A DNA stretch of 64,000 nucleotides from Sediminispirochaeta smaragdinae DSM 11293 (GTDB lineage Bacteria > Spirochaetota > Spirochaetia > DSM-16054 > Sediminispirochaetaceae): assembly GCF_000143985.1 (NCBI RefSeq), contig NC_014364.1, positions 3,596,001 to 3,660,000 of the forward strand. The letters are read 5' to 3'. How positions within the stretch are numbered: position 1 is the first letter of the stretch; every line of letters begins with the position of its first letter. The notes beneath the pieces were generated by a model. It ran no database searches. It was given only the letters and a program-made list of their open reading frames with translations, and had not been told where the DNA came from. Positions 1-64,000 of this stretch are shown here, piece by piece. The translations under genes were made by a program, and so were the position numbers.

Positions 1-1511
1 TTGAAATTGTGTGCCAATCCGCCGGTAAGGGTTCCGATTGCCTTCAGGCGTTGGGCATCGGCAAGTTGTTGGATCAGACGGACCCGCTCATCCTGCATTT
101 GTTGATACTCTGTCACGTCACGAATAATGAAGGAAAGGATATGACCGCTATTGGTTGAAACAAGAAAAGGCTTTACCTGGACGAGACGCACCCCGCCATC
201 GCTCCTCAGGATGGTTACATCGTGCAGGACGCCGAGCCAGGGGGCAGTTCCCTCTCTAAGCACGGAACGAACGGCCTCTTCAAACCCACGCTGCCGATCC
301 TTCTCGCCCGCGGCCATCCTGCCTGCATCTTCCCAAAGGGGTGTTCCCACCATCTCCCGGCGCAATCTTCCCGTTATCAACTCCATACCGCGATTCCAAT
401 GGCTGATAAGCCCCTGCTCATCGGTAAGAACAATCCCATCCAGGGCGTTCTGGATAAATCCCTCGAATTTTCTGAGGGTCTCACGCAACTTGCGAAGATG
501 TCGTACATCATGACCGACGCAAAGGTATCCCAGAAGTTCTCCCTCCCGGGAATACATTTGCGATATGTTCATGAGAACGGGAACGGATCGGATCACAATC
601 TCTTCCTGAAACAGGCCGGCTCCTGCCGAAAAACGCTTGCGGACGCGAGAGAAGAAAGAGGCATCCTCAATGACAACGGCAACGGAACGCCCCTTCAGCT
701 CAGCTTCGGAAAGACGAAGTCGGTGGCACAAAAAATCGCTGGCAGTAAAAATATTCCCCTCTATATCCAGAATAAGAAGGAAATCCCGAACTTGGGCGAG
801 GAGCTGGGAAACAGCAAGGCTGGCAGTAATACGGGAAAAACCGTACCGGGTGACGGCCACAGAAAGCCCGACGGCCCAGATAGTATTCCAGTAAATTGCC
901 ATAAAGGGAAACTCAATACCAAGAGAGGGGAGCAGTGCATTGGAACAGAGCCCCAACAGAAGGCTAATCGTCATCGACCAGCCGAGGTAGCGGGACTGAA
1001 TCTTGATTCGGTGGATTCCACTTCTATATCCCCGAAGGAACAATAGGGTAATTGAGGCCCCTACATAAAGCAAAAGATATGCATTATAGAGGTAAAACCA
1101 GGCAGATGAGGTATCTATGATGCCCATGAGATACCAGCGGTTCATCTCCAAACCGACGAAGACAAAGCGGTAATAGCCCCAGGCCGTTACACAACCGGGA
1201 ATATAGAGCAAGAGATAACGCAAAGGGCCCGGAATTTTTCGATCAAATCCATGCACATGGAGGGCGATATGGAGGGCAATTCCAGGGGAAATATGCCAGA
1301 GGGGAGAGAAAACCTTATACAGTCTCACAGCGAAGGTATAATCCTCAACCGCAGTGCTGAATGTCGTGTAGAGGGCCCAAAGTGCAAAATCGGCCAGAAG
1401 CAGGGCAACAAGTCGATTAAGAAGGGAACTAGGGTTGTGTCGAAGTATCAGATAAGCAAGGTAGGCATAAAAAAAGACAAGAGCAAAGGCTCCATACGAC
1501 AGAGGTTTCAC
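1..1511 (-). CDS. 7TM-PAS sensor histidine kinase, cut by window edge
   Basis: Membrane sensor kinase, read from the reverse complement; 503 codons are visible and the gene runs off the left edge. Residues 1-225 are strongly hydrophobic with about seven membrane segments, like the 7TM sensor regions of histidine kinases. Two PAS-like domains follow (about 240-350 and 358-485). The last visible residues, GTLTGGLAHNF, are the H-box with its phosphoacceptor His. The kinase ATPase domain and any receiver lie outside the window. I chose GTG at 1511 because an in-frame TAA lies two codons upstream and AAGGGA sits 8 nt before it. The ligand is unknown. Confidence 0.85.
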   Translation of the reverse strand, partial: MKPLSYGAFALVFFYAYLAYLILRHNPSSLLNRLVALLLADFALWALYTTFSTAVEDYTFAVRLYKVFSPLWHISPGIALHIALHVHGFDRKIPGPLRYLLLYIPGCVTAWGYYRFVFVGLEMNRWYLMGIIDTSSAWFYLYNAYLLLYVGASITLLFLRGYRSGIHRIKIQSRYLGWSMTISLLLGLCSNALLPSLGIEFPFMAIYWNTIWAVGLSVAVTRYGFSRITASLAVSQLLAQVRDFLLILDIEGNIFTASDFLCHRLRLSEAELKGRSVAVVIEDASFFSRVRKRFSAGAGLFQEEIVIRSVPVLMNISQMYSREGELLGYLCVGHDVRHLRKLRETLRKFEGFIQNALDGIVLTDEQGLISHWNRGMELITGRLRREMVGTPLWEDAGRMAAGEKDRQRGFEEAVRSVLREGTAPWLGVLHDVTILRSDGGVRLVQVKPFLVSTNSGHILSFIIRDVTEYQQMQDERVRLIQQLADAQRLKAIGTLTGGLAHNF

Positions 1512-1516
1512 ACATT

Positions 1517-1561
1517 AATTCCCTTAACTATTTCACGGCCATTGCCAACCGTAAGGGAATT
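1517..1561 (-). promoter_or_regulatory. Inverted repeat overlapping the kinase ribosome binding site
   Basis: A perfect 10-bp inverted repeat (AATTCCCTTA at 1517-1526, TAAGGGAATT at 1552-1561) with a 25-nt spacer lies directly upstream of the GTG start at 1511. In the minus-strand mRNA the 3' arm contains the AAGGGA Shine-Dalgarno sequence, so the stem would hide it. The loop can add a small ACGG/CCGT pairing. Control of translation is inference. Confidence 0.45.
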
Positions 1562-1634
1562 GTACCATGATCCTGTCAGAATTTGATGAGCAATTGTGCG
1601 ATAAAAACGGCTCTGAGCGAGAATCGACTTTCTC

Positions 1635-1841
1635 TTACTCTTCAATCTTCTCAATTAAGCCGATTAGATCCGTCACCGGCATCCATGCAACCACATTATT
1701 GATCAATGCACCATTGGAAATGAATGCACGATACTCGGTATCATACCAGTAGACTCGGTAGAGTCCCGAATCAAGCTTACAAAAGCACTCCTGGTCCTGG
1801 GCGGGAAGCCTATCCTTGATATCGACCATTCTTTTTAGCAT
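1635..1841 (-). CDS. Small DUF551-like protein
   Basis: A 68-residue protein of unknown function. The layout MVDIKDRLP...(hydrophobic strands)...VAWMPV resembles the DUF551 family, which starts with W-I-S-V-K-D-R-L-P and ends with a T-H-W-M-P-L motif. The longer open frame upstream is not needed: ATG at 1841 has GGAG six bases upstream, and the preceding codons read through low-complexity A/T. It stands alone between the kinase and the divergent NYN gene. DUF551 proteins are common in phages, so it may be a phage leftover. Confidence 0.6.
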   Translation of the reverse strand: MLKRMVDIKDRLPAQDQECFCKLDSGLYRVYWYDTEYRAFISNGALINNVVAWMPVTDLIGLIEKIEE

Positions 1842-1980
1842 AACATCTCCTTTTTGTTTCTTCTTATAATAATAGTGAAAAATCCCCTTCCTTGCAATTG
1901 TGCCATGGTGGGAATAAAATTGTTGCATTTTGTTGCTATCAGCTTGTATACTGATGGACGAACATAGAAGGTGAGGAAGT

Positions 1981-2979
1981 ATGAGGAAAAAGGCCGTTGC
2001 AATCATATGGGATTTGGAAGATGTTACCCCGAGCATAAGTTCAACCTTTGTGAAGGGGCTCCTTGACTATGTTCACAGTTACGGACGCATTTCCATCGCC
2101 CGGGTTTATGGTGATTTTGCAAAAAACCGCTTTGCCCGCGCAGCGGCGGAACTTCATCGGGAATCCTTCGAGATGATTCATATTCCGGATTCGGCAAAAG
2201 AGGAGTACCCCGATACGATAACGGGAGGTGTCATCGCTCTTTTGGCGCTCCATCCCCATATTGATCAGCTACTGCTTATCAGCGGCAGAAAGTCCTTTGC
2301 CCCGCTTCTCAGGCAACTTCGTACCCTTGATCTCGAAACGATGGTTTTCTGTGATGCACGGAAGGCGGATGAGCAGTTGTTGCTGCTCGCCGATGATTTT
2401 GGAGATTTTCGCGACCTCACCATCGTTCCGATGGATGAAGAAGAAAGCAGCAAAGACAGCCGGCCGACCATCAGCATGGACCAATCGATCATCCTGCTTC
2501 AGGAGGCCATCTCCTTCATTGCCGAAAGTGGCCAACGACCGACTTCTGATCTGGTAAGGGCCCGGCTGAAATTAATGAATGAAGGCTTTGCCGAAAAAGC
2601 GCTGGGATTTGAGTCATGGAACGGTTTCCTTACCGAAGCGCAGAAGCGAAAAGCAATCCATGCACGATTTAAGGATAACGATCTTATCTTGACGACACCT
2701 CGTTCCCCCGTCCCTGAAATTATTCTTTCGTTTTTAAAGGCTCTGGAATCATCAAGCAAAATCAGAACAAGCGAGGGCAGAAAGGCAAAGCTACCCGATA
2801 TAGGAAAGCAATTGAGTCAGTGGGGCCTGGATTATCGAAGCCATGGCTATTCCACGCTGAAAAAGGTAGCCGATGCAGCTGCAAAACGGGGCTTGGTCTT
2901 GGTGACACTAGACGAAAGTAACTATTTTCTTGATTTAACGTTGAAGGGGAACGAGCTACTTACCGATCGCGAAGATTAA
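1981..2979 (+). CDS. NYN domain - OST-HTH/LOTUS domain protein
   Basis: A 332-residue cytoplasmic protein. Residues 1-150 have the NYN (PIN-like nuclease) fold pattern, beginning VAIIWDLEDV. Two winged-helix OST-HTH/LOTUS segments follow (about 165-235 and 245-325), which in this family bind RNA. The acidic signature is altered: where NYN proteins usually have SGDSDF, this one has SGRKSF, and the first motif has LEDV instead of the usual D-x-E-N. It may therefore bind RNA without cutting it (inference). GTGAGG lies just ahead of ATG 1981. Its 3' end overlaps the convergent HD-GYP gene by 20 bp. Confidence 0.8.
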   Translation: MRKKAVAIIWDLEDVTPSISSTFVKGLLDYVHSYGRISIARVYGDFAKNRFARAAAELHRESFEMIHIPDSAKEEYPDTITGGVIALLALHPHIDQLLLISGRKSFAPLLRQLRTLDLETMVFCDARKADEQLLLLADDFGDFRDLTIVPMDEEESSKDSRPTISMDQSIILLQEAISFIAESGQRPTSDLVRARLKLMNEGFAEKALGFESWNGFLTEAQKRKAIHARFKDNDLILTTPRSPVPEIILSFLKALESSSKIRTSEGRKAKLPDIGKQLSQWGLDYRSHGYSTLKKVADAAAKRGLVLVTLDESNYFLDLTLKGNELLTDRED

Positions 2980-4810
2980 TAAAGAGATCAACAAGCTGCG
3001 GCTCAAACATCGTACCGCGTTGAAGCAGAAGGAAAGACTTCGCCGCCTCGGGGCTCATCTCATTACGATAAGGCCTTTTTGCCGTTATGGCATCATATAC
3101 ATCGGCAACACAAATGATCCGTGCGATGCGAGGGATTTCGCCTCCCACCAGTCCGCAAGGATATCCCGATCCATCCCAGTGTTCATGGTGGTATAGGATC
3201 CCCTTCACAACATCGGGGAATCCCGGGATGTTATCGCAGATCTCGGCGCCCTTCCGGGGATGCTTTTTGATGATCTCATACTCATCCTCGGTAAGCTTAC
3301 CCGGCTTGTCAAGAATCGCTTCACTAATTGCCAATTTCCCGATATCGTGCAGCAGGGCCGAAATGGAAAGCTGTTGCAGATCGGATTCGCCGAACTCCAG
3401 CTCTTCGCCTATTCGAAGGGAGAGAAGCCTGACCCGTTCGGAATGACCTGCCGTCCAGCTGCTTTTTGCATCGACGGCTGCGGAAAGAGCCTTTAACGAG
3501 CCCAAAAGTAACTGCTCCCGTTCTTCTGCATAGAGGATGTTTTGCAGAGCCACGCCCACCTGATCGGTTAGTTTTTTAATGATGCCGATATCTTCATCAC
3601 CAAAGGTTTCCTTGGAATCGGAAGTAACGAGAAGAGAACCATAATAGGAATCTTCAAGAACGATCGGCATATTGAGAACCCATGAACGTTCCGCCGGCAT
3701 TTCCCGACGAAGGCGATCACTGATTTCCAGCTCCGAAGAGCGGAAAAGCCGAGGATTCTCGAGACTGGCACGCATCTGGGAAGAAAGGTCCTGATTAGAG
3801 GCAAAGGATCGTTCGATCCTTTGGGCGCTGTTGATCCCCTGGCGCTCGACAAGCAAATCAAAACCGTTACCCTTCCTATTTACCAACATCAGGAAAAGTC
3901 CGTTTTTCGGATAGAGGGATGAGACAATATCTGCGACATTGCCAAGCAGATGCTCCCTGTTGGCGGAAGAGAGAACGGCCTTATCGATGCGGTTCATGGT
4001 TTCCAATACATCGGCCTGGTGCTGAGCCAGGGAAATCTGATGCGAGAGTTCATCCTTCATAAAATCGATGGTCTGACTCAGGCGGGCAATCTCGTCCCGC
4101 CCATGAAGGTTTAAGCTGGTTTCCCGGGCTCCGGAAGCAACCTTGCGGGCCTCCTCGCTGAGCCAGTGTATGGGACGAATAATCCTTTTCACAAAAAGTT
4201 GACTCAAGAGAAAGGAAAGGAGGAGAAATAGCAGAGAAAAGAAAAGAATTTCTTGCAGAAAAAACGAAACGACCGAAATGAGGCCGGAGTGTATCCCTGA
4301 AAAATGGATCACTACCGGATCCGTAAAGGTGGGCGAGCTAACATCGGCGGCAAAAGAGAAGCCGTTTTCTCTGCCCCAAAAGGGAGGATGATCTCTGGAG
4401 ATCCCTTTCTCAAGGGCACGATCAAGCTGTTGTCCCAGCTTTTCCTTGGGAACTTCGGACGTCAATGGAGGTCCCCCGATTTGTTCCCATCCCAAGCCTT
4501 TGAAGCTGAAGAGTCTGACGGACAAGGTGGGCCGAAACGGATCGGGCAAGCCCGCAAGGGGAGATTGAAAAAGATGCAGTGCCGGTCCGCTGGATTGCAG
4601 CTCCTGCAACAACTCCTCGATAGACCCAGTCGACTCCACAAGACTGCCGATCTGCCCATGGTAGTAGGAGATAAGCTTATGACTCCATCCCATGGTAAGA
4701 ACGATAAAGACTATATAAGCGATCAGGAGACCGAAAAATGCAAAGTGTAAGGATAGCTGCAGCCAAAGCGGCGCATTTCCGCAAATTTTGGGCTTTCTCA
4801 TAGGAGACAA
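2960..4810 (-). CDS. HAMP-GAF-HD-GYP c-di-GMP phosphodiesterase
   Basis: Membrane-anchored signalling enzyme predicted to hydrolyse c-di-GMP. Order: membrane helix (about 17-40), extracytoplasmic sensor region (41-175), second helix (178-205), HAMP (208-260), GAF (about 265-410), HD-GYP (about 425-612). Metal-site motifs are intact: HSERV, LLHDIGK, HHEHWDGSGYP and ADVYDAIT. I keep the TTG start at 4810 because GAGG lies 7 nt ahead; ATG 4801 is an alternative with poorer spacing. The input signal is unknown. It is divergent from the acetyltransferase gene and convergent with the NYN gene. Confidence 0.9.
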   Translation of the reverse strand: MSPMRKPKICGNAPLWLQLSLHFAFFGLLIAYIVFIVLTMGWSHKLISYYHGQIGSLVESTGSIEELLQELQSSGPALHLFQSPLAGLPDPFRPTLSVRLFSFKGLGWEQIGGPPLTSEVPKEKLGQQLDRALEKGISRDHPPFWGRENGFSFAADVSSPTFTDPVVIHFSGIHSGLISVVSFFLQEILFFSLLFLLLSFLLSQLFVKRIIRPIHWLSEEARKVASGARETSLNLHGRDEIARLSQTIDFMKDELSHQISLAQHQADVLETMNRIDKAVLSSANREHLLGNVADIVSSLYPKNGLFLMLVNRKGNGFDLLVERQGINSAQRIERSFASNQDLSSQMRASLENPRLFRSSELEISDRLRREMPAERSWVLNMPIVLEDSYYGSLLVTSDSKETFGDEDIGIIKKLTDQVGVALQNILYAEEREQLLLGSLKALSAAVDAKSSWTAGHSERVRLLSLRIGEELEFGESDLQQLSISALLHDIGKLAISEAILDKPGKLTEDEYEIIKKHPRKGAEICDNIPGFPDVVKGILYHHEHWDGSGYPCGLVGGEIPRIARIICVADVYDAITAKRPYRNEMSPEAAKSFLLLQRGTMFEPQLVDLFINLRDR

Positions 4811-4900
4811 ATATACCTCGCCGGAATGAACGGCGACAAGAGCGCATACTTATTTCTCTATCATGGTGCAACAAGCCTGTTTCGTATATGCTTTTTTCAT

Positions 4901-5461
4901 ATGGTACGACAACTACATCTTTTACCCGTGCACCCCGACCACTATGCCACCCTCTACGCCTGGCGAAGCGATCGGGACGCTGTAGCCTACAATCCTTTCA
5001 TGCCCATCGACGAAAAACGCTTCGCCGAACGAATGGCCAACGCAAGCGGCGACCTCTCCTCAATCTACGAATTTCGCGAACTCAAATGGGAGGCATTGAT
5101 AGACGACGAACCGGCCGCCCTTGTGGGGATTCAGGAGATCAACTCGATGATGAAAACAGCCGAGATCAGCTATCAAGTTGCTCCGGCGATGCGGGGCCGA
5201 GGGGTCGGTAAAGCCGCGGTGGCAGCCCTCGTGGAGCTGCTCTTCTCATCCACCGACTTACGAAAACTTTGCGCCATTGTATGTAGCCGGAACCTTCCCT
5301 CGATTCACCTGCTGCAGGCCCTCGGCTTCACAAGGGAAGGCTGTCTTCGCAGCCACTTTCTCATCAATGGAAAACCGGAAGACGAGATGTTCTTCGGTAT
5401 ACTCAGGCAGGAGTGGATCGAGATTCGGGAACTGCATATCGAAAGCCCCCACGTTCGATAA
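4901..5461 (+). CDS. GNAT family N-acetyltransferase
   Basis: Cytosolic acetyl-CoA-dependent acetyltransferase of the RimJ/RimL-like type, 186 residues. The acetyl-CoA binding stretch is visible as V-A-P-A-M-R-G-R-G-V-G-K-A, followed by the typical C-terminal N-x-x-S-I-x-L-L-x-x-L-G-F-x-x-E-G. The substrate cannot be told. The frame is open from 4826, but 4901 leaves room for a promoter between it and the divergent HD-GYP gene; no clear Shine-Dalgarno supports either start. The 3' end overlaps the convergent ABC gene by 59 bp. Confidence 0.8.
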   Translation: MVRQLHLLPVHPDHYATLYAWRSDRDAVAYNPFMPIDEKRFAERMANASGDLSSIYEFRELKWEALIDDEPAALVGIQEINSMMKTAEISYQVAPAMRGRGVGKAAVAALVELLFSSTDLRKLCAIVCSRNLPSIHLLQALGFTREGCLRSHFLINGKPEDEMFFGILRQEWIEIRELHIESPHVR

Positions 5462-6206
5462 GCTCAATGTTCCTGCCGAAAAGCCGGCCGAGGTCGTCGG
5501 GCTTCAGGACTTCGGAGGGACTGCCGTCGGCAAAGACCTGCCCCGATTTCAGGAGGATAACCCGCTGGATGCCAGGAGGAATTTCCTCAATGTGATGGGT
5601 AATAAGAAGGACACTCTTTCCCTCATCAAGAAAGCCGTCGAGCAGATCAAAGAAGGCAAAGCGGCCGTTCATATCCAGACCGGCGGTCGGTTCGTCCAAA
5701 AGCAGGATTTCCGGATTATGAACCATGGAACGGGCCAGCAGCAGCCTCCGCTGTTCCCCGGTCGAGAGCGTCCCGAATCTCCTATCGGCAAGGGACACGG
5801 CACCGCTTCGCTCAAGGGCCCGATCCGCAGCATACTGGTCTTCGTCACTGAACTCCTGCGTTCCCCCCGTCGCAATACTTGAATAGAATCCAGAGAGAAC
5901 GACACTCCGTCCCGTGACCGAAGCCATATAGCGGTGCTGGAGATCGGCACTTACCAGACCAATGCGTTTTCGCAGCTCCCAGGCATTCATCAGTTCGTTG
6001 CCGAAGGTCCGCATCACGCTACCCGGCAGGGCCGCAGGATAGATATCCCGAAAGATTAGTTTAACGAGGGTTGATTTACCAGAACCATTGGGGCCGAGAA
6101 CCGCGGTATGGGTTCCAGCCTCAAGTCGAAGATTTATGCGGTCGAAGACGATTCGCTCTCCCCGGTATACGGTCGCATTCTCAAGTTCAAAAAAGGGTAT
6201 TGCCAC
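5403..6206 (-). CDS. ABC transporter ATP-binding protein
   Basis: A single nucleotide-binding domain of 267 residues. It has Walker A GPNGSGKST, signature LSTGEQRR, Walker B ILLLDEPTAG and the switch His in LLITHH. The layout resembles the molybdate/iron type ATPases (ModF/FepC-like). No permease or binding-protein gene is next to it. Neither CUT1 importer in this window has its own ATPase, but this protein is short and lacks the long C-terminal regulatory domain of MsiK/MalK, so I do not assign it to them. The 59-bp convergent overlap with the GNAT gene means the two transcripts are partly antisense. Confidence 0.85.
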   Translation of the reverse strand: MAIPFFELENATVYRGERIVFDRINLRLEAGTHTAVLGPNGSGKSTLVKLIFRDIYPAALPGSVMRTFGNELMNAWELRKRIGLVSADLQHRYMASVTGRSVVLSGFYSSIATGGTQEFSDEDQYAADRALERSGAVSLADRRFGTLSTGEQRRLLLARSMVHNPEILLLDEPTAGLDMNGRFAFFDLLDGFLDEGKSVLLITHHIEEIPPGIQRVILLKSGQVFADGSPSEVLKPDDLGRLFGRNIELIERGGFRYAVPESRSTPA

Positions 6207-6343
6207 AAACGCCTCCTCGTTAGTATCTCTTTAGTGTAACGAAGAAGGAAGGTTTACAAAAGCATCAGCCGCCGTGGAATTTCCCTCTTCTGCGACATTG
6301 TTTTGTATGTGAGGAGGGCGCTCGCTATAGTGCAGAAAAGAGT

Positions 6344-6784
6344 ATGATTCAATTTGAGCATATTGCGAAAGAGCTTGCCGACTGGGCGGCAGGACATGCG
6401 GAAGTCCTGGCCATCGTCGGGGCTGTTTCGGCATTCATGTTTATCGTAACGCTTGCAATTTTACCGCTTGTTATTCTTGCCATTCCCGAAGACTACTTTG
6501 TGAAGGAACAACAAAGCGGCTGGGGCTTCGGCCTGCGACACCCTTTGCTGAGGACTTTGCTTGTGATCGGAAAGAATATTATCGGGATCGTCCTTTTTAT
6601 GGCCGGATTCATCATGCTTTTTATTCCCGGTCAGGGCCTGCTGACCATTCTCATCGCCATTACCCTGCTTAACTTTCCCGGTAAGAGGAATCTCGAATTA
6701 CGGCTGATGAAAAAGCCTAAGATCGCAAAGGGCGTGGGATGGATACGAAAGAAGAAGGGGAAAAAGCCGATCATCCTTCCCTGA
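6344..6784 (+). CDS. Small membrane protein, PGPGW-like
   Basis: A 146-residue integral membrane protein with two main hydrophobic segments (about 22-48 and 75-115) and a basic C-terminal tail rich in Lys. The segment F-I-P-G-Q-G-L-L-T-I-L-I followed by N-F-P-G-K-R resembles the PGPGW family of uncharacterised transmembrane proteins. Function is unknown. It is convergent with the next minus-strand gene and overlaps it by 14 bp. Confidence 0.65.
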   Translation: MIQFEHIAKELADWAAGHAEVLAIVGAVSAFMFIVTLAILPLVILAIPEDYFVKEQQSGWGFGLRHPLLRTLLVIGKNIIGIVLFMAGFIMLFIPGQGLLTILIAITLLNFPGKRNLELRLMKKPKIAKGVGWIRKKKGKKPIILP

Positions 6785-7268
6785 TCGCAAAATCATTTTT
6801 AAGGCAACGGCAAAGGGCCTTCATATCCGCTCCTTCCTTTTCTAATCCGCTTTCCATGAGGATATCATCGCGGTTCGCCTCGAACCAACGGTACAAGCGA
6901 TCGGCTGCAGCCCTTTGCGTCGGGGCTTTTGCGGCAATCCGAACCAAGGCCATCACCTCGGCCTCATCCATGATCGAGCGTGCATTACCAACCTGAAGGA
7001 ACAAATGGCCCCTTTTCCCCGCACGATCGAAAAAAACCCGATGAGCCCGTTTAGGCCGATTCTTTCCCTCCCCGTTCGGGGATGCAGCCTCAGGGCTTTC
7101 TGCCTCGGCAAGAGCCATTCGTTCATTAAGCTCGTCTACCTTTTTGTTATGAACCAGGACCGCAGCCTGGCGCAGAAGGAAGGAAAGGTTCTCTTCCGAG
7201 AGCTCTCCGAGAAGGCCATCTATCTCTTCGATGAGGCGCTCACGCCGCCCGTTTTCTTTTCGTCCCAT
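6771..7268 (-). CDS. Hypothetical protein
   Basis: A 165-residue soluble, charged protein. I do not recognise a family. The N-terminal half is helical and Glu/Arg-rich, with a possible coiled coil around residues 10-50. The C-terminal half has regular amphipathic helices. The frame stays open upstream to 7337, but ATG 7268 avoids overlap with the operon gene before it. It lies 25 bp downstream of the XRE-cupin-Ptb gene and could be the last gene of that operon; whether it has anything to do with fermentation is unknown. Confidence 0.5.
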   Translation of the reverse strand: MGRKENGRRERLIEEIDGLLGELSEENLSFLLRQAAVLVHNKKVDELNERMALAEAESPEAASPNGEGKNRPKRAHRVFFDRAGKRGHLFLQVGNARSIMDEAEVMALVRIAAKAPTQRAAADRLYRWFEANRDDILMESGLEKEGADMKALCRCLKNDFAIREG

Positions 7269-7293
7269 AATCCAAAGATAGCACGCGACTCTT

Positions 7294-8853
7294 CTATTTT
7301 CCGTCTTCCTCGTAGCCGGAGTAGACCGCAGAGGCACAGAGGGTAAGGAATTTCGTCATGTCGCCGTCGCTCCTGCTGGTGATGATCAGGGGGACGGTAG
7401 CACCAAGTACGATGTTGGCAACATCCGCCGACATGGTCATGGCCCATGCCTTATACAGGAAGTTTCCTCCGGAGATGTGCGGTACGATCAGGATATCGGC
7501 CTTTCCTGCAACCGGATTATCCTCTATTCCCTTGTGACGCGCCGAATCCTCATAGAGGGCAAGATCATAGGAAAGCGGACCGTAGACCGTTGCGTTCGGC
7601 CATTCCATTGCCGAAAGCTCCTGGGCAAACATGGTGGTGGGAAGCTTCTTGCTGGGGAGTTCATTTGCATCGAGAATGGCCACCTTCGGTTTTGCAACCC
7701 CAAGGGCCCGGGCCACATCGATGCCGTTCAAGATGATGTCACGGCTTGTGGCGAGGTCGTCGCCTGTGGTGAGGGCGGTATTGATCCCCGGATCCGTGAG
7801 GAAGATAAGCCGATTCAGTTTCGGAAGCTCGAAAATACTTACCAGGGAAAGCCTCCTGCCGCTTCCGATTCCCGACTGCTTATCAAGTACCCCTTTCATG
7901 AAGATGGCGGTGTTGATATTCCCCTTCATCAGCATGTGGCCACGTCCTTCGCGGATCAGGGCCACACCACGATCGGCACAACGACGCTGGTAGGCTGTCT
8001 GGGCCGGGTCCGCATCATCCCCTGCCTCATGCTCCACAGGAACGATCTCATAGCGATTTGCATAGCGCCGGTATGCCTCAGGAAAGGTACCGGGATCCCC
8101 TACCAGGAGGGCATCCTCCACGACACGCTCCTCCATGGCCCGGTTCACCGCCTCAATGGCGGTATCATTGGGAAGAACAACGACAACACTCCGGCCTCCG
8201 AGGTGGCGGGCAGCCTCAATTAATTCCGTCATCTTTCGGCTTCGTGTAAGATGCCGCATGCTGGCGGCATTGTAGACAGCCACCATCACCTTGGCCCGGT
8301 CTCCCACAGAGGAGAGGGCATGCGGGAGGGAAGAATCAAAATAGATCGAGTCTCCGACATTGAGAAGGTGCTCTCTGCCGTCGACAATGATCTTCAGCTT
8401 TCCCTCCATAACATAGTGGAACTCCTCCCCCTCGTGTGAGGAATATTCAAGCGTATCGGGTTCATTGGGGTAGACATCTACAAGAAAGGGTTCAATGTGC
8501 TTACCGGCATAGGAAGGAGCAAGACTTTCATAATCAAACTGCCTCCGCCGTTCCACCTTGACCCGTTCCTCACGGCTGGTGACCATCACCGACCGTGCAT
8601 CAAAGGCCTTGCCGTATATCAGGGTAGAAATATCCGTTTCCAGGGCCGATGCAATCTTGAGAAGGATGGAAACCGACGGCTCATACGCCTCATCCTCCAT
8701 CCGTTCGATCAGCGCCAGGGGTTCTCCGATGCTATCGGCCAGCTCCTCTCGACTGATATTCGCCTTCTCCCGAAGAGAAAGGAGATGTTTTCCCGTATAC
8801 ACACACATCCTCCTTATACTTTTCTCCATGATAGCCTTGTATCCGGCTCCCAT
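7294..8853 (-). CDS. Fusion: XRE HTH - cupin - phosphate acyltransferase
   Basis: A 519-residue protein joining three modules. An XRE-type helix-turn-helix lies at about 18-75. A cupin lies at about 110-200, with the HEGEEFHYVMEG and HAL metal-site region. A complete phosphate acetyl/butyryltransferase domain lies at about 205-515, with MLMKGNINTA, KPKVAILDANE, GKADILIVP and GNFLYKA. XRE-cupin proteins are DNA-binding regulators; Ptb moves an acyl group from CoA to phosphate. This may be an acyl-CoA-sensing regulator or a bifunctional protein (inference). ATG 8853 is one base after the buk stop, suggesting coupled translation. A true ptb is two genes upstream. Confidence 0.85.
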   Translation of the reverse strand: MGAGYKAIMEKSIRRMCVYTGKHLLSLREKANISREELADSIGEPLALIERMEDEAYEPSVSILLKIASALETDISTLIYGKAFDARSVMVTSREERVKVERRRQFDYESLAPSYAGKHIEPFLVDVYPNEPDTLEYSSHEGEEFHYVMEGKLKIIVDGREHLLNVGDSIYFDSSLPHALSSVGDRAKVMVAVYNAASMRHLTRSRKMTELIEAARHLGGRSVVVVLPNDTAIEAVNRAMEERVVEDALLVGDPGTFPEAYRRYANRYEIVPVEHEAGDDADPAQTAYQRRCADRGVALIREGRGHMLMKGNINTAIFMKGVLDKQSGIGSGRRLSLVSIFELPKLNRLIFLTDPGINTALTTGDDLATSRDIILNGIDVARALGVAKPKVAILDANELPSKKLPTTMFAQELSAMEWPNATVYGPLSYDLALYEDSARHKGIEDNPVAGKADILIVPHISGGNFLYKAWAMTMSADVANIVLGATVPLIITSRSDGDMTKFLTLCASAVYSGYEEDGK

Positions 8854-8854
8854 G

Positions 8855-9925
8855 TCAATAAGTCAAAAGGGGTTCTCCTTCACAGACATGCCTGGCTGCG
8901 GCCTGGGCAAGGGCAAGCATCTCCCGTTCTCCCTCAATAATCTTCACCGGGGCAATCCAGCTGCAACGCTCCGTAATCCAATCGGACAGGGGCGGATGGG
9001 GCAGCCCCCCGGTGAGGACAACCGCATCGACCTTTCCCTTCAGGGCCGTAGCCATCGCCCCGATCTCCTTGGAAATCTGGTATGCCATGGCCTTGTATAC
9101 ACTTTCGGCCCTCTGATCTCCTGCCGCAATACGCTTACACACCTCACGTCCGTCGGGGGTCCCGAGGTAGGCGAAAAGGCCGCCGCGCTGAACCATCGCC
9201 CGCTTCATCTCATCGGCAGATGAAAATTCACCGCTGAAGGCAAGGTCGATTACCCCGCAAAGGGGAAGGGTCCCGGTTCTTTGCGGAGAAAAAGGCCCTT
9301 CCTCGTTGGCATTGTTTACATCGATCATTCTCCCCTTTCTCATCGGGGTAACCGAAATCCCACCGCCGAGATGGGCTATGATAAAATTGAAATCACCAGC
9401 GCTCCCCCCCATCTCTCTGGCCGCCTCTCGGGCAACAGAGCGGATATTAAGGGCGTGAATCATGCTCTTTCGGGGAATGGAAGGCCAGCCGGAATAGCGG
9501 GCTTCCTCTTCAAATTGATCGACACCAACGGGATCGGCAATGAGCGAAGGCACGCCAAAACGTTCGCCAAAACGACGGGCAAGGACGGCACCGAGGTTTG
9601 ATGCATGGATTCCAAAACGATGGTGGGAGAGATCATCGATCAGTGTATCGGAAACCGCATAGCTCCCCGCCTCCAGGGGACGGGTAAGCCCTCCTCTTCC
9701 GGCCACAGCATCGACATGCTCTATGGCAGCGGAGGTCAATACACCGGCGATAGCATCCTCACGCAGCTGCAATTGCTCCATGGGATCGGAAAAACGCCTG
9801 ACAACGTCGTCCTCTACAGGAAGGCTTTTGGATGCAAGTTCCTCTAACTGCCAGGAATTTTCACCCTGAAAAAGAGCAATTTTCGTACTCGTCGAACCGG
9901 GATTGATGATGAGAAAGCGACTCAT
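8855..9925 (-). CDS. buk: Butyrate kinase
   Basis: Cytosolic acyl kinase of the acetate/butyrate kinase family, 356 residues, normal length. It transfers phosphate from butyryl- or another acyl-phosphate to ADP. It begins with the ASKHA-fold LIINPGSTSTKIALF. Further motifs are GRGGLTRPLEAG, HLGGGISV and VLTGGLP. Its start overlaps the ptb stop by 4 bp, and the fusion gene starts one base after its stop. In this operon it would complete substrate-level phosphorylation on acyl-CoA made by the indolepyruvate oxidoreductase. The preferred acyl chain cannot be read from the sequence. Confidence 0.95.
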   Translation of the reverse strand: MSRFLIINPGSTSTKIALFQGENSWQLEELASKSLPVEDDVVRRFSDPMEQLQLREDAIAGVLTSAAIEHVDAVAGRGGLTRPLEAGSYAVSDTLIDDLSHHRFGIHASNLGAVLARRFGERFGVPSLIADPVGVDQFEEEARYSGWPSIPRKSMIHALNIRSVAREAAREMGGSAGDFNFIIAHLGGGISVTPMRKGRMIDVNNANEEGPFSPQRTGTLPLCGVIDLAFSGEFSSADEMKRAMVQRGGLFAYLGTPDGREVCKRIAAGDQRAESVYKAMAYQISKEIGAMATALKGKVDAVVLTGGLPHPPLSDWITERCSWIAPVKIIEGEREMLALAQAAARHVCEGEPLLTY

Positions 9926-10818
9926 GCACCTGTCCCCTTACCGCAGGAAAGGGCCAGTATCATCGAAAGAAATTTCTCCCTGACCGTATCGCTTCGGGAA
10001 AGCAGGACAATGGGATAGCTTGCACCCAGAATGATCCCGCCGCCGTGAAAGCCGCCAAGGTAAAGCAGGCTCTTTCCGAGATGGTTTCCAGCCGCAATAT
10101 CGTGGGTAAGGAGGATATCGGCATCCCCTTTTATCGCCCCCTGATACCCCTTTAACACGGCAGCCCGGGGGACAACCGCCAGATCGAGGGCCATGGGGCC
10201 ATCTACGATGCAACCGCTTATAGCCCCGGTCTGGTATCGCTCTTTGAGCTGGGCAGCATCGAGGGTTTCAGGCATCTTGGAATTGACCTTTTCATTGGCA
10301 GCCAACACCGCAACTTTCGGGTTTGCTACCCCAAGGCGGTGGAAAAGCTCCACGGCAGAGTTGAGAATCGTCTGTTTTGCCTCGATGTCGGGGCGGATAT
10401 TCATACCGCCGTCGGTGATGCCGAGCATCCGGCCTTCAGGGCTTTCCACCACCAAGGCATGAGAAAGAAGCTGTCCTTTGGGGAACAAGCTTTTTTCCGT
10501 AACAACGGCATGTAACAGGGTTGGGGTGGAAAGTGTGCCCTTCATCAAAAGCGCAGCCTTCCCCTCTTTGACGGCGGCAACGGATCGTGCCGCGATCTCT
10601 TCTTCGTTTCCAGCCGAGATGACCGCTACAGGATCGATTCCGTAGCGTTCTGCCAAGGCTGTTGCCGTCTCTGATTCTCCCACAAGGACGAACCGGGCAA
10701 GCCCTTTCTTCTCTACCCTTTCAAGGGCCTGGAACAGCTCATCTCCCTCAGCCCCCGCTACGGCGATCGTTTGGGGCAGCCCCCCCTTTAACTGCGCCTC
10801 GAGTCGGGCAAAGCTCAT
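9922..10818 (-). CDS. ptb: Phosphate butyryltransferase
   Basis: Converts butyryl-CoA or a related acyl-CoA plus phosphate to acyl-phosphate and CoA. It has 298 residues, full length for Ptb. Family motifs include ALLMKGTLSTP, ITDGGMNIRPD, NPKVAVLAANEKV, GDADILLTHDIAAGNHLGK and IVLLSRSD. It overlaps iorB by 4 bp upstream and buk by 4 bp downstream, so the three are co-transcribed. Place in pathway: acyl-CoA from IorAB, then acyl-phosphate, then ATP by Buk. Confidence 0.95.
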   Translation of the reverse strand: MSFARLEAQLKGGLPQTIAVAGAEGDELFQALERVEKKGLARFVLVGESETATALAERYGIDPVAVISAGNEEEIAARSVAAVKEGKAALLMKGTLSTPTLLHAVVTEKSLFPKGQLLSHALVVESPEGRMLGITDGGMNIRPDIEAKQTILNSAVELFHRLGVANPKVAVLAANEKVNSKMPETLDAAQLKERYQTGAISGCIVDGPMALDLAVVPRAAVLKGYQGAIKGDADILLTHDIAAGNHLGKSLLYLGGFHGGGIILGASYPIVLLSRSDTVREKFLSMILALSCGKGTGA

Positions 10819-11411
10819 CCACTCCTCCTTCTGCTACCGGCCTCGGCAACATCCCTGCCAAGGGAAAGGGCCTTTAGGTTGGTTTCGACAACAAGCTCCC
10901 CTTTGCTTGCAAAGCGTTCCCGGACCGCTTCTTCCATTGTAGAAAATTCAATTGGTAAATGAAATGATGCCGCACCAACAAGGACCATGTTTGCACTTCT
11001 CGCACTCCCAGCGGTAAGCGCCAATGCATCTGCAGGAATCGTCAGGGCCCGTCCGAAGGATGAAATAGATGAGAAAATGGCTTGCTTTTCCGGATAGTCA
11101 GGTATATTGATCTCGCAGTGGTCGGAAGTAACGACACTTCCCCTTTCGGAAAGGAAATCAACATAGCGAAGACTTTCAAGGGGTTCCATGCTGAGGATCA
11201 TATCCGCCCGCCCTTTTGCAATAAGATCTCCGGGAATAGGGCCATCGGAAATACGCAGATCGGCCTGCACCGCACCACCACGCTGGGCCATGCCGTGGAC
11301 CTCGGACTGACGAACTTCCAGGCCCGACATCATTGCCGCCCGGGCAATAATAGCGGCAACGGAAAGAACACCCTGCCCCCCTACTCCACAGAGAATAATA
11401 TCATACTTCAT
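10815..11411 (-). CDS. iorB: Indolepyruvate:ferredoxin oxidoreductase, beta subunit
   Basis: The gamma/beta-type subunit (198 residues) of a 2-oxoacid:ferredoxin oxidoreductase. The N-terminus IILCGVGGQGVLSVAAIIARAA is the characteristic G-V-G-G-Q-G nucleotide-fold motif, followed by QSEVHGMAQRGGAVQ. With IorA it oxidatively decarboxylates aryl pyruvates, forming aryl-acetyl-CoA and reduced ferredoxin. Its start overlaps the iorA stop by 4 bp. Confidence 0.93.
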   Translation of the reverse strand: MKYDIILCGVGGQGVLSVAAIIARAAMMSGLEVRQSEVHGMAQRGGAVQADLRISDGPIPGDLIAKGRADMILSMEPLESLRYVDFLSERGSVVTSDHCEINIPDYPEKQAIFSSISSFGRALTIPADALALTAGSARSANMVLVGAASFHLPIEFSTMEEAVRERFASKGELVVETNLKALSLGRDVAEAGSRRRSG

Positions 11412-13027
11412 GCCTTTGCCTCCTTTTTATGCTTCCGCTTTGCGGTCTGGATACACTCGCGAAATGCAAAAACAACCGAGACCCCTTTGTATTCGATCTC
11501 CCTGCGAAGCAGATCGCTGTTTTCCTCGTGCCTTGCCGGAAGGGGTACCATCTCCACACAATGCTCCGGCTCAACGCCCAGGCCGAGAACAACCTTGCGT
11601 ATGCCCTTCGATTCGAAAATCGTATCCTGGCCACCGGTCATAGCGGTGGTGGAGTTATCCAGAATAAGAATCGTGATCGGGACCGATGAGCTCACAGCAT
11701 CCGCAAGACCGGTAAGGCCGGAATGCATGAAGGTACTGTCGCCGATGACCGCAACCACAGGATACATACCAGCCTGGGCGGCACCTCGCGCCATGGTGAT
11801 ACTCGCTCCCATGCATAGTCCCGTCTCGATTGCCTCAAGAGGGGGTAGATAGCCGAGGGTGTAACAGCCGATATCTCCGGTGACGAGATGATTCTCATAG
11901 GCTTCGAGGGCCGTATTCAGGGCCTTGAAGGTATCCTGGTGAGGGCAGCCCTTGCATAACTGAGGGGGTCTGCCGGGAAGCGAGACAAGGCTCCCGTGAC
12001 CATCTTCCAAGGTGGAAGATGGTTCCGGAAGCTTTAGGGCGGTGCGGACGATATCCGGGTTTAATTCTCCCGAAGGAGGAAGGCAGCCATCCAATTTGCC
12101 GCTAATGGTGACAGGAACGGGAAGAATACCTCGTAGCAAACGTTCTATGAAGGGATAGCCTTCCTCTATGCAAAGAATGCGTTTGCTGCCAGCGGCAAGA
12201 GTTCTGATTTTATCCTCAGGCAGGGGATAAAAATTGACATGCAGGACGGAAGGCGAAAAACCGAGGTCCTCAGCATTCTCTTCAAAATAGTTGTGGCCAA
12301 GACCGCTGGTGATCACCGAAAATGGGGTATCCGTATCCCCAAACTTCAAAGGATTTAGCGTTTCCGACTCGGCGTAGGCCTGCAGCCGCTTATACAACTC
12401 AAGATGCTCTACATAGCGCTTCCTGCTTGTGGCAGGCAAGGTGATAAAGTCCTCTTTTCCGGTGAATTTCGCCATTGGATTGGCGCCGCGGGAAGGATTC
12501 GGTCTGACGATTGCCCTGGAGTGGGAAAGACGTGTCACCAGGCGAAGCAGCACCGGTACATGAAAACGCTCCGAAAGATCAAAGGCGGCACGAGTCATTT
12601 CATAGGCCTCCTGCTGATTGTGAGGCTCAAAGCAGGGAAGCTTGGCAAAATCAGCATAAAAGCGACTGTCCTGTTCATTCTGGGAACTGTGCATTCCAGG
12701 ATCATCGGCAACAGCCAGAACCAGGCCCCCCTTGATATTCATGATTGCCGAATTCATAAAAGGGTCGGCGGCGACGTTGAGGCCTACGTGTTTCATGGTC
12801 ACAAGAACCCGACGATTCATCGCCGAAGCTCCTACGGCAGCCTCGTACGCGGTCTTTTCATTCGAGCACCACTGGGCTCTGACCCCGCTTTTCGGTTCGA
12901 GGACCTGCTGCATATATTCGATGATTTCCGTCGAAGGGGTGCCGGGATAGCCATAGGCAAGGCTCACGCCTGCATGCAAGGCCCCAAGAGCCACCGCCTC
13001 ATTCCCCAACAATACATATCCATCCAT
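11408..13027 (-). CDS. iorA: Indolepyruvate:ferredoxin oxidoreductase, alpha subunit, no ferredoxin domain
   Basis: The large TPP-binding subunit, 539 residues. The N-terminal pyrimidine-binding region has G-Y-P-G-T-P-S-T-E and the C-terminal TPP region has GDIGCYTLG and GDSTFMHSG; CKGCPHQ lies between. Canonical IorA ends with a ferredoxin-like segment carrying Cys clusters for 4Fe-4S centres. This protein stops at a Lys-rich tail (KRKHKKEAKA) just where that segment would begin, so electrons must leave by another carrier. I chose ATG 13027 because GAGGGAG lies 6 nt upstream; ATG 13042 is upstream in frame but lacks this signal. First gene of the operon. Confidence 0.92.
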   Translation of the reverse strand: MDGYVLLGNEAVALGALHAGVSLAYGYPGTPSTEIIEYMQQVLEPKSGVRAQWCSNEKTAYEAAVGASAMNRRVLVTMKHVGLNVAADPFMNSAIMNIKGGLVLAVADDPGMHSSQNEQDSRFYADFAKLPCFEPHNQQEAYEMTRAAFDLSERFHVPVLLRLVTRLSHSRAIVRPNPSRGANPMAKFTGKEDFITLPATSRKRYVEHLELYKRLQAYAESETLNPLKFGDTDTPFSVITSGLGHNYFEENAEDLGFSPSVLHVNFYPLPEDKIRTLAAGSKRILCIEEGYPFIERLLRGILPVPVTISGKLDGCLPPSGELNPDIVRTALKLPEPSSTLEDGHGSLVSLPGRPPQLCKGCPHQDTFKALNTALEAYENHLVTGDIGCYTLGYLPPLEAIETGLCMGASITMARGAAQAGMYPVVAVIGDSTFMHSGLTGLADAVSSSVPITILILDNSTTAMTGGQDTIFESKGIRKVVLGLGVEPEHCVEMVPLPARHEENSDLLRREIEYKGVSVVFAFRECIQTAKRKHKKEAKA

Positions 13028-13107
13028 ATAGATCTCCCTCATATGGTTTCCACCGGTGTATATCACCTTTCTACCATAGCTTATACTGTTTTTCAACAAT
13101 TTATTCT

Positions 13108-13135
13108 AATAATATTCGACGTATTACCTATTATT
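13108..13135. promoter_or_regulatory. AT-rich inverted repeat between iorA and lrp
   Basis: AATAATA (13108-13114) and TATTATT (13129-13135) form a perfect 7-bp inverted repeat with a 14-bp spacer in the A/T-rich region between the divergent iorA and Lrp-type genes. Lrp/AsnC regulators prefer such AT-rich dyads. Binding is inference. Confidence 0.35.
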
Positions 13136-13198
13136 CCGAATTATATACACATAACAAGCTGTTAGGAAGACTATACAAAGCAAAGATATGAGGCTATA

Positions 13199-13666
13199 GT
13201 GAAGGGCATGCAACTGGACGATACAAACCTAAAAATTCTCAGAATCCTTCAGGACGATGCATCACTGACAAATCAGGAACTTTCCAACCGAATCGGTCTT
13301 TCTCCTGCAACAACCCTTGAACGAGTCAAGAAACTCGAACAGGCCGGCATCATTCGAAAATACACAGCACTTGTCGATGAGAAAAAGCTGAACAAACACA
13401 TAAAGGCCTACATATTCATCACCATGAAAGAACATAGCAATCAGAGCCTCATCGAATTCAATAAGCGGATTAAAGATCTCCCGGAGGTACTCGAATGCTG
13501 CCGCCTTGCCGGCGAGAAGGATTACATCCTCAAGGTCATCGTCGATAATATTGAGGATTTCGAACTCTTTACCCGCACCCGTCTCACCACGATTCCCGGA
13601 ATCGACAAGACCAGTTCAAGCATTGTCCTGGCCAGCATTGTCGACCGAACCGATATACCGCTGTAG
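13199..13666 (+). CDS. Lrp/AsnC family transcriptional regulator
   Basis: A 155-residue regulator with an N-terminal helix-turn-helix (about 10-60; LTNQELSNRIGLSPATTLERV) and a C-terminal RAM effector domain (about 75-150; LEC-CRLAGEKDYILKV). These proteins sense amino acids and act as octamers. It is transcribed away from iorA, so it probably controls the ior-ptb-buk operon and itself. GTG 13199 has GAGG five bases upstream; ATG 13208 is the alternative. Confidence 0.92.
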   Translation: MKGMQLDDTNLKILRILQDDASLTNQELSNRIGLSPATTLERVKKLEQAGIIRKYTALVDEKKLNKHIKAYIFITMKEHSNQSLIEFNKRIKDLPEVLECCRLAGEKDYILKVIVDNIEDFELFTRTRLTTIPGIDKTSSSIVLASIVDRTDIPL

Positions 13667-13713
13667 CATACGATTCTCTAACAGAAAGTGCGGAAAAGTA
13701 AAGCACAAACATG

Positions 13714-13742
13714 TTGACGCCGTTTACCAAAAGGCATACGAT
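13714..13742 (+). promoter_or_regulatory. Sigma70-type promoter with dyad, upstream of lipoprotein gene
   Basis: TTGACG (13714-13719), 17 nt, then TACGAT (13737-13742). A dyad GCATAC/GTATGC (13734-13739 and 13749-13754) overlaps the -10 box and could be an operator. The lipoprotein start is about 165 nt downstream, so the transcript would have a long leader. Confidence 0.45.
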
Positions 13743-13913
13743 ACCTTGGTATGCTTAAAAAATATATTAATAAACTGAGTTTTTCCCAATCCGGTTACCT
13801 CAATACACCGAAAAGAACTCTCTTAACATTCGTAACCCACTCATCACTTTACCGCAGCTTTTTCATAAGCAGAAAGTGATATAGGGCATATAAACTCTTT
13901 GGAAGGAGGATTG

Positions 13914-15581
13914 ATGATGTGCTGGAAACTTTTTAAGAAGATCACGGCACTGCTGGTTGTGCTGCTATTAGTCGGCTTCACGATGTCCTGCAATCTTTTT
14001 GGGGGTAGCGATAGCGACGATGATGATGACGGAGGCGGCGGAAGCAGCGGTGGAACATCCGAGTTAATCACCATTACAAACCCCGCGGCCGGAGCAGTGG
14101 TTACCACAGAAACCATCACGGTAAGCGGAACCTGGAGCGGCACAACTCCGGATTCAATTGATGTTTCGCTTGAAGGCAACGAGGTCAATGCAAAAATAGG
14201 TAACAAGACGTGGTCTGCAACCTTCACTCCTTTGACCAAGGGAAGCAAGTTGATTTGGGTGACATCCTATGACGCAGATGATGAAGAGATCGCTGATACA
14301 ACTATTATCATCGACTACGAGTACAGCCTCGCGGCTGAAGGTCATACCGTGACCATTTCCAATATCAGTAAGGGAAGCCACACGATCACATCCGGATACC
14401 TCTACGCCTTCTTAAGTAAGAATGAATATGGGGATCCAGCCTACATTTCCGCTGGGGAAGAAATTACGGCAAGCACATCATGGTCAAGTACATCGATAAG
14501 TATCGAAAATGTTGGAGATTATACCGACGGCTACTATGTGGAAGTAGTGGTTCTGGAAAATGACATAAACAGCACCCCCTACAAGAGTTTGTTCATAGGA
14601 AGCGCGGGGAGCACTACAATCTCGCTAAGCCCAAATGACGATGCCGTTGTTTCATTCAACACTGAAATTGCCCTTCAGGACGATGATGCAAGCCTTGCCT
14701 CCCTGAGCTTAACAGATGCCGACGGCCATGCCATCTCCCTCTCCCCTACTTTCAGCTCGGATGTGTATGACTATACGGCTACGGTAGGCTACGAAGAGGG
14801 AAATAGTGTTACTATAGCGGCCACTGCGAACAGTTCTTACGCTGAGCTCTTTTGCGATTATGCAAACGATGACACTGCGGGGTGGTCTTCCTTAGATCTT
14901 TCTTCGCCATCCACTATAAATCTTCCCGTGGGAACGACAGGCATTGAAATTACGGTAGAAGCCGAATCAGAAAGTGAAAACGCCTACTTCATCGAGCTTA
15001 CACGAGGGGCTGAAGCCGATGCCGACGATCGCAACGGAACCTACCAATGCAGCGGCTACGATGAAGATGAAAATGAAAATTACACGGCCACGTATGTGTT
15101 TACTAACGGTTCATACACATATACCTACACCGCAACGAGCGGTAACTATGAGGACAATGGGACCTATTCGGCATCAAACGGCGTTCTGACGCTGAGTGAT
15201 TCCGACAATGCCTACGACTTGTTTGAAGCCGGAAGCTTCTATCCCGATGCCTATAAACGGACCAGTGGAACAAGCGGAATCATCGGGACCTGGAAAAGCC
15301 TTGTCGAAGGTTATGGATACTATGAGATGCTGACCATAGAAAGCGATGGTAACTTCAGTAACATAGAATATGATAGCTCTGATACAGCAATAGAGACTAT
15401 AAGTGGCACCTACTCAGTCTCAAACGGTGTCCTTACACTGACAATAAAATCAGAAAGTGGAGATATACTAGGGGTATGTTATACGAAGTACGTCCTTCTC
15501 TCCTCGGATGACTATCTGTCCATTGGCGTTCCTGTTAGCGACAGCAGCAATGCGAACGACGGAGGCTTTGCAAAGCAGTAG
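13914..15581 (+). CDS. Secreted lipoprotein with cadherin-like domain
   Basis: A 555-residue predicted surface lipoprotein. The N-terminus has Lys residues, a hydrophobic stretch and T-M-S-C at about residue 26, a loose lipobox of the kind accepted in spirochaetes. An acidic Asp run and Gly/Ser linker follow. Residues around 260-370 match the cadherin-like beta-sandwich pattern (LSPTFSSDVYDYTATV). The C-terminus has two lipocalin-like repeats, each with G-T-Y/W ... SNGVLTL. Role unknown; adhesion or binding of an extracellular ligand is a guess. ATG 13914 follows GGAGG; a second ATG follows directly. Confidence 0.75.
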   Translation: MMCWKLFKKITALLVVLLLVGFTMSCNLFGGSDSDDDDDGGGGSSGGTSELITITNPAAGAVVTTETITVSGTWSGTTPDSIDVSLEGNEVNAKIGNKTWSATFTPLTKGSKLIWVTSYDADDEEIADTTIIIDYEYSLAAEGHTVTISNISKGSHTITSGYLYAFLSKNEYGDPAYISAGEEITASTSWSSTSISIENVGDYTDGYYVEVVVLENDINSTPYKSLFIGSAGSTTISLSPNDDAVVSFNTEIALQDDDASLASLSLTDADGHAISLSPTFSSDVYDYTATVGYEEGNSVTIAATANSSYAELFCDYANDDTAGWSSLDLSSPSTINLPVGTTGIEITVEAESESENAYFIELTRGAEADADDRNGTYQCSGYDEDENENYTATYVFTNGSYTYTYTATSGNYEDNGTYSASNGVLTLSDSDNAYDLFEAGSFYPDAYKRTSGTSGIIGTWKSLVEGYGYYEMLTIESDGNFSNIEYDSSDTAIETISGTYSVSNGVLTLTIKSESGDILGVCYTKYVLLSSDDYLSIGVPVSDSSNANDGGFAKQ

Positions 15582-15593
15582 TCCTACAGGCAT

Positions 15594-15627
15594 CTTCCCC
15601 GAACGGTCATCGACCTTTTCGGGGAAG
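15594..15627 (+). terminator. Hairpin after the lipoprotein gene
   Basis: A perfect 10-bp stem, CTTCCCCGAA (15594-15603) with TTCGGGGAAG (15618-15627), 12 nt after the lipoprotein stop. There is no clear U-tract, so it may be a weak terminator or an mRNA-stabilising stem. Confidence 0.45.
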
Positions 15628-15633
15628 AGCCCC

Positions 15634-15662
15634 TTGACCCTTTTCGTTTATTTCGGTATCTT
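15634..15662 (+). promoter_or_regulatory. Promoter of the initiator tRNA gene
   Basis: TTGACC (15634-15639), 17-nt spacer, TATCTT (15657-15662). The tRNA begins 15 nt after the -10 box, a good fit for a stable-RNA promoter. Confidence 0.55.
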
Positions 15663-15676
15663 ATCTTTATTAACGA

Positions 15677-15749
<73 letters not shown>

Positions 15750-15806
15750 AACTTTTAATATTTATTGGTAAGAAGTAGCTAAAAGCTACCAAAGGGCCGG
15801 TGTTTT

Positions 15807-15852
15807 TATCAACCTCCTGTAAGAGGACTTGATATGAAAAGCCGGTCTTTTT
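15807..15852 (+). terminator. Hairpin and T-tract downstream of the tRNA
   Basis: TATCAACCTC pairs with GAGG-AC-TTGATA around CTGTAA (15807-15834, two-base bulge). A T-run follows at 15848-15852 after GCCGG. It could end the tRNA transcript. The rest of 15750-15980 shows only a small GTAGCT/AGCTAC stem at 15775-15789 and no gene I can support. Confidence 0.3.
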
Positions 15853-15980
15853 ATTTGCATTGCAGAAACCCGTCGGGCCTCCCTGATGTAAGATGACAAG
15901 CGGGTATGCCTCACAAATCTGTTGGCTTGGCGTACCGGATGTAGTCGAAGCGGCCTGTTGGATTAGAAAGAAGAAAAATC

Positions 15981-16028
15981 CAGGCGAGGTTAAGGGCGTT
16001 TCCGAATTAGGACCATACGAGACTCGAG
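15981..16028 (+). repeat. IS-fragment repeat, copy 1
   Basis: These 48 bases match 23632-23680 with a few differences. The shared core includes GCGTTTCCGAATTAGGAC and ACGAGACTCGAG. In the second copy the sequence is the 3' end of a transposition-helper ATPase fragment, so this is the tail of the same lost element. It diverges after CTCGAG. Confidence 0.55.
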
Positions 16029-16085
16029 TTACTGATTGCGACAGCCTATCAGAATATTCTCTTGTCGCTTAAGGCGGCGAAGATA

Positions 16086-16228
16086 TGTTCGGAATCCTGG
16101 TGGTGTGCGAGCCACTTTGCCGGTAAAATCCTTGCTTTTATGTTGGTGCCCGCTTTTTTCCATGGTTCACCTTTCAGTTGATTATGGGAAATGGAATTAT
16201 GTTCCTCCAAGCACCAGGATTCCGAACA
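16086..16228. mobile_element. 143-bp MITE-like element, copy 1
   Basis: Bounded by perfect 17-bp terminal inverted repeats, TGTTCGGAATCCTGGTG (16086-16102) and its complement (16212-16228). The length is 143 bp and there is no coding capacity. A second copy of exactly the same length lies at 26326-26468. There is no target duplication here (left flank GATA, right GTAG). It sits 7 bp beyond the stop of the minus-strand permease gene. Confidence 0.75.
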
Positions 16229-16235
16229 GTAGACA

Positions 16236-17072
16236 CTATTTGAGGCTGCCCATGGTGAGTCCCCGCACAAGGTGACGTTGAGCAAGAATACCGAATACTA
16301 CGAGGGGTGCTACCGTGATTGTGCCCGCGGCACTCATGGCACTCCAGTTGATCGACCGTTCCGAAACGTAGGAGTTTACGAGCACCGGAAGGGTGCGCGT
16401 TGCAGGACCACTCAAAATAAGCATAAAAAAGAACTCGTTCCAGACCAGAAGCGCACAGAGTACTGCAGTCGCTGCAAAACCGGGCGCGACGAGAGGAAGA
16501 ACGATCCGCGTCACAGCCGTGAGACGACTGCAGCCGTCAACGATCGCCGATTCTTCCAGCTCCCGTGGTATCTCGGCGAAAAAGCCGCGCATCATCCATA
16601 TGACAAACGGCACCGAGAGGAATGCCCCCATGGCCACCAGGGCGAGGTACGTATCGGCAATACCAAAAGACCTCGCAAGCAGGAAAAAGGGAACCGCCAG
16701 CACCACCGGCGGGGTCATCCTGGCGAGGAGAACAAATATCATCGCCAAGCCTTTAAACCGGTAATCGTACCTGGCAAGGGCGTAGGCTGTAGGCGTTCCA
16801 AGGATGAGAGAGACTATGATCGAGATCGTGGTCACCAGGAAACTGTTGAATAGCCCTCGAAGAAACTCTGCCTCACGTAAAACTTCTCCATAGTTTCTGA
16901 ACGTTGGTCGAAATCCAAACCACTGTGCCGAAAACTCGTGAGTAGCCGGCTTGAGGCTGGAAACAACCATCCATGCCAGCGGGTAGAGCGTCCATACCAA
17001 AAGAACAGCAGCACCGAGTAAGGTCAGCGCCGCAACTACATGCTTTCGCCGCGACGATCCGATATGTATCAT
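16236..17072 (-). CDS. CUT1-type ABC transporter permease (MalG-like)
   Basis: Inner-membrane permease, 278 residues, six predicted helices. The cytoplasmic EAA loop is visible near residue 180: E-E-S-A-I-V-D-G-C-S...R-I-V-L-P-L. It forms a heterodimer with the MalF-like permease encoded just upstream, whose stop it overlaps by 4 bp. Last gene of the operon; a MITE follows within 10 bp. The substrate may be a nucleoside, judged from the neighbouring phosphorylase. No ATPase gene is present, so a shared ATPase elsewhere is needed. Confidence 0.88.
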   Translation of the reverse strand: MIHIGSSRRKHVVAALTLLGAAVLLVWTLYPLAWMVVSSLKPATHEFSAQWFGFRPTFRNYGEVLREAEFLRGLFNSFLVTTISIIVSLILGTPTAYALARYDYRFKGLAMIFVLLARMTPPVVLAVPFFLLARSFGIADTYLALVAMGAFLSVPFVIWMMRGFFAEIPRELEESAIVDGCSRLTAVTRIVLPLVAPGFAATAVLCALLVWNEFFFMLILSGPATRTLPVLVNSYVSERSINWSAMSAAGTITVAPLVVFGILAQRHLVRGLTMGSLK

Positions 17073-17968
17073 GAATCCCCCAATCCGACCTGTTTAATGT
17101 AAAACACGGTAAAAACCATGGCGATGGCAAGCGTAAGTATGCCAATCGCACCGGCCATCCCCATCTCGTAGGACTGAAACGCCGTGCGGTATCCGTAAAA
17201 CGAGAGCACCTCGGACGCACTGCCGGGCCCACCCCCGGTCATGATCATCACGCGGTCGAAAATGCGAAACGCCGTAAGTGTTCGTATCACCACTGCCACA
17301 AGGATAGATGGCTTGAGTAGCGGCACCGTTAGCAAAAAGAAGCGCTGCATCGGCGTGGCGCCGTCCATCTGGGCCGCATCGTACGGCTCAGTCGGAAGCG
17401 ACTTGAGACCGGCCAACAGGACCAGCACGACAAACGGCGTATACTGCCAAACATCGACGACGATGAAGACCACCATAACGAGATGTCTGTTCGCAAGGAG
17501 CGGCGGCGAGACCAATCCCCCGAGACCGAGGGAGGTCAGCAGTGGTGGTACAGGCCCGACGGAGTTGCTGAGCAGAAAGCGCCAGGTAAAACCGACGACA
17601 ATCGGAGCGATCATAAAGGGCAACAGGACGATGGATTGCAGGAGCTTGGCACCAAAAAAGTCGGTGTTGAGAAAAAGCGCAATCATACATCCAAGCACCA
17701 GTTCAAGGCCGACCGCTCCCACCACAAAGAGGAGCGTTCGCCCCACAACCTCCCAGGTAAACGGGTCCGATAGGAGCTGAATATAGTTGGACAATCCCGT
17801 AAACCGCATACCAAGGTCGGCACGCAGCAAATTCCACTGGTAAAAGGTGATACCCACCGAGTAAACCATTGGAGCGAGATATATCACCGCCAGGAACAGG
17901 AGCCCCGGGGCCAGGAAGGCGTACTTGCCCTGCTCCTGAACCCGTCGGGTGCTAATTATGCGTGCCAT
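17069..17968 (-). CDS. CUT1-type ABC transporter permease (MalF-like)
   Basis: Inner-membrane permease of 299 residues with six predicted helices. Its EAA-loop segment is Y-D-A-A-Q-M-D-G-A-T...F-L-L-T-V-P-L-L-K-P. It follows the binding-protein gene by 3 bp and overlaps the next permease by 4 bp. Import partner of the solute-binding protein encoded at 17972-19306. Confidence 0.88.
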   Translation of the reverse strand: MARIISTRRVQEQGKYAFLAPGLLFLAVIYLAPMVYSVGITFYQWNLLRADLGMRFTGLSNYIQLLSDPFTWEVVGRTLLFVVGAVGLELVLGCMIALFLNTDFFGAKLLQSIVLLPFMIAPIVVGFTWRFLLSNSVGPVPPLLTSLGLGGLVSPPLLANRHLVMVVFIVVDVWQYTPFVVLVLLAGLKSLPTEPYDAAQMDGATPMQRFFLLTVPLLKPSILVAVVIRTLTAFRIFDRVMIMTGGGPGSASEVLSFYGYRTAFQSYEMGMAGAIGILTLAIAMVFTVFYIKQVGLGDS

Positions 17969-17971
17969 GCC

Positions 17972-19306
17972 TTACTCGTAGTAACCGTTTTTCTCGAGCA
18001 ACTCATAGGTCTGCTCTGCCGCAGCATCCAAAAGCTCTTTCGCGCTACCAGTGCCGGCGATAAACTCGGAGACCGCCACCGCAACATGGTTCACGACGAT
18101 CGTCATCCCCTCGGGAATGAGAGGTGCGATGGGTGTGGGCTCACAACCGGCCAACGCCTCACGAAAAGCGGGGATCCACGGCATTTCTTTTATGAGCTCC
18201 GCGTCTTCCAGGGCCGAGAGTCGCGTAGGAATAGTACCGACCGGAGCGGCCGCGGCGAGGTTATTGGGTTGAACAGCGTGCTCGATCCAACTCAAAGCAG
18301 CGTCTTTGTTGTCTATATCGGAAGAAACGACAAATCCCCAGGAGATAAAAAGACGACGTCTGATCTCATGTTCCTCTCCCGCTGGACGAGGAAAGCCGAC
18401 AAAGGAACACTTTCCGGCAACCTGGGAGGATTCCGGATCGTTGAAAGCGAACATCGAGGTAGTCCATACCTCGGCCATGGCGCTTCTACCGGCGGAAAAC
18501 TCAGCCAGCGCCTCCTGAAAATCATAGGTCAAGGATGCATCGCTTGCGTAGTCGAACATGGCGGCTGCCTCTTCCAGTGCGCGGACACCGAGTTCGCTGT
18601 TGTAGACGGGACGCATCTCGTCATCGAGTAACTCCCCGCCGTACGCCCACAAGCGGTTCATAAAATGGGTGGCAAGAAAAATGCTGCGCGTACCCATGAG
18701 TGACACGCCGTACAGCTCCGGCGGCCGATTAAAGAACTCAGCCACATCCACGTACTGCTCAAGATTGGCCGGGGGCTGAAGATCGTAGCCGTAGCGCTCA
18801 CGAAAGGCTGCCTGTTCCGCGGGATCATTAAACAGATCCGTGCGATAGACAATTCCACCGACTTCGTTCATATACGGCACAAAATAAAGATTACCGTCGA
18901 TGGTCCCTGAGGCAAGGCCCGGCATATCCTTCTCGATCCCGGGGTTTCGTGTGAGAAATTCATTGATCGGCTGAATATATCCACTGGTCACAAACGAAGG
19001 ATACCAAAGCAACGAGACGTACGGTACATCATAATCGGAGGAACCGCTTGTGTAACTCAGCAGAAGCTGATCGCGGTAGTTGGCGTAGGGAAACTGCGTG
19101 AGGTCGAGATGTACACCACTGGTCGCCTCAAAGCCTTCCATCTGTGTTTTCCACGCCTCAGTATGGGAGCCGCGCTCGCTCACAAGCGTGACCGTCACCG
19201 ATCCATCCCCTCCCCCATCTTCGCTTGAGCCCGACGCCCAAAGGTTCGCAGAACCAATCAGCAGTACCAATCCTGCCGATATCGCGGCAAATGACCTGAG
19301 TCTCAT
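17972..19306 (-). CDS. ABC transporter solute-binding protein
   Basis: Extracytoplasmic binding protein (family 1, carbohydrate type), 444 residues. It has a cleavable signal peptide of about 25 residues ending A-N-L-W-A-S, with no lipobox Cys. The conserved mid-region around V-Y-R-T-D-L-F-N-D-P and the W-I-E-H-A-V C-terminal part fit the MalE/UgpB fold. Its ATG overlaps the phosphorylase stop by 4 bp. The ligand is unproven; a nucleoside or a sugar nucleoside is suggested only by the operon. Confidence 0.88.
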   Translation of the reverse strand: MRLRSFAAISAGLVLLIGSANLWASGSSEDGGGDGSVTVTLVSERGSHTEAWKTQMEGFEATSGVHLDLTQFPYANYRDQLLLSYTSGSSDYDVPYVSLLWYPSFVTSGYIQPINEFLTRNPGIEKDMPGLASGTIDGNLYFVPYMNEVGGIVYRTDLFNDPAEQAAFRERYGYDLQPPANLEQYVDVAEFFNRPPELYGVSLMGTRSIFLATHFMNRLWAYGGELLDDEMRPVYNSELGVRALEEAAAMFDYASDASLTYDFQEALAEFSAGRSAMAEVWTTSMFAFNDPESSQVAGKCSFVGFPRPAGEEHEIRRRLFISWGFVVSSDIDNKDAALSWIEHAVQPNNLAAAAPVGTIPTRLSALEDAELIKEMPWIPAFREALAGCEPTPIAPLIPEGMTIVVNHVAVAVSEFIAGTGSAKELLDAAAEQTYELLEKNGYYE

Positions 19307-20115
19307 TGTTCTCCTCCTTGGATTTGAGATACTCGTTCCACACAGGCATCAAGGGCGATCTTAACGGACGCCTCGACTCCTGTAGCAACTTCCGGCTTCT
19401 TATAGGAAGGGACCGACAGATCCATCCGATGCCCTTCCGCCTGTTTCTGCCGATTTTCAAATACGGTACCGATAAACGCCGCAGAGACGCCGCGAAGGTA
19501 GGCGATCGTCATGAGCGTGGCCGCCTCCATCTCCATGGTGACAACACGCTTACGCGACCACTGCAGGAAATACTCCGGTGATCGGGAGTAAAACGCAGAG
19601 TGCGTCCAGTTGATGCCTTTCCAGTAGCGGATGCCCTGTTTCTCGGCGTTCCGCACAAGGCTCTGATAGAGCTCCGGATCGGGAACCGCAGGGAAATTTT
19701 GCGGCACGTAGTAGGGGGTTACGCCGTCGTCGCGGATGCACCCGTAGGGGATCGACAAATCTCCCGGAGCTATCTCCGGCTGAAGCGCCGCAACGCTGCC
19801 GACACGTACAAGGACTTCCGCCCCGACGTTGATCAACTCCTCGTACGCGATGGCCGCCGAGGGGCCACCCATTCCGGTCGAGGTAACACTAATGCGCGTA
19901 TCGCGGTAGATGCCGGTATAGGTGATCATTCCCCGGTTGTCTGCAACCTCTTTTACCTCACTTAGCAGGTCGGCCACCATCTTCACCCTGCTTTGATCTC
20001 CGGGGACTATGACCGCCTTACCGATATCACCTTTTTTACACCTGATGTGGTATTGCTCCAGGCCTTCCGTGTGCGTAGGCTGCGTGTAATCGACCGCAGC
20101 AAGCCAATGTTCCAT
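19303..20115 (-). CDS. Nucleoside (uridine-type) phosphorylase
   Basis: Cytosolic phosphorylase of the PNP/UDP family, 270 residues. It splits a nucleoside with phosphate into base and pentose-1-phosphate. Visible motifs: V-I-V-P-G-D-Q-S-R-V near the start (phosphate site), TSTGMGGPSAAIAYEELI, R-V-G-S-V-A-A-L, and the purine/pyrimidine site VTMEMEAATL. It lies between the GntR regulator (10 bp upstream) and the binding-protein gene (4-bp overlap), linking the importer to nucleoside breakdown. Confidence 0.88.
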   Translation of the reverse strand: MEHWLAAVDYTQPTHTEGLEQYHIRCKKGDIGKAVIVPGDQSRVKMVADLLSEVKEVADNRGMITYTGIYRDTRISVTSTGMGGPSAAIAYEELINVGAEVLVRVGSVAALQPEIAPGDLSIPYGCIRDDGVTPYYVPQNFPAVPDPELYQSLVRNAEKQGIRYWKGINWTHSAFYSRSPEYFLQWSRKRVVTMEMEAATLMTIAYLRGVSAAFIGTVFENRQKQAEGHRMDLSVPSYKKPEVATGVEASVKIALDACVERVSQIQGGEQ

Positions 20116-20125
20116 GTCTTCTCCC

Positions 20126-20887
20126 TTACCTTATGGATTTTCTCAAGACGATAAGCTCAAACACCTCAGGATCCAGAACATCCTCCGAATAGATGAGCAC
20201 TCGCCCGTCTCGGTCGTGATGTATTTGATTTAACTTGATGCAGGGCTCGGATTGCGAAAAGTTGAGCTCTGCGAAAATCGCGTCGCTCGGCATGACGGCC
20301 CGAATCCGCGTAACCGCATAGTCCACCGAGTGTTGGAAAGCGGCCGCCAAGATGGAAAACAGACTCTCTCCTGCGCGCCCCAGCCGCTCTATCTTCTCGG
20401 CTGCCGACTCCAGATCGCCATCGAGAATTGTCTCGGGGATGTAACTCACCGCGTAGAGTGTGGGTGTACCGTCCGCAAGATACACACGAACCACTCGCAC
20501 CCCTCTCTTTACCCGTTCGTCACTAAAGACCTCACGAATGTGCTCATCAAAGGTGATGACGCTCACCTCATGACGGCCAAAGGAAGGCTCCTTTCCGGAG
20601 CTGCGGATAATCCGTTCTATCCCGTGCAGATAGTTCATCGCCGTGGCGATCGCGTTTGACTGCGGCCGCACAAAGGTCCCTACCCCATGCCGCTTGTATA
20701 CGACATCCGCGTTCTCCAGACGTTGAAGCGCCTCCCGGACCGTCGACCGGCTGACCCCAAACTGCTCGGAGAGCACCGCTTCGCTTGGAATCGGTCGCTC
20801 CTCGTCCCAATCGCGGATAAGAGAAAGGATCTCCTCCTGTACTTCCTGATAAAGGGGTTTTCGTGAAGGAATACGACTTAATTTCAA
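20126..20887 (-). CDS. GntR/HutC family regulator with UTRA domain
   Basis: A repressor-type regulator of 253 residues. The winged HTH lies at about 10-75 (IPSEAVLSEQFGVSRSTVREALQRLE) and the UTRA ligand domain at about 95-245. I place the start at TTG 20887: AAGGAG lies 6 nt upstream, while the ATG at 20929 sits directly on a GGAG with no spacing. It heads the nucleoside/ABC operon and probably represses it until a pathway metabolite binds. Confidence 0.88.
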   Translation of the reverse strand: MKLSRIPSRKPLYQEVQEEILSLIRDWDEERPIPSEAVLSEQFGVSRSTVREALQRLENADVVYKRHGVGTFVRPQSNAIATAMNYLHGIERIIRSSGKEPSFGRHEVSVITFDEHIREVFSDERVKRGVRVVRVYLADGTPTLYAVSYIPETILDGDLESAAEKIERLGRAGESLFSILAAAFQHSVDYAVTRIRAVMPSDAIFAELNFSQSEPCIKLNQIHHDRDGRVLIYSEDVLDPEVFELIVLRKSIR

Positions 20888-20893
20888 AACAAT

Positions 20894-20923
20894 CTCCTTG
20901 GTCGTCTGACGACAGTGGTCAGT
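20894..20923. promoter_or_regulatory. Ribosome binding site and candidate GntR operator
   Basis: CTCCTT (20894-20899) is the complement of the AAGGAG Shine-Dalgarno of the regulator gene. Next to it GTCGTCTGACGAC (20901-20913) is a 5-3-5 dyad, followed by a second TGGTC (20916-20920). Its place right at the regulator start suits autorepression (inference). Confidence 0.4.
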
Positions 20924-20995
20924 ATACATCTCCTTTTTGAGAGCCGTCAAGTTTTATTTGTTGAGTCGGTTAAGTGGAGATTATTTCATCTGTAG

Positions 20996-21024
20996 TTGAC
21001 GGGGCCTCATGAAAGGGGTAGTAT
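20996..21024 (+). promoter_or_regulatory. Strong sigma70-type promoter without a gene
   Basis: TTGACG (20996-21001), exactly 17 nt, TAGTAT (21019-21024). No plausible coding sequence with a ribosome site follows, so it may drive a non-coding RNA at about 21030-21270. Confidence 0.45.
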
Positions 21025-21029
21025 CAATT

Positions 21030-21270
21030 TCCTATATTGCATTGAATGGTTGCTTCTGGAAGTAATCCTACCAATCCTTGCTGAGCAAGTACTTAGGTAT
21101 TTAGCAGAGCATTTGGGGGGTAGATTGAAACGTTTTTTATTTTGTAGCTTATTCCTGGTCGGGGTGGGTAAGGCCACTATCTGAGGACACTGGTTCAGGA
21201 AGGATAGATTATAGAAAGATTCAACTATCAATGATAGATGGCCTGGGGGTTCAACTCCCCCGCCTCAGAC
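21030..21270 (+). ncRNA. Candidate structured RNA with tRNA-like 3' end
   Basis: A promoter-led, gene-free stretch. It contains a CTTGC-TGA-GCAAG hairpin. At 21181-21270 there is a tRNA-like end: 5' CTGAGG pairs with 3' CCTCAG, a perfect T-arm GGGGG-TTCAACT-CCCCC precedes the 3' strand, and a CTATC-AAT-GATAG stem sits where a long variable arm would be. No proper D-arm or anticodon arm can be drawn, and no tmRNA tag frame is visible. It could be a decayed class II tRNA, a tmRNA-end relic marking an integration site, or a real RNA. Confidence 0.3.
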
Positions 21271-21357
21271 TTTCCTTCCATACCTAATTCTACTAAAATG
21301 AATACCTTAATGCGATATAAACTGTGGATATAGACGTATAAGTAATCGACTATATAC

Positions 21358-21772
21358 AAAAATTATTATCAAACGAATCACCCTATCCATTCGACCAGGA
21401 AGCACCTCCACGAAACGGGCCGAGATCATCCACGAATGGCATAAGTCTCTACTCCACGAGTTCATCCCCCAGCTCATTAGCAAATGGGGACCGAAGATCG
21501 GCGTTTCCGTCTCGGCCTATTATCTACAACGGATGAAAACAAAGTGGGGTAGTTGTAATCACAGACAGGGAAACATCCGCCTCAACACCGAACTTGTTAA
21601 GAAGCCAAAGGATCTGATTGAGTATGTCGTCGTCCATGAAATGATCCACCTTTTGGAACCAACTCATAATGACAGATTCGTCAATCTAATTACTGAGGTC
21701 TACCCCTCCTGGAAGGAAGCGCGGATGGAACTTAACGAGTTGCCGTTGGCAGCTGAGGAATGGAAGGAGTAA
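21358..21772 (+). pseudogene. YgjP/DUF45-type metallopeptidase, 5'-truncated
   Basis: The frame from about 21358 to the stop at 21772 matches the C-terminal two thirds of YgjP-like metallohydrolases: I-R-P-G-S-T-S-T-K-R-A-E, KTKWGSCN, and the zinc motif VVHEMIHLLEPTHNDRF. The N-terminal third and any good start are missing; ATG 21533 would give only 79 residues. The intact family often accompanies restriction-modification loci, but none is here. The 5' break adjoins the candidate RNA/attachment region. Confidence 0.7.
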
Positions 21773-21807
21773 ATCTGATATAAAGTAGGTAGCTTTGATA
21801 CCAACTG

Positions 21808-21832
21808 AACTATCCGGAAACTCCGGATAGTT
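21808..21832. repeat. Perfect inverted repeat before the XRE/ImmA gene
   Basis: AACTATCCGGA (21808-21818) and TCCGGATAGTT (21822-21832) with a 3-nt loop. It ends on the possible TTG start at 21831. With an XRE-type protein encoded immediately after, an operator role is plausible; a hairpin terminator for the upstream fragment is the alternative, though no T-run follows. Confidence 0.45.
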
Positions 21833-23012
21833 GGACATCGTAGATTCTGATATTGGACGAGGACTTATAGGCATTCTTTCAACCCTCCAGTATTCCTTGA
21901 CAGTTGGCCAGCCCAGCTCATCCAATATTAAACGTTACAGAAGCAAGAAGAAGCTTACTCAGCACGATCTCTCCGAGCTATCAGGGATCTCCCTTCCTGC
22001 TATCAAGAATATTGAAAGGAAGAAGGGACTGCCGAGGACTAACACTCTACGGGCCATAAGTAAGGCCTTGGACTGCCGGCTTCAGGATCTTGTTAAGCCC
22101 ATCGGGGAACTCTCCGCAGTACATTTCCGGGCAAGAAGCAAGATGAACAGGCGAGAGCAGATCCTGGCCCAGGTCTCCAAATGGCTGAATGATTTTGCTT
22201 TCCTTGAAGCGCTGCTGTTGGATAAAGAAGAATATAAACTACATAAACTTGCAGGGACCTCAGGGAAACTCTCTCCTATCCAGTACGCAGAAGAAGCGAG
22301 AAGGATTATCGGCCTGAAAGTTGACGAGCCCATTCATGATATCTGCGGCTTGCTGGAGAGCTGTGGCATCAAGATCCTGCTCCTTCCCTACTCCTCAGAC
22401 GCCTTCAATGGATTATCCGTTGGCGAAAACGATAAAGGTCCGGCTATAATCATCAATACTTGGGAACGTATCAGCATCGAGCGTCAGATATTCAGTACTG
22501 CGCACGAACTAGGCCATCTACTTATGCACCTGTCGGACTACGATGGGAAAGCACGCTCTGAAGACAAGGTTCAGGAAAAGGAAGCGGACCTCTTTGCTGG
22601 ATACTTCCTCATGCCCGAACAGGGCTTTGATTCTGAGTGGGCAGAAACTGCCGGTATGCCCTTTGTAGAGCGGGTCATGAAGATCAAGAGTATCTTCAAA
22701 GTCAGCTATAAGACCGTCCTCTACCGCCTAAAGCAGAAAGGGATTGCCAGTGACATGATATGGCTGCGCTTCCAGCAGCTCTATGAAGCCAAGTACAACA
22801 AGAAGTTGTCTTTTAAGGAAGAACCCTTTCCCGAAGGATCAGAGCCTTTCGGACTAAAGCCCTTTGACTTCTATGCCGATCGCTTAGTCCGCCTCGTTAG
22901 GCGAGCCGTAGAGGAAGAGAAGATTTCCATCTCGCGGGCGGCTGAGATTCTTAACTTATCTACCGAGCAAATGATGGAACGGATTACCGAGTGGGAGGAG
23001 TTTGGCCAATGA
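21831..23012 (+). CDS. XRE HTH - ImmA/IrrE metallopeptidase fusion
   Basis: A 393-residue protein. An XRE helix-turn-helix (about 33-90; KKLTQHDLSELSGISLPAI) is joined to an ImmA/IrrE zinc peptidase domain (about 190-290) with STAHELGHLL and a downstream Glu-rich EKEADLFAGYFLMP. Such proteins act as protease-regulators in mobile elements, toxin-antitoxin-like systems and stress responses. The 5' end is uncertain: the only frame-opening start is TTG 21831, overlapping an inverted repeat. The stop overlaps the next small gene (ATGA). Two degenerate relatives lie at 27.4 and 42.4 kb. Confidence 0.82.
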   Translation: MDIVDSDIGRGLIGILSTLQYSLTVGQPSSSNIKRYRSKKKLTQHDLSELSGISLPAIKNIERKKGLPRTNTLRAISKALDCRLQDLVKPIGELSAVHFRARSKMNRREQILAQVSKWLNDFAFLEALLLDKEEYKLHKLAGTSGKLSPIQYAEEARRIIGLKVDEPIHDICGLLESCGIKILLLPYSSDAFNGLSVGENDKGPAIIINTWERISIERQIFSTAHELGHLLMHLSDYDGKARSEDKVQEKEADLFAGYFLMPEQGFDSEWAETAGMPFVERVMKIKSIFKVSYKTVLYRLKQKGIASDMIWLRFQQLYEAKYNKKLSFKEEPFPEGSEPFGLKPFDFYADRLVRLVRRAVEEEKISISRAAEILNLSTEQMMERITEWEEFGQ

Positions 23013-23161
23013 ACAAGGAAACACACGAACGAAATAGTGCCCGGGAAGATTTGCTTCATATGCTTGCTGAGGGAGAAAAGGATCTGCAACAGAGGAACCT
23101 CCTCGATGTCGATTCAGTGTTCAGGGCTCTACGGGAAGAGTTCTTTGAAGCCGAAAAATAG
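23009..23161 (+). CDS. Small protein coupled to the ImmA/IrrE gene
   Basis: A 50-residue charged, helical protein beginning MNKETHERNSARED and ending in EEFFEAEK. Its ATG overlaps the upstream stop by 4 bp and GGAGG lies about 10 nt before it, so it is probably translated together with the peptidase. I do not recognise the family. A degenerate version follows the peptidase fragment at 42.6 kb, which supports it as a real member of the module. Confidence 0.6.
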   Translation: MNKETHERNSAREDLLHMLAEGEKDLQQRNLLDVDSVFRALREEFFEAEK

Positions 23162-23256
23162 AGCATTCCTCCCCGGAAGATATCGCCGACGAGGCATCCC
23201 GGAACAAATTGCATCTCTCATCATTCTTCGGTATAATTCAGATAAAAGGAAGTATA

Positions 23257-23562
23257 ATGGATAAGAATATCGTTAAGGCGATAGAAAAGTTAAAACAGAT
23301 CTTCCCCGAAGCACGTTTCATTGTGTTTGGATCTCAAGCGACCGGTAACGCCAGCACGGACAGCGATCTGGACTTGTGTGCGGTATTCCCATCTTTGTCC
23401 AAAGACCCCTTTGACCTGATATATGATATTCGTGTAGAAGCCAGAAAGCACCTTTCCATGGCCATGGATATATTTGTTCTCTCCGAACCTGATTACGTCT
23501 CTCGGAGCCACGGGAATGGTTCATTGGAACATATAATCGCAGCAGAGGGAATTGCGGTGTAA
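23257..23562 (+). CDS. MNT-type minimal nucleotidyltransferase (antitoxin-like)
   Basis: A 101-residue nucleotidyltransferase-fold protein. The active-site motif is GSQATGNASTDSDLDL (G-S-x10-D-x-D) with a further acidic M-D-I-F. MNT proteins normally pair with a HEPN toxin and AMPylate it. No HEPN gene is adjacent; a broken HEPN piece lies at 42.7 kb beside another copy of this module. ATG 23257 has AAGGAAG eight bases upstream; the longer frame from 23209 lacks one. The final codons contribute to the 23559 repeat. Confidence 0.82.
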   Translation: MDKNIVKAIEKLKQIFPEARFIVFGSQATGNASTDSDLDLCAVFPSLSKDPFDLIYDIRVEARKHLSMAMDIFVLSEPDYVSRSHGNGSLEHIIAAEGIAV

Positions 23563-23613
23563 CCAGAATACTGACACAAAACCCCTGGTTACAGTTGGTA
23601 AATCATGGCAACT
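23559..23613 (+). repeat. GTAACCAG hairpin repeat, copy A
   Basis: GTAACCAG (23559-23566) and CTGGTTAC (23585-23592) form an 8-bp stem, followed by a conserved AAATCATGGCAA tract. A similar arrangement is at 28501-28553. The first arm includes the MNT stop codon. Confidence 0.5.
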
Positions 23614-23631
23614 TATGGAATTCCGCTCTTG

Positions 23632-23680
23632 CAGGCCAGGTTAAGTGCGTTTCCGAATTAGGACTCATACGAGACTCGAG
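23632..23680 (+). repeat. IS-fragment repeat, copy 2
   Basis: Matches 15981-16028 with a few base changes and one indel. In the minus strand it forms the broken 3' end of the transposition-helper ATPase fragment. Confidence 0.55.
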
Positions 23681-23878
23681 ATCACCGTTGAGGAAATCGA
23701 TCTCGTAGTTGGACAGCAACCTGAGTTCCTTGAGCATGCCATTGGAAAGCAGGTGCCCCTCATCAAGCACGAGAACCGTATGGACCCGACTCAGTTTGTG
23801 CAGCGAGAGCACCCGTTCGTGAATCGCGAGGTAAAGCGTCGTCCGGCGGTCTCCAGTCCGATCGCGGCGGCAAGATGA
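23669..23878 (-). pseudogene. Fragment of a TniB/ExeA-like transposition ATPase
   Basis: About 70 codons of an AAA-type helper ATPase used by DDE transposons. The Walker B region TVLVLDEGHLL followed by ELRLLSNYEIDFLNGD is the usual 'DEaHLLs-E-LRLLLNFE' pattern. The Walker A part and the C-terminus are missing, and no transposase is left. It is flanked by the 48-bp repeat shared with 15.98 kb and by a perfect hairpin at 23879. Confidence 0.65.
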
Positions 23879-23909
23879 GAGCGAGGCGTTGAATCTCATC
23901 GCCTCGCTC
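23879..23909. repeat. Perfect 10-bp hairpin
   Basis: GAGCGAGGCG (23879-23888) and CGCCTCGCTC (23900-23909) with an 11-nt loop, between the helper-ATPase fragment and the transporter gene. No T-run follows on either strand; it may be a leftover of the mobile element. Confidence 0.4.
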
Positions 23910-23968
23910 CTACAAAGGTATGTCCGCGTGTAATTGGCACGTCTAAGAACATTCCCCCATATGTAAGA

Positions 23969-25204
23969 CTATTTCATTCCATGGATGGCCTTAAGATACT
24001 CTTTTCGTTCAAGAAGGAGAGAGATGACCGTCCCTCCGAGAATCGCCCACAAAGGAGATCCAACGTTGAGTATCTTTATCTGACTCATAGTGATAAGGAA
24101 GGCGAAGAGGGCTCCCATCTTCAGGTTAGAACTGAAAGCCTGCGAGAAATTGTTGGCTATCACAGTCACCATTGCAATACCCGCAAGAACATCTATGAAT
24201 GACGTGGGAACTGCCCGTGTGAAGGATATGACCAACGGAGAAATGGCAGCCATGATTACCATCAGGATGCCCGTAAGCACAGCAGCGGAATATCTCTCTT
24301 CCTCGCGGCCTACCTCCGGCCCAGCCATCATCGCGACGGTCGGACCTCCGACCACGGTATTGTGACCTCCAAAAAACGAGTTGATAATAGTCCCGATTCC
24401 GCTGAGTACGACAAAGGCGTTGACCGGAGGATTGTACCCTTGGGTCTTTAATATTCCGATCGCCTGGATATTGCCGAATCCCACCGTTAGCAGCGCGAGC
24501 GGAATAGTCAGTTCGAGAATGGCTGTCATGTTAAACGTCGGTACAATGAAGGTTAGTGAGGAAAATTGGAAGCTGATATCGCCCAGGTTTACTTTTCCAC
24601 CCAGCAGGGCGATGCCAAAGCCAAGGATCAGCGCGCTCAATATGGGTGGGAACCTGCGCGAAACTGCAGGGAAAAGACTGAAGACAATAAAGACGAGGAA
24701 GGTGCCTCCAGCCACAATCGGTTCAACCGCTATCGCTTTTATAATCGCAATCCCGAAGGGTACGAGGGCCCCTGCTATCATACCCTGAATAACGGGTGTC
24801 GGAATGTATCGCAGGAAGGCTTTGAAGAGACCTGTTACGCCTAAGAGGAAGACCAAGAAGCCGGACAGGGTGATTGCCCCCAGGATGTCGCTAAAGGCAT
24901 ATCGCGGCAAGGCACCGGCGATAATCGCGATAGCCGGTATCGAGAATGCGAACTGCACCGGCTGCCGGTAGTACAAGGAAAAAAAAAGCGTCAGGATTCC
25001 GCCCACGACAAAAATAATTGTCAGCCACGAGATCGCCACGTTGTCGGCGAGGTTAGCATCGTTCAAAAGCTTCAGAAGCAGGAAAACAGGGCCTTCTCCG
25101 AACAACGTAGCGGCGATGGACACGCCTATCCCGGCAGGCGTCAAACTTTTCCCGAAATCTCTTGCCGATTTCCCAATCGATACCCCTTTTTCCATATTTA
25201 GCAT
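23969..25204 (-). CDS. BenE-like benzoate/H+ symporter family protein
   Basis: Integral membrane transporter of 411 residues with about 12 hydrophobic helices. The F-A-F-S-I-P-A-I-A-I-I-A-G segment, the P-T-P-V-I-Q-G-M-I-A-G-A segment and the G-G-H-N-T-V-V-G-G-P-T-V-A-M motif fit the BenE family, which takes up benzoate or related aromatic acids by proton symport. ATG 25204 has GGAGG five bases upstream. It lies 75 bp downstream of the NahE-like aldolase gene on the same strand. The actual substrate is unknown. Confidence 0.82.
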   Translation of the reverse strand: MLNMEKGVSIGKSARDFGKSLTPAGIGVSIAATLFGEGPVFLLLKLLNDANLADNVAISWLTIIFVVGGILTLFFSLYYRQPVQFAFSIPAIAIIAGALPRYAFSDILGAITLSGFLVFLLGVTGLFKAFLRYIPTPVIQGMIAGALVPFGIAIIKAIAVEPIVAGGTFLVFIVFSLFPAVSRRFPPILSALILGFGIALLGGKVNLGDISFQFSSLTFIVPTFNMTAILELTIPLALLTVGFGNIQAIGILKTQGYNPPVNAFVVLSGIGTIINSFFGGHNTVVGGPTVAMMAGPEVGREEERYSAAVLTGILMVIMAAISPLVISFTRAVPTSFIDVLAGIAMVTVIANNFSQAFSSNLKMGALFAFLITMSQIKILNVGSPLWAILGGTVISLLLERKEYLKAIHGMK

Positions 25205-25279
25205 AGTTGCCTCCTATCATAGTGGATGCTATCGCGTTTTGGATTAGGACGCGACGATATCTTATCAACCCAACGCCCG

Positions 25280-26254
25280 TTAGTTACCCGCATATTTCTT
25301 CTGAAGCGCGGCGTACTTCTGTCCGGCTATAACCGCGCCTTGGGCGATGTCCTCTGATATCCGATTATAGGGAGGCCTGCTGGGACCCACCTTGACCAAA
25401 CCTGATGCGTTGAAACGAGTCTTTTCAAGCTGGACGTTGTAAATGGAAAATTCGTGAAAGTTGCCTCGCGGGAAAAGTGTTTTATACGCATCGCGAATCT
25501 CGAAAGTTATGGTTCTCGCAAGGGCGTCATCCCCGACTTCAATAGCATGCTTTAGGGCAAGGAGCGGTGCCATGCCACAATTGCCACTTCCGGTCCATAT
25601 GGCTGGAGCCTTTTTCGGCGCCCATTTCCACGCGAAATACCAGTCGCTATCCAAGGGCATAATGACAATATTGTCACCGGCCGCTTCGACATCGGCGAGA
25701 TATTGAGGGCCAACGGATATGTATTTGGATGCGACTATATTGGGAATTTTGGCCAGCCTTCCATACATCTTGGGCGTTAGCTTGCCCTTGAATGCCTCGG
25801 GGTTGTCGTACACGATAATGGGTGCATCGGGAAGAGCTTCCGCTATATCGCTGTAGAAGCCTATGATTGCATCTTCGTCCATTTCCTGCCACATGGGTCG
25901 TCCGAGGAATAGACCTGTGGCTCCCATGGCCATCATTTCTCTGGAACGACTGATCGTATCTCTAGTGTTGAGAGTTGTAGCTCCGGAGAATACGGGTACC
26001 CTTCCATTGGCCGTGGAGATCACCGTTTGATTAAACTTCCTCCATTCAGTTTCTGTCAGAGAGGCACCCTCTCCAAACGTGCCATTAGTTAAGATCGCAT
26101 CCACATGGTTGTCAATGAGCATATTGACTATCCTGGCAGACTCCTCATAATCCACCGAATCCTCGCAATCCCATCGCGCCGCGTTCTCAGTAGCCGGCGT
26201 GGGCATAATGTTGAAAATTCCACGGACATCTTGTGCTCTGAACTTCAGATTCAT
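25280..26254 (-). CDS. NahE-type hydratase-aldolase (DapA superfamily)
   Basis: A 324-residue class I aldolase of the dihydrodipicolinate synthase superfamily. The best fit is the trans-o-hydroxybenzylidenepyruvate hydratase-aldolase branch (NahE/PhnE): NIMPTPAT, TNGTFGEGASLTE, TTLNTRDTI and FPRGNFHEFSIYNVQLEKTR all correspond. The Schiff-base Lys is the K of IVASKYISVG. These enzymes cleave aryl-pyruvate adducts to an aromatic aldehyde and pyruvate. With a BenE-like transporter this suggests uptake and cleavage of an aromatic substrate. A strong operator-like dyad precedes it. Confidence 0.85.
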   Translation of the reverse strand: MNLKFRAQDVRGIFNIMPTPATENAARWDCEDSVDYEESARIVNMLIDNHVDAILTNGTFGEGASLTETEWRKFNQTVISTANGRVPVFSGATTLNTRDTISRSREMMAMGATGLFLGRPMWQEMDEDAIIGFYSDIAEALPDAPIIVYDNPEAFKGKLTPKMYGRLAKIPNIVASKYISVGPQYLADVEAAGDNIVIMPLDSDWYFAWKWAPKKAPAIWTGSGNCGMAPLLALKHAIEVGDDALARTITFEIRDAYKTLFPRGNFHEFSIYNVQLEKTRFNASGLVKVGPSRPPYNRISEDIAQGAVIAGQKYAALQKKYAGN

Positions 26255-26270
26255 AAAAAACCTCCTATAA

Positions 26271-26316
26271 ATGTTGACATTAGCATGCTAACATACTAGT
26301 ATTCCAATGTCAACAT
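26271..26316. promoter_or_regulatory. Nested palindromic operator region
   Basis: ATGTTGACATT (26271-26281) and AATGTCAACAT (26306-26316) are perfect 11-bp inverted repeats. Between them are two perfect 10-bp palindromes, TAGCATGCTA (26281-26290) and ATACTAGTAT (26293-26302). The array lies 17-62 bp upstream of the aldolase start, overlapping its likely promoter. It is the natural target for the FCD-type GntR regulator encoded nearby. Confidence 0.6.
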
Positions 26317-26325
26317 TTTTTGTAG

Positions 26326-26468
26326 TGTTCGGAATCCTGGTGGTATGCATGCCCTTTTGCCGGTAAAATCCTTGTGTTTATGCCGGTGCTTACTTTTTCC
26401 CATAGTTTGGCTTTCAATTGACTGCGAGGAAAAGAATTGTGACCCTTTAATCACCAGGATTCGGAACA
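26326..26468. mobile_element. 143-bp MITE-like element, copy 2
   Basis: Same length and same ends as the copy at 16086-16228; the right terminal repeat has one mismatch (TTCGGAACA for TTCCGAACA). Internal sequence is similar but diverged. GTAG flanks both sides (26322-26325 and 26469-26472), a possible 4-bp target duplication. It lies between the aldolase promoter and the GntR gene, separating regulator from target. Confidence 0.75.
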
Positions 26469-26514
26469 GTAGAAATATTCTTTTCTGCTATTGCTAATAC
26501 CAAATGTGACGTGC

Positions 26515-26559
26515 ATCATGATAGGTGGACCGGATTACAGTTTTCATGTATCATGATAG
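26515..26559 (+). promoter_or_regulatory. Direct repeat ATCATGATAG upstream of GntR gene
   Basis: ATCATGATAG occurs at 26515-26524 and 26550-26559, 35 bp apart; its core ATCATGAT is itself a palindrome. Both copies precede the preferred start at 26585 and could be autoregulatory sites. Confidence 0.35.
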
Positions 26560-26584
26560 TATAAGTGGAATAGGAAGAAATGAT

Positions 26585-27226
26585 TTGGGAATATCGTCGG
26601 CCAAGAGAAGCGAAATAGCATACAGCCAGATCAAAGAGTGGTTACTTAGCGGATCAGTAAGACCTCATGAAGTCTTTTCGTCGTATAAAATATCGGAAGC
26701 ACTCAATTTGAGCAGAACACCCGTGACCGAGGCACTCAAGCAGCTCGAACAAGAAGGATTCATCGAAATCATTCCCCAAGTTGGCTGTAGGATACGAAAC
26801 CCGGATCTCGCTGAAGTGCAGGAAAACTTCCTTATACGTGCGGTTCTTGAAGGCCTTGGGGCGGAGATGGCAGCAAAAGAGCGCACGGAAGCTGATATGA
26901 GAAAACTAAAAAAGATTTACTCGGACGGTATCGTCGCCGCGGAAAAGAATGATTTCATCGAATACGCGAAATGTAATCGACTATTTCATTTAGAGATTGC
27001 TGGCCTTTCAAAGATGGAACGGCTCATCTCCCTCATCAAGCAGTTCTGGGACAACGTAAGCTACCAGGCGGCGAGCGTCGACTTTCTTCTGGAGAGACAT
27101 GATGTTTCGCTTGAGCAGCATGAAAAAATCCTCACCGCTATCGAGAAGAAGGACGGGGCGTTGGCGCGCACCCTTATGGAAGCCCATTTACGCGAGTGCA
27201 CCAACGATTTCTGCAAAACATTATAA
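26585..27226 (+). CDS. GntR family regulator with FCD domain
   Basis: A FadR-type regulator of about 213 residues. The winged HTH (about 10-70) contains [30 protein letters not shown]; the all-helical FCD domain (80-210) contains L-F-H-L-E-I-A and L-E-Q-H-E-K-I-L, the metal/effector-binding His pattern. The frame opens at GTG 26525 and has ATG 26546, but neither has a Shine-Dalgarno; TTG 26585 has AGGAAG seven bases upstream. It probably controls the aldolase/BenE operon from which a MITE now separates it. Confidence 0.85.
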
Positions 27227-27432
27227 AGAGCGATCTGGGGAAATAATTCTCGGTGATACAATACACCGGACCCATCGCGGAAGTAAGAGTCTTTGTTTAT
27301 TACGAATATAAATGACAGATTCGAGTCGCAGAGATCTCCAAGATAGCGGAAATAACAGTGGACGGCCTCTGAAAGTAGACGTTGCCCAACGCCCATAATG
27401 AAACTTGCCGATGTTTTGGGCAACCAATATCC

Positions 27433-27870
27433 GGGCTGAAAGCGGATGAACCTATTCACGATATCTGCGGCTTGCTGGAAAACTATGGAATAAGGATCCT
27501 GCTCCTTTCCTACTCCTCGGACGCCTTTAATGGCTTATCAGTTGGCGAAGACGATAAGGGTCCGGCGAGCAGCATCGAACACAAGAGATTCAGTACTGCT
27601 CACGAACTCGGCCATCTTTTGACACACTTGTCGGATTATGGTGGGAAAGCACGATCCGAAGATAAGGTACAGGAGAAGGAAGCGGATTTGTTCGCCGAAT
27701 ACTTCCTCATGACTGAGCAGGGATTTAACTCTGAGTGGGAAGAAACTGCAGGTATGCCCTTCGTTCTAAAGTCCTTCGATTTCTATGCTGACCGGCTGAG
27801 CAGCCGAGTTCCTTAACTTGTCATCCGAGCAAATGATGGAATGTATTGCCGAATGGGAGGATTTTGGATA
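27433..27870 (+). pseudogene. ImmA/IrrE module, degenerate copy 2
   Basis: From about 27433 the frame matches residues 165-285 of the 21.8-kb protein (DEPIHDICGLLE..., STAHELGHLLTHLSDY, EKEADLFAEYFLM). It then loses about 60 codons, keeps SFDFYADRLS, shifts frame at about 27800 and ends with LNLSSEQMME...EWEDFG. The HTH part is absent. This is a remnant with internal deletions and a frameshift; about 200 bp before it hold nothing I can identify. Confidence 0.75.
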
Positions 27871-27919
27871 ATAAATTAGGAGATATTCTCCACTCACAAG
27901 CTGTACAGAATCTTGAACA

Positions 27920-27933
27920 TACAGTATATTGTA
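27920..27933. promoter_or_regulatory. Candidate YefM operator
   Basis: TACAGTATATTGTA is a 14-bp palindrome with one mismatched pair, 13 bp before the antitoxin ATG and overlapping a TATATT -10-like box. Antitoxins of this family repress their own promoter through such dyads. Confidence 0.4.
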
Positions 27934-27946
27934 ATAGGAGGATGTC

Positions 27947-28201
27947 ATGAGAATAATGACCTATACCAATGCGCGGAACAATCTCAGGCAACTGATTGAT
28001 GACGTTGTAGATACCTCTACAGAAACTGTCATCACCTCAAAGGAAGGCCGAGATGTAGTGGTGATGTCCCTCGCAGATTACAATGGCTGGACAACCACCA
28101 ACCACCTGCTTAGTACACCTGAGAATGCCAGCCGCCTGTTAAAGGCTGCCCGCGACGTAAAGGCCGGGAGAGTTATCCAGCGAGACCTTATAGATGAGTA
28201 G
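27947..28201 (+). CDS. yefM: Phd/YefM family antitoxin
   Basis: An 84-residue antitoxin. The N-terminal DNA-binding/dimer part MTYTNARNNLRQLID and the V-I-T-S-K-E-G-R-D-V-V-V-M-S-L-A-D-Y-N-G motif are typical of YefM; the C-terminus neutralises the toxin. GGAGG lies five bases before ATG 27947. Its end overlaps the toxin gene by 8 bp, the usual arrangement. Confidence 0.92.
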   Translation: MRIMTYTNARNNLRQLIDDVVDTSTETVITSKEGRDVVVMSLADYNGWTTTNHLLSTPENASRLLKAARDVKAGRVIQRDLIDE

Positions 28202-28454
28202 AGGGGTCAACTGGCATGAGTCTGCATGGGAAGACTATGAGTACTGGCAAGGCCAAGACCGCAAAACACTGAAGAAGATTAATACTTTAATAAAGACCGC
28301 ACGACGAACGCCGGAAGAAGGAGCAGAACCCTTAAAGGGAGACCTCTCAGGTTACTTCTCCCGGCATATCAACAAGAAAGATGTACTGGTTTACACCTAC
28401 AATGATGATTCGATCACCATTATTCAGTGCAGATTCCATTATTCTGATGAGTGA
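28194..28454 (+). CDS. yoeB: Txe/YoeB family mRNA interferase toxin
   Basis: An 86-residue ribosome-dependent mRNA endonuclease. Diagnostic segments are W-H-E-S-A-W-E-D-Y-E-Y-W, G-A-E-P-L-K-G-D-L-S-G-Y-F-S-R-H-I, and the C-terminal F-H-Y catalytic His/Tyr pair followed by S-D-E. Length and spacing are normal, so it looks intact and paired with the YefM antitoxin upstream. Confidence 0.93.
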   Translation: MSRGVNWHESAWEDYEYWQGQDRKTLKKINTLIKTARRTPEEGAEPLKGDLSGYFSRHINKKDVLVYTYNDDSITIIQCRFHYSDE

Positions 28455-28462
28455 AATGGCTC

Positions 28463-28485
28463 CCGGGATTTGAGATAGATCCCGG
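28463..28485 (+). terminator. Short hairpin after yoeB
   Basis: CCGGGAT (28463-28469) and ATCCCGG (28479-28485) with a 9-nt loop, 9 bp after the toxin stop. No T-run; termination is possible but weak. Confidence 0.35.
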
Positions 28486-28500
28486 ATAGCTTAACCAACT

Positions 28501-28555
28501 GTAACCAGGAAGCTGAAACCAAACCCTTGGTTACACCCAGCAAATCATGGCAAAT
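28501..28555 (+). repeat. GTAACCAG hairpin repeat, copy B
   Basis: GTAACCAG (28501-28508) and TTGGTTAC (28527-28534) plus the AAATCATGGCAA tract (28542-28553), similar in order and spacing to 23559-23613. Both follow small toxin/antitoxin-type genes. 28556-28690 shows no gene. Confidence 0.5.
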
Positions 28556-28695
28556 AATGATTTTGGCCTCTTCCTTGCATTGTGCAGGCGTATCGGCAAA
28601 TATTCGAGATCATGCCCAGCCCGGCGTCTATACGTTGGTAGGTACAGGTTTTTTCTCTGTAAGAAACGGTTGTACGCAGAACCCTGAATAGTAAG

Positions 28696-28738
28696 GCAGC
28701 CGCCTCCTCGACTTGTGCGGGAAGGCGGCTGCTGTCAT
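28696..28738. terminator. Strong hairpin after the FAD oxidoreductase gene
   Basis: GCAGCCGCCT with AGGCGGCTGC (28696-28732) form a perfect 10-bp GC-rich stem. On the plus strand a TGTCATTATTTTTT tract follows. It lies just beyond the stop of the minus-strand FAD gene, so it may separate transcripts from both sides. Confidence 0.6.
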
Positions 28739-28756
28739 TATTTTTTCCAGGCCTAT

Positions 28757-30217
28757 CTAACTCTCGGTAGGTTCGTAAAGAATCGCCCCTTGGTCGGCAA
28801 GGAGTTTCTGCAGTTCGTTTACGTCCTTTTCCAGCACCCGGGGCGTCACGCTTTTTCTCACACATAGTGCCGCGGCCGTTCCTGCCGCCTGTCCGGTTAC
28901 CATGGTTTGATGGAGGTAGCGCAGATATGCCGGTCGGTCGGTGGAAACACATTTTCCGGCGACGAGCAGGTTTTCCACCTTTTTCGGGACCAGTACCCTG
29001 TAGGGGATATCATAGGATCCTCCGTCTTTGGGGTAGGCCAGATCATCGCGGTATTTGGCACACACGGCAAGGGTATCCATGGATGCCACATGATACGAAC
29101 CGGCTTTGAAGGAACTTTTCCCGATCGTATCGCTGAATTGTCGACATTCCTCCACATCGTCTCTTGTCAACACGTAATCGCCGACAATCCGTGGTCCTTC
29201 CCGCAGCCTGAGTTCGGTACTGACCTTTGTAATATAGGCGTTCTTGAATCCGGGCACATAGTTTTTAAAGAACCGCCAGGCGATCATATTCTGCTTTCGG
29301 CATTCGACCATGCACTTTGTGAGATCCCATGCGTCGGTGGGAAGGCAATGGTCCACCTGGGATGAGTGCTGAAAATGGGCCTGTATGTGCCCCCCCTCTT
29401 TCGGTGTAAGGAAGAATCCTGCTCCACTGTAGGGATGCCAATCACCGTTTTTCAACGCCATATCACGCAATTCGTAAAAGCCCATGATTTCGCCCATTTC
29501 GGTTATATCGTGACATGTACTGTATACCTTATAGATGTCTTCCATGTTGCTGTCGTTGCAGGGATAGATAAGCTGTTTATAAGAAAACTGATCGGGATGA
29601 TTGCGGATATACTGAAGCAGCTCATCCCAGTCGACACCATCGACGGTGAACGACAAGGTGTGTGGCTGAATGTCCTCCCGGCTGACGCATGCCATTTCGC
29701 AGTCGGCATGGGCCGAGACATAACCTTCGCCGGTGCAGTCGATTACGATCTTTCCTTTTATCTCGTTTCTGCCGTTGGCATTTTCAACGACTATGCCGGT
29801 AACGGTATCTTTCTCTTTCGTTACGCCGACGACGAGGGTATCCAAGAGGAGTTCGGCTTTCTCATCTTCGAGCATTTCGAAGATGAGCATGGTCCACCAG
29901 TCCGGATCTACATAGGAAAATGTGTAACCGGCTTTTTCGCGGAAAGGATACCGTAAATGGGGCAGAGCATGACCGGATTTTAAAAGCCGCTGAAAGGTTT
30001 CTTCCACGATGCCGCCAACGTCCCGTTTCCCTTGAGGATTGAAGAGTCGGGCATAGGCGAATCCCGGAGGGCCGGAGGTGCTCATCTGCCCGCCCAACGC
30101 TCCAAGACGTTCCACGAGCAGAGTCTTCGCTCCGTTTCTCGCCGCTGAAATTGCGGCGGATACGCCGGAGGTCCCCCCCCCGCACACAATGACGTCGTAT
30201 ACCGTATTATAGCTCAT
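28757..30217 (-). CDS. FAD-dependent oxidoreductase
   Basis: A 486-residue flavoprotein of the FAD_oxidored (PF12831-like) group. The dinucleotide-binding motif is DVIVCGGGTSGVSAAISAARNG, followed by L-L-V-E-R-L-G-A-L-G-G-Q. V-I-D-C-T-G-E-G and the C-terminal GKCVSTDRPAYLR/G-Q-A-A-G-T-A-A-A-L block complete the FAD site. The substrate is unknown; family members oxidise or dehydrogenate diverse organics. AAGGAG lies before ATG 30217. It follows the UGSC-like gene by 29 bp, so the two are one operon in the decarboxylase cluster. Confidence 0.88.
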   Translation of the reverse strand: MSYNTVYDVIVCGGGTSGVSAAISAARNGAKTLLVERLGALGGQMSTSGPPGFAYARLFNPQGKRDVGGIVEETFQRLLKSGHALPHLRYPFREKAGYTFSYVDPDWWTMLIFEMLEDEKAELLLDTLVVGVTKEKDTVTGIVVENANGRNEIKGKIVIDCTGEGYVSAHADCEMACVSREDIQPHTLSFTVDGVDWDELLQYIRNHPDQFSYKQLIYPCNDSNMEDIYKVYSTCHDITEMGEIMGFYELRDMALKNGDWHPYSGAGFFLTPKEGGHIQAHFQHSSQVDHCLPTDAWDLTKCMVECRKQNMIAWRFFKNYVPGFKNAYITKVSTELRLREGPRIVGDYVLTRDDVEECRQFSDTIGKSSFKAGSYHVASMDTLAVCAKYRDDLAYPKDGGSYDIPYRVLVPKKVENLLVAGKCVSTDRPAYLRYLHQTMVTGQAAGTAAALCVRKSVTPRVLEKDVNELQKLLADQGAILYEPTES

Positions 30218-30246
30218 TCTTTCTTTTCTCCTTTTATCGTCGTATG

Positions 30247-31959
30247 TTATTTCCGGAATTCTTCGATGCTCTTGGCCGGTTTGCCATTGGCAAGCACAAC
30301 CGGCTCAACGCAGCCTTCGCTGTGAAGCGCCCAGGGAAGGATTACCGCGGAATGTCCGCCACGTCCGCCGATAACAACTACCTCCACATCCTCTGGAAAT
30401 CGGGTCACAGGCATGGGGTGGCGGTGTTCAAAGCCTTCCGGACGAACCGGGACCAAGCCGCGATCCCGTACCATGGGAACCTCATGGTACGCGTAGGTGT
30501 GAATATGCTCCTGAATCATTCTTTTCGTGTACCCGGACTTTTTCAGCATCATGCCGTGGTCCGGCGTCAAGCAGACAATAAGCGGGCCAGGGATATAGGC
30601 GTTATTGGAGCCGAGGGTCGTGCAGCAATGGGTGATCGTATCGAGCAGATCATGGCCGTCAAGGCTTAAGAAATCGATAATGTCGTGGATCGGTTCGGCC
30701 TTGAGCATATAAACCGTTGTGGTCTTGGAGTCGTACCGCTCCTCATTTATCATGTTCCACTGTGCGAGTTCCGGCTCTTCCGCGAAACAGTAGGTAAACT
30801 CGGCCTGAGACGCGAGACAGTCAAGATCGCAGACGCCGGGAACAGAACGGCAGATGTTCATGATCACGAGATTCACGGCGCGTCCGATCGTCGCATTCAT
30901 CGGATATCCGGGGCCAAGGCAACCCTGTTTTCCGGATATTCCGATTTCCTGCGCGATGGGGCCGCTGACAAGGACGAGGTTGCCTCCCGGATGAGAAGTT
31001 GTGACCGATTGGAGGAGGTTGTACTTCGGACTGTTCAGGGCCTTAAACGCCGCGACAAGAACAGGCATCGCCTTCGGCGTACAACCGGCCATGACGGCGG
31101 CGACGGCCACATCCTTGACGGTTATGTTTTTCCCGGTGGGACCTACTTGTTCACACAGAACAAGATTTTCGTCAAAGGGACAGTAACTCATCATATTGTC
31201 GTATCGGCGCCGGGTCGGAGGAATTATCGGCAGTCCGTCGCTTATATGTTCCGCATTGAAATATTCGTTGATCTCCTCCATATAGGCTCCCGGCTCGAGC
31301 AGGCGGCTTTCGTCAACATCAATATTTTGCGTGATCGGCAACAGGCCGTCCTGTGCCGGAGGCACTAAGTCCATTTTGAAATCTATGTGTGCAGTCTTTT
31401 CGAGTTTCTCGCCCTGGGCAGTTAGGGAGTCGACAATATAATCCCACTTGAGGTCGACTTGTTCACGAACTTCATCCACCGTACTCGCCTGATAAATGTC
31501 CAGAGAACAGAGGCAGAGATGTCCGGCTCGGTAGACTCCTACTCCTTCGGTGATGGCAGATCCCGGAGGGGCGGTCATGTAGACCGTCGGAATCCCCAGT
31601 TTTTCGAGAGCGATTGCTACCACGGTCGTCGCCGCGGAGGTCCCCATATCGCCGAAGGCAACGATAGCCGCTGAGGGTTTTTCCTTTGCAAGCATGGCCG
31701 CGTATTCGTTGAGTTTTTTGGTATTTTTTCCGCGGACGGTTTCAACGTAGTCGATGAACTTCGATATGCCGAGCTCCGTCAGCCGTTCTTTGATACGTAC
31801 GAATACCTCGCCATAATTGCAGAAAGAAAGTTTTGTATTATTATAAAATAAAATTTTTCCTTTTTTTAAATCATCAAGGGATACCCTCGGCGCCAGCTTT
31901 AATATCGGACGTTCTTGGAAACCGCGGGGGTCCAATAAAGAATATAATTTTTTAGACAT
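30247..31959 (-). CDS. UGSC-like domain fusion protein with MGTS in place of U/CGSC
   Basis: A 570-residue cytoplasmic protein in two parts. Residues 1-200 follow the UGSC (seleno)protein pattern: L-D-P-R-G, A-P-R, G-K-I-L-F-Y-N-N-T-K, then VAFGD-MGTS at 100-108 and L-E-K-L-G-I-P-T-V. The motif that names the family, Sec/Cys-G-S-C, is replaced by Met-Gly-Thr-Ser; the codon is ATG, not TGA. Residues 230-570 form a second domain (SDGLPIIPPT, VMAGCTPKAMPVL, GCLGPGYPMNATIGRA, FTYCFAEEPE) that I know only from uncharacterised proteins. Function is unknown. AAGGAG precedes ATG 31959. Confidence 0.72.
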   Translation of the reverse strand: MSKKLYSLLDPRGFQERPILKLAPRVSLDDLKKGKILFYNNTKLSFCNYGEVFVRIKERLTELGISKFIDYVETVRGKNTKKLNEYAAMLAKEKPSAAIVAFGDMGTSAATTVVAIALEKLGIPTVYMTAPPGSAITEGVGVYRAGHLCLCSLDIYQASTVDEVREQVDLKWDYIVDSLTAQGEKLEKTAHIDFKMDLVPPAQDGLLPITQNIDVDESRLLEPGAYMEEINEYFNAEHISDGLPIIPPTRRRYDNMMSYCPFDENLVLCEQVGPTGKNITVKDVAVAAVMAGCTPKAMPVLVAAFKALNSPKYNLLQSVTTSHPGGNLVLVSGPIAQEIGISGKQGCLGPGYPMNATIGRAVNLVIMNICRSVPGVCDLDCLASQAEFTYCFAEEPELAQWNMINEERYDSKTTTVYMLKAEPIHDIIDFLSLDGHDLLDTITHCCTTLGSNNAYIPGPLIVCLTPDHGMMLKKSGYTKRMIQEHIHTYAYHEVPMVRDRGLVPVRPEGFEHRHPMPVTRFPEDVEVVVIGGRGGHSAVILPWALHSEGCVEPVVLANGKPAKSIEEFRK

Positions 31960-32027
31960 GCAAGTTCTCCTTCTCATTCCCTGATAAAAATATTGTGATA
32001 ATTACTGTAAAGGGTGAATTTCAAATC

Positions 32028-32070
32028 AGCAATTCAGATTTGCCTTTGATTTATTCTTGAAATGAATAAA
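32028..32070. promoter_or_regulatory. Candidate LysR-type operator upstream of the UGSC-like gene
   Basis: TTTATTC (32050-32056) and GAATAAA (32064-32070) form a perfect 7-bp dyad with a 7-bp centre, fitting the T-N11-A rule for LysR regulators. AGCAATTCAGAT lies at 32028-32039; the identical 12-mer recurs at 34006-34017. The 320-bp gap 31960-32278 has no gene; besides these sites it holds A/T-rich promoter-like sequence. Confidence 0.5.
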
Positions 32071-32278
32071 TAGAATCGGAGTTTTTTTCCGTCTTTATGT
32101 AGCAATTAATTTCTTGTAGAATTTTTATCGTCTGTGATGGATCGATTAAAACGCAAACCGGTTGTGCGGATATCGGGAGGAAAAAACGTTCTTGATCTTT
32201 AACAGAGGCCCGGAAGTCTTCCCCCGGAGCTGCTTTTTTTGGGGCTCCAGGGAAAACATCCGTAATCGCTTATTACAT

Positions 32279-32518
32279 CTATGCTCGCTCTTTTCTTCGT
32301 AATGGCGGAATAGGTACCGGATTCGTTAGACGCTCAAGATCCGATGCATGCAATTGAAAGTGGGAGTTTCTTTCCGACATATTAATAATTTCCGATTCTT
32401 CCGAAGACCTCCATACATAGTTGCAGCTTAGGCAATAATAGACCTCCCATGCCCCGCTTCCGTCGGGGGCGTCCGCAATTTTTGTAGCCTGATCTTGTGC
32501 ACACCGTACGCATTTCAT
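32279..32518 (-). CDS. vdcD: VdcD-like subunit of hydroxyarylic acid decarboxylase
   Basis: A 79-residue zinc-ribbon-like protein. CVRC at 3-6 and CLSC at 29-32 supply four Cys ligands, with W-E-V-Y-Y-C and N-Y-V-W-R around the second pair and a C-terminal P-I-P-P-L motif. This is the layout of subunit D of non-oxidative hydroxyarylic acid decarboxylases (VdcD/BsdD), which are always found with a UbiD-type subunit C. Here it follows the UbiD gene by 4 bp. No subunit B (UbiX flavin prenyltransferase) gene is in the window. Confidence 0.85.
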   Translation of the reverse strand: MKCVRCAQDQATKIADAPDGSGAWEVYYCLSCNYVWRSSEESEIINMSERNSHFQLHASDLERLTNPVPIPPLRRKERA

Positions 32519-32522
32519 ACAA

Positions 32523-33953
32523 TTATCCTCTCTTCACTTCTTCCCACAGGGCTGCGAGTTTCTTTTCTATTTTTTCGGTGCAGGGCGGATCCTCAATCAT
32601 CGTAACATCGCGGAGCGTATCCGGATACTTCGGCGTAGTCGCGTCGATGATCAGTTTTTGTCCGACCCCCGGCGGATTAGAACAGGGATCGAGGGGCATC
32701 CCCGGAGTATTAGCAATTATGGTAACATCCTTATCCGCACGCACGCGGGCGGATAGCGCCCACATAACCTGCGTAAGATTGAAAGGATCGATATCGCCGT
32801 CAACCACGATGATATTCTTTGCATATGATATGCCGTGAGGTGTCGTAGCCAAACGCATCGCGACCGTTTTAGCGAAGCCGGCGAACCGCAGGTCGGTTGA
32901 GATGATTATGGAAAGCCCATGCTGATAAATGGCGTTTACGCTGCGGACTTCCGGAAATTCCGACTGTAATTGTTTATACAGCGGAACCGAAGTCCACAGA
33001 CCGATCAACGTATCGTGTTCCGTCCACGGACGGCCGATGAACAAGTTTTCGAAAATAGGATTCTTTCGATGGGTTACACGGCGTATTTTTATTCGTATCT
33101 GATCTCTAACTCCCGAATAACTTCCCGGGAATTCGCCGAAAGGTCCTTCGCAAAATCGTTTACGAGGTATAACCTCCCCTTCCAATACGTACTCTGCCCA
33201 GGCCGGAATGTTCAACCGATACCCTATTGCAGGTGTCACTTCAAAAGGCGTGCCGGTAATTACGGAGGCGGTTTTATATTCGGACTGATCGTAGGCCAGC
33301 GGGGTTGCGGCCATGGTGGAAAGGAGGGGCGGGTTGCCAACGCAGATTGCGACCGGTAACGGTTCGTTCCGCTCTTCCGCCGTTTTCAGATGTCGCGCCA
33401 GATCATGAAAGGCAAGGGCCTGCATTCCTACGGTATCCGCCCCCTGGATCATGACCCGGTACATCCCTACATTTTCCTTTTCGATATTATCGGGATCGTC
33501 GGGGTCACGGGAGATTATGCATGCCTTGGATAAATAGAAGCCGCCGTCGTACTGATTGATTCTGAACAAAGGCATAATCTTGTACAGATTAATATCCTTG
33601 TCTACCACGACTTCCTGGCAGGCGGCGTTCGAAACAGTTTTGATTGTTCCCTTCTTAGCCGTATTCCATAGTTCATCGACACGGAAAAATTGATCGCGAA
33701 TACTTGCGGACTTTTCCATCCCCAGTAGCAGGGCATGGTTGGCCCAGGAACCGTGAACATTTCCTGCAACCTGATACCCTTTATATCCGGCAATATTGTT
33801 CAGCAGTATCGCCGGACCGGCGTCCCCCATATTGGCGGCGGCTCGTAAATAGGTTCGTATTCCGGGTTCGGGAATGGTCTTTTCGCGCACTTCAATCAAC
33901 TGCTGGTTGCGTTTCAGATCTTCCAGATAATCCCGTAAACTCTGATGTAGCAT
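32523..33953 (-). CDS. UbiD family (VdcC-like) decarboxylase
   Basis: A 476-residue prenylated-FMN-dependent carboxy-lyase. Catalytic residues of the family are visible: Arg166 in NVGMYRVMIQG and the Glu pair 269/274 in CEGPFGEFPGSYSG. It reversibly decarboxylates an aromatic or unsaturated acid; the VdcD partner downstream points to a hydroxyarylic acid. ATG 33953 has GAGGGG four bases upstream; the frame extends to 34064 without a ribosome site and those residues are not conserved. It is divergent from the TAXI-TRAP genes. Confidence 0.92.
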   Translation of the reverse strand: MLHQSLRDYLEDLKRNQQLIEVREKTIPEPGIRTYLRAAANMGDAGPAILLNNIAGYKGYQVAGNVHGSWANHALLLGMEKSASIRDQFFRVDELWNTAKKGTIKTVSNAACQEVVVDKDINLYKIMPLFRINQYDGGFYLSKACIISRDPDDPDNIEKENVGMYRVMIQGADTVGMQALAFHDLARHLKTAEERNEPLPVAICVGNPPLLSTMAATPLAYDQSEYKTASVITGTPFEVTPAIGYRLNIPAWAEYVLEGEVIPRKRFCEGPFGEFPGSYSGVRDQIRIKIRRVTHRKNPIFENLFIGRPWTEHDTLIGLWTSVPLYKQLQSEFPEVRSVNAIYQHGLSIIISTDLRFAGFAKTVAMRLATTPHGISYAKNIIVVDGDIDPFNLTQVMWALSARVRADKDVTIIANTPGMPLDPCSNPPGVGQKLIIDATTPKYPDTLRDVTMIEDPPCTEKIEKKLAALWEEVKRG

Positions 33954-34005
33954 TTTTCCCCTCTGTGTGATTTTTGCATCAACCTTACGGTCTCTCCTCG
34001 AAATA

Positions 34006-34113
34006 AGCAATTCAGATGTAGGCACACATATATTCCATAAATGAATACATTGTCCGCATGTCACGGTATTTATTCAGCTATGGAATATAACTTGTTCAAA
34101 ATCGGAATTGCTT
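34006..34113. promoter_or_regulatory. Divergent promoter region with repeated LysR-type sites
   Basis: Two TATTC-N7-GAATA dyads (34031-34047 and 34071-34087) lie between the divergent UbiD and TAXI genes. The 12-mer AGCAATTCAGAT is at 34006-34017, and its AAGCAATTC core occurs inverted at 34104-34112. The same dyad and 12-mer occur upstream of the UGSC-like gene, tying the two operons to one regulator, most likely the LysR protein at 41.4 kb (inference). Confidence 0.55.
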
Positions 34114-34248
34114 GTTTAAAAAAACTGAGCTTACAATGTCCAAGTGCCGCAAGTGATGCGATATCGATCCCCCCCCTACCTGCAAGAGTGGACCGGCTTC
34201 ATGATTGATATCGAATATCGTTACCCCAAATAAACAAAGGAGAGGGAA

Positions 34249-35289
34249 ATGAGAAATCGAAAGTTTCAATGTATGCTTTGTGCTGCAGCCTTGATTTTCT
34301 TGAATGTATTTGCTTTTTCGGAAGGATCGAAAGAAGGTGATTCAGGACAAGCGAAAGACGGAACCTATATGCTCGAGATCTATACCTTCCAAAACGGTAC
34401 ATCAACCTATGTGCAGGGAGTGGCCCTTGCCGACCTGATTAACCAGAACAGTACCTGGCTACACGCTTCAGCGATGGAGTCCCCGGGACCGAATGAGACC
34501 GCACGGCTTTTATTGTCCGACCCGGAAAAGCAGACTCATGCCATCGGATACGTCATTATTCAGGATGTGCTGCTGGGGCTACCCCCCTTCGATGGTCCGA
34601 ATGAGGATCTCCGGGGAATAGCTTCCTACGGGCTCGTTTCGAATTGCTTTATTACCAATAATCCCTCGATAAAAACACTTCGGGATTTGGAAGGAAAAAA
34701 GGTCGGTCTGGGAACGAAACCGAATATGCCACGAGTCGATATTCCATTGAAAACATTTGAAATAATGGGAATCGACGTGAAGTCCGAGTATCTTACGTTC
34801 GGTGCTGCGGTCGAAGCCCTGGTTAATCATAAGATCGACGCTTTAATCGGAGGCGGTTTCGCGAGGAATCCGGATGCTACCGACTGGGCTCCGAATCCCG
34901 CTTTGGCAGAATTGATGGCTCGGGATACGATAAATTATATCTCCTTCGAAAAAAAGTCGCTTCTGGAAGCAAAAAAGTTCCTGGGCCATGAACTGATGCC
35001 CGGGGTATTAACGATTCCAGCCGGAAAATACGATCCCGAGTTTAACAAACCTATTACGCTTATGGCCGATTATCTGGGCTGGTCCTGTCATAAAAACTTA
35101 CCTGACAGAGTAGTGAAGGAGATCCTCCGCATCATGATGGCCAATACGTCGAAGTTCGCGGACTATTTGCCCACAGGCGCGTATATTACCCCGGAAACGA
35201 TGGCCATGCTCGATACTCCGGAATATATCCATCCCGCTGCGGAAGAATTCTACAGGGAGAACGCTATTCCAATTCGACAACGCCAGTAA
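34249..35289 (+). CDS. TAXI family TRAP solute-binding protein
   Basis: Periplasmic substrate-binding protein of a TRAP transporter, 346 residues. A signal peptide of about 24 residues ends at A-F-S-E; there is no lipobox. The body has the TAXI-type pattern of paired alpha/beta lobes, with N-P-S-I-K-T-L-R-D-L-E-G-K-K-V-G-L-G and the later L-V-N-H-K-I-D-A-L-I-G-G-G. GGAG precedes ATG 34249. TAXI proteins bind organic acids; here an aromatic carboxylate is suggested by context only. The fused permease gene follows after 67 bp. Confidence 0.85.
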   Translation: MRNRKFQCMLCAAALIFLNVFAFSEGSKEGDSGQAKDGTYMLEIYTFQNGTSTYVQGVALADLINQNSTWLHASAMESPGPNETARLLLSDPEKQTHAIGYVIIQDVLLGLPPFDGPNEDLRGIASYGLVSNCFITNNPSIKTLRDLEGKKVGLGTKPNMPRVDIPLKTFEIMGIDVKSEYLTFGAAVEALVNHKIDALIGGGFARNPDATDWAPNPALAELMARDTINYISFEKKSLLEAKKFLGHELMPGVLTIPAGKYDPEFNKPITLMADYLGWSCHKNLPDRVVKEILRIMMANTSKFADYLPTGAYITPETMAMLDTPEYIHPAAEEFYRENAIPIRQRQ

Positions 35290-35356
35290 ACGGCGATTGA
35301 GCCATTAAGTTTTTCGGCTGAAAACCTTTTTCAGCCGGAACGAAGAAGGAGTAACT

Positions 35357-37294
35357 ATGGATAATACAGTCGAGACCTGCGGGACCGGATTTTCCGCAAC
35401 CTATACCGGTCGGATAAAAATAGTTATCACGGCAGTCGGAATCGCAATGGTAGCTATTCACATGGCCGTCTCACAATGGCTATTTGTAAGTACCGAGGCC
35501 TTTCTCACTTTACACTTAGGGTTCGCTCTGCTTCTGGTTTTTCTATCGAACATGGCAAAAAAGGAGCGGAAAAAAAGCAGAGACGTAATTTTTTCCCTCG
35601 CGATCATAGGAACAGTTATTTGTGTAGTATACATCATCGCTTCCATTGATTCTCTACGAATGAATGCATGGTTTAATTCCACCCCCGATCTGATAATCGG
35701 CGTGCTGTTGCTGGTACTTGCATTCTATGCTGCGGTAATGGAATACGGGTGGTTTATTCCCGGCATAGTTCTCGTGTCTATACTTTATCCGTTCATGGGG
35801 CGCTATTTGCCCGAACCGTTCACTACCTTTTCCCTGCCGATTAAGAAAGTAATCTCGAATATGTCGATAGGATTAAAATCGGGATTGTACGATTCGACCC
35901 TGACAATATCGTCAAATTACATATTTTTGTTTTGTGTATTCGGAGGGCTGATAGAGGCGACAGGGGTCCAACAGTTCTTCTCTGAATTTGGGAAGATGAC
36001 CGTCGGACGTTTCAAATCGGGGCCAGCCTTGATGGCTTCTATCAATTGCGCTCTTGTGGGAACCATCGTGGGGAGCGCGGTGGCAAACGTAACCATTACG
36101 GGGCCTTATACGATCCCTTCAATGAAGAAAGCCGGCTATACTCCGGAGCAGGCCGCGGCGATCGATTCTGTCGCTTCGAACGGAGGACAAATCCTGCCGC
36201 CGGTGATGGGGATTATGGCTTTCGCCATGGCGGGATTTTCAGGAATTCCTTATTGGCAGATATGCAAAATGGCCCTTGTTCCGGCCTTGATCTATTATTT
36301 TATATTGGTTCTCTATTGTCAGCTCCATGCTTTGAAAAATCCGGTTTTACGTAATCGGGTAATTGAAAAAATGGCTGTGGATAAACAAATCGTCCGTATC
36401 AAAGGTGCCGCCTTCATTATTCCTCTGGCGGTAATAATCATACTGTTTGCCAAGGGTTTCAGCTGCATGAATGTGGCTTTCTGGACAATCCTCACGATTC
36501 TGGCCGTTAGCGCTGTGCAGCCGCGTGAACATCGTCCCCGATTTAAGAACATTATGTTCGGTTTTGTGGAAGGTGCCATTTCCGGAGCGAAAATTGCATG
36601 TATCTGCGCGATAATTGGGTGTCTTGTCACCTCCTTCACATCAAGCGGACTAGCTATTAAGCTAACCTCCGGAATCGATCTCTGGAGCCACGGCAGCCTG
36701 TTGTTGGCACTACTGATCCTGTGGGTTGGTGTTATCATCGCCGGGATGGTCGGAGTATCGGTGGCAGCCTATCTGACGGCTGCGGCGTTTGCAGTTCCGG
36801 TTCTACAGAAATTGGGGGTTCCTTTCGAGATCGCCCACTTTTTCATCTCCTACCCGGCGGCATTCACTCTTTTGACCCCACCGGTTGCACTGGTATCCCT
36901 AGTGGCGGCCCAAATCGCGAACGCGAATTATAAAAAGACGGCGATAGAATCATGTAAAATCGCAGTTACAGCGTTTTTCCTGCCGTTTCTTTTCGTCTAT
37001 GCGCCGTCGTTGCTGCTTATCGGGGATCCGCTGTCCTTCGGTTTCTGGGCAGACATTCTGATCATCTTCTTCGGCGCGGTTGCAATGGAGATTGCCTTCG
37101 TCGGGTACCTCGGCAGTGATTTGCGCATGATTGAATCGGTATGCGTCTTTGTCGCTTCTCTTTTCATGCTGATATATCCGATTGTGAGAATACCGGCCTT
37201 CGCCTTCGGAGGTCTCATTGCAGCGGTAGTTTTATTGGGTATTCATCTCGTACGTTCCTCGGCTGGCCGCAGCAGTAAGGAGCGGTTGATATGA
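35357..37294 (+). CDS. TRAP transporter 4TM/12TM fusion permease
   Basis: Inner-membrane permease of 645 residues joining the small (DctQ-like, about residues 1-150) and large (DctM-like) TRAP subunits, the usual form in TAXI-type systems; about 17 hydrophobic segments. Conserved points include N-C-A-L-V-G-T-I-V-G-S-A-V-A-N-V, D-S-V-A-S-N-G-G-Q-I-L-P-P-V-M-G and the F-T-L-L-T-P-P-V-A-L region. It imports the ligand delivered by the preceding protein, driven by an ion gradient. Its stop overlaps the UroD-like start (ATGA). Confidence 0.88.
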   Translation: MDNTVETCGTGFSATYTGRIKIVITAVGIAMVAIHMAVSQWLFVSTEAFLTLHLGFALLLVFLSNMAKKERKKSRDVIFSLAIIGTVICVVYIIASIDSLRMNAWFNSTPDLIIGVLLLVLAFYAAVMEYGWFIPGIVLVSILYPFMGRYLPEPFTTFSLPIKKVISNMSIGLKSGLYDSTLTISSNYIFLFCVFGGLIEATGVQQFFSEFGKMTVGRFKSGPALMASINCALVGTIVGSAVANVTITGPYTIPSMKKAGYTPEQAAAIDSVASNGGQILPPVMGIMAFAMAGFSGIPYWQICKMALVPALIYYFILVLYCQLHALKNPVLRNRVIEKMAVDKQIVRIKGAAFIIPLAVIIILFAKGFSCMNVAFWTILTILAVSAVQPREHRPRFKNIMFGFVEGAISGAKIACICAIIGCLVTSFTSSGLAIKLTSGIDLWSHGSLLLALLILWVGVIIAGMVGVSVAAYLTAAAFAVPVLQKLGVPFEIAHFFISYPAAFTLLTPPVALVSLVAAQIANANYKKTAIESCKIAVTAFFLPFLFVYAPSLLLIGDPLSFGFWADILIIFFGAVAMEIAFVGYLGSDLRMIESVCVFVASLFMLIYPIVRIPAFAFGGLIAAVVLLGIHLVRSSAGRSSKERLI

Positions 37295-38286
37295 CGTACA
37301 GAGAAAACACGATAATCGCTTACCGACATGGAATGCCGCTATGGACGCCCAACGTTATTGTCGATTGCAATGTCACACTTCAATCTTCAGTGAATGAGCG
37401 CTACGAAGGGCAGACATCGGGGAGTGACGAGTTTGGAGTGCAGTATACCTTTATTCCGCAAGTGGGAGCGCCTATCGTAACACCGGGAACGGAAATCCTT
37501 ACCGACATAAGCGCATGGAAAAAACAAATACGGTTTCCCGATGTTGACTCGTACGATTGGGAAGCGGGCAGCTCCAGGGATACGGCCAACTGGGATCGGG
37601 AAAAGTTTTCCGTGGTACAGCTGTTCAACGGTCCCTTTGAACGGCTTCACGCGCTGATGGGGTTCGAGAATGCTCTGATTGCCCTGCTCGAATACCCTTC
37701 CGATGTTTTCGAGTTCTTTGAAGCCTTTACCGAGTATCGTATCAAAATGTACAAGAAGATCGCGCAGTATTATAAGCCTGATTCGATTATGGTCTTTGAC
37801 GATTACGGAGCGGATCATTCGATGCTCCTCTCTCCCGACTGTTGGCGCACGCTGATTAAGCCTCATATTAAGAAGGCGATCGATACCGTGCATGATCTGG
37901 GGATATTCTATACGCTCCATTCCTGCGGCTTTATCCGGCCGATTTTCAAGGATATCGTCGAAATGGGAGCGGACGCGATACATCCCATGCAATATGTAAA
38001 CGATGCCCCGGCCTTAAAAAAAGAATACGGAAGGCATATCACCTTCACCGGCGGATTCGATAATATCGGTATCCTCGATAATCCCGGAGCAGAACCCGAG
38101 GATATCCGCAAAGAGGTAAGACGGGTCTTACAGGAACTCGCGGCTGACGGCAGTTATGTCGCCTGGCAGACAGTTCTTTCGAAAGAAGCGAGAAAGATCT
38201 TTCTGGATGAAATCATGCAGCACAGTGCGCCCAAGATGACCACGGCAGGAATCGAGCCGCCGGATTGGACGACGTTAATACAATAA
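37291..38286 (+). CDS. Uroporphyrinogen decarboxylase-like (methyltransferase) protein
   Basis: A 331-residue TIM-barrel protein of the UroD/MtaA superfamily. The metal-binding segment T-L-H-S-C-G-F-I and the Y-V-N-D-A-P...H-I-T-F-T-G-G-F-D end region resemble the zinc-dependent methyltransferases that move methyl groups to or from corrinoids, more than true haem-pathway UroD. No corrinoid protein or other haem gene is nearby. It is translationally coupled to the TRAP permease. A role in O- or S-demethylation of the imported compound is inference. Confidence 0.75.
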   Translation: MTYRENTIIAYRHGMPLWTPNVIVDCNVTLQSSVNERYEGQTSGSDEFGVQYTFIPQVGAPIVTPGTEILTDISAWKKQIRFPDVDSYDWEAGSSRDTANWDREKFSVVQLFNGPFERLHALMGFENALIALLEYPSDVFEFFEAFTEYRIKMYKKIAQYYKPDSIMVFDDYGADHSMLLSPDCWRTLIKPHIKKAIDTVHDLGIFYTLHSCGFIRPIFKDIVEMGADAIHPMQYVNDAPALKKEYGRHITFTGGFDNIGILDNPGAEPEDIRKEVRRVLQELAADGSYVAWQTVLSKEARKIFLDEIMQHSAPKMTTAGIEPPDWTTLIQ

Positions 38287-38297
38287 GGGGAACAACA

Positions 38298-39803
38298 ATG
38301 AAAATGCTCATTAACGGCAGGAAGGTGGATGCCCGCGACGGCAGAACCGTCGAGGTCTGCAATCCCGTAACGAACGAACGTATCGATACCATCCCATTGG
38401 CAACGAAGGACGATATAGAAGAAGCGTTGGCGTGTTCGAAAACAGGTCTTGAGAAATGGCGCGAGGTGCCGCTCAAAGAAAAAGAGAAGATATATGAACG
38501 ATTCTTTGTGCTTCTGAAGAAACATAAAAGAACAATTATCGAAACCTTGATGCGGGAAAGTGGCAGCAGTATTCGCAACGGATTATTCCAGTTTCAGGCA
38601 ATCCCGGATCTGTTCCGCGGATATCTTGAGACCGCAAAACGCTATGACGGGAAGGTTCTGGTTCCAGGTACGGAGAACGGCCACGACGGAAAGACGGAGA
38701 ACGATCTGCAACTTGTCGTGCACGAACCTATAGGAACCGTATTGGCCATCGTACCATTCAATGCTCCTCTTATGCTTTTTGCCTACAAGGTGGCACCGGC
38801 TTTATCGGCGGGTAACTCGGTAATCGTTAAGCCGCCGACGAGTAACCCTCTGGCGTTGTTGAAAATGGTCGAACTTATGTGGGAAGCGGGGATTCCGGGC
38901 GATGTACTGCAGGTTATTACCGGCAACGGGTCGCTGATCGGAGAATATTTAGTGAACGACCCTCGCATCAATGCAGTAACGTTGACCGGCAGTACGGAAG
39001 TAGGCATCGATATAGCCACCAGTATGGCGAAAAGACTGTCGCCTTGTGCGTTGGAATTGGGAGGAAACGATCCTTTCATCGTATTACCCGACACGGATAT
39101 AGAGAAAGCGGCGAAGGAAGCGGTCGCCTGGCGGATGAACTCCGCGGGGCAAGTTTGCATTTCGCCTAAGCGTTTCATCGTTCATAACAGCGTTCTGGAA
39201 AAATTCACGCAGGTTGCGCTGGAAGCGGTGAAAACCATCGTTATGGGTTTCGACATGGACATAGCCCATGAGCTTGATCTCTACATCGAAAAAGACTTTT
39301 CAGAGCTTGAGCCCGGAAAGAAGATGGTGATGAACAGCTTGATCTCTGAGAAGGCGGCAACGATGGTCGAACAGCAGGTGCGTATGACAATCGATCAAGG
39401 AGCGAAACTGCTTTGGGGGGGAGGAAGGCACGGATCTTTCTTCGAGCCGACCGTCCTGGGCAGCGTTACCAAGGATATGGATGTGGCCAGAGATATGGAG
39501 ATATTCGGTCCGGTCATGCCGATAATCGGTTTCGATTCTATTGATGAAGCTATAGAGATAGCCAACGCCAGCCAATTCGGTTTATCCGGCTGCGTCATGA
39601 CAAACGATTGGCAGTTGGGTATGCGGGTAGCCCGAAAAGTTGAATCCGGGAATGTGGTTATTAACGGGACCGGAACATACCGAAATATGATGCAGCCCTT
39701 CGGAGGGTACAAGATGAGCGGGCTGGGACGGGAAGGTTTTATTACCCTCGGAGAGATGGTGCAAGAGAAGACTATTATTTTTAAAGGTTTCTTAAGTCCG
39801 TAA
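38298..39803 (+). CDS. Aldehyde dehydrogenase (NAD(P)+)
   Basis: A 501-residue ALDH-superfamily enzyme, full length. The catalytic Cys287 is in NSAGQVCISPKR and the general base Glu253 in LELGGNDPF; the cofactor site includes V-P-F-N-A-P and the G-S-T-E-V-G loop. It oxidises an aldehyde to an acid. The start is ATG 38298, with a weak AAGGGG ahead; ATG 38304 is possible. Within the cluster it pairs with the iron alcohol dehydrogenase next downstream, suggesting an alcohol-aldehyde-acid step. Confidence 0.9.
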   Translation: MKMLINGRKVDARDGRTVEVCNPVTNERIDTIPLATKDDIEEALACSKTGLEKWREVPLKEKEKIYERFFVLLKKHKRTIIETLMRESGSSIRNGLFQFQAIPDLFRGYLETAKRYDGKVLVPGTENGHDGKTENDLQLVVHEPIGTVLAIVPFNAPLMLFAYKVAPALSAGNSVIVKPPTSNPLALLKMVELMWEAGIPGDVLQVITGNGSLIGEYLVNDPRINAVTLTGSTEVGIDIATSMAKRLSPCALELGGNDPFIVLPDTDIEKAAKEAVAWRMNSAGQVCISPKRFIVHNSVLEKFTQVALEAVKTIVMGFDMDIAHELDLYIEKDFSELEPGKKMVMNSLISEKAATMVEQQVRMTIDQGAKLLWGGGRHGSFFEPTVLGSVTKDMDVARDMEIFGPVMPIIGFDSIDEAIEIANASQFGLSGCVMTNDWQLGMRVARKVESGNVVINGTGTYRNMMQPFGGYKMSGLGREGFITLGEMVQEKTIIFKGFLSP

Positions 39804-39840
39804 TTGGAACAATTTACATACATAGTAATGGAGGTTACAG

Positions 39841-40995
39841 ATGGATATTCAGAGTTTTTCCGTCAAACAAGATGTGTCGTTCGGGGTCGGATTAATTGAA
39901 AAACTCGGCGACTACGTGAAGAAGATGGGGGGGACCAAGGTGCTCCTTGTTACGGATCCCGGGCTTGTGAAAGCCGGACTAACGGAACGCGTCGAAGGCA
40001 TTCTCAACAAAGCGGGAATCCCCTATGTGACGTTCAGCGAAGTGGAGCCCGATCCCGGCTGCTGGGTCGTGGAAAAAGCCGTGAAATGTATGACCAGTGA
40101 GAAAGCAGACCTCGTCGTCGCTTTCGGCGGGGGCAGTGCAATGGATACGGCAAAGAGCGCGGCCCTGGTCGGGTACAGCGGAAAACGGATTCATGATTAC
40201 TGGGGATATTATTTACCTGTAGAGCACGATACGGTCCCGGTCATCGCCATACCCACGACGGCGGGAACCGGTAGCGAGGTAACGCGAAATACCGTTATTA
40301 CGGACGAAAATAAATATAAGATGGTCATTCTCAATGATAACATGTTGCCTCAATGCGCCTTGCTCGACCCGGAGCTGATCACCACCCTGCCGGTATCCGT
40401 CGCCGCGGCCACAGGACTGGACGCCTTGATCCATGCCGTCGAGTGCTATCTGAGCGACCTCGCAACCCCCTTCTCCGATGCCGTCGCGGAAAAAGCCATG
40501 GAATTGATCGGTCCCGCCCTACCCCGGTTCGTGGCCAACAGAAAGGATATCCAAGCGGCGTCCGACATGCTCATGGGAAGTACACTGGCCGGGATAACGC
40601 TATCCCTCTGCCTTCCGAATCAGGCGCATGCCTTATCACATCCCCTCACCGGATATTATCATATCCCGCACGGACTGGCGAACGCCATGCTGTTCCCCAC
40701 AACCATGGAATACAACGCATTGGCGGACCGGGGGAAGTATAAGAAGATTTATAATCGTCTCCGGTGCGAGTATCCTTATACGGATAATTTTGAGCCCTCA
40801 ATGTTGATCGAGTATCTGAAGAAACTGAACGAAGACTTGGGGCTCCCGCGGAACCTGGGAGAAATGGGCGTAACCGACGAATTTATGGAGGAGATGTTGA
40901 CCGACGCACAGAAAACGAAAATATGGGAGCACTGCCCCCGTTCAACCGATGTAGAGCAGATGCGAATGCTGTACGAAAAGGCGATAACCCGATAG
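39841..40995 (+). CDS. Iron-containing alcohol dehydrogenase
   Basis: A 384-residue group III alcohol dehydrogenase. The nucleotide motif is A-F-G-G-G-S-A-M-D-T-A-K. The metal ligands are the Asp/His of GLDALIHAVE and the His residues of A-H-A-L-S-H-P-L and H-I-P-H-G-L-A-N. It interconverts an alcohol and an aldehyde or ketone with NAD(P). GGAGG lies eight bases before ATG 39841. The real substrate is unknown; it sits between the ALDH and the LpdD-like gene in the plus-strand operon. Confidence 0.92.
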   Translation: MDIQSFSVKQDVSFGVGLIEKLGDYVKKMGGTKVLLVTDPGLVKAGLTERVEGILNKAGIPYVTFSEVEPDPGCWVVEKAVKCMTSEKADLVVAFGGGSAMDTAKSAALVGYSGKRIHDYWGYYLPVEHDTVPVIAIPTTAGTGSEVTRNTVITDENKYKMVILNDNMLPQCALLDPELITTLPVSVAAATGLDALIHAVECYLSDLATPFSDAVAEKAMELIGPALPRFVANRKDIQAASDMLMGSTLAGITLSLCLPNQAHALSHPLTGYYHIPHGLANAMLFPTTMEYNALADRGKYKKIYNRLRCEYPYTDNFEPSMLIEYLKKLNEDLGLPRNLGEMGVTDEFMEEMLTDAQKTKIWEHCPRSTDVEQMRMLYEKAITR

Positions 40996-41030
40996 CCTGC
41001 GGCGAGCTAAGGGAATGTAATGGCGGGACG

Positions 41031-41402
41031 ATGATACATAAAACCGTTGTCGCCGGCCGGGCGGTTATCGAGTTCACGCTGTTCCAGATAGGGGAGGACC
41101 TTCTGCTCGTCATCGCAGGAGGGCAAACTCCCCATATCGGCGCGGTAACGCTAAGTCTCCCGCGCAAAAGCCTGACGGATGACGGAAGTACCTCTTCTTC
41201 CACTTCCGTACTGGCGGTACCGGCTCACAAAGACGATGAGATCGCTCGATCGGTTTCAGCGCATATCTCTTCACGTTTGAACAGGAACGTAGTCGTCGCC
41301 TGCGGAATCCATATAGACCATGCGTCCTCCGGTGAGATCGAGAGGATAATAGGGGCGGTAGATACCGTCATTGCTGAGATTATAGGGACAATTGGTTCTT
41401 AG
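41031..41402 (+). CDS. lpdD: LpdD-like prenylated flavin chaperone
   Basis: A 123-residue protein resembling the LpdD family linked to gallate decarboxylase. Recognisable parts are I-G-E-D-L-L-L-V-I-A-G-G-Q-T-P-H-I-G-A-V, the P-A-H-K-D-D segment, and VVVACGIHIDHAS. Members help load or mature prenyl-FMN in UbiD-type decarboxylases, which fits the UbiD gene in the same cluster. ATG 41031 is the first Met matching the family start; the ribosome site is poor. The 3' end overlaps the convergent LysR gene by 23 bp. Confidence 0.75.
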   Translation: MIHKTVVAGRAVIEFTLFQIGEDLLLVIAGGQTPHIGAVTLSLPRKSLTDDGSTSSSTSVLAVPAHKDDEIARSVSAHISSRLNRNVVVACGIHIDHASSGEIERIIGAVDTVIAEIIGTIGS

Positions 41403-42294
41403 AATTTGCCGACAAGCTTTCAAGTGCGAAGGATACAAACTTGGAACAGCCGTGAGAAAGCGTTTCGTCCGGAGCTACAATCGATAAGGTAAGAGTCGGG
41501 TGATCAGCCAGGGTGGTTATTCCTATCTCCTTGTCGGAAAAATATTCTGCGACCCGACGCATTAATAGAGAGACTCCCGAACCGCTTTTGACAAGCGATT
41601 TTATTGTGTCCAAGCGGACGTCAGAATGCTGTGTATGGGGAACGAAGCCGGCATCCATGCATTGTTTTATGCAGAAATCGTGCAACAGCGTATCCGCGCT
41701 GAGAAGTATGAAGTTTTCATCGGCTGCATCAGACAGCCGTATGTTCTTTTCCTTCGTAAGCGGATGTTTCATACTGGCTACGAGAACAAGTTCGTCGTTA
41801 ACGATAGGAAAGGTTCTATACTGTTGATCAATCTTCGCCGAATCGACGCCTGTCCGTATAATCGCAAGATCGGTCTCCCTATTCTCCAACGTTTTCAGGA
41901 CATAGTAGGTATCCTTTTCCTGGATGTCGACCTGGAATGCCGGGTACTTTTCCCTGAAGGATTCGATTACTTCGGTTATCCTATACTGGTTCATAACGGG
42001 GATTGAAGTTATCCGGATACGATCCTTTTTCCGATCGGAATAATCGCGTAATGATGCGATCAGCTTGTCATATTCTTTGACTATTTTCTCAGCATGGATC
42101 GACAGCTCAAGCCCTGCCTGAGTAAGGCTTATCTTTCTTGTGGTGCGGTCGAAAAGTGTCACATAGAGTTCGCATTCAAGAGATTTGATATGTTTGGAGA
42201 GCGATGACTGGGAAATATAAGACTCGTCGGCCGCAACAGAGAAATTCATATATTTCTTAACAGCTAAGAAAAGTCGGAGTTGCTGTATTGTCAT
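41380..42294 (-). CDS. LysR family transcriptional regulator
   Basis: A 304-residue LysR regulator. The winged HTH occupies 1-60 (LRLFLAVKKYMNFSVAADESYISQSSLSKHIKSLE) and the two-lobed effector domain 90-295. It is convergent with the LpdD-like gene at the far end of the catabolic cluster and is the only regulator in it. It is the probable reader of the TATTC-N7-GAATA dyads at 32.05, 34.03 and 34.07 kb. The effector is likely the substrate or an intermediate (inference). Confidence 0.92.
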   Translation of the reverse strand: MTIQQLRLFLAVKKYMNFSVAADESYISQSSLSKHIKSLECELYVTLFDRTTRKISLTQAGLELSIHAEKIVKEYDKLIASLRDYSDRKKDRIRITSIPVMNQYRITEVIESFREKYPAFQVDIQEKDTYYVLKTLENRETDLAIIRTGVDSAKIDQQYRTFPIVNDELVLVASMKHPLTKEKNIRLSDAADENFILLSADTLLHDFCIKQCMDAGFVPHTQHSDVRLDTIKSLVKSGSGVSLLMRRVAEYFSDKEIGITTLADHPTLTLSIVAPDETLSHGCSKFVSFALESLSANSKNQLSL

Positions 42295-42388
42295 TGAGAG
42301 CTCCTTTTCCTGTAACTAGCAATATTATCGTATTATAGAATGGTTTGACCTATCTGCAAAGAAAATGTAAGCATGCTGACGCTAACCA

Positions 42389-42700
42389 TTGCGTTTGAAG
42401 CAGAAGGGAATCGCCAGTGACATGATATGGCTCCGTTTCCTAAAGCGCCATGAAGCCCAATACAACAGGAAGCTCTCCTTTAAAGACGAACCCTTTCCGG
42501 AAGAGTCGGAGCCCTTCGGACTAAGTGCATTCGATTTCTATGCCAGCCGACTGAGCCGCCTCCTTCGGAGAGCCGGAAAGAAAGAGAAGATTTACTTCAC
42601 AGGATTGCGGAGGCAGAGAAGGATCCGCAACAAGGGAACTTTCTATATGCAGATTCAGCATTCAAGGCTCTACGGGAAGAGGTCTTTGAGACCGAATAAT
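42389..42700 (+). pseudogene. ImmA/IrrE module, degenerate copy 3
   Basis: Starts abruptly inside the peptidase gene, matching the C-terminal part of the 21.8-kb protein (LKQKGIASDMIWLRF, KDEPFPEESEPFGLSAFDFYASRLSRLLRRA). It then continues with a damaged version of the 50-residue small gene, whose end (AFKALREEVFETE in the shifted frame) is still clear. HTH and zinc motif are absent. The module was duplicated or moved as a unit and then decayed. Confidence 0.7.
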
Positions 42701-42724
42701 AGAGCACTCCCCAGAAAGATATAC

Positions 42725-42892
42725 AAAACATCCCGTGACAATACAGACTGGCTTGAATATGCTGAAGATGATCTTTACACAGCAAAGTTACTTGTCGAAA
42801 GCCATAAACCGCTCTTCGAGGTTATAGCCTAGCACTATCAGCAATCAGCAGAAAAGGCTCTCAAGGCCTTACTAATTGACACGGGACCGCCC
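42725..42892 (+). pseudogene. HEPN domain fragment
   Basis: Reads D-W-L-E-Y-A-E-D-D-L-Y-T-A-K-L-L-V-E, then an in-frame TAG, then H-Y-Q-Q-S-A-E-K-A-L-K-A-L-L-I. This is the first half of a HEPN domain, whose hallmark is the Q-x-x-E-K-A-L-K helix; the catalytic R-x4-H half is gone. HEPN proteins pair with MNT nucleotidyltransferases such as the orphan at 23.3 kb. Together these suggest an original peptidase - small protein - HEPN - MNT order (inference). Confidence 0.65.
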
Positions 42893-43771
42893 CTAATCAC
42901 TTAACCTGTAGTTTTTTGGAGACATGCCCACCGCTCCTTTAAAGTATTTTCCAAAAAACGATTGTGAAGGGAAATTAAGTTCGTCGCTTATCTGCTGGAT
43001 GGTCAGGTCGGTGGATTTCAAAAGGGCCTGTGCATCGTGAATGACATACTCTCGAATCCAGTCCATAGGGGACTTACCACTGCTATCCAGAATAACTTTA
43101 GACAAATATTTTGGGCTTAAGCACAATCTATCCGCATAATAATTCAGGCCTCTCTCTTTCTTATAATCTGTTCGTACTTGCTGCAAGAAACTATCAAAAA
43201 TCAGTTTTGACCTCGATATTGTCTTTTCCTTATTCTTCATTTGTTTCAAATGGAAGCCGTACCCTAACCCGTAAAAAAAGGCAATCGTAAGATGCCTTGC
43301 AATATGTATAAGATATGGATTGTCCGCATATCGCATGGTATTCTTTATCATCTCATAATAACCAATGAGCGACTGCAATGTTTCCTCAGTAAGGGGAATG
43401 TAGGGAGTTTCTCTGACAGAAAGCCATAATGGAATTTTCTCTTCAAGATTTAGACTATCAAGAAACTTCCCGGACATGATAATAAAAAGCGCAGAGAAGT
43501 CATCACTTATTTCTTTAAACTGCAAAATGCTGTCCTGCGGCAAAATGATAAGGCAGGGAGCTTTTGTTTCATTTATTCTCAGGTTAACAGTTCCTTTCGT
43601 GTTACCTTTGCGACATATAACAACAGAGGTAACATCTACTTTAACAGGATGATGTAAAACCGACGGAACCACCGCTTGCTCAAATAACATCAAATCATCA
43701 CCAAGAGCGTGTATCTCTATATCCTTTATCGCTTCCTGCCAATTAAACGGAAGAATATTCTTTTTCATCAT
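42893..43771 (-). CDS. AraC family transcriptional regulator
   Basis: A 292-residue regulator. The C-terminal AraC DNA-binding domain (about 195-290) has both HTH units: NYYADRLCLSPKYLSKVI and LTIQQISDELNFPSQSFFGKYFK, ending with M-S-P-K-N-Y-R. The N-terminal 170 residues form a cupin-like effector domain. It is divergent from the AttH-like gene, which it probably activates through the two direct repeats between them. Confidence 0.9.
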   Translation of the reverse strand: MMKKNILPFNWQEAIKDIEIHALGDDLMLFEQAVVPSVLHHPVKVDVTSVVICRKGNTKGTVNLRINETKAPCLIILPQDSILQFKEISDDFSALFIIMSGKFLDSLNLEEKIPLWLSVRETPYIPLTEETLQSLIGYYEMIKNTMRYADNPYLIHIARHLTIAFFYGLGYGFHLKQMKNKEKTISRSKLIFDSFLQQVRTDYKKERGLNYYADRLCLSPKYLSKVILDSSGKSPMDWIREYVIHDAQALLKSTDLTIQQISDELNFPSQSFFGKYFKGAVGMSPKNYRLSD

Positions 43772-43811
43772 GTCCCCCCCGAATGTTATTATAGCAGGAA
43801 AAAGATAAAAA

Positions 43812-43873
43812 AGACCAATATTAAGGAATAATATACTATAAAATTTTTATAAATAAGTGCAATAGACCAATAT
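43812..43873. promoter_or_regulatory. Direct repeats AGACCAATAT between AraC and AttH genes
   Basis: Two identical 10-mers at 43812-43821 and 43864-43873, 52 bp apart, about five helical turns. AraC-type regulators bind such spaced direct repeats. They lie in an A/T-rich divergent promoter region. Confidence 0.5.
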
Positions 43874-43954
43874 ATGCGAATTATTGAACTGTTAGAAGTA
43901 TTTCGATGCTGTAATACTTATACTGTAATTAGTTCCATACTATGGAGGATAACG

Positions 43955-45055
43955 GTGAAGATAGAAAATCCAAAGGTTACATTGGCCGATGAATCAAGAA
44001 TAGGTGTAAAAGAAGATGTCCGTTCAGGATTTCTGGATTGGTTATTCCAGTTTTCTGTAACAGGAGATGACGGAGAACTCTATTCCGTTGGTGGTTCCAT
44101 CTTGTCACTTGAGGTTGAAAAACTTGATGTCATTAGTCTTAATTGGACGAAAGGCAAGGGGTATATCGAGCAATTGCCCAATTCGATCTATAAGCTCGGC
44201 AGGTTTCCCGGCATGCAGTTTGAACGCTTGTTGAGAAAGCCAAAGGGAACGCTGAAGATCCAGCAGGAAGAGCACAGGGTAGTTGTTACATGCGGAGAAG
44301 AATACCGGGTGGAATGTTATGAAGATAATTCATGGCATTTGATGGTCGACTCGAAAGATGGAGTCTATAAAGCCGACTTATACCATACCCCACACGGTTA
44401 TCCTTTGTGGTATGGAAGAGAAAAACCTTCATACCTGACACAGCACTCCATCACCTATGGGTATAACTGGGCAGGTGATGTTGAAGGGACCCTATATCTG
44501 GAAGGGAAAAAGGTGAACGTCAAGGGATTGGGCATTCGGGAACGCTACGTGGCCGTTGATTCTTCTGCCGCAGAACTTGGCGGATGGGAAGACTGGGGCT
44601 GGTTTGCCTTTAATGAGATTCATTCCTCGTTATACGATATGCGCCTCGGTATGAAAGATTTTTCCATTTACGATTTACAGGAACAGAAACACTATCCTGA
44701 AGGGGATATGACCATAGAACATGAAGATTGGGCTTTTATGCGCGAACTCGATGGATTCATTCCCTCCGTTTATAAAATAAAAATAGAAGTTGAAGACGGG
44801 ATCTACGAAGTGAAAGCGCATGTGTGCAACGCTACACCATGGGGAGTTACCTATAAGGTTCCCGACAATCCGGTGGCAACATTGACATTCGATATGGTCG
44901 AAGGCCGTTTTACCTACAGCAATGGAACGGAAAAAGAATTGACTGGAGGACGGGGCACCATTTCGATTCGCCAGTGGCATGCCTATCCCAATATTCTTCC
45001 GAGGGAACTTTATAGCGATGAGACTCAAGAGGGAGAAAAATTCGAGACCCTTTAA
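43955..45055 (+). CDS. AttH/CrtC lipocalin-like protein
   Basis: A 366-residue soluble beta-rich protein resembling the AttH/CrtC (hydroxyneurosporene synthase-like) double-lipocalin family, seen in the long aromatic-rich strands, G-W-E-D-W-G-W-F-A-F-N and repeated W/Y-rich turns. Family members include carotenoid 1,2-hydratases and proteins of unknown role. I place the start at GTG 43955, because GGAGG lies six bases upstream; the frame extends to 43874 without a signal and overlaps the regulatory repeats. A terminator follows it. Confidence 0.6.
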   Translation: MKIENPKVTLADESRIGVKEDVRSGFLDWLFQFSVTGDDGELYSVGGSILSLEVEKLDVISLNWTKGKGYIEQLPNSIYKLGRFPGMQFERLLRKPKGTLKIQQEEHRVVVTCGEEYRVECYEDNSWHLMVDSKDGVYKADLYHTPHGYPLWYGREKPSYLTQHSITYGYNWAGDVEGTLYLEGKKVNVKGLGIRERYVAVDSSAAELGGWEDWGWFAFNEIHSSLYDMRLGMKDFSIYDLQEQKHYPEGDMTIEHEDWAFMRELDGFIPSVYKIKIEVEDGIYEVKAHVCNATPWGVTYKVPDNPVATLTFDMVEGRFTYSNGTEKELTGGRGTISIRQWHAYPNILPRELYSDETQEGEKFETL

Positions 45056-45087
45056 CACAACGAAACGGTGAAAATCTTATAAGCAGC

Positions 45088-45163
45088 GACTGGGAGTTGT
45101 AGTGCAGTCCTTGCTACTACGCAACAGTAGACTTTTGGAATGAGGCGACTCCCAGTCCTTTTA
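45088..45163 (+). terminator. Terminator after the AttH-like gene
   Basis: GACTGGGAGT (45088-45097) and ACTCCCAGTC (45148-45157) form a perfect 10-bp outer stem, followed by CTTTTACTTG. Inside is a smaller GTAGT/ACTAC stem. It lies 30 bp after the stop. Confidence 0.6.
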
Positions 45164-45208
45164 CTTGTTTTCCATGAAGAAGCAAAGAACCATTTACAGG
45201 AGAAAAAT

Positions 45209-46051
45209 ATGCAATTTCAGAACAAGGTTATAGTAGTAACAGGCGCCGGTGGAGGAGTAGGAGAACAGCTGGTTCTTCAACTCCTTGAAAAAGGAGCATC
45301 GGTAGCGGCAGTGGATATCAATCTCGAAGCTCTTGAAAAAACCAAAAACAAGACACATGAACCGGAAAGAGTTTCAATCCATCAAACAGATATTACAGAT
45401 AAAAAGGGAGTTAGCACATTAGCAAAAGAAGTGAAGCATATTCACGGACATATTGATGGACTGATTAACAACGCAGGGATAATTCAGGATTTCATCACGA
45501 TTTTTGATCTGAACGATAGTACGGTAGACCGACTGATGAATATCAATTTCTACGGTATGCTGAACATGACCAGAGCCTTTATTCCCTATCTGGCAGAACA
45601 ACCGGAGGCATTTATCGGTAATGTTTCCAGCATGGGCGGATTTCTTCCGGTTCCCGGACAAGCCATGTACGGGGCATCAAAGGCCGCAGTAAAGATTGCC
45701 ACCGAAGGTTTGAGATTGGAACTAAGTAAGACAAATATCCAGGTATCCCTCATCATACCTGGTGGAATAGAAACCGATATAAAGAAGAATTCTGGTCTTA
45801 AGAATTCGGAGATTAAGGAAGAAGACAAGAAGACAGCGGGAATAAAACTTACATCACCGTATAAGGCTTCCGAAATAATCATTAAGGGAATTGGTAAAAG
45901 TAAAGCAAAGATACTGGTCGGGTCTGATTGCAAAGTAATGGATTTTCTTTACCGATTTATGCCGATCCGGGCGGGAAAAATAATAAGCAAAGTCATGTCA
46001 AAAAATCATGGCGGCATATTCAGTGATACTGATAAACTGGTAAAAAGGTAA
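45209..46051 (+). CDS. Short-chain dehydrogenase/reductase
   Basis: A 280-residue classical SDR. The cofactor motif is TGAGGGVG near the N-terminus, with D at the end of beta-2 (V-D-I-N, suggesting NAD), NNAG, and catalytic Ser/Tyr/Lys in V-S-S-M-G...YGASKAAV. The C-terminal extension with M-D-F-L-Y-R-F-M-P resembles membrane-associating SDRs of the lipid/retinol type. ATG 45209 follows AGGAG. Substrate unknown; it may share a role with the AttH-like protein upstream. Confidence 0.88.
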   Translation: MQFQNKVIVVTGAGGGVGEQLVLQLLEKGASVAAVDINLEALEKTKNKTHEPERVSIHQTDITDKKGVSTLAKEVKHIHGHIDGLINNAGIIQDFITIFDLNDSTVDRLMNINFYGMLNMTRAFIPYLAEQPEAFIGNVSSMGGFLPVPGQAMYGASKAAVKIATEGLRLELSKTNIQVSLIIPGGIETDIKKNSGLKNSEIKEEDKKTAGIKLTSPYKASEIIIKGIGKSKAKILVGSDCKVMDFLYRFMPIRAGKIISKVMSKNHGGIFSDTDKLVKR

Positions 46052-46255
46052 CCGGTAAAACTACAGGACGCGAAGACTCTGCAAAGAGAATGTGGAACTG
46101 CGAAATTCGAAATGCCCCTTAGAAGGTCGAGGAGAAGCGCTAAGCTAAGATACTTCTACAGCCTGCTGAAAATGATAAGCAATAATTCGATGATATCGTT
46201 GATGCAGAATAAGTATTCTCTGCGTAAAGAATCCATTCAGTGGTGGCCGTATGTA

Positions 46256-46432
46256 TTATACTGCCACTCCCTTTTTGGCTATTATATGTTCTAAGGGATT
46301 TTCGTTCATTTCAGGAACTACAGTACAGATATCAACATCGCTGTCAGTCTCATTGTCACCCCTGGCTTGTGAACCCAAAAGGGAAAAGATTAAAATTTCC
46401 TCTCGCAAAACTCCGCGCTTCGGCAGATCAGC
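46256..46432 (-). pseudogene. MNT nucleotidyltransferase, internally deleted
   Basis: The minus strand reads L-R-E-E-I-L-I-F-S-L-L-GSQARGDNETDSDVDI-C-T-V-V-P-E-M-N, the MNT active-site block, then jumps directly to L-E-H-I-I-A-K-K-G-V-A-V-stop, the same C-terminal end as the 23.3-kb MNT (LEHIIAAEGIAV). About 40 central codons are gone and no start codon remains. It lies in a 680-bp gene-poor stretch after the SDR gene. Confidence 0.7.
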
Positions 46433-46505
46433 CTCTTAGGCCTCCGCAGCTCCTCTACCTTTACCGAACTGCGAAGCCCGCCGAAATCAGATCAGCCACG
46501 ACACG

Positions 46506-46739
46506 TTACTCTACACATTCAGCAATCTCTCTATTCGTTTTTTTTATCACACCTATCCATTCTCTATCCGGCTCGAAAACTACGTAAGTGCCGGGATCAC
46601 AGTATGTGGTTTTCAGGTAGTTTTCGTGTAGTTTCCAGGTAGTTTTCGGATTTAGTTTGGGTTCCATTTTCTTTTTCATAGCGGTATTTTTTAACCAGTA
46701 TCGATTTAGATAATTTTTTATGGATATAGATATATGCAC
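46506..46739 (-). pseudogene. Possible wHTH protein remnant with ENYLKTT repeats
   Basis: A 77-codon frame with K-T-T-W-K-L-H-E-N-Y-L-K-T-T followed by G-V-I-K-K-T-N-R-E-I-A-E-C-V. Repeated 'ENYxKTT' tracts ahead of a 'TNREIAE' helix are seen near the C-terminus of Fic/AlbA-type regulators with winged HTH. No N-terminal domain or ribosome site is present and it overlaps the start of the HD-GYP gene. Weak call; it may be non-coding. Confidence 0.3.
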
Positions 46740-48443
46740 CTTCCTAACACGGAATCTAATTCATGCGATTCAAATGTACTGTATAATTTCTTTTTACATA
46801 ATCCTTTAGCATGTCTGATGCTCTCTTCTACCGGAAAAATTCTTGCCATCAATATCAAAGCATCCGAAGATCTGGGGTACGACCTTAATGAAATAATCGG
46901 CAAACCTTTGGAGATACTAATCAATGATGCAGAACATGTACTAAAACAGGATGATAGCAATGAATTAACAAAAGAGATTAATATCAGAGCTAACAATAAC
47001 ACCCTTTATCCGGTGGAATATACCACGTTTCAAAGTGGAAAAAGCAAGATACTGATCTTTAGGAGAAGGACCAATCGTGTCAATCGCCTTTATGATCAAC
47101 AAAAGGTTCAGTTTTCCGCCCAGCTCGGTTCCTGGGACTATGATAGAAAAACCCGGAGCTTTGATTGGTCTGAGGAAACATATCGCATCTTCGGAAAAGA
47201 CCCATCACGGTTTATTCCAAATCGTGAGAACGTCATCGAGTGCGTGCATCCTGATGATAGACGTTTTGTAAACAGGGTCTTAGATGAGACCGCTCGCCTT
47301 CCAGAACTCAAATACAGGATTATCCACGGGATCACCGGCCAGGAACGTTGGGTATACCAGAAGCATTGGCATATCGATAATACAAAGAACGCCGGCGACA
47401 CGACATTGACAGGGGTTATCCAAGATATTACCGCCAGCGAAACGCTGCTAAAAGAATATGCAAAATTCTACCATGCCGTTAAATTCGCAAGGAATCCCCT
47501 TATTATTACAGACAAAAAGGGACGAATAACCTTTCTGAATCAACAATGTGAAAAGATCTACGGATATGATTTAACAGAGCTACAAGAAAAATCGATATGG
47601 ATTCTGAATGGTGAAAAAGAAGTTTACCTTGATAACGGATATTCGGAAACACAATATGAAAAGCTTTTTGCAGAAATGAAAAGAGATCTATTCATCCCTC
47701 AAATAGGCTGCTGGGAAGGGGAATTAATAAACAAAACAAGAGATGGAGAAATACGATGGGTTCGTTCACTTATTCATACACTACGCGATAAAAAAGGGAA
47801 AATAGAAGCCTTTGTTTTCACCAGCTTTGATATCACCGAAGAACGCAAACAAGAAGAACATGTAAGAATCGAGATTTATGATGCGATAGCAAGTGTAGCA
47901 GAACACCGCGACAACGAAACCGGAAAACACATGAAGCGTATCGGAGAATTCTCATATCTGATCGCAAAAAAGTTGGGGAAATCAAGACGCTTTTCTGATG
48001 ATATGAGAATTTTTGCGCCAATGCATGATATTGGAAAAGTTGGAATAGCTGATGAAATTCTAATGGCACCCCGTCTATTGACAAAGGAAGAATTCGAAAT
48101 CATGAAGACACACACCACCATAGGCTACGATATTTTAAAAGGGCGCTCCAAGCTGGAGATGGCTGCCGAGATTGCGGAAAATCATCATGAAAAATATGAC
48201 GGCACAGGATATCCAAAAGGTATTTCGGGGAAAGGAATTCCTCTTTCCGCCAGAATATGCAGCATAGTCGATGTATATGACGCCCTCCGCAGCAAAAGGC
48301 CTTATAAAGAAGCATTTTCCGAAGAGAAGACGTTTGAAATAATTGCAAAGGGTTCTGGAACACATTTTGATCCTCTCCTGGTAAAGCTGCTATTTGCCAG
48401 CCGAAGCAGCCTCAATACCGTTTTCAACGAACTGAAAGATTAA
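46734..48443 (+). CDS. PAS-PAS-HD-GYP c-di-GMP phosphodiesterase
   Basis: A 569-residue soluble signalling enzyme with no membrane segment. Three PAS-type modules can be outlined (about 15-110, 125-235 with a PAC end L-T-G-V-I-Q-D-I-T, and 245-365), then HD-GYP (380-560). Metal and substrate motifs are present: H-R-D-N-E-T-G-K-H, MHDIGKVGIADEI, HHEKYDGTGYPKG and DVYDALRSKRPYK. It probably couples an intracellular cue to c-di-GMP breakdown. The chemoreceptor gene follows 21 bp later. Confidence 0.9.
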   Translation: MHLPNTESNSCDSNVLYNFFLHNPLACLMLSSTGKILAINIKASEDLGYDLNEIIGKPLEILINDAEHVLKQDDSNELTKEINIRANNNTLYPVEYTTFQSGKSKILIFRRRTNRVNRLYDQQKVQFSAQLGSWDYDRKTRSFDWSEETYRIFGKDPSRFIPNRENVIECVHPDDRRFVNRVLDETARLPELKYRIIHGITGQERWVYQKHWHIDNTKNAGDTTLTGVIQDITASETLLKEYAKFYHAVKFARNPLIITDKKGRITFLNQQCEKIYGYDLTELQEKSIWILNGEKEVYLDNGYSETQYEKLFAEMKRDLFIPQIGCWEGELINKTRDGEIRWVRSLIHTLRDKKGKIEAFVFTSFDITEERKQEEHVRIEIYDAIASVAEHRDNETGKHMKRIGEFSYLIAKKLGKSRRFSDDMRIFAPMHDIGKVGIADEILMAPRLLTKEEFEIMKTHTTIGYDILKGRSKLEMAAEIAENHHEKYDGTGYPKGISGKGIPLSARICSIVDVYDALRSKRPYKEAFSEEKTFEIIAKGSGTHFDPLLVKLLFASRSSLNTVFNELKD

Positions 48444-48464
48444 ATATTCATAAGGAAAAGAAAA

Positions 48465-50636
48465 ATGAAGAAGAAAAAAACCAGCATAATAGTACCATTC
48501 TTAGCCTTAACATTGGCAATCCTTGTTGCTCTCCTCATGGGAATGATTCAATGGATTCATGTCTCTTTTCGAAATGAGATCATCCGGAGCAAATTGACGC
48601 TTGGGTCGACAGTCACAACAGATATTGCTCGATCGATTGAGACAGTTTTCAAGAATCAGATAGTGATTGCGAAGATGCTCTCTTCGCAGCCGAGCATCGT
48701 TGATCTTTGCCAAAACCCAGATAATCAGAATCTCTATGAAAGGGTTCTAAAGAATTTTAAGAATACGTACGATACGTCTGACGGATATGAAAATGTCTTT
48801 ATTGTCAGATACGGAAGCGATTCCATTACGCTCCATTTGGATAAAGAATATTCCATTCCCAATGGGGGGATTCTCATAAGCTCCGCGGGGAATAAGGATC
48901 TCGGAGCAGGTGCCGATAAGGATTGGTCGACTGAAATAAAAAAAGGAAGCGATTTCTACATCGGCAAGCCCTATCGCAGCTTGGTAAGCGGCGCCCCTGT
49001 CTTCGTTCTTACCGTACCTGTCAAGGCAGAGGGAGAGGTGATAGGTGCGGTGGGGCTTGCAACCAGGCTTTCATTCATCACCGATCAATTTATCAAACAA
49101 GAAGGTTTCGCAAAAGACGAATATATCTTTATGTTTGACGACAGAGGTTACCTTTTATCACACCCGGAAGATACCTTGGTCCTGAGCGAAAAGGGACGAG
49201 AATCCATAGCGCCGATATCAGAAAAAGCCCACAATAAAATCCTTCAATTTAAAGAATTGAATGGCGATTCCCTAAATTACTATTTCGGAAGTCAGGTGAA
49301 TCTCAACACAAGCAATCATACAGTATGGTATCTATTTTACCGGGAACCTGAGCACATTATGATGGCTTCGATAAAAAAAATTACGACCTCCTCTTTCCTC
49401 ATACTATTTGCATCCATACTTATAATTTCTGGCGCCATAGTCACCACAACCAGACATATAATCCTCAATCCCCTAACCACAATAAAAAAAGAGCTGGAGG
49501 GAATTTCGAAAGGCGGCGGAGATCTTACCGCAAAAATACGAATCGACAAGAATAATGAGATAGGTGAAATCGCATCTGCCTTTAATGCTTTCACCGATAC
49601 CCTTCTCGAAATGATAAACAAAATAAAACATTCGGTGGCGGTACACAGTACAATGCGCGATCGCCTTGCAGCCTCGACCGAAGAAACATCGGCATCTGTC
49701 AACCAGATCATGAGCAATATCAATTCCATAAAAACGATGATGGACAAACTACTCCACCAATCAAATGAGGCAAGCAACTCCACCAAGGCAATCAACGATA
49801 CGATTGCCGGCTTAACAGGCTTAGCCGGGACACAATCATCTGCGGTGCAGCAATCCACTGCCGCGGTTGAGGAAATGATAAGCGCCCTGAAAAATACAGC
49901 CAAGATAACAACACGACAGAAAACGATGGCAGACAATCTCATGAAAGGTGCGGAAGAAAGTAGCGAAGTGCTTGAAGAGGCTTACAATTCGATCGTAAAG
50001 GTAAACACCAATATCGATTCGATCATGGAAATGACCAGTGTCATTGACGACATATCGAGTCAGACAAACCTTCTGGCAATGAATGCCGCCATAGAAGCTG
50101 CACATGCCGGTGAGTCGGGAAAGGGCTTTGCCGTTGTAGCAGATGAGATTCGAAAGCTCGCAGAGCATTCCAGTACATCATCCAGCAGAATAACGCTGGA
50201 AGTCAAAACGATTATCGAACAAATTCAGCTCTCCGCACACAACTTCGATTCACTTAAGCAATCAATCGATGAAATTGTAAAAGAGATAAAAAGTACGGCA
50301 GATGCTTTTTCCGAAATTAATACAAGTACCGTCGAGATGTCGTCCGGAAGCGATCAAATCCTGCAGGCAATGGCGTCCCTTTCCGATACCTCCGTAGAAC
50401 TCACAGAAGCTGCAGAAAATATGCAAAACCAAACAACAACAGTATCTGAAGATATCAAGTCGGTACTTCAGCTTACACAATCCAGCAATTTAGCAGTTGA
50501 AGAAATTTCCGTGGGAAGCAGAGAAATCCTTACTGCAATGAACAATATAACCGATGATGTTCAGAATTTGGGAGAAACGACACAAGAGCTTTCGGAAAGG
50601 GTTAGTAATTTCAAAACGGAAGGGGACGTTGTATAG
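48465..50636 (+). CDS. Methyl-accepting chemotaxis protein with dCache sensor
   Basis: A 723-residue transmembrane chemoreceptor. First membrane helix at about 9-31, a large extracytoplasmic double-Cache region (40-300) with the V-F-V-L-T-V-P-V and [15 protein letters not shown] strands, second helix (305-330), HAMP (332-385), and the signalling coiled coil to the end. The highly conserved hairpin tip is [25 protein letters not shown]. It signals to CheA/CheW elsewhere. The ligand is unknown; dCache domains often bind small acids or amino acids. Confidence 0.93.
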
Positions 50637-50855
50637 TGCGTCAAAATTCTCAATACGTTTGATAGCGATAGTGCATATTGATGAGAAAAATTTGCCAGGA
50701 ACAAATCATAAAGAACCAGATTCTTCCGTTCTCATTTCTATAAGACTTGACAGCTCCCCTCATCCTATACAAGTTATCTTAACACATCCTCAGGATAAGG
50801 CACCAACCTATACATGTACGAACCTAAATCGGTTTTAACTATCCCAAGGAGTATT

Positions 50856-51935
50856 ATGATGGGAAGCAATGAGAAGGATACTGTCGACCTTGAAGTTTAC
50901 AAAAAAGCATTCAAGGCGACTGCCTATGCCCTAATCTTAATTGATTCAAAAGGTTGTGTGATGGACGTAAATAATTCTTTTCTGAGGTTATGGAATATCA
51001 ATAATCCATGCAATGTATTAGGCAGGCATGTTTCTTTTCTTCTAAAAAAAAATCACATATATAAAGAACTAAAAACGACAATCGAGAAGGGGTCTAATTG
51101 GTCGGGAAAGCTAACGGCAGTCGACAAAAAGAATTCTGATTTTGAGATTTTCGCAAGTGTATCTGCCATTCGGGATAATCAAAAAAAAATACGTTATGCC
51201 CTGTTGAGCATAATCGACATTACGGAACAGCATGACCCTCTGTACCATCTTTCGAATGGACAAGAGCATTGCCATTTTTTAACAGAGGCAACCCATGATG
51301 CATATTGGCTTATAAATTTTGAGGGAGAAATAATCGATTGCAATGTGAATGCGTGCAGAATGCTTCACTACTCAAGAGATGAGATGATTCATAAAAAGGT
51401 TTCCGAAATAGATGCCACAGAAGGGACGAAGGCCATGGATTTTTTCTTACAAGGAATGGTAAGGCGGGAAACAAAAAATCTAAAAACAAAACACAGGACA
51501 AAAAACGGTGAATTAATAGATGTTGATATTATAGGCATGTACTGGAAGCCACGCAATCAGTTTATCGGATTTATTCGCGATATTACGCAGCATGAACAGC
51601 TTTCCGAAGAGTTAAGGCAGACCTCAAAGAACATTGAAGCGCTTAATCAAACCCTATCGACTGTCATGAATAAAACGTATTTCAATCATGATGATCAACA
51701 GTGCCTTGATTCGATTCAAGTTCTTCCGATCGAACTTTTAAAAAAGCTCTCTCCTAACGAGCTCAAAATCTCCCACCTTATTACACAAGGATACACTTCA
51801 AAAGAAATCGGCAGCATTATGAATCTCTCAGAACGTACCGTAGAAAATTACCGTCAGGCCATTCGTATGAAACTAGACATAAAAGATCGATCTATTAATC
51901 TTAGAAGGGTTTTACGAAAATATTATTTACCGTAA
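50856..51935 (+). CDS. PAS-PAS-LuxR transcriptional regulator
   Basis: A 359-residue soluble regulator. Two PAS domains (about 10-115 and 130-245, the second with a PAC end F-I-G-F-I-R-D-I-T) precede a C-terminal LuxR/FixJ-type HTH (about 295-350) with K-L-S-P-N-E-L-K-I, Q-G-Y-T-S-K-E-I-G and N-L-S-E-R-T-V-E-N-Y-R. There is no receiver domain, so it is a one-component sensor. AAGGAG lies before the tandem ATGs at 50856/50859; the frame extends to 50814 without a signal. A strong terminator follows. Confidence 0.88.
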   Translation: MMGSNEKDTVDLEVYKKAFKATAYALILIDSKGCVMDVNNSFLRLWNINNPCNVLGRHVSFLLKKNHIYKELKTTIEKGSNWSGKLTAVDKKNSDFEIFASVSAIRDNQKKIRYALLSIIDITEQHDPLYHLSNGQEHCHFLTEATHDAYWLINFEGEIIDCNVNACRMLHYSRDEMIHKKVSEIDATEGTKAMDFFLQGMVRRETKNLKTKHRTKNGELIDVDIIGMYWKPRNQFIGFIRDITQHEQLSEELRQTSKNIEALNQTLSTVMNKTYFNHDDQQCLDSIQVLPIELLKKLSPNELKISHLITQGYTSKEIGSIMNLSERTVENYRQAIRMKLDIKDRSINLRRVLRKYYLP

Positions 51936-51950
51936 AGTGAGCCAGCAAGA

Positions 51951-51998
51951 GCGGATACCAGAACCACGGCAGCATACCTCCCTGGTATCCGCTTTTAT
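51951..51998 (+). terminator. Rho-independent terminator
   Basis: GCGGATACCAG (51951-51961) and CTGGTATCCGC (51982-51992) form a perfect 11-bp stem followed by TTTTAT, 15 bp after the LuxR-type regulator stop. Confidence 0.8.
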
Positions 51999-52043
51999 AA
52001 AAATTTAGGGCACTTCATTTCTCCTTACAAAACGATGCTGAGC

Positions 52044-52690
52044 CTATGTTCGGGATACACCATTTGAGCTGCGAATCAATTCCATACATGCAGCATCGTC
52101 CAGCTTTTTACGCTCTGCCAACGCGTATTCGGCATCAGGACCAACCGGGTAGCGTAACCTGTCACCCTCTTCGTTTGCCGCCTTAAAAATGACCTCGGCA
52201 ACTTGTTCCGGGGGTATGCCTGCTTCCTGGAAATTTCCCCGGGCCTTAAAGACTGCCTGTATAACATCCTGATACTCACTTAGGCTTTCGTCGTTATTGA
52301 AGCTGAATGATCTGCCGGCAAAATCTGTTTTCACGGATCCGGGTTCGATGATCTTGACCTTGACGCCAATGGCTTCCATTTCATAGCTCAGTGCCTCTGA
52401 AAGTCCTTCAACGGCAAATTTTGATGAGTTGTACAAGGTACCAAGGGGCACAGCAACTTTACCTACCATGGAACCAACGTTGATAATCATGCCGGTGTGC
52501 CTGCTGCGAAAATGCGGTATCACCGCCTTGGCGGTATAAAGCACTCCCAAAACATTTGTCCGGAATTGCCTGTCAATGTTCTCACGTGATGTGGCCTCAA
52601 GGGGGGCCATAGGCCCCATATCCGGCATTATTCAGGAGAATATCGATCGTTCCAAAACTCGTTAATTCCGCCAGGTCATGTATTGAAACT
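52044..52690 (-). pseudogene. Short-chain dehydrogenase, 5'-deleted and frameshifted
   Basis: The minus strand encodes an SDR from the I-D-I-L-L-N-N-A-G-Y-G-A-Y-G-P motif onward; the catalytic Y-N-S-S-K-F-A-V-E-G and C-terminus are intact. The Rossmann G-x-x-x-G-x-G start (about 55 codons) is missing. The frame breaks at a C6 run (G6 on the plus strand, 52601-52606): removing one C restores Y-G-P-L-E-A-T-S-R-E-N. The 5' end runs into the AraC fragment on the other strand. Confidence 0.75.
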
Positions 52691-53443
52691 GGCACAGCTT
52701 CCGGTAGATATCTTCTCGCGTACGGAACCCCGGTTGGAAACAGAAGAGTTCTTTGCCTTCTGGCGTGCCCTGGAAATACTGATCGGGAAAAGACCGCCAT
52801 AGCATTGAGCATCAAGGATATAGCAGAAGCGTGTCCTCCCACATTCATCCTCTACAAACTACTCTACATTACGAAGATTGCCCGTATTTCCACCAGGGAA
52901 AGGATCATCCCCATCGAAATAACGGTCAGCAGACCGATCACCAAACCGGGAAACTATGCAGCGTTCCTGGGCATAACGCCTCAAGCAGGAGCGACCAATC
53001 AGATCGTCTTTTCTGCAGGCGATGCCCGAAAGCCATTCCTAACCGAAGATAGCAGCATGTGGGCATTTTTTGAGGCCGGCTTCAACCTGCAAAAATCGCC
53101 GATAATCGCCAGCAAGTCTCTGAGGGAACGATTGCGGGCTATGTTGCTGGAAATGTTGCCGAGCGGAGAGGCCTCCGCGGAAGAGGCTTCAAAACGGCTT
53201 GCAATGAGCAAGCGATCGTTACAGAGAAAACTACAGGAAGAAGGTTCCAGCTTTCAATCAATTCTTAACAAAACGCGACGGGAACTTGCTGATTATTACC
53301 TCGACACATCTGAAATAACCATTGCAGAAGTGTCCTATCTGCTGGCCTATAGTGATGTTTCCTCTTTTCAGCGGGCTTATAAAAGCTGGTCGGGAATGTC
53401 CCCAAAAATGTTTCGCTCTGTCATAGCTGCCTCATCAGAGTGA
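52665..53443 (+). pseudogene. AraC family regulator, 5'-deleted and frameshifted
   Basis: The plus strand carries an AraC-type regulator without its first residues: H-V-L-K-L-A-Q-L-P-V-D-I-F then F-F-A-F-W-R-A-L-E-I-L-I-G, a frame change at about 52785-52800 (G3A4 run), then A-L-S-I-K-D-I-A-E-A-C and the effector domain. The C-terminal HTH is complete (ASKRLAMSKRSLQRKL, IAEVSYLLAYSDVSSFQRAYK). TTG 52805 could still start a 212-residue product. It shares a deletion junction with the SDR pseudogene. Confidence 0.7.
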
Positions 53444-53474
53444 TATACCGTTCATGAAGGCTTATCGGTAGCAT

Positions 53475-53505
53475 AAAAAGGCTGTTGCAGCGAAGTGCAA
53501 CAGCC
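53475..53505 (-). terminator. Rho-independent terminator of the aldolase operon
   Basis: GGCTGTTGCA (53480-53489) and TGCAACAGCC (53496-53505) form a perfect 10-bp stem. On the minus strand it is followed by TTTTT (53475-53479), 27 bp after the aldolase stop. Confidence 0.85.
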
Positions 53506-53531
53506 TCATGATAAGAATCAAACGGATGCTC

Positions 53532-54395
53532 TTATTTATAGAATTTCACCTTGTCGGCATCATTAAACAAATCAATCTTATGATACATGACCTGCTTCAT
53601 CGCCGCGATGCAGGGAGGATAGATATCTCCCGGTTCCCGCAGGGCCTGATCCTGCAATACTTCACGGCATTTCTTGTAGAAAGCCGTTTTTATATCGCTG
53701 GAGATGTTGATCTTCTGCACACCGTTCTTAACGGCCTCGGCAATTTCACTATCGGGATTATCGGAACCACCATGCAAGACCAGAGGAACTTCGGTTATCG
53801 CACGAATCTTCTTAAGAAGGTCTATCCGTAATTTCGGCTTAACATCTTTGGGATAGAGTCCGTGTCCTGTCCCAATTGCGATTGCCAGGGTGTCGACATC
53901 GGTGGCCTCAACAAAGGCCTTCACATCTTCAGGCTGGGTGAAAATGATATTGTCGGTACTGGCGATACCGCCTTCGCCCGTTCCTCCGATGGTACCGAGT
54001 TCTGCTTCGACACTGACGTTTACCGCATGAGCGGCCTCGACAACCTTTTGGGTCACCTCAACATTCTTTTCGAAAGGTAAGGCGGAAGAGTCTATCATGA
54101 CAGAAGTAAAACCTACCTGAATTGCCCGCATGACCTGATCAAAGGAAGCCCCATGATCGAGGTGGATACAGACGGGAAAGGAAGCCTTATGTGCTTCATC
54201 AATGACAAACTTCAGAAAACTATCACGAACGAACTCCAGCTCATCGGGATGGATGGCAACAATTACCGGAGCCTGCTTTTCTTCGCATGCTTCAAGCAAT
54301 CCATTTAAAATCATACTGCTGCTTGTATTAAAAGCGGGAACTGCAAAATTGTGCTTTTTTGCAATACCCAGCAGCTCTTTCATAGTCATCAACAT
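53532..54395 (-). CDS. Class II fructose/tagatose-bisphosphate aldolase
   Basis: A 287-residue zinc-dependent aldolase of the GatY/KbaY/FbaA group. It cleaves a ketose bisphosphate to glycerone phosphate and glyceraldehyde 3-phosphate or similar. Zinc and catalytic motifs: HLDHGAS (with D and H), E-A-E-L-G-T-I-G-G-T-G-E-G-G, A-I-G-T-G-H-G, LHGGSD and KINISSDI. ATG 54395 has AAGGAG seven bases upstream; the frame extends to 54548 inside the permease gene without support. Last gene of the importer operon, placing it downstream of sugar uptake. Confidence 0.9.
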   Translation of the reverse strand: MLMTMKELLGIAKKHNFAVPAFNTSSSMILNGLLEACEEKQAPVIVAIHPDELEFVRDSFLKFVIDEAHKASFPVCIHLDHGASFDQVMRAIQVGFTSVMIDSSALPFEKNVEVTQKVVEAAHAVNVSVEAELGTIGGTGEGGIASTDNIIFTQPEDVKAFVEATDVDTLAIAIGTGHGLYPKDVKPKLRIDLLKKIRAITEVPLVLHGGSDNPDSEIAEAVKNGVQKINISSDIKTAFYKKCREVLQDQALREPGDIYPPCIAAMKQVMYHKIDLFNDADKVKFYK

Positions 54396-54433
54396 CGATG
54401 TACTCCTTAAAAAAATTATATTATTTCTTACGA

Positions 54434-55279
54434 CTAGCTTTTCACAGAACCGGCAGACATACCTGCCAAAAAGTATCTCTGAAAAAACAAAAACAATATC
54501 ATAATAGGCAAACTGCCCAAAAAGCTCATAGCCATCATCTCGTTCCACTCGTATGTGTGCTGTCCCATAAGCAGCTGTATTCCAATTGGGACAGTTGCCA
54601 TCTCATTGCTTTTCGTCAAAGTTAAAGCAAATAGAAACTCATTCCATGATAACAAAAATGTATACAATCCCGTGGAGACTATTCCAGGCAGGGATATAGG
54701 AACAATAACCCGAAACAGGGTTAAAAGCCGGGAACCTCCATCGATCAATACTGCCTCATCGAGAGCCTTCGGCAGTGTATTAAAAAAACCTGTCATCATT
54801 AAAATTGCATAAGGCAAAGTCAAAGCCAAATAGGTAAAAATTAATGCAAAGTAGGTATCGTAGAGCTTGTAGGTTACCATCATACCGAAATAGGGAATCA
54901 TCAATGATATGGGAGGAACTGTTTGTGTTCCAATGATCAGCATATTGATCACTTTTTTTCCTTTAAAGGTAAAACGGGAAAATGAATAGGCTGTCAACAT
55001 TGCGATAAACAACGTACATGCGGTAACAATAAGGGCCACCACATAGCTGTTTATAAAGAATCGAATCTTCTCCGGGCTTGCAAAAATCTTTGCGTAGGCA
55101 CCCAAGGTAAATACTTTGGGGATTATACTTGGTGGTGTAGCAAAAACTTCTCCATTCGGCCGTATCGACATGGAGATCAGCCAAACAATCGGAAATGCCG
55201 CAAAGAGGACCCCAAGCAATAAGAAAAAATAGGTGACGATCTTTTTGCCCATGCTTTGCTTTTTTATCGAATGTGTCAT
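54434..55279 (-). CDS. CUT1-type ABC transporter permease (MalG-like)
   Basis: Inner-membrane permease, 281 residues, six helices. The EAA loop is A-L-D-E-A-V-L-I-D-G-G-S-R...R-V-I-V-P-I-S-L-P-G. It follows the MalF-like gene by 2 bp. Partner in a sugar importer whose ATPase gene is not in this window. Confidence 0.9.
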   Translation of the reverse strand: MTHSIKKQSMGKKIVTYFFLLLGVLFAAFPIVWLISMSIRPNGEVFATPPSIIPKVFTLGAYAKIFASPEKIRFFINSYVVALIVTACTLFIAMLTAYSFSRFTFKGKKVINMLIIGTQTVPPISLMIPYFGMMVTYKLYDTYFALIFTYLALTLPYAILMMTGFFNTLPKALDEAVLIDGGSRLLTLFRVIVPISLPGIVSTGLYTFLLSWNEFLFALTLTKSNEMATVPIGIQLLMGQHTYEWNEMMAMSFLGSLPIMILFLFFQRYFLAGMSAGSVKS

Positions 55280-55281
55280 AC

Positions 55282-56175
55282 TTATCGTATCCTTTGCTGC
55301 CGCACATAGAAGATCGACATAAGCATCGACAGTAACAGTATCACCATCGCTGATGCTGATGCTTTCGAGAATTCAAACTGCAGGAATGTCAGCTTATACG
55401 TGTATGTCGCCATTACTTCCGTCGCATGACCGGGACCACCGCCTGTTGTCATCCAAATAAGCGGGAAGACCTGCATCGACCATATAAAGTCGAGAATACC
55501 AAGACTCAATATGATGGGCATCAAATGAGGAATCGTGATAAATAAGAAACGCTGCCGCCCGTTGGCACCGTCAATCAGAGCAGCTTCGTATTGCTGTTGG
55601 GGCACGCCTTGAAGCCCCGCCAAAAGGCTAACCATATAGAAGGGATAACCGTTCCATATATTGATGAAGGTTAAAACAAAAAGTGCTGTTTTTTCGTTGC
55701 TCAGCCATTCAACAACACCGCTAATGGCGCCGATGCTTGCCAATATGTAATTTACGATTCCAAGAGGATCGAGAATAAGTCGCCAGATAATGGCGATAAT
55801 TGCCGGCGTGAACAGCCAGGGGAAAATGAAGATAACACGTAATACCGCTCGCAGGGAGGGATTAATATCAGCATTCAGCAGATTTGCAAACAGCATGCCC
55901 AATAGCAAGTGAAACAGAACACTAAAAAAAGCAAAAAAGAGTGTATGCAAAACGCTGGATCTAAAAATAGCATCAAAAAAGACCTCTTTGTAATGCGCCA
56001 GCCCCACGAACTGGGGATCAGGATTGGTGATGACATTATCCATCAGGCTGTATCGCAAAACTTGAGAAATTGGAAAAAACATCAGAAGGAATAAAAAAAG
56101 GAGCGCAGGGATAATAAAGAGATAGGGCTCGATTAATTTCTTCCTTCTGTCAAGCAATAGTGTTCGATTAAGCAT
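55282..56175 (-). CDS. CUT1-type ABC transporter permease (MalF-like)
   Basis: Inner-membrane permease, 297 residues, six helices; EAA-loop segment Q-Y-E-A-A-L-I-D-G-A-N-G-R-Q-R-F-L-F-I-T-I-P-H. It lies 72 bp after the binding-protein gene; the gap may hold a processing site that lets the binding protein be made in excess. Confidence 0.9.
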   Translation of the reverse strand: MLNRTLLLDRRKKLIEPYLFIIPALLFLFLLMFFPISQVLRYSLMDNVITNPDPQFVGLAHYKEVFFDAIFRSSVLHTLFFAFFSVLFHLLLGMLFANLLNADINPSLRAVLRVIFIFPWLFTPAIIAIIWRLILDPLGIVNYILASIGAISGVVEWLSNEKTALFVLTFINIWNGYPFYMVSLLAGLQGVPQQQYEAALIDGANGRQRFLFITIPHLMPIILSLGILDFIWSMQVFPLIWMTTGGGPGHATEVMATYTYKLTFLQFEFSKASASAMVILLLSMLMSIFYVRQQRIR

Positions 56176-56247
56176 TACTATTTCCGCATCCTTAACATAA
56201 GGCAGGAGAAAGGGTTCCCCTTCTCCTGTCGTAAACCATTATCGGTC

Positions 56248-57507
56248 TTATTTCGAATAAACCTTTTCCCAAGCAGCACTCGTCGCCGCAAGAGCCTCAT
56301 CGACAGACTGCTTTCCATTGAGAAGCGCCTGGAGCTGTTCCGACATAAGCCGCATAAGATTGTTTGCCTCAGGAGCACCCTGGAATTCGTTTCGTACCCC
56401 ATTTTCCTGATACAGCTTGAAAGCCTTCTCATTCATCGCATCTTCCTTGACCCAGCTCGGATCACCATTAATGTTTCCCGGGAACGCATTGACGCTGTCG
56501 GCAATGAAAGAGTTGACCTCCGGGCTCATAAGATACTTAACAAATTCCCAGGCTTCCTTGGGATGCTTGGAAGTTTTTGAAATTGTTACACCCCAAGCGG
56601 CACAATCCAGAATATGCTTTCCGGTATACCCATCCTTTGCAGGGGGCAAGGCAATGTCGAAATTGAGTCCGGAGTTTCTGGAACGAATCATGTTGATATG
56701 CGCAAGCGAATCGATCATGGTCGCGGTCCTGCCGTTAACAAAATGCTCCACCTTATCCTGTTCCTGGGCAGTCATGGATCCCGGTACAATAAGCCCCTGC
56801 TGATACAAGGTATTCACAAGATTAAAAACCGTCTTGACACCCTCGTTGTTTGGGTTCGGCAGTCCGGTATCGCCGCTCGCCCACACCAATGCCATGATGT
56901 CATTCTGAATACCAGTCGGATTCTGTAACGACAGCGACATGTCCCAACCATACTGGTTTTTAGAAGGATCGGTCAACTTCTTGCACGCCTCGATGAATTC
57001 GCTGTGTGTTTCGGGAAAACTCTCGATTCCGGCTTCTTTGAACATATCGACATTGTAGAACATGGGATATACAAAGTTTTCGACGTTGATGAGGTACTTT
57101 TTTCCGTCCAAAACACTGATACTGGCCAATTGTGATTCATCGTAGTTATCGCCTTGGATAAACTCATCAAGGGGCAGTACCGCATTTTGCTTGACCAAAT
57201 TGTAGATCCAGGTAGGATCACAACCTAAAACATCACTCAAAGTCCCCGCAGCAGCACCGATTGTTACCTGACTTTGAACCTCGGCATAGGGTTTGGAAAT
57301 TCTCTTTATCTTGATTCCGGGATGGGATGCTTCATAATCACTGCAGATCTTCTCCATTGCGCCCGGAGCCATTTCAGGTTCCCACCATTGCATAAATTCC
57401 AGAACGATCTCCTGATCGCCGGCCCCACTTTTTTCCTGTGCTCCGTTTGCGAACACAAAAGAAAAAGTAATCAGAAACAAAAATGTAGTAAGTAGAATTT
57501 TTTTCAT
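56248..57507 (-). CDS. ABC transporter sugar-binding protein
   Basis: Extracytoplasmic family 1 binding protein, 419 residues. A signal peptide (KKILLTTFLFLITFSFVFA) is cleaved before N-G-A-Q-E; no lipobox Cys. Core strands such as I-K-R-I-S-K-P-Y-A-E, G-K-K-Y-L-I-N-V-E-N-F-V-Y-P-M-F-Y-N and A-A-W-G-V-T-I-S-K fit sugar-binding proteins. ATG 57507 follows GGAGAAGG; the frame opens at 57540 without a signal. First gene of the operon, divergent from the DeoR gene with operator-like dyads between. Confidence 0.9.
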   Translation of the reverse strand: MKKILLTTFLFLITFSFVFANGAQEKSGAGDQEIVLEFMQWWEPEMAPGAMEKICSDYEASHPGIKIKRISKPYAEVQSQVTIGAAAGTLSDVLGCDPTWIYNLVKQNAVLPLDEFIQGDNYDESQLASISVLDGKKYLINVENFVYPMFYNVDMFKEAGIESFPETHSEFIEACKKLTDPSKNQYGWDMSLSLQNPTGIQNDIMALVWASGDTGLPNPNNEGVKTVFNLVNTLYQQGLIVPGSMTAQEQDKVEHFVNGRTATMIDSLAHINMIRSRNSGLNFDIALPPAKDGYTGKHILDCAAWGVTISKTSKHPKEAWEFVKYLMSPEVNSFIADSVNAFPGNINGDPSWVKEDAMNEKAFKLYQENGVRNEFQGAPEANNLMRLMSEQLQALLNGKQSVDEALAATSAAWEKVYSK

Positions 57508-57592
57508 TTCCTTCTCCTCAAAACCGTTTTTCACTCCCATAGAGCAAGTGTTGGTGACAATTATACCTTATCACCTTGAGTTGTCAAGAAAA

Positions 57593-57629
57593 AACGAACA
57601 CATATAAACAGATTATTTTCGTTATATGT
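57593..57629. promoter_or_regulatory. Nested dyads between sugar operons (DeoR operator candidate)
   Basis: ACATATAA (57600-57607) and TTATATGT (57622-57629) form a perfect 8-bp dyad. AACGAA (57593-57598) and TTCGTT (57618-57623) form a second, partly overlapping one. They lie 86-122 bp upstream of the binding-protein start and 164 bp before the DeoR gene, in the divergent promoter region. Confidence 0.5.
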
Positions 57630-57792
57630 TTTTTTATATTGACTTATCAGATACTGCCTCATATACTCTTTTCATCAGGATCTTTATGTTTTATTTGAAA
57701 GTTTCTCGATATATGCTGCTATAATACGTGAAACCTTAGATCATTCGAGTCACTTATTCGCAGTTTAATCATAGTGCGGCAAGGAGATAACG

Positions 57793-58584
57793 GTGCAAGA
57801 TTCCAAAAATTTTGCTGAAGAACGTCATGAGCGAATCATGGAAATCCTGATGCAGGAAACGAGCATCGAAGTATCTGCATTGGCAAAACTTCTCAATGTA
57901 ACGGACGCCACCATACGACGGGATTTAACATATCTTGAATCAAAAGAAAAGCTCTACAGAACTCACGGTGGGGCCATCTACAGAGAAGAGCCTATTTTTT
58001 GGCAGACCACCACAATAGAACATCGGGCGAAAGAGCATCCCGAAGAAAAAAAGCGGATTGCACGCTATGTTGCTTCCATCGTTAATGATCACGACAGTTT
58101 AATGATCGATGGAGGAAGTACCAATACCGCTATTGCCGAAGAACTGGCAAAAACACGGCAAAACCTCATGGTGGTCACAAACTCTCAACATATCGGTGAA
58201 ATCATCATGAATGGGATTGGAGAAAATCAGGCCATCATCATCGGTGGTGAGCTTATGTATCAGACCCAGAATACCGTCGGTCCGATCGCCGTCAATATGA
58301 TTAAAAATTTTCGGCTTGATAAAGCCATCATCAGTACGACAAGTGTCATGCCGGATCAGGGTTGTTTTTCGGCAAACCCTCAGGAGGGCGAAATCAAGAA
58401 ACAGATGATACTCAATGCCAATGAGGTCTACATTGTCGTCGACAGCTCAAAGATTGGGAAATATGCCTTGTACCTGTTTAGTGATCTCAACGACATCGAT
58501 GCGGTCATTACCGATGCTAAGATCCGTAAACGTGATCTGGAAACCTTTCATCAAAAACAGATCGACGTACGATTAGCCTATTAA
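57793..58584 (+). CDS. DeoR family transcriptional regulator 1
   Basis: A 263-residue sugar-phosphate-responsive repressor. The N-terminal HTH is V-S-A-L-A-K-L-L-N-V-T-D-A-T-I-R-R-D-L, followed by the family signature R-T-H-G-G-A-I. The sensor domain has D-G-G-S-T-N-T-A and V-D-S-S-K-I-G-K. GTG 57793 has AAGGAG eight bases upstream. It heads an operon with the ADP-dependent kinase and a second DeoR protein, and probably controls both divergent operons. Confidence 0.93.
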   Translation: MQDSKNFAEERHERIMEILMQETSIEVSALAKLLNVTDATIRRDLTYLESKEKLYRTHGGAIYREEPIFWQTTTIEHRAKEHPEEKKRIARYVASIVNDHDSLMIDGGSTNTAIAEELAKTRQNLMVVTNSQHIGEIIMNGIGENQAIIIGGELMYQTQNTVGPIAVNMIKNFRLDKAIISTTSVMPDQGCFSANPQEGEIKKQMILNANEVYIVVDSSKIGKYALYLFSDLNDIDAVITDAKIRKRDLETFHQKQIDVRLAY

Positions 58585-58610
58585 CGAAGTGTAACACCGG
58601 AGGTAGACAA

Positions 58611-59813
58611 TTGCAGCAGCACAAGATTGGACTTGGTTTAGGTAACAACACCGATTTTGAATTGGTCTGGAATCCAAAGGCATTAGAGCAGTGCATCAGA
58701 GAATATGATGTGCATGAAAAGGATCTCAAGGAGGAAAGGAGGCCGATACTCAACGAGAAGGACCTTCTTATCAATGTGCTTCGCTTCATCAAATCGGGAA
58801 TCGGCGGCGAATGTATTCTGGAAGATACGGAAACAGCCTTACAATTTTCCAAGCGCTTTGACTATGAGATAACCATCGGAGGAACCTGTCCCCGCTCTGC
58901 CATTGCGATGAGAAAGCTCGGCTATACGAGTTGCATGCATCTTGTTACTATGAATGAGCACATAAAGAACCTGCTGCCGCCGGATTGTTCGTATGTTTGC
59001 AGCAACAAAGATGAAAGCTTCGATATCCATCTCATCATCCAATACCCTGCGGATGCGGATATTATCGCAAACGATATTCGCATACATACCGTGCGTGCCA
59101 ACAGAATTATCATCGATGATGATTACAACAACAGCATCATGAACCTTTCCGAAGATTTTTTCGACAACTATCTCTCGGAAGCCAAGGTATTCATGCTTAG
59201 CGGTTTTAATGTTATGCAAGACCACGAACTTCTCAAAAAGCGTCTTTCCTATATGAAGGAACAGCTTATCAAACTAAAAAAACAGGGAACAACGATCTAT
59301 TATGAAGACGCCTGTTTTGCCGATGAAACATCGAATCAGCTTTGTAAAGCGTATCTCTTTGAACATGTTGATATCTTTAGTCTGAACGAAGATGAAATGA
59401 AAGATTACCTGCAACGAGATATAGATCTCCTTGACGCATCACAGGTGGCTGCGGCCGCGAAAACCCTCAAAGAACGTTTTGCCATACCGCTGGTGGTGAT
59501 TCATTCCAAATACTGGGCCTTGGCATATGGGAACCATGCAAAAGCCTATGCCGCCTGTCTCAAAGGCGGTATAACGATGGCAACAACACGTTTCCGTTTC
59601 GGCGATTCCTTTAATGAACCTGCACAATACAAAGAAACCTACGCCCTTCCGGATGACGAAGAGGGAAAGAAATTTGCCGGCGCCTTTGCATCAATTGTTG
59701 GAGATAGAGGGTGCTGTATACCTTCCGTTATGGTGGAAGAACAGAAGGTGACTACCATTGGATTGGGCGACGCCTTTGTCGGCGGCTTCATACCTCAGCT
59801 AAGCGAGATGTAG
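58611..59813 (+). CDS. ADP-dependent phosphofructokinase/glucokinase family kinase
   Basis: A 400-residue sugar kinase of the ADP-dependent PFK/GK family (ribokinase fold), better known from archaea. The N-terminus I-G-L-G-L-G-N-N-T-D-F, the I-G-G-T-C-P-R-S-A-I-A substrate strand, and the C-terminal G-L-G-D-A-F-V-G-G-F with its catalytic Asp are visible. It uses ADP to phosphorylate a hexose or hexose phosphate, which would then feed the class II aldolase encoded in the divergent operon. TTG 58611 is supported by GGAGG eight bases upstream. Exact substrate unknown. Confidence 0.8.
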   Translation: MQQHKIGLGLGNNTDFELVWNPKALEQCIREYDVHEKDLKEERRPILNEKDLLINVLRFIKSGIGGECILEDTETALQFSKRFDYEITIGGTCPRSAIAMRKLGYTSCMHLVTMNEHIKNLLPPDCSYVCSNKDESFDIHLIIQYPADADIIANDIRIHTVRANRIIIDDDYNNSIMNLSEDFFDNYLSEAKVFMLSGFNVMQDHELLKKRLSYMKEQLIKLKKQGTTIYYEDACFADETSNQLCKAYLFEHVDIFSLNEDEMKDYLQRDIDLLDASQVAAAAKTLKERFAIPLVVIHSKYWALAYGNHAKAYAACLKGGITMATTRFRFGDSFNEPAQYKETYALPDDEEGKKFAGAFASIVGDRGCCIPSVMVEEQKVTTIGLGDAFVGGFIPQLSEM

Positions 59814-59817
59814 TACT

Positions 59818-60594
59818 ATGGAAAACATCAACGATAGGCAAAAACAGTTATTATCACTCATCAAAGAGAATCAGATTATCGAATTTGATACAATAAAGAA
59901 ACTCACGGGTAATACCGATTTGACCCTCTACAAAGATCTTGCCTTGCTCGAAAAACTGAAGATGATTTATAGAACAAAAGAGGGGATCATACTGCGGAAT
60001 ATCGAGACGGAAAAAAATCAGACAGATCTCTCTCAAGTAGAAAAAGAGTTTCTGGAAGAAAAAAAAAGGATTGGGCGCTTCGCTTCCACCATGATATCAA
60101 ATGGCGAGAGTCTATTAATCGATGGGGGAAGCACCACCTTTGTTTTTGCGTCGTACCTGCTGAATAAAAACAATCTTTTGGTCATTACGAATGCCCTGCG
60201 TGTCGGCAACATCCTATCCAAAGAAAAAAAATCAAAAAACCAGATTCTCCTGATAGGCGGATATGCTTCACGAAACACGTATTCGACATACGGATCGCCT
60301 GCCATCGAAGTCTTGAAGAAAGTAAAAACGAACAGAGTAGTGATGGGCGTCTGCGGGATCGATCCTGCCCTGGGCATCTTCGCTTCCAACGAACGAGAAG
60401 CGGAGACGAAGCGAATCATGCTCGATTGTGCAAAAGAGGTAATGATCCTGGCCGATCACTCCAAATTCGGAACAACAACCGATTTTCTTATTAGTGATCT
60501 CTCACGAGTCAAGGTAGTAATAACCGACGAAAGGATCACCTCGTCCGAAGCAAAAGCCATGAAAGAAGAGAATATTCTCCTCCATATCGTATGA
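59818..60594 (+). CDS. DeoR family transcriptional regulator 2
   Basis: A 258-residue DeoR-like protein, 4 bp after the kinase gene. The sensor domain is well kept (D-G-G-S-T-T-F-V-F-A, G-V-C-G-I-D-P, L-A-D-H-S-K-F-G). The N-terminal HTH is weaker: L-T-G-N-T-D-L-T-L-Y-K-D-L-A-L-L-E stands where V-S-x-x-T-I-R-R-D-L is normal, and R-T-K-E-G replaces R-x-H-G-G. It may sense the same sugar phosphate but bind different DNA, or act through DeoR 1 (inference). Confidence 0.88.
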   Translation: MENINDRQKQLLSLIKENQIIEFDTIKKLTGNTDLTLYKDLALLEKLKMIYRTKEGIILRNIETEKNQTDLSQVEKEFLEEKKRIGRFASTMISNGESLLIDGGSTTFVFASYLLNKNNLLVITNALRVGNILSKEKKSKNQILLIGGYASRNTYSTYGSPAIEVLKKVKTNRVVMGVCGIDPALGIFASNEREAETKRIMLDCAKEVMILADHSKFGTTTDFLISDLSRVKVVITDERITSSEAKAMKEENILLHIV

Positions 60595-60608
60595 TGCTGT
60601 CCTGGTAG

Positions 60609-61967
60609 CTATACCCGCCGGTACTTCCACGCCCCTTTATGAAAAAATCTTCCTAAAATAATCATCTCCGCAATCTCACTTAAGACAAAGCTGATCCAGA
60701 CATAGGTAAGCGATGCATGAAAACGATAGACAACCACCGCAGAGTAAGGAATCATCACCACCCACTTGGCAACGAAGCTACTAATAAGAAAGGGCATAGT
60801 ATAGCCGGAACCAGAAAAAACAGAAGACCACCCTAAAGAGAAAGCAGCGATAATAAGAGAAGGGAGCACGATGGAAAGCATGCCCACCCCTTGTCTGATT
60901 TCATCAAGGTCGGTAAGAAACCAACCGAGAACCACTTGTGGGCGGAGCAGCACAAGGGTAATCAAAACGGCTGTGAGGAGGGATCCAATCAAGGAAGAAT
61001 ACCATGCCGTTGCACGGCTTCGGTCGATCTGATTCGCACCAAGGTTTTGCCCTGCGATGGTGCCGGATCCCATCACGATCCCCATGATCGGCATAAAGAT
61101 AAACGAATAGATTCGCAAGCCCACTCCGATCAAAGCCACCGCGGCGGTGCCGTATACGCCGACCATTTTGATAAAGACGGTGTTTGCCGTATTTCTGAAC
61201 AACATTTCGAATCCCGAAGGAAGCCCGATGGTAAGCAATTTCTTATCCATCACAGGGACAAGACGAAAAAGTCCTTTCGGTGATATCCTGACGCCGCTCT
61301 TCCCACAGAGCAAAAGCAGCATACCGATTCCAAGAGCCACCATATTTGCAAGGACAGTGGCAAGGGCGGCGCCGAACATCCCCAAACCGGCCCCGGGCAG
61401 CGAGGTGCCGGGAATCGAATCGAACATGAGGATGGGATCCAGGATGATATTAATCACCGCAGAACCGATAAGCAGAAACATCGGAGTCTTCGCATCACCG
61501 GTACAACGAAATATGGTATTCACGCTAAAGGAGGAAAAAAATATCGGGATGGTTGCAGCCCGAAGATAGCCATAATCCTTTGCGTATTCGGTGACAAGTT
61601 GATCATCGGTAAACAGGTGCAACATGGGCTTAAGGAAGATGCAAAGCAGGATAGCAGCAAGAGATGCAATGAGAAATTTACACGTGATGGTCTGCTCGGC
61701 GGCAACCGCCGTACGCTTCATATCCCCTGCGCCGTAGCTTTGGGAAATAAGCGAAACCGAGCTCATCCCTATGATCTCATTGAGTACTTCGAAAATCCAG
61801 AAGATGGAGGCAAATATCGTAATGGCGGCAACCGCCTGATATGATATGTGCCCAATCCATATCATATCGACGATATCGTAGAGCCCCTGAAGCATGAGCC
61901 CCGACATCGTCGGCAAAGACATGGATAGTATATGCTTAGGAATACTTCCCTGTGTAAGATCCCGCAC
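60609..61967 (-). CDS. MATE family efflux transporter
   Basis: Integral membrane Na+- or H+-driven multidrug/toxin exporter, 452 residues, about 12 helices in two related halves. It begins D-L-T-Q-G-S-I-P-K-H-I-L-S-M-S-L-P, typical of the DinF/NorM-like MATE group; G-A-G-D-M-K-R and N-L-G-A-N-Q-I-D-R-S are the two repeat-related loop motifs. The GTG start at 61967 has GAGG seven bases upstream. Convergent with the DeoR 2 gene, 14 bp between stops. Confidence 0.92.
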   Translation of the reverse strand: MRDLTQGSIPKHILSMSLPTMSGLMLQGLYDIVDMIWIGHISYQAVAAITIFASIFWIFEVLNEIIGMSSVSLISQSYGAGDMKRTAVAAEQTITCKFLIASLAAILLCIFLKPMLHLFTDDQLVTEYAKDYGYLRAATIPIFFSSFSVNTIFRCTGDAKTPMFLLIGSAVINIILDPILMFDSIPGTSLPGAGLGMFGAALATVLANMVALGIGMLLLLCGKSGVRISPKGLFRLVPVMDKKLLTIGLPSGFEMLFRNTANTVFIKMVGVYGTAAVALIGVGLRIYSFIFMPIMGIVMGSGTIAGQNLGANQIDRSRATAWYSSLIGSLLTAVLITLVLLRPQVVLGWFLTDLDEIRQGVGMLSIVLPSLIIAAFSLGWSSVFSGSGYTMPFLISSFVAKWVVMIPYSAVVVYRFHASLTYVWISFVLSEIAEMIILGRFFHKGAWKYRRV

Positions 61968-62123
61968 CCAAACACCTCGTATACATTTTGTGACATATCA
62001 GTATATAGAAAGTGGAAAAGAGGGGAAAGCAGGGAAAGTGAAATAGTTGGTGCTTCAAGAGCTGGTTGGTGACAGTTATTTCCCCCTTCCTATGCAGATG
62101 GTGTTTCTGAAGCGCTTACGTTC

Positions 62124-62396
62124 CTAATATATCTCATCATGTGTTCCAACATTGATTGGAATTATTTCTTTTTCCTTTATGATAAAATCTATTGTTATTC
62201 GATATATCATATTGATTGATACACTGTAATAATCTGATAGCTTACCTTCCAGCTTATGCAAGCGTAATGATGGATGCAGTGGATTTATTTCTAATAGTTT
62301 CAGTGTCTTTTTATATTGATTAAGAATTTCTGGATGCTTTTTTGCAAATGTCTTCGCCCTTTTTACATAACTTTCTGTAAAAATTAGTTTATACAC
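62124..62396 (-). CDS. RelE/YoeB-like mRNA interferase toxin
   Basis: A 90-residue type II toxin of the RelE superfamily: K-L-I-F-T-E-S-Y-V-K-R-A-K-T-F-A-K-K-H-P at the start, then L-R-L-H-K-L-E-G-K-L-S-D-Y-Y-S-V-S-I and M-I-Y-R-I-T, ending V-G-T-H-D-E-I-Y. It overlaps the antitoxin gene by 8 bp. It looks intact. Confidence 0.88.
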   Translation of the reverse strand: MYKLIFTESYVKRAKTFAKKHPEILNQYKKTLKLLEINPLHPSLRLHKLEGKLSDYYSVSINMIYRITIDFIIKEKEIIPINVGTHDEIY

Positions 62397-62646
62397 TTGT
62401 TATTCTCTTCATGTGATCATCAATTGATTCATCATAGATTCTCCCATTTTTTATATCTTCCTCCGACTCTTTTATCGCGGCTTCTAGTTCATATTCTCGT
62501 AATTGGCTGTATTCCTCTATGGATAGAACCACATATTTGTTTTTTCCGCGGACAGTGATGATGGCTTCATTATTGCGCGATGTAACCTCATCTATTATGG
62601 TAACACCTTTCGTTTTCAGCTCGTTTGCCGTTATGGTATTATTCAT
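62389..62646 (-). CDS. Phd/YefM-like antitoxin
   Basis: An 85-residue antitoxin with the N-terminal pattern I-T-A-N-E-L-K-T-K-G-V-T-I-I-D and A-I-I-T-V-R-G-K-N-K-Y-V-V-L-S-I-E-E-Y. The acidic C-terminal helix would cover the toxin. ATG 62646 has GAGGTG six bases upstream; GTG 62655 is an alternative. A perfect palindrome precedes it. Confidence 0.88.
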   Translation of the reverse strand: MNNTITANELKTKGVTIIDEVTSRNNEAIITVRGKNKYVVLSIEEYSQLREYELEAAIKESEEDIKNGRIYDESIDDHMKRITSV

Positions 62647-62668
62647 ACGATTCACCTCGCTTACATAG

Positions 62669-62682
62669 TACTATTAATAGTA
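62669..62682. promoter_or_regulatory. Perfect 14-bp palindrome, antitoxin operator candidate
   Basis: TACTATTAATAGTA is fully self-complementary and lies 23 bp before the antitoxin ATG in A/T-rich promoter DNA. Autorepression through such a site is usual for this family. Confidence 0.55.
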
Positions 62683-62685
62683 TTA

Positions 62686-62862
62686 TTAATCAATCGAAAA
62701 AAGACATATCACTTGCACCTTTATAATCCTTTTTATCGGAGACGTACATCCACCTAATTCATCCTTATCAATGAGTGTGAATAATTTTGCTGAACTTTCA
62801 TATTCATCACGCTTTATAAGTACATCAACTATGACATCTGAATCAATAAAAGGTTTGGCCAT
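62686..62862 (-). pseudogene. PIN-domain toxin fragment, internally deleted
   Basis: The frame starts A-K-P-F-I-D-S-D-V-I-V-D-V-L-I-K-R-D-E, the first strand and helix of a PIN (VapC-like) nuclease with its catalytic Asp. After G-C-T-S-P-I it passes into a shifted frame that reads D-K-K-D-Y-K-G-A-S-D-M, the end of a PIN domain. The middle two thirds, with the other acidic residues, are missing. ATG 62862 has no clear ribosome site. Confidence 0.65.
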
Positions 62863-62935
62863 TCAAATGCCGTACGTAAAGGCAGGAAATTTGTCATATG
62901 CTTCAGATGTGTGATCACATAATGGGCCGATGGCT

Positions 62936-63949
62936 CTAAAGGGAGCTTAAGGGGATGCGAATTTTGTAGGTAGTGCCGGAGGAGGTCCGGGATTCCACGG
63001 TGGCGGAAAGCATGTTTGCCACCTCGGTGATAATCCCCAGGCCGATAGCCGAGGGATAGTGAGTCTCTTCATCGGTATCGACCCCGTCGTCACTTACCAC
63101 CACCTCAAGGGAAGAAGAAGCCAGCTTAATGATTGTCACACTAATATGGCCCGTTTCCATATTGTGAAAGGCATGTTTGCCTGCACTGTTTACAAGTTCC
63201 TGAATCAGGATACTGACGAGAAACAGCTGCTGAATGTTCATGGTAAGATCTTCAACATAACCTTCGATCTCGATATGACGCTTTTTACTTTGAGACGAGA
63301 AGTATCGCAAAAGTTCTTCAATATAGGGACGAACGGGGACAACCCGGTAATCTGGAAATGTAAAAAGCTTATCGTAGAAAACACTCAACGAGGAAACCCG
63401 CTTCCGCGCATCTTCAAGGGCTTCATACGCAGTCTCAACCGTCAGAGCTTGTTCCTCAATCTTTAGGAGATCTGCGATAACCAGCAGCGTATACCGTATC
63501 CGATACTGGACCTCCTGAAAGAGTTGTTTATTTGTATCATTCAGCTTCTCAATCTCTCGTTCGGCGGCAAGCCTTGCCGATATATCCCTGCTTACCCCCA
63601 CAATTTCGCAGCAGCGGCAAGCCTTACCTGTAACGGCGATTGCCGTTATCTCAATATCCGCTATTGAGCCGTCCGAACGATAGTGTTGATATAACCCGAT
63701 TTGCGGTCCTTCCCGTTTTGAATCCGCCATAAGAGCATCATAGGAATCGGGAGTCAGAAGCCCTCGTATTCCAAGCTTCTTTGCGCTTTCTACCGTAAAG
63801 CCGAACACTTTTTCAACGGAAGGGCTGATATAGGATAGCGTTTCATGCTCAAGATCAATCGTCCAGACAACGGCTCCGGAAAACTCCGCGAGATACCAAT
63901 AGCGCCTGGCCTTTTCAAGTTCCTCGGATTGTGGTGAGTAGAGATCCAT
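62936..63949 (-). CDS. PAS - degenerate histidine-kinase-like protein
   Basis: A 337-residue soluble protein with a PAS domain (about 18-125) and a HisKA_2/HATPase-type kinase core. The dimerisation segment aligns with the family's E-I-H-H-R-V-K-N-N-L motif but reads E-V-Q-Y-R-I-R-Y-T-L (146-155): both His are lost. The ATP-site N-box reads E-L-V-N-S-A-G-K-H (251-259) where T-N-A is usual. The D-D-G and S-A-I-G-L-G-I boxes are kept. It is probably a pseudokinase sensor. No regulator gene is adjacent inside the window. Confidence 0.8.
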   Translation of the reverse strand: MDLYSPQSEELEKARRYWYLAEFSGAVVWTIDLEHETLSYISPSVEKVFGFTVESAKKLGIRGLLTPDSYDALMADSKREGPQIGLYQHYRSDGSIADIEITAIAVTGKACRCCEIVGVSRDISARLAAEREIEKLNDTNKQLFQEVQYRIRYTLLVIADLLKIEEQALTVETAYEALEDARKRVSSLSVFYDKLFTFPDYRVVPVRPYIEELLRYFSSQSKKRHIEIEGYVEDLTMNIQQLFLVSILIQELVNSAGKHAFHNMETGHISVTIIKLASSSLEVVVSDDGVDTDEETHYPSAIGLGIITEVANMLSATVESRTSSGTTYKIRIPLSSL

Positions 63950-64000
63950 GATAATCGAATGAAGATAGGATCTCCCCTCGATTCTTACCGGATTGGTGAT

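Follow-up and report, generated by a model that had tools for sequence, protein, structure and literature searches.

The stretch of DNA analysed here (64,000 nucleotides of Sediminispirochaeta smaragdinae DSM 11293, referred to as the window) carries a minus-strand operon whose last gene is a fusion. The gene order is iorA and iorB (alpha and beta subunits of a 2-oxoacid:ferredoxin oxidoreductase; 11408..13099 and 10815..11411), ptb (a separate phosphate butyryltransferase-like enzyme; 9922..10818), buk (butyrate kinase; 8855..9925), and the HTH-cupin-Ptb fusion gene (7294..8853). IorAB converts 2-oxo acids to acyl-CoA, and Ptb and Buk convert acyl-CoA to the acid and ATP. A gene for an Lrp/AsnC-family regulator lies divergently upstream on the plus strand (13199..13666), and is the more conventional candidate for regulating the operon.

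The fusion gene is a single open frame of 519 amino acids on the minus strand; the plus-strand reading of the same interval contains stops. It starts one base past the buk stop codon and, because homology sets in near residue 18, the ATG codons at 8853, 8829 and 8808 are all possible starts. Three Pfam families match the protein: HTH_3 at residues 26-76 (4e-7), Cupin_2 at 124-194 (1.6e-15) and PTA_PTB at 228-499 (5.5e-24). The frame and these matches confirm the initial annotation, which had described a 519-residue XRE HTH, cupin and Ptb/Pta protein encoded one base after buk, with a separate ptb in the same operon; it made no mention of iorA and iorB as the leading genes of that operon (13099-10815). 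The HTH domain (residues 20-80; 8614..8796) has five helices in the structure model, is net negative and lacks the DNA-contact signature; its recognition-helix region (residues 43-55; 8689..8727) reads GEPLALIERMEDE. The cupin domain (residues 119-198; 8260..8499) contains the invariant residues H140, E144 and H178, a possible metal triad. The Ptb/Pta-family domain (residues 205-516; 7306..8241), whose nearest solved fold is 7VG9, carries the catalytic motif S493-R494-x-D496 (7366..7377), equivalent to S279, R280 and D282 of CaPTB.

The same architecture is found in a sister species (99% identical) and in 12 further Spirochaete MAGs (58-68% identical over the full length; one of these orthologues, L029, is truncated where its contig stops). 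Since 12 other Spirochaete MAGs carry the gene, the fusion is not a sequencing error, and the orthologues likewise rule out a chimeric assembly. Counting the domain order across genomes, as had been proposed at the outset, showed the fusion to be rare: it occurs in 3 of the 393 genomes of an even sample of Spirochaetota. A scan of 84,980 species relied on exact 8-mers of one protein, and so reaches close relatives only and could miss distant fusions in other phyla; the 72,556 plasmid records yielded no full-length match.

At the fusion loci examined outside the window's genus, ptb-buk never adjoins the gene, which rules out a fixed linkage of the fusion to ptb-buk. Its neighbours there are leuA, directly upstream in three loci (L024, L025 and L028); a DUF438-hemerythrin-PAS gene (L022, L023 and L026-L028); a divergent gene of the Glu/Leu/Phe/Val dehydrogenase family (L021); or adk (L030-L032). 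The fusion is not a fixed operon member either, because in four genomes (G049 and G431-G433) the last gene of the related iorA-iorB-ptb-buk operon encodes an aminotransferase, and in G431-G433 the fusion is located elsewhere in the genome. The role in controlling fermentation that had been suggested for the protein is thus not a general one. All 14 fusion genomes tested have buk (against 67 of 393 genomes across the Spirochaetota sample), all 14 have a separate ptb, and 12 of 14 have iorA; as the fusion genomes are related, this association is suggestive only. With another ptb in every one of these genomes, the fusion is ruled out as the sole Ptb partner of Buk, and there is no obvious need for a second Ptb enzyme. 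Two side observations concern these neighbourhoods: in one subgroup the DUF438-hemerythrin-PAS protein is repeatedly encoded downstream of the fusion (L022:1866-3140, and L026-L028), which hints at redox or oxygen sensing nearby, and in one iorAB-ptb-buk-aminotransferase operon iorA and iorB are themselves fused into a protein of 767 amino acids (L077:7778-10081).

The Ptb half was compared with the active-site and conserved residues reported for CaPTB (PMC9706017). D217, K228, N250, K254, S279, R280 and D282 are all kept in the fusions, as is K186 in 12 of 13 (arginine in the other); S283 is replaced by glycine in the window's fusion and is serine or asparagine in the others, and methionine stands in place of E285. 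Of the residues that never vary among 19 ordinary Ptbs, all but P365 and S504 are equally invariant in the 13 fusions, and several near-invariant positions are altered (H337L, K370S, L429Y, S434Y and G480N). The Ptb core is the best-conserved region of the fusion, with a mean pairwise identity of 80% against 54% for the HTH. Judged by these residues, the Ptb half is probably active. Phylogenetic analysis places the fusion Ptb domains in one clade, outside all ordinary Ptbs, with a stem length of 1.82 changes per site, and the fusion scores 204.6 bits with the NCBIfam Ptb model TIGR02706 against a cut-off of 410.5, which the window's ordinary ptb also fails to reach. The conserved core and long stem would fit an enzyme that underwent a single change of role or substrate and was constrained from then on, and the altered P365, S504 and near-invariant positions, together with the stem, are compatible with such a changed role. 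Fold, catalytic residues and CoA-site residues are common to the fusion and CaPTB (PDB 7VG9); the N-terminal HTH-cupin, the sub-cut-off NCBIfam score and the separate long-stem clade set the fusion apart. Enzymes of the PRK08190 type (enoyl-CoA hydratase/phosphate acetyltransferase) resemble it in joining a Ptb-like domain to an extra N-terminal domain, but that domain is not an HTH-cupin.

The structure model used here was built from 54 aligned sequences (pLDDT 89.5, pTM 0.71), an earlier model from 14 sequences having been set aside as poor (pLDDT 57.6). Its Ptb half matches 7VG9 with a TM score of 0.92, its N-terminal half matches HppE and 1Y9Q, and the HTH fold is intact. By sequence, the nearest solved relative of the N-terminal half is HppE, ahead of the Vibrio cholerae regulator 1Y9Q; residue 32 of the fusion is asparagine, aligned with Lys23 of HppE. 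Like the fusion, the epoxidase HppE is an enzyme with an HTH-like domain, acidic in charge, and a cupin; unlike it, HppE is a stand-alone iron enzyme without a Ptb domain.

The order HTH_3 then Cupin_2 is that of XRE-cupin regulators (HTH_3 being matched in 9 of the 14 fusion members), and the fusion shares it, along with the cupin residues E144 and H178, with the repressors PuuR, SutR and ErfA/PsdR/DbuR. To this extent the protein resembles the regulator that the initial annotation took it for, but in contrast to these repressors it has an acidic HTH without the recognition-helix signature, and an additional enzyme domain; furthermore, its relatives pair with synthetases. The signature comprises five positions, picked after viewing the alignment, of which the fusions retain 0-2 and the ordinary XRE-cupins and controls 4-5 (n=18: 15 spirochaete proteins plus PuuR, SutR and 1Y9Q). 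Mean HTH charge is -4.5 in the fusions versus +2.5 in ordinary XRE-cupins, all 12 full-length orthologues being acidic, and the recognition helix is variable among orthologues. These features point to a loss of DNA binding by the fusion HTH, a conclusion drawn from surface residues and not from the fold, since the fold is intact in the model; acidic charge and a missing signature do not prove such a loss.

The nearest stand-alone relatives of the HTH-cupin half are encoded directly upstream of a same-strand AMP-forming acyl-CoA synthetase in 30 of 30 cases, and these synthetase-paired proteins have a signature score of 0-2 and a mean charge of -4.2. Loss of the signature is seen in 9 + 30 rows of synthetase-paired HTH-cupins (a few of them identical) and also in four proteins in which HTH-cupin and acyl-CoA synthetase form one chain of 753-787 amino acids (L130:1571-3835, L131:1161-3512, L132:1177-3537 and L133:960-3218), from two spirochaete genera of another family; the HTH is predominantly acidic in all these groups. 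In the tree, the Ptb fusion and the synthetase fusion arise separately, each within the synthetase-paired group (SH-aLRT 97). At the fusion loci examined there is no adjacent or fused AMP-forming acyl-CoA synthetase, the Ptb domain taking that place, so the partner role of the HTH-cupin is inferred from its relatives. The link to acyl-CoA metabolism that had been proposed for the protein is right. One of the paired ligases comes closest to the branched-chain MbcS family, without reaching its cut-off. Some operons hold two or three HTH-cupin/synthetase pairs in tandem; several dedicated repressors in one operon would be odd, whereas several dedicated enzyme partners would not. In one operon (L092:4500-13685) a 2-oxoacid:ferredoxin oxidoreductase is followed by three such pairs.

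The pairing was tested outside the phylum with ten relatives from plasmid records, the signature having been fixed beforehand. The five synthetase-adjacent proteins, all from Bacteroidales, have charges of -1 to -6 and signature scores of 1-3, and the five non-adjacent ones have charges of 0 to +6 and scores of 3-5, so that the two sets are fully separated by charge, and by signature with one tie. Relatives of the synthetase-paired module also occur in gut Bacteroidales, and at E <= 1e-15 they are found in 86 of the 393 Spirochaetota genomes, a figure that includes some ordinary members. A search of the open-access literature found no paper on the fusion architecture or on HTH-cupin/acyl-CoA synthetase pairs.

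We hypothesize, with a slight leaning in its favour, that the fusion is a Ptb-family enzyme, probably active, whose HTH-cupin part senses a metabolite and acts on the enzyme rather than on a promoter. The HTH-cupin belongs to a lineage that accompanies acyl-activating enzymes: usually it is a stand-alone protein whose gene immediately precedes that of an AMP-forming acyl-CoA synthetase, in one event it was joined to the synthetase, and here it is joined to Ptb. Under this hypothesis the cupin, with its conserved His-Glu-His site, would most likely sense a small metabolite, and the HTH-cupin would adjust or assist the attached enzyme directly, not by repressing a promoter. In the window, IorAB would supply the acyl-CoA on which the fusion acts, alongside the usual conversion to ATP by Ptb and Buk. 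That the HTH-cupin may act on enzymes and not on genes is suggested because its relatives accompany acyl-CoA-making enzymes and its DNA-reading residues are lost.

The main rival, which we consider unlikely, is a bifunctional trigger enzyme, the other option of the initial annotation: an active Ptb that doubles as a DNA-binding repressor, binds or leaves its operators as acyl-CoA and phosphate levels change, and thereby controls iorAB-ptb-buk in the window and, in other genomes, leuA or the fusion gene itself. Local metabolic repressors do have the HTH-cupin architecture (PMC7901475), the model shows an intact HTH fold, and the gene is the last of the window's operon and has leuA directly upstream in three other loci; on the other hand, the DNA-contact signature is lost, the HTH is acidic, the recognition helix varies among orthologues, and no shared operator was found. 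In two loci (L026:9366-9392, and L028 near 3650-3677) the fusion promoter does have a long palindrome overlapping its -10 box, as the sole copy in each genome, but it is absent from L022 and L027, whose HTH is nearly the same. No copy of the element TTTACG...CTCG of L030-L032 was seen ahead of iorA in the same genomes, and a pattern search for it in G431-G433, which returned 0 sites, also missed the known L030-L032 copies and is hence uninformative. Taken together, the operator searches gave no consistent result, and support no DNA target for the fusion.

That the Ptb domain is instead a non-catalytic acyl-CoA receptor signalling to the HTH seems to us quite improbable, although there are precedents (PMC7902834, PMC6449761), and the long stem branch and the ever-present separate Ptb would suit it. 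One precedent is MaeB, whose PTA domain is reported to sense acetyl-CoA without acting as an enzyme (PMC7902834, PMC12704298). MaeB hybrid malic enzymes resemble the fusion in joining a PTA-fold domain to an unrelated module, but in the E. coli protein this domain has lost nearly all of the active-site residues (it is without equivalents of K97, T102, S123, K228, N250, K254, S279, R280 and D282), whereas every fusion keeps the catalytic residues; this weakens the earlier idea that an enzyme domain has been reused as a sensor. The other precedent, BzdR/BoxR (PMC6449761), likewise combines an XRE-type HTH with an enzyme-like domain, but that domain has a shikimate-kinase-like fold, absent from the C-terminus of the fusion, and BzdR/BoxR has no cupin and is proven to bind DNA. 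The idea that the fusion arose recently or by accident and serves no function of its own (a frameshift, a chimeric assembly or a decaying gene) would accord with its rarity in the phylum; it is nonetheless refuted by the orthologues, 14 sequences reaching down to 58% identity with strongly conserved cupin and Ptb cores, and we give it next to no weight.

The hypothesis of an HTH-cupin acting on its enzyme can be extended, more tentatively and at a little under even confidence, to many annotated XRE-cupin "regulators" beside synthetases in Spirochaetota and Bacteroidales: these may be an accessory module that does not read DNA and that controls or assists acyl-activating enzymes directly, fused separately to two unrelated enzymes of this kind, an AMP-forming acyl-CoA synthetase and a Ptb. 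If so, genes routinely named as transcription regulators would be parts of short or branched acyl-CoA enzymes in gut and environmental anaerobes, and the module would be another case, as HppE suggests, of an HTH fold kept for protein work after DNA reading was lost. The one-chain fusions make the idea of an accessory module directly testable on single purified proteins.

Two further observations concern the surroundings of the window's operon. Beside it, at 13899-15581, is a gene for a lipoprotein that looks secreted and has a cadherin-like beta-sandwich domain. On the minus strand, a frame of 188 amino acids (6771-7337) shares 44 bases with the fusion gene at the latter's 3' end; it has no family match, and its copy in the sister species is 96% identical.
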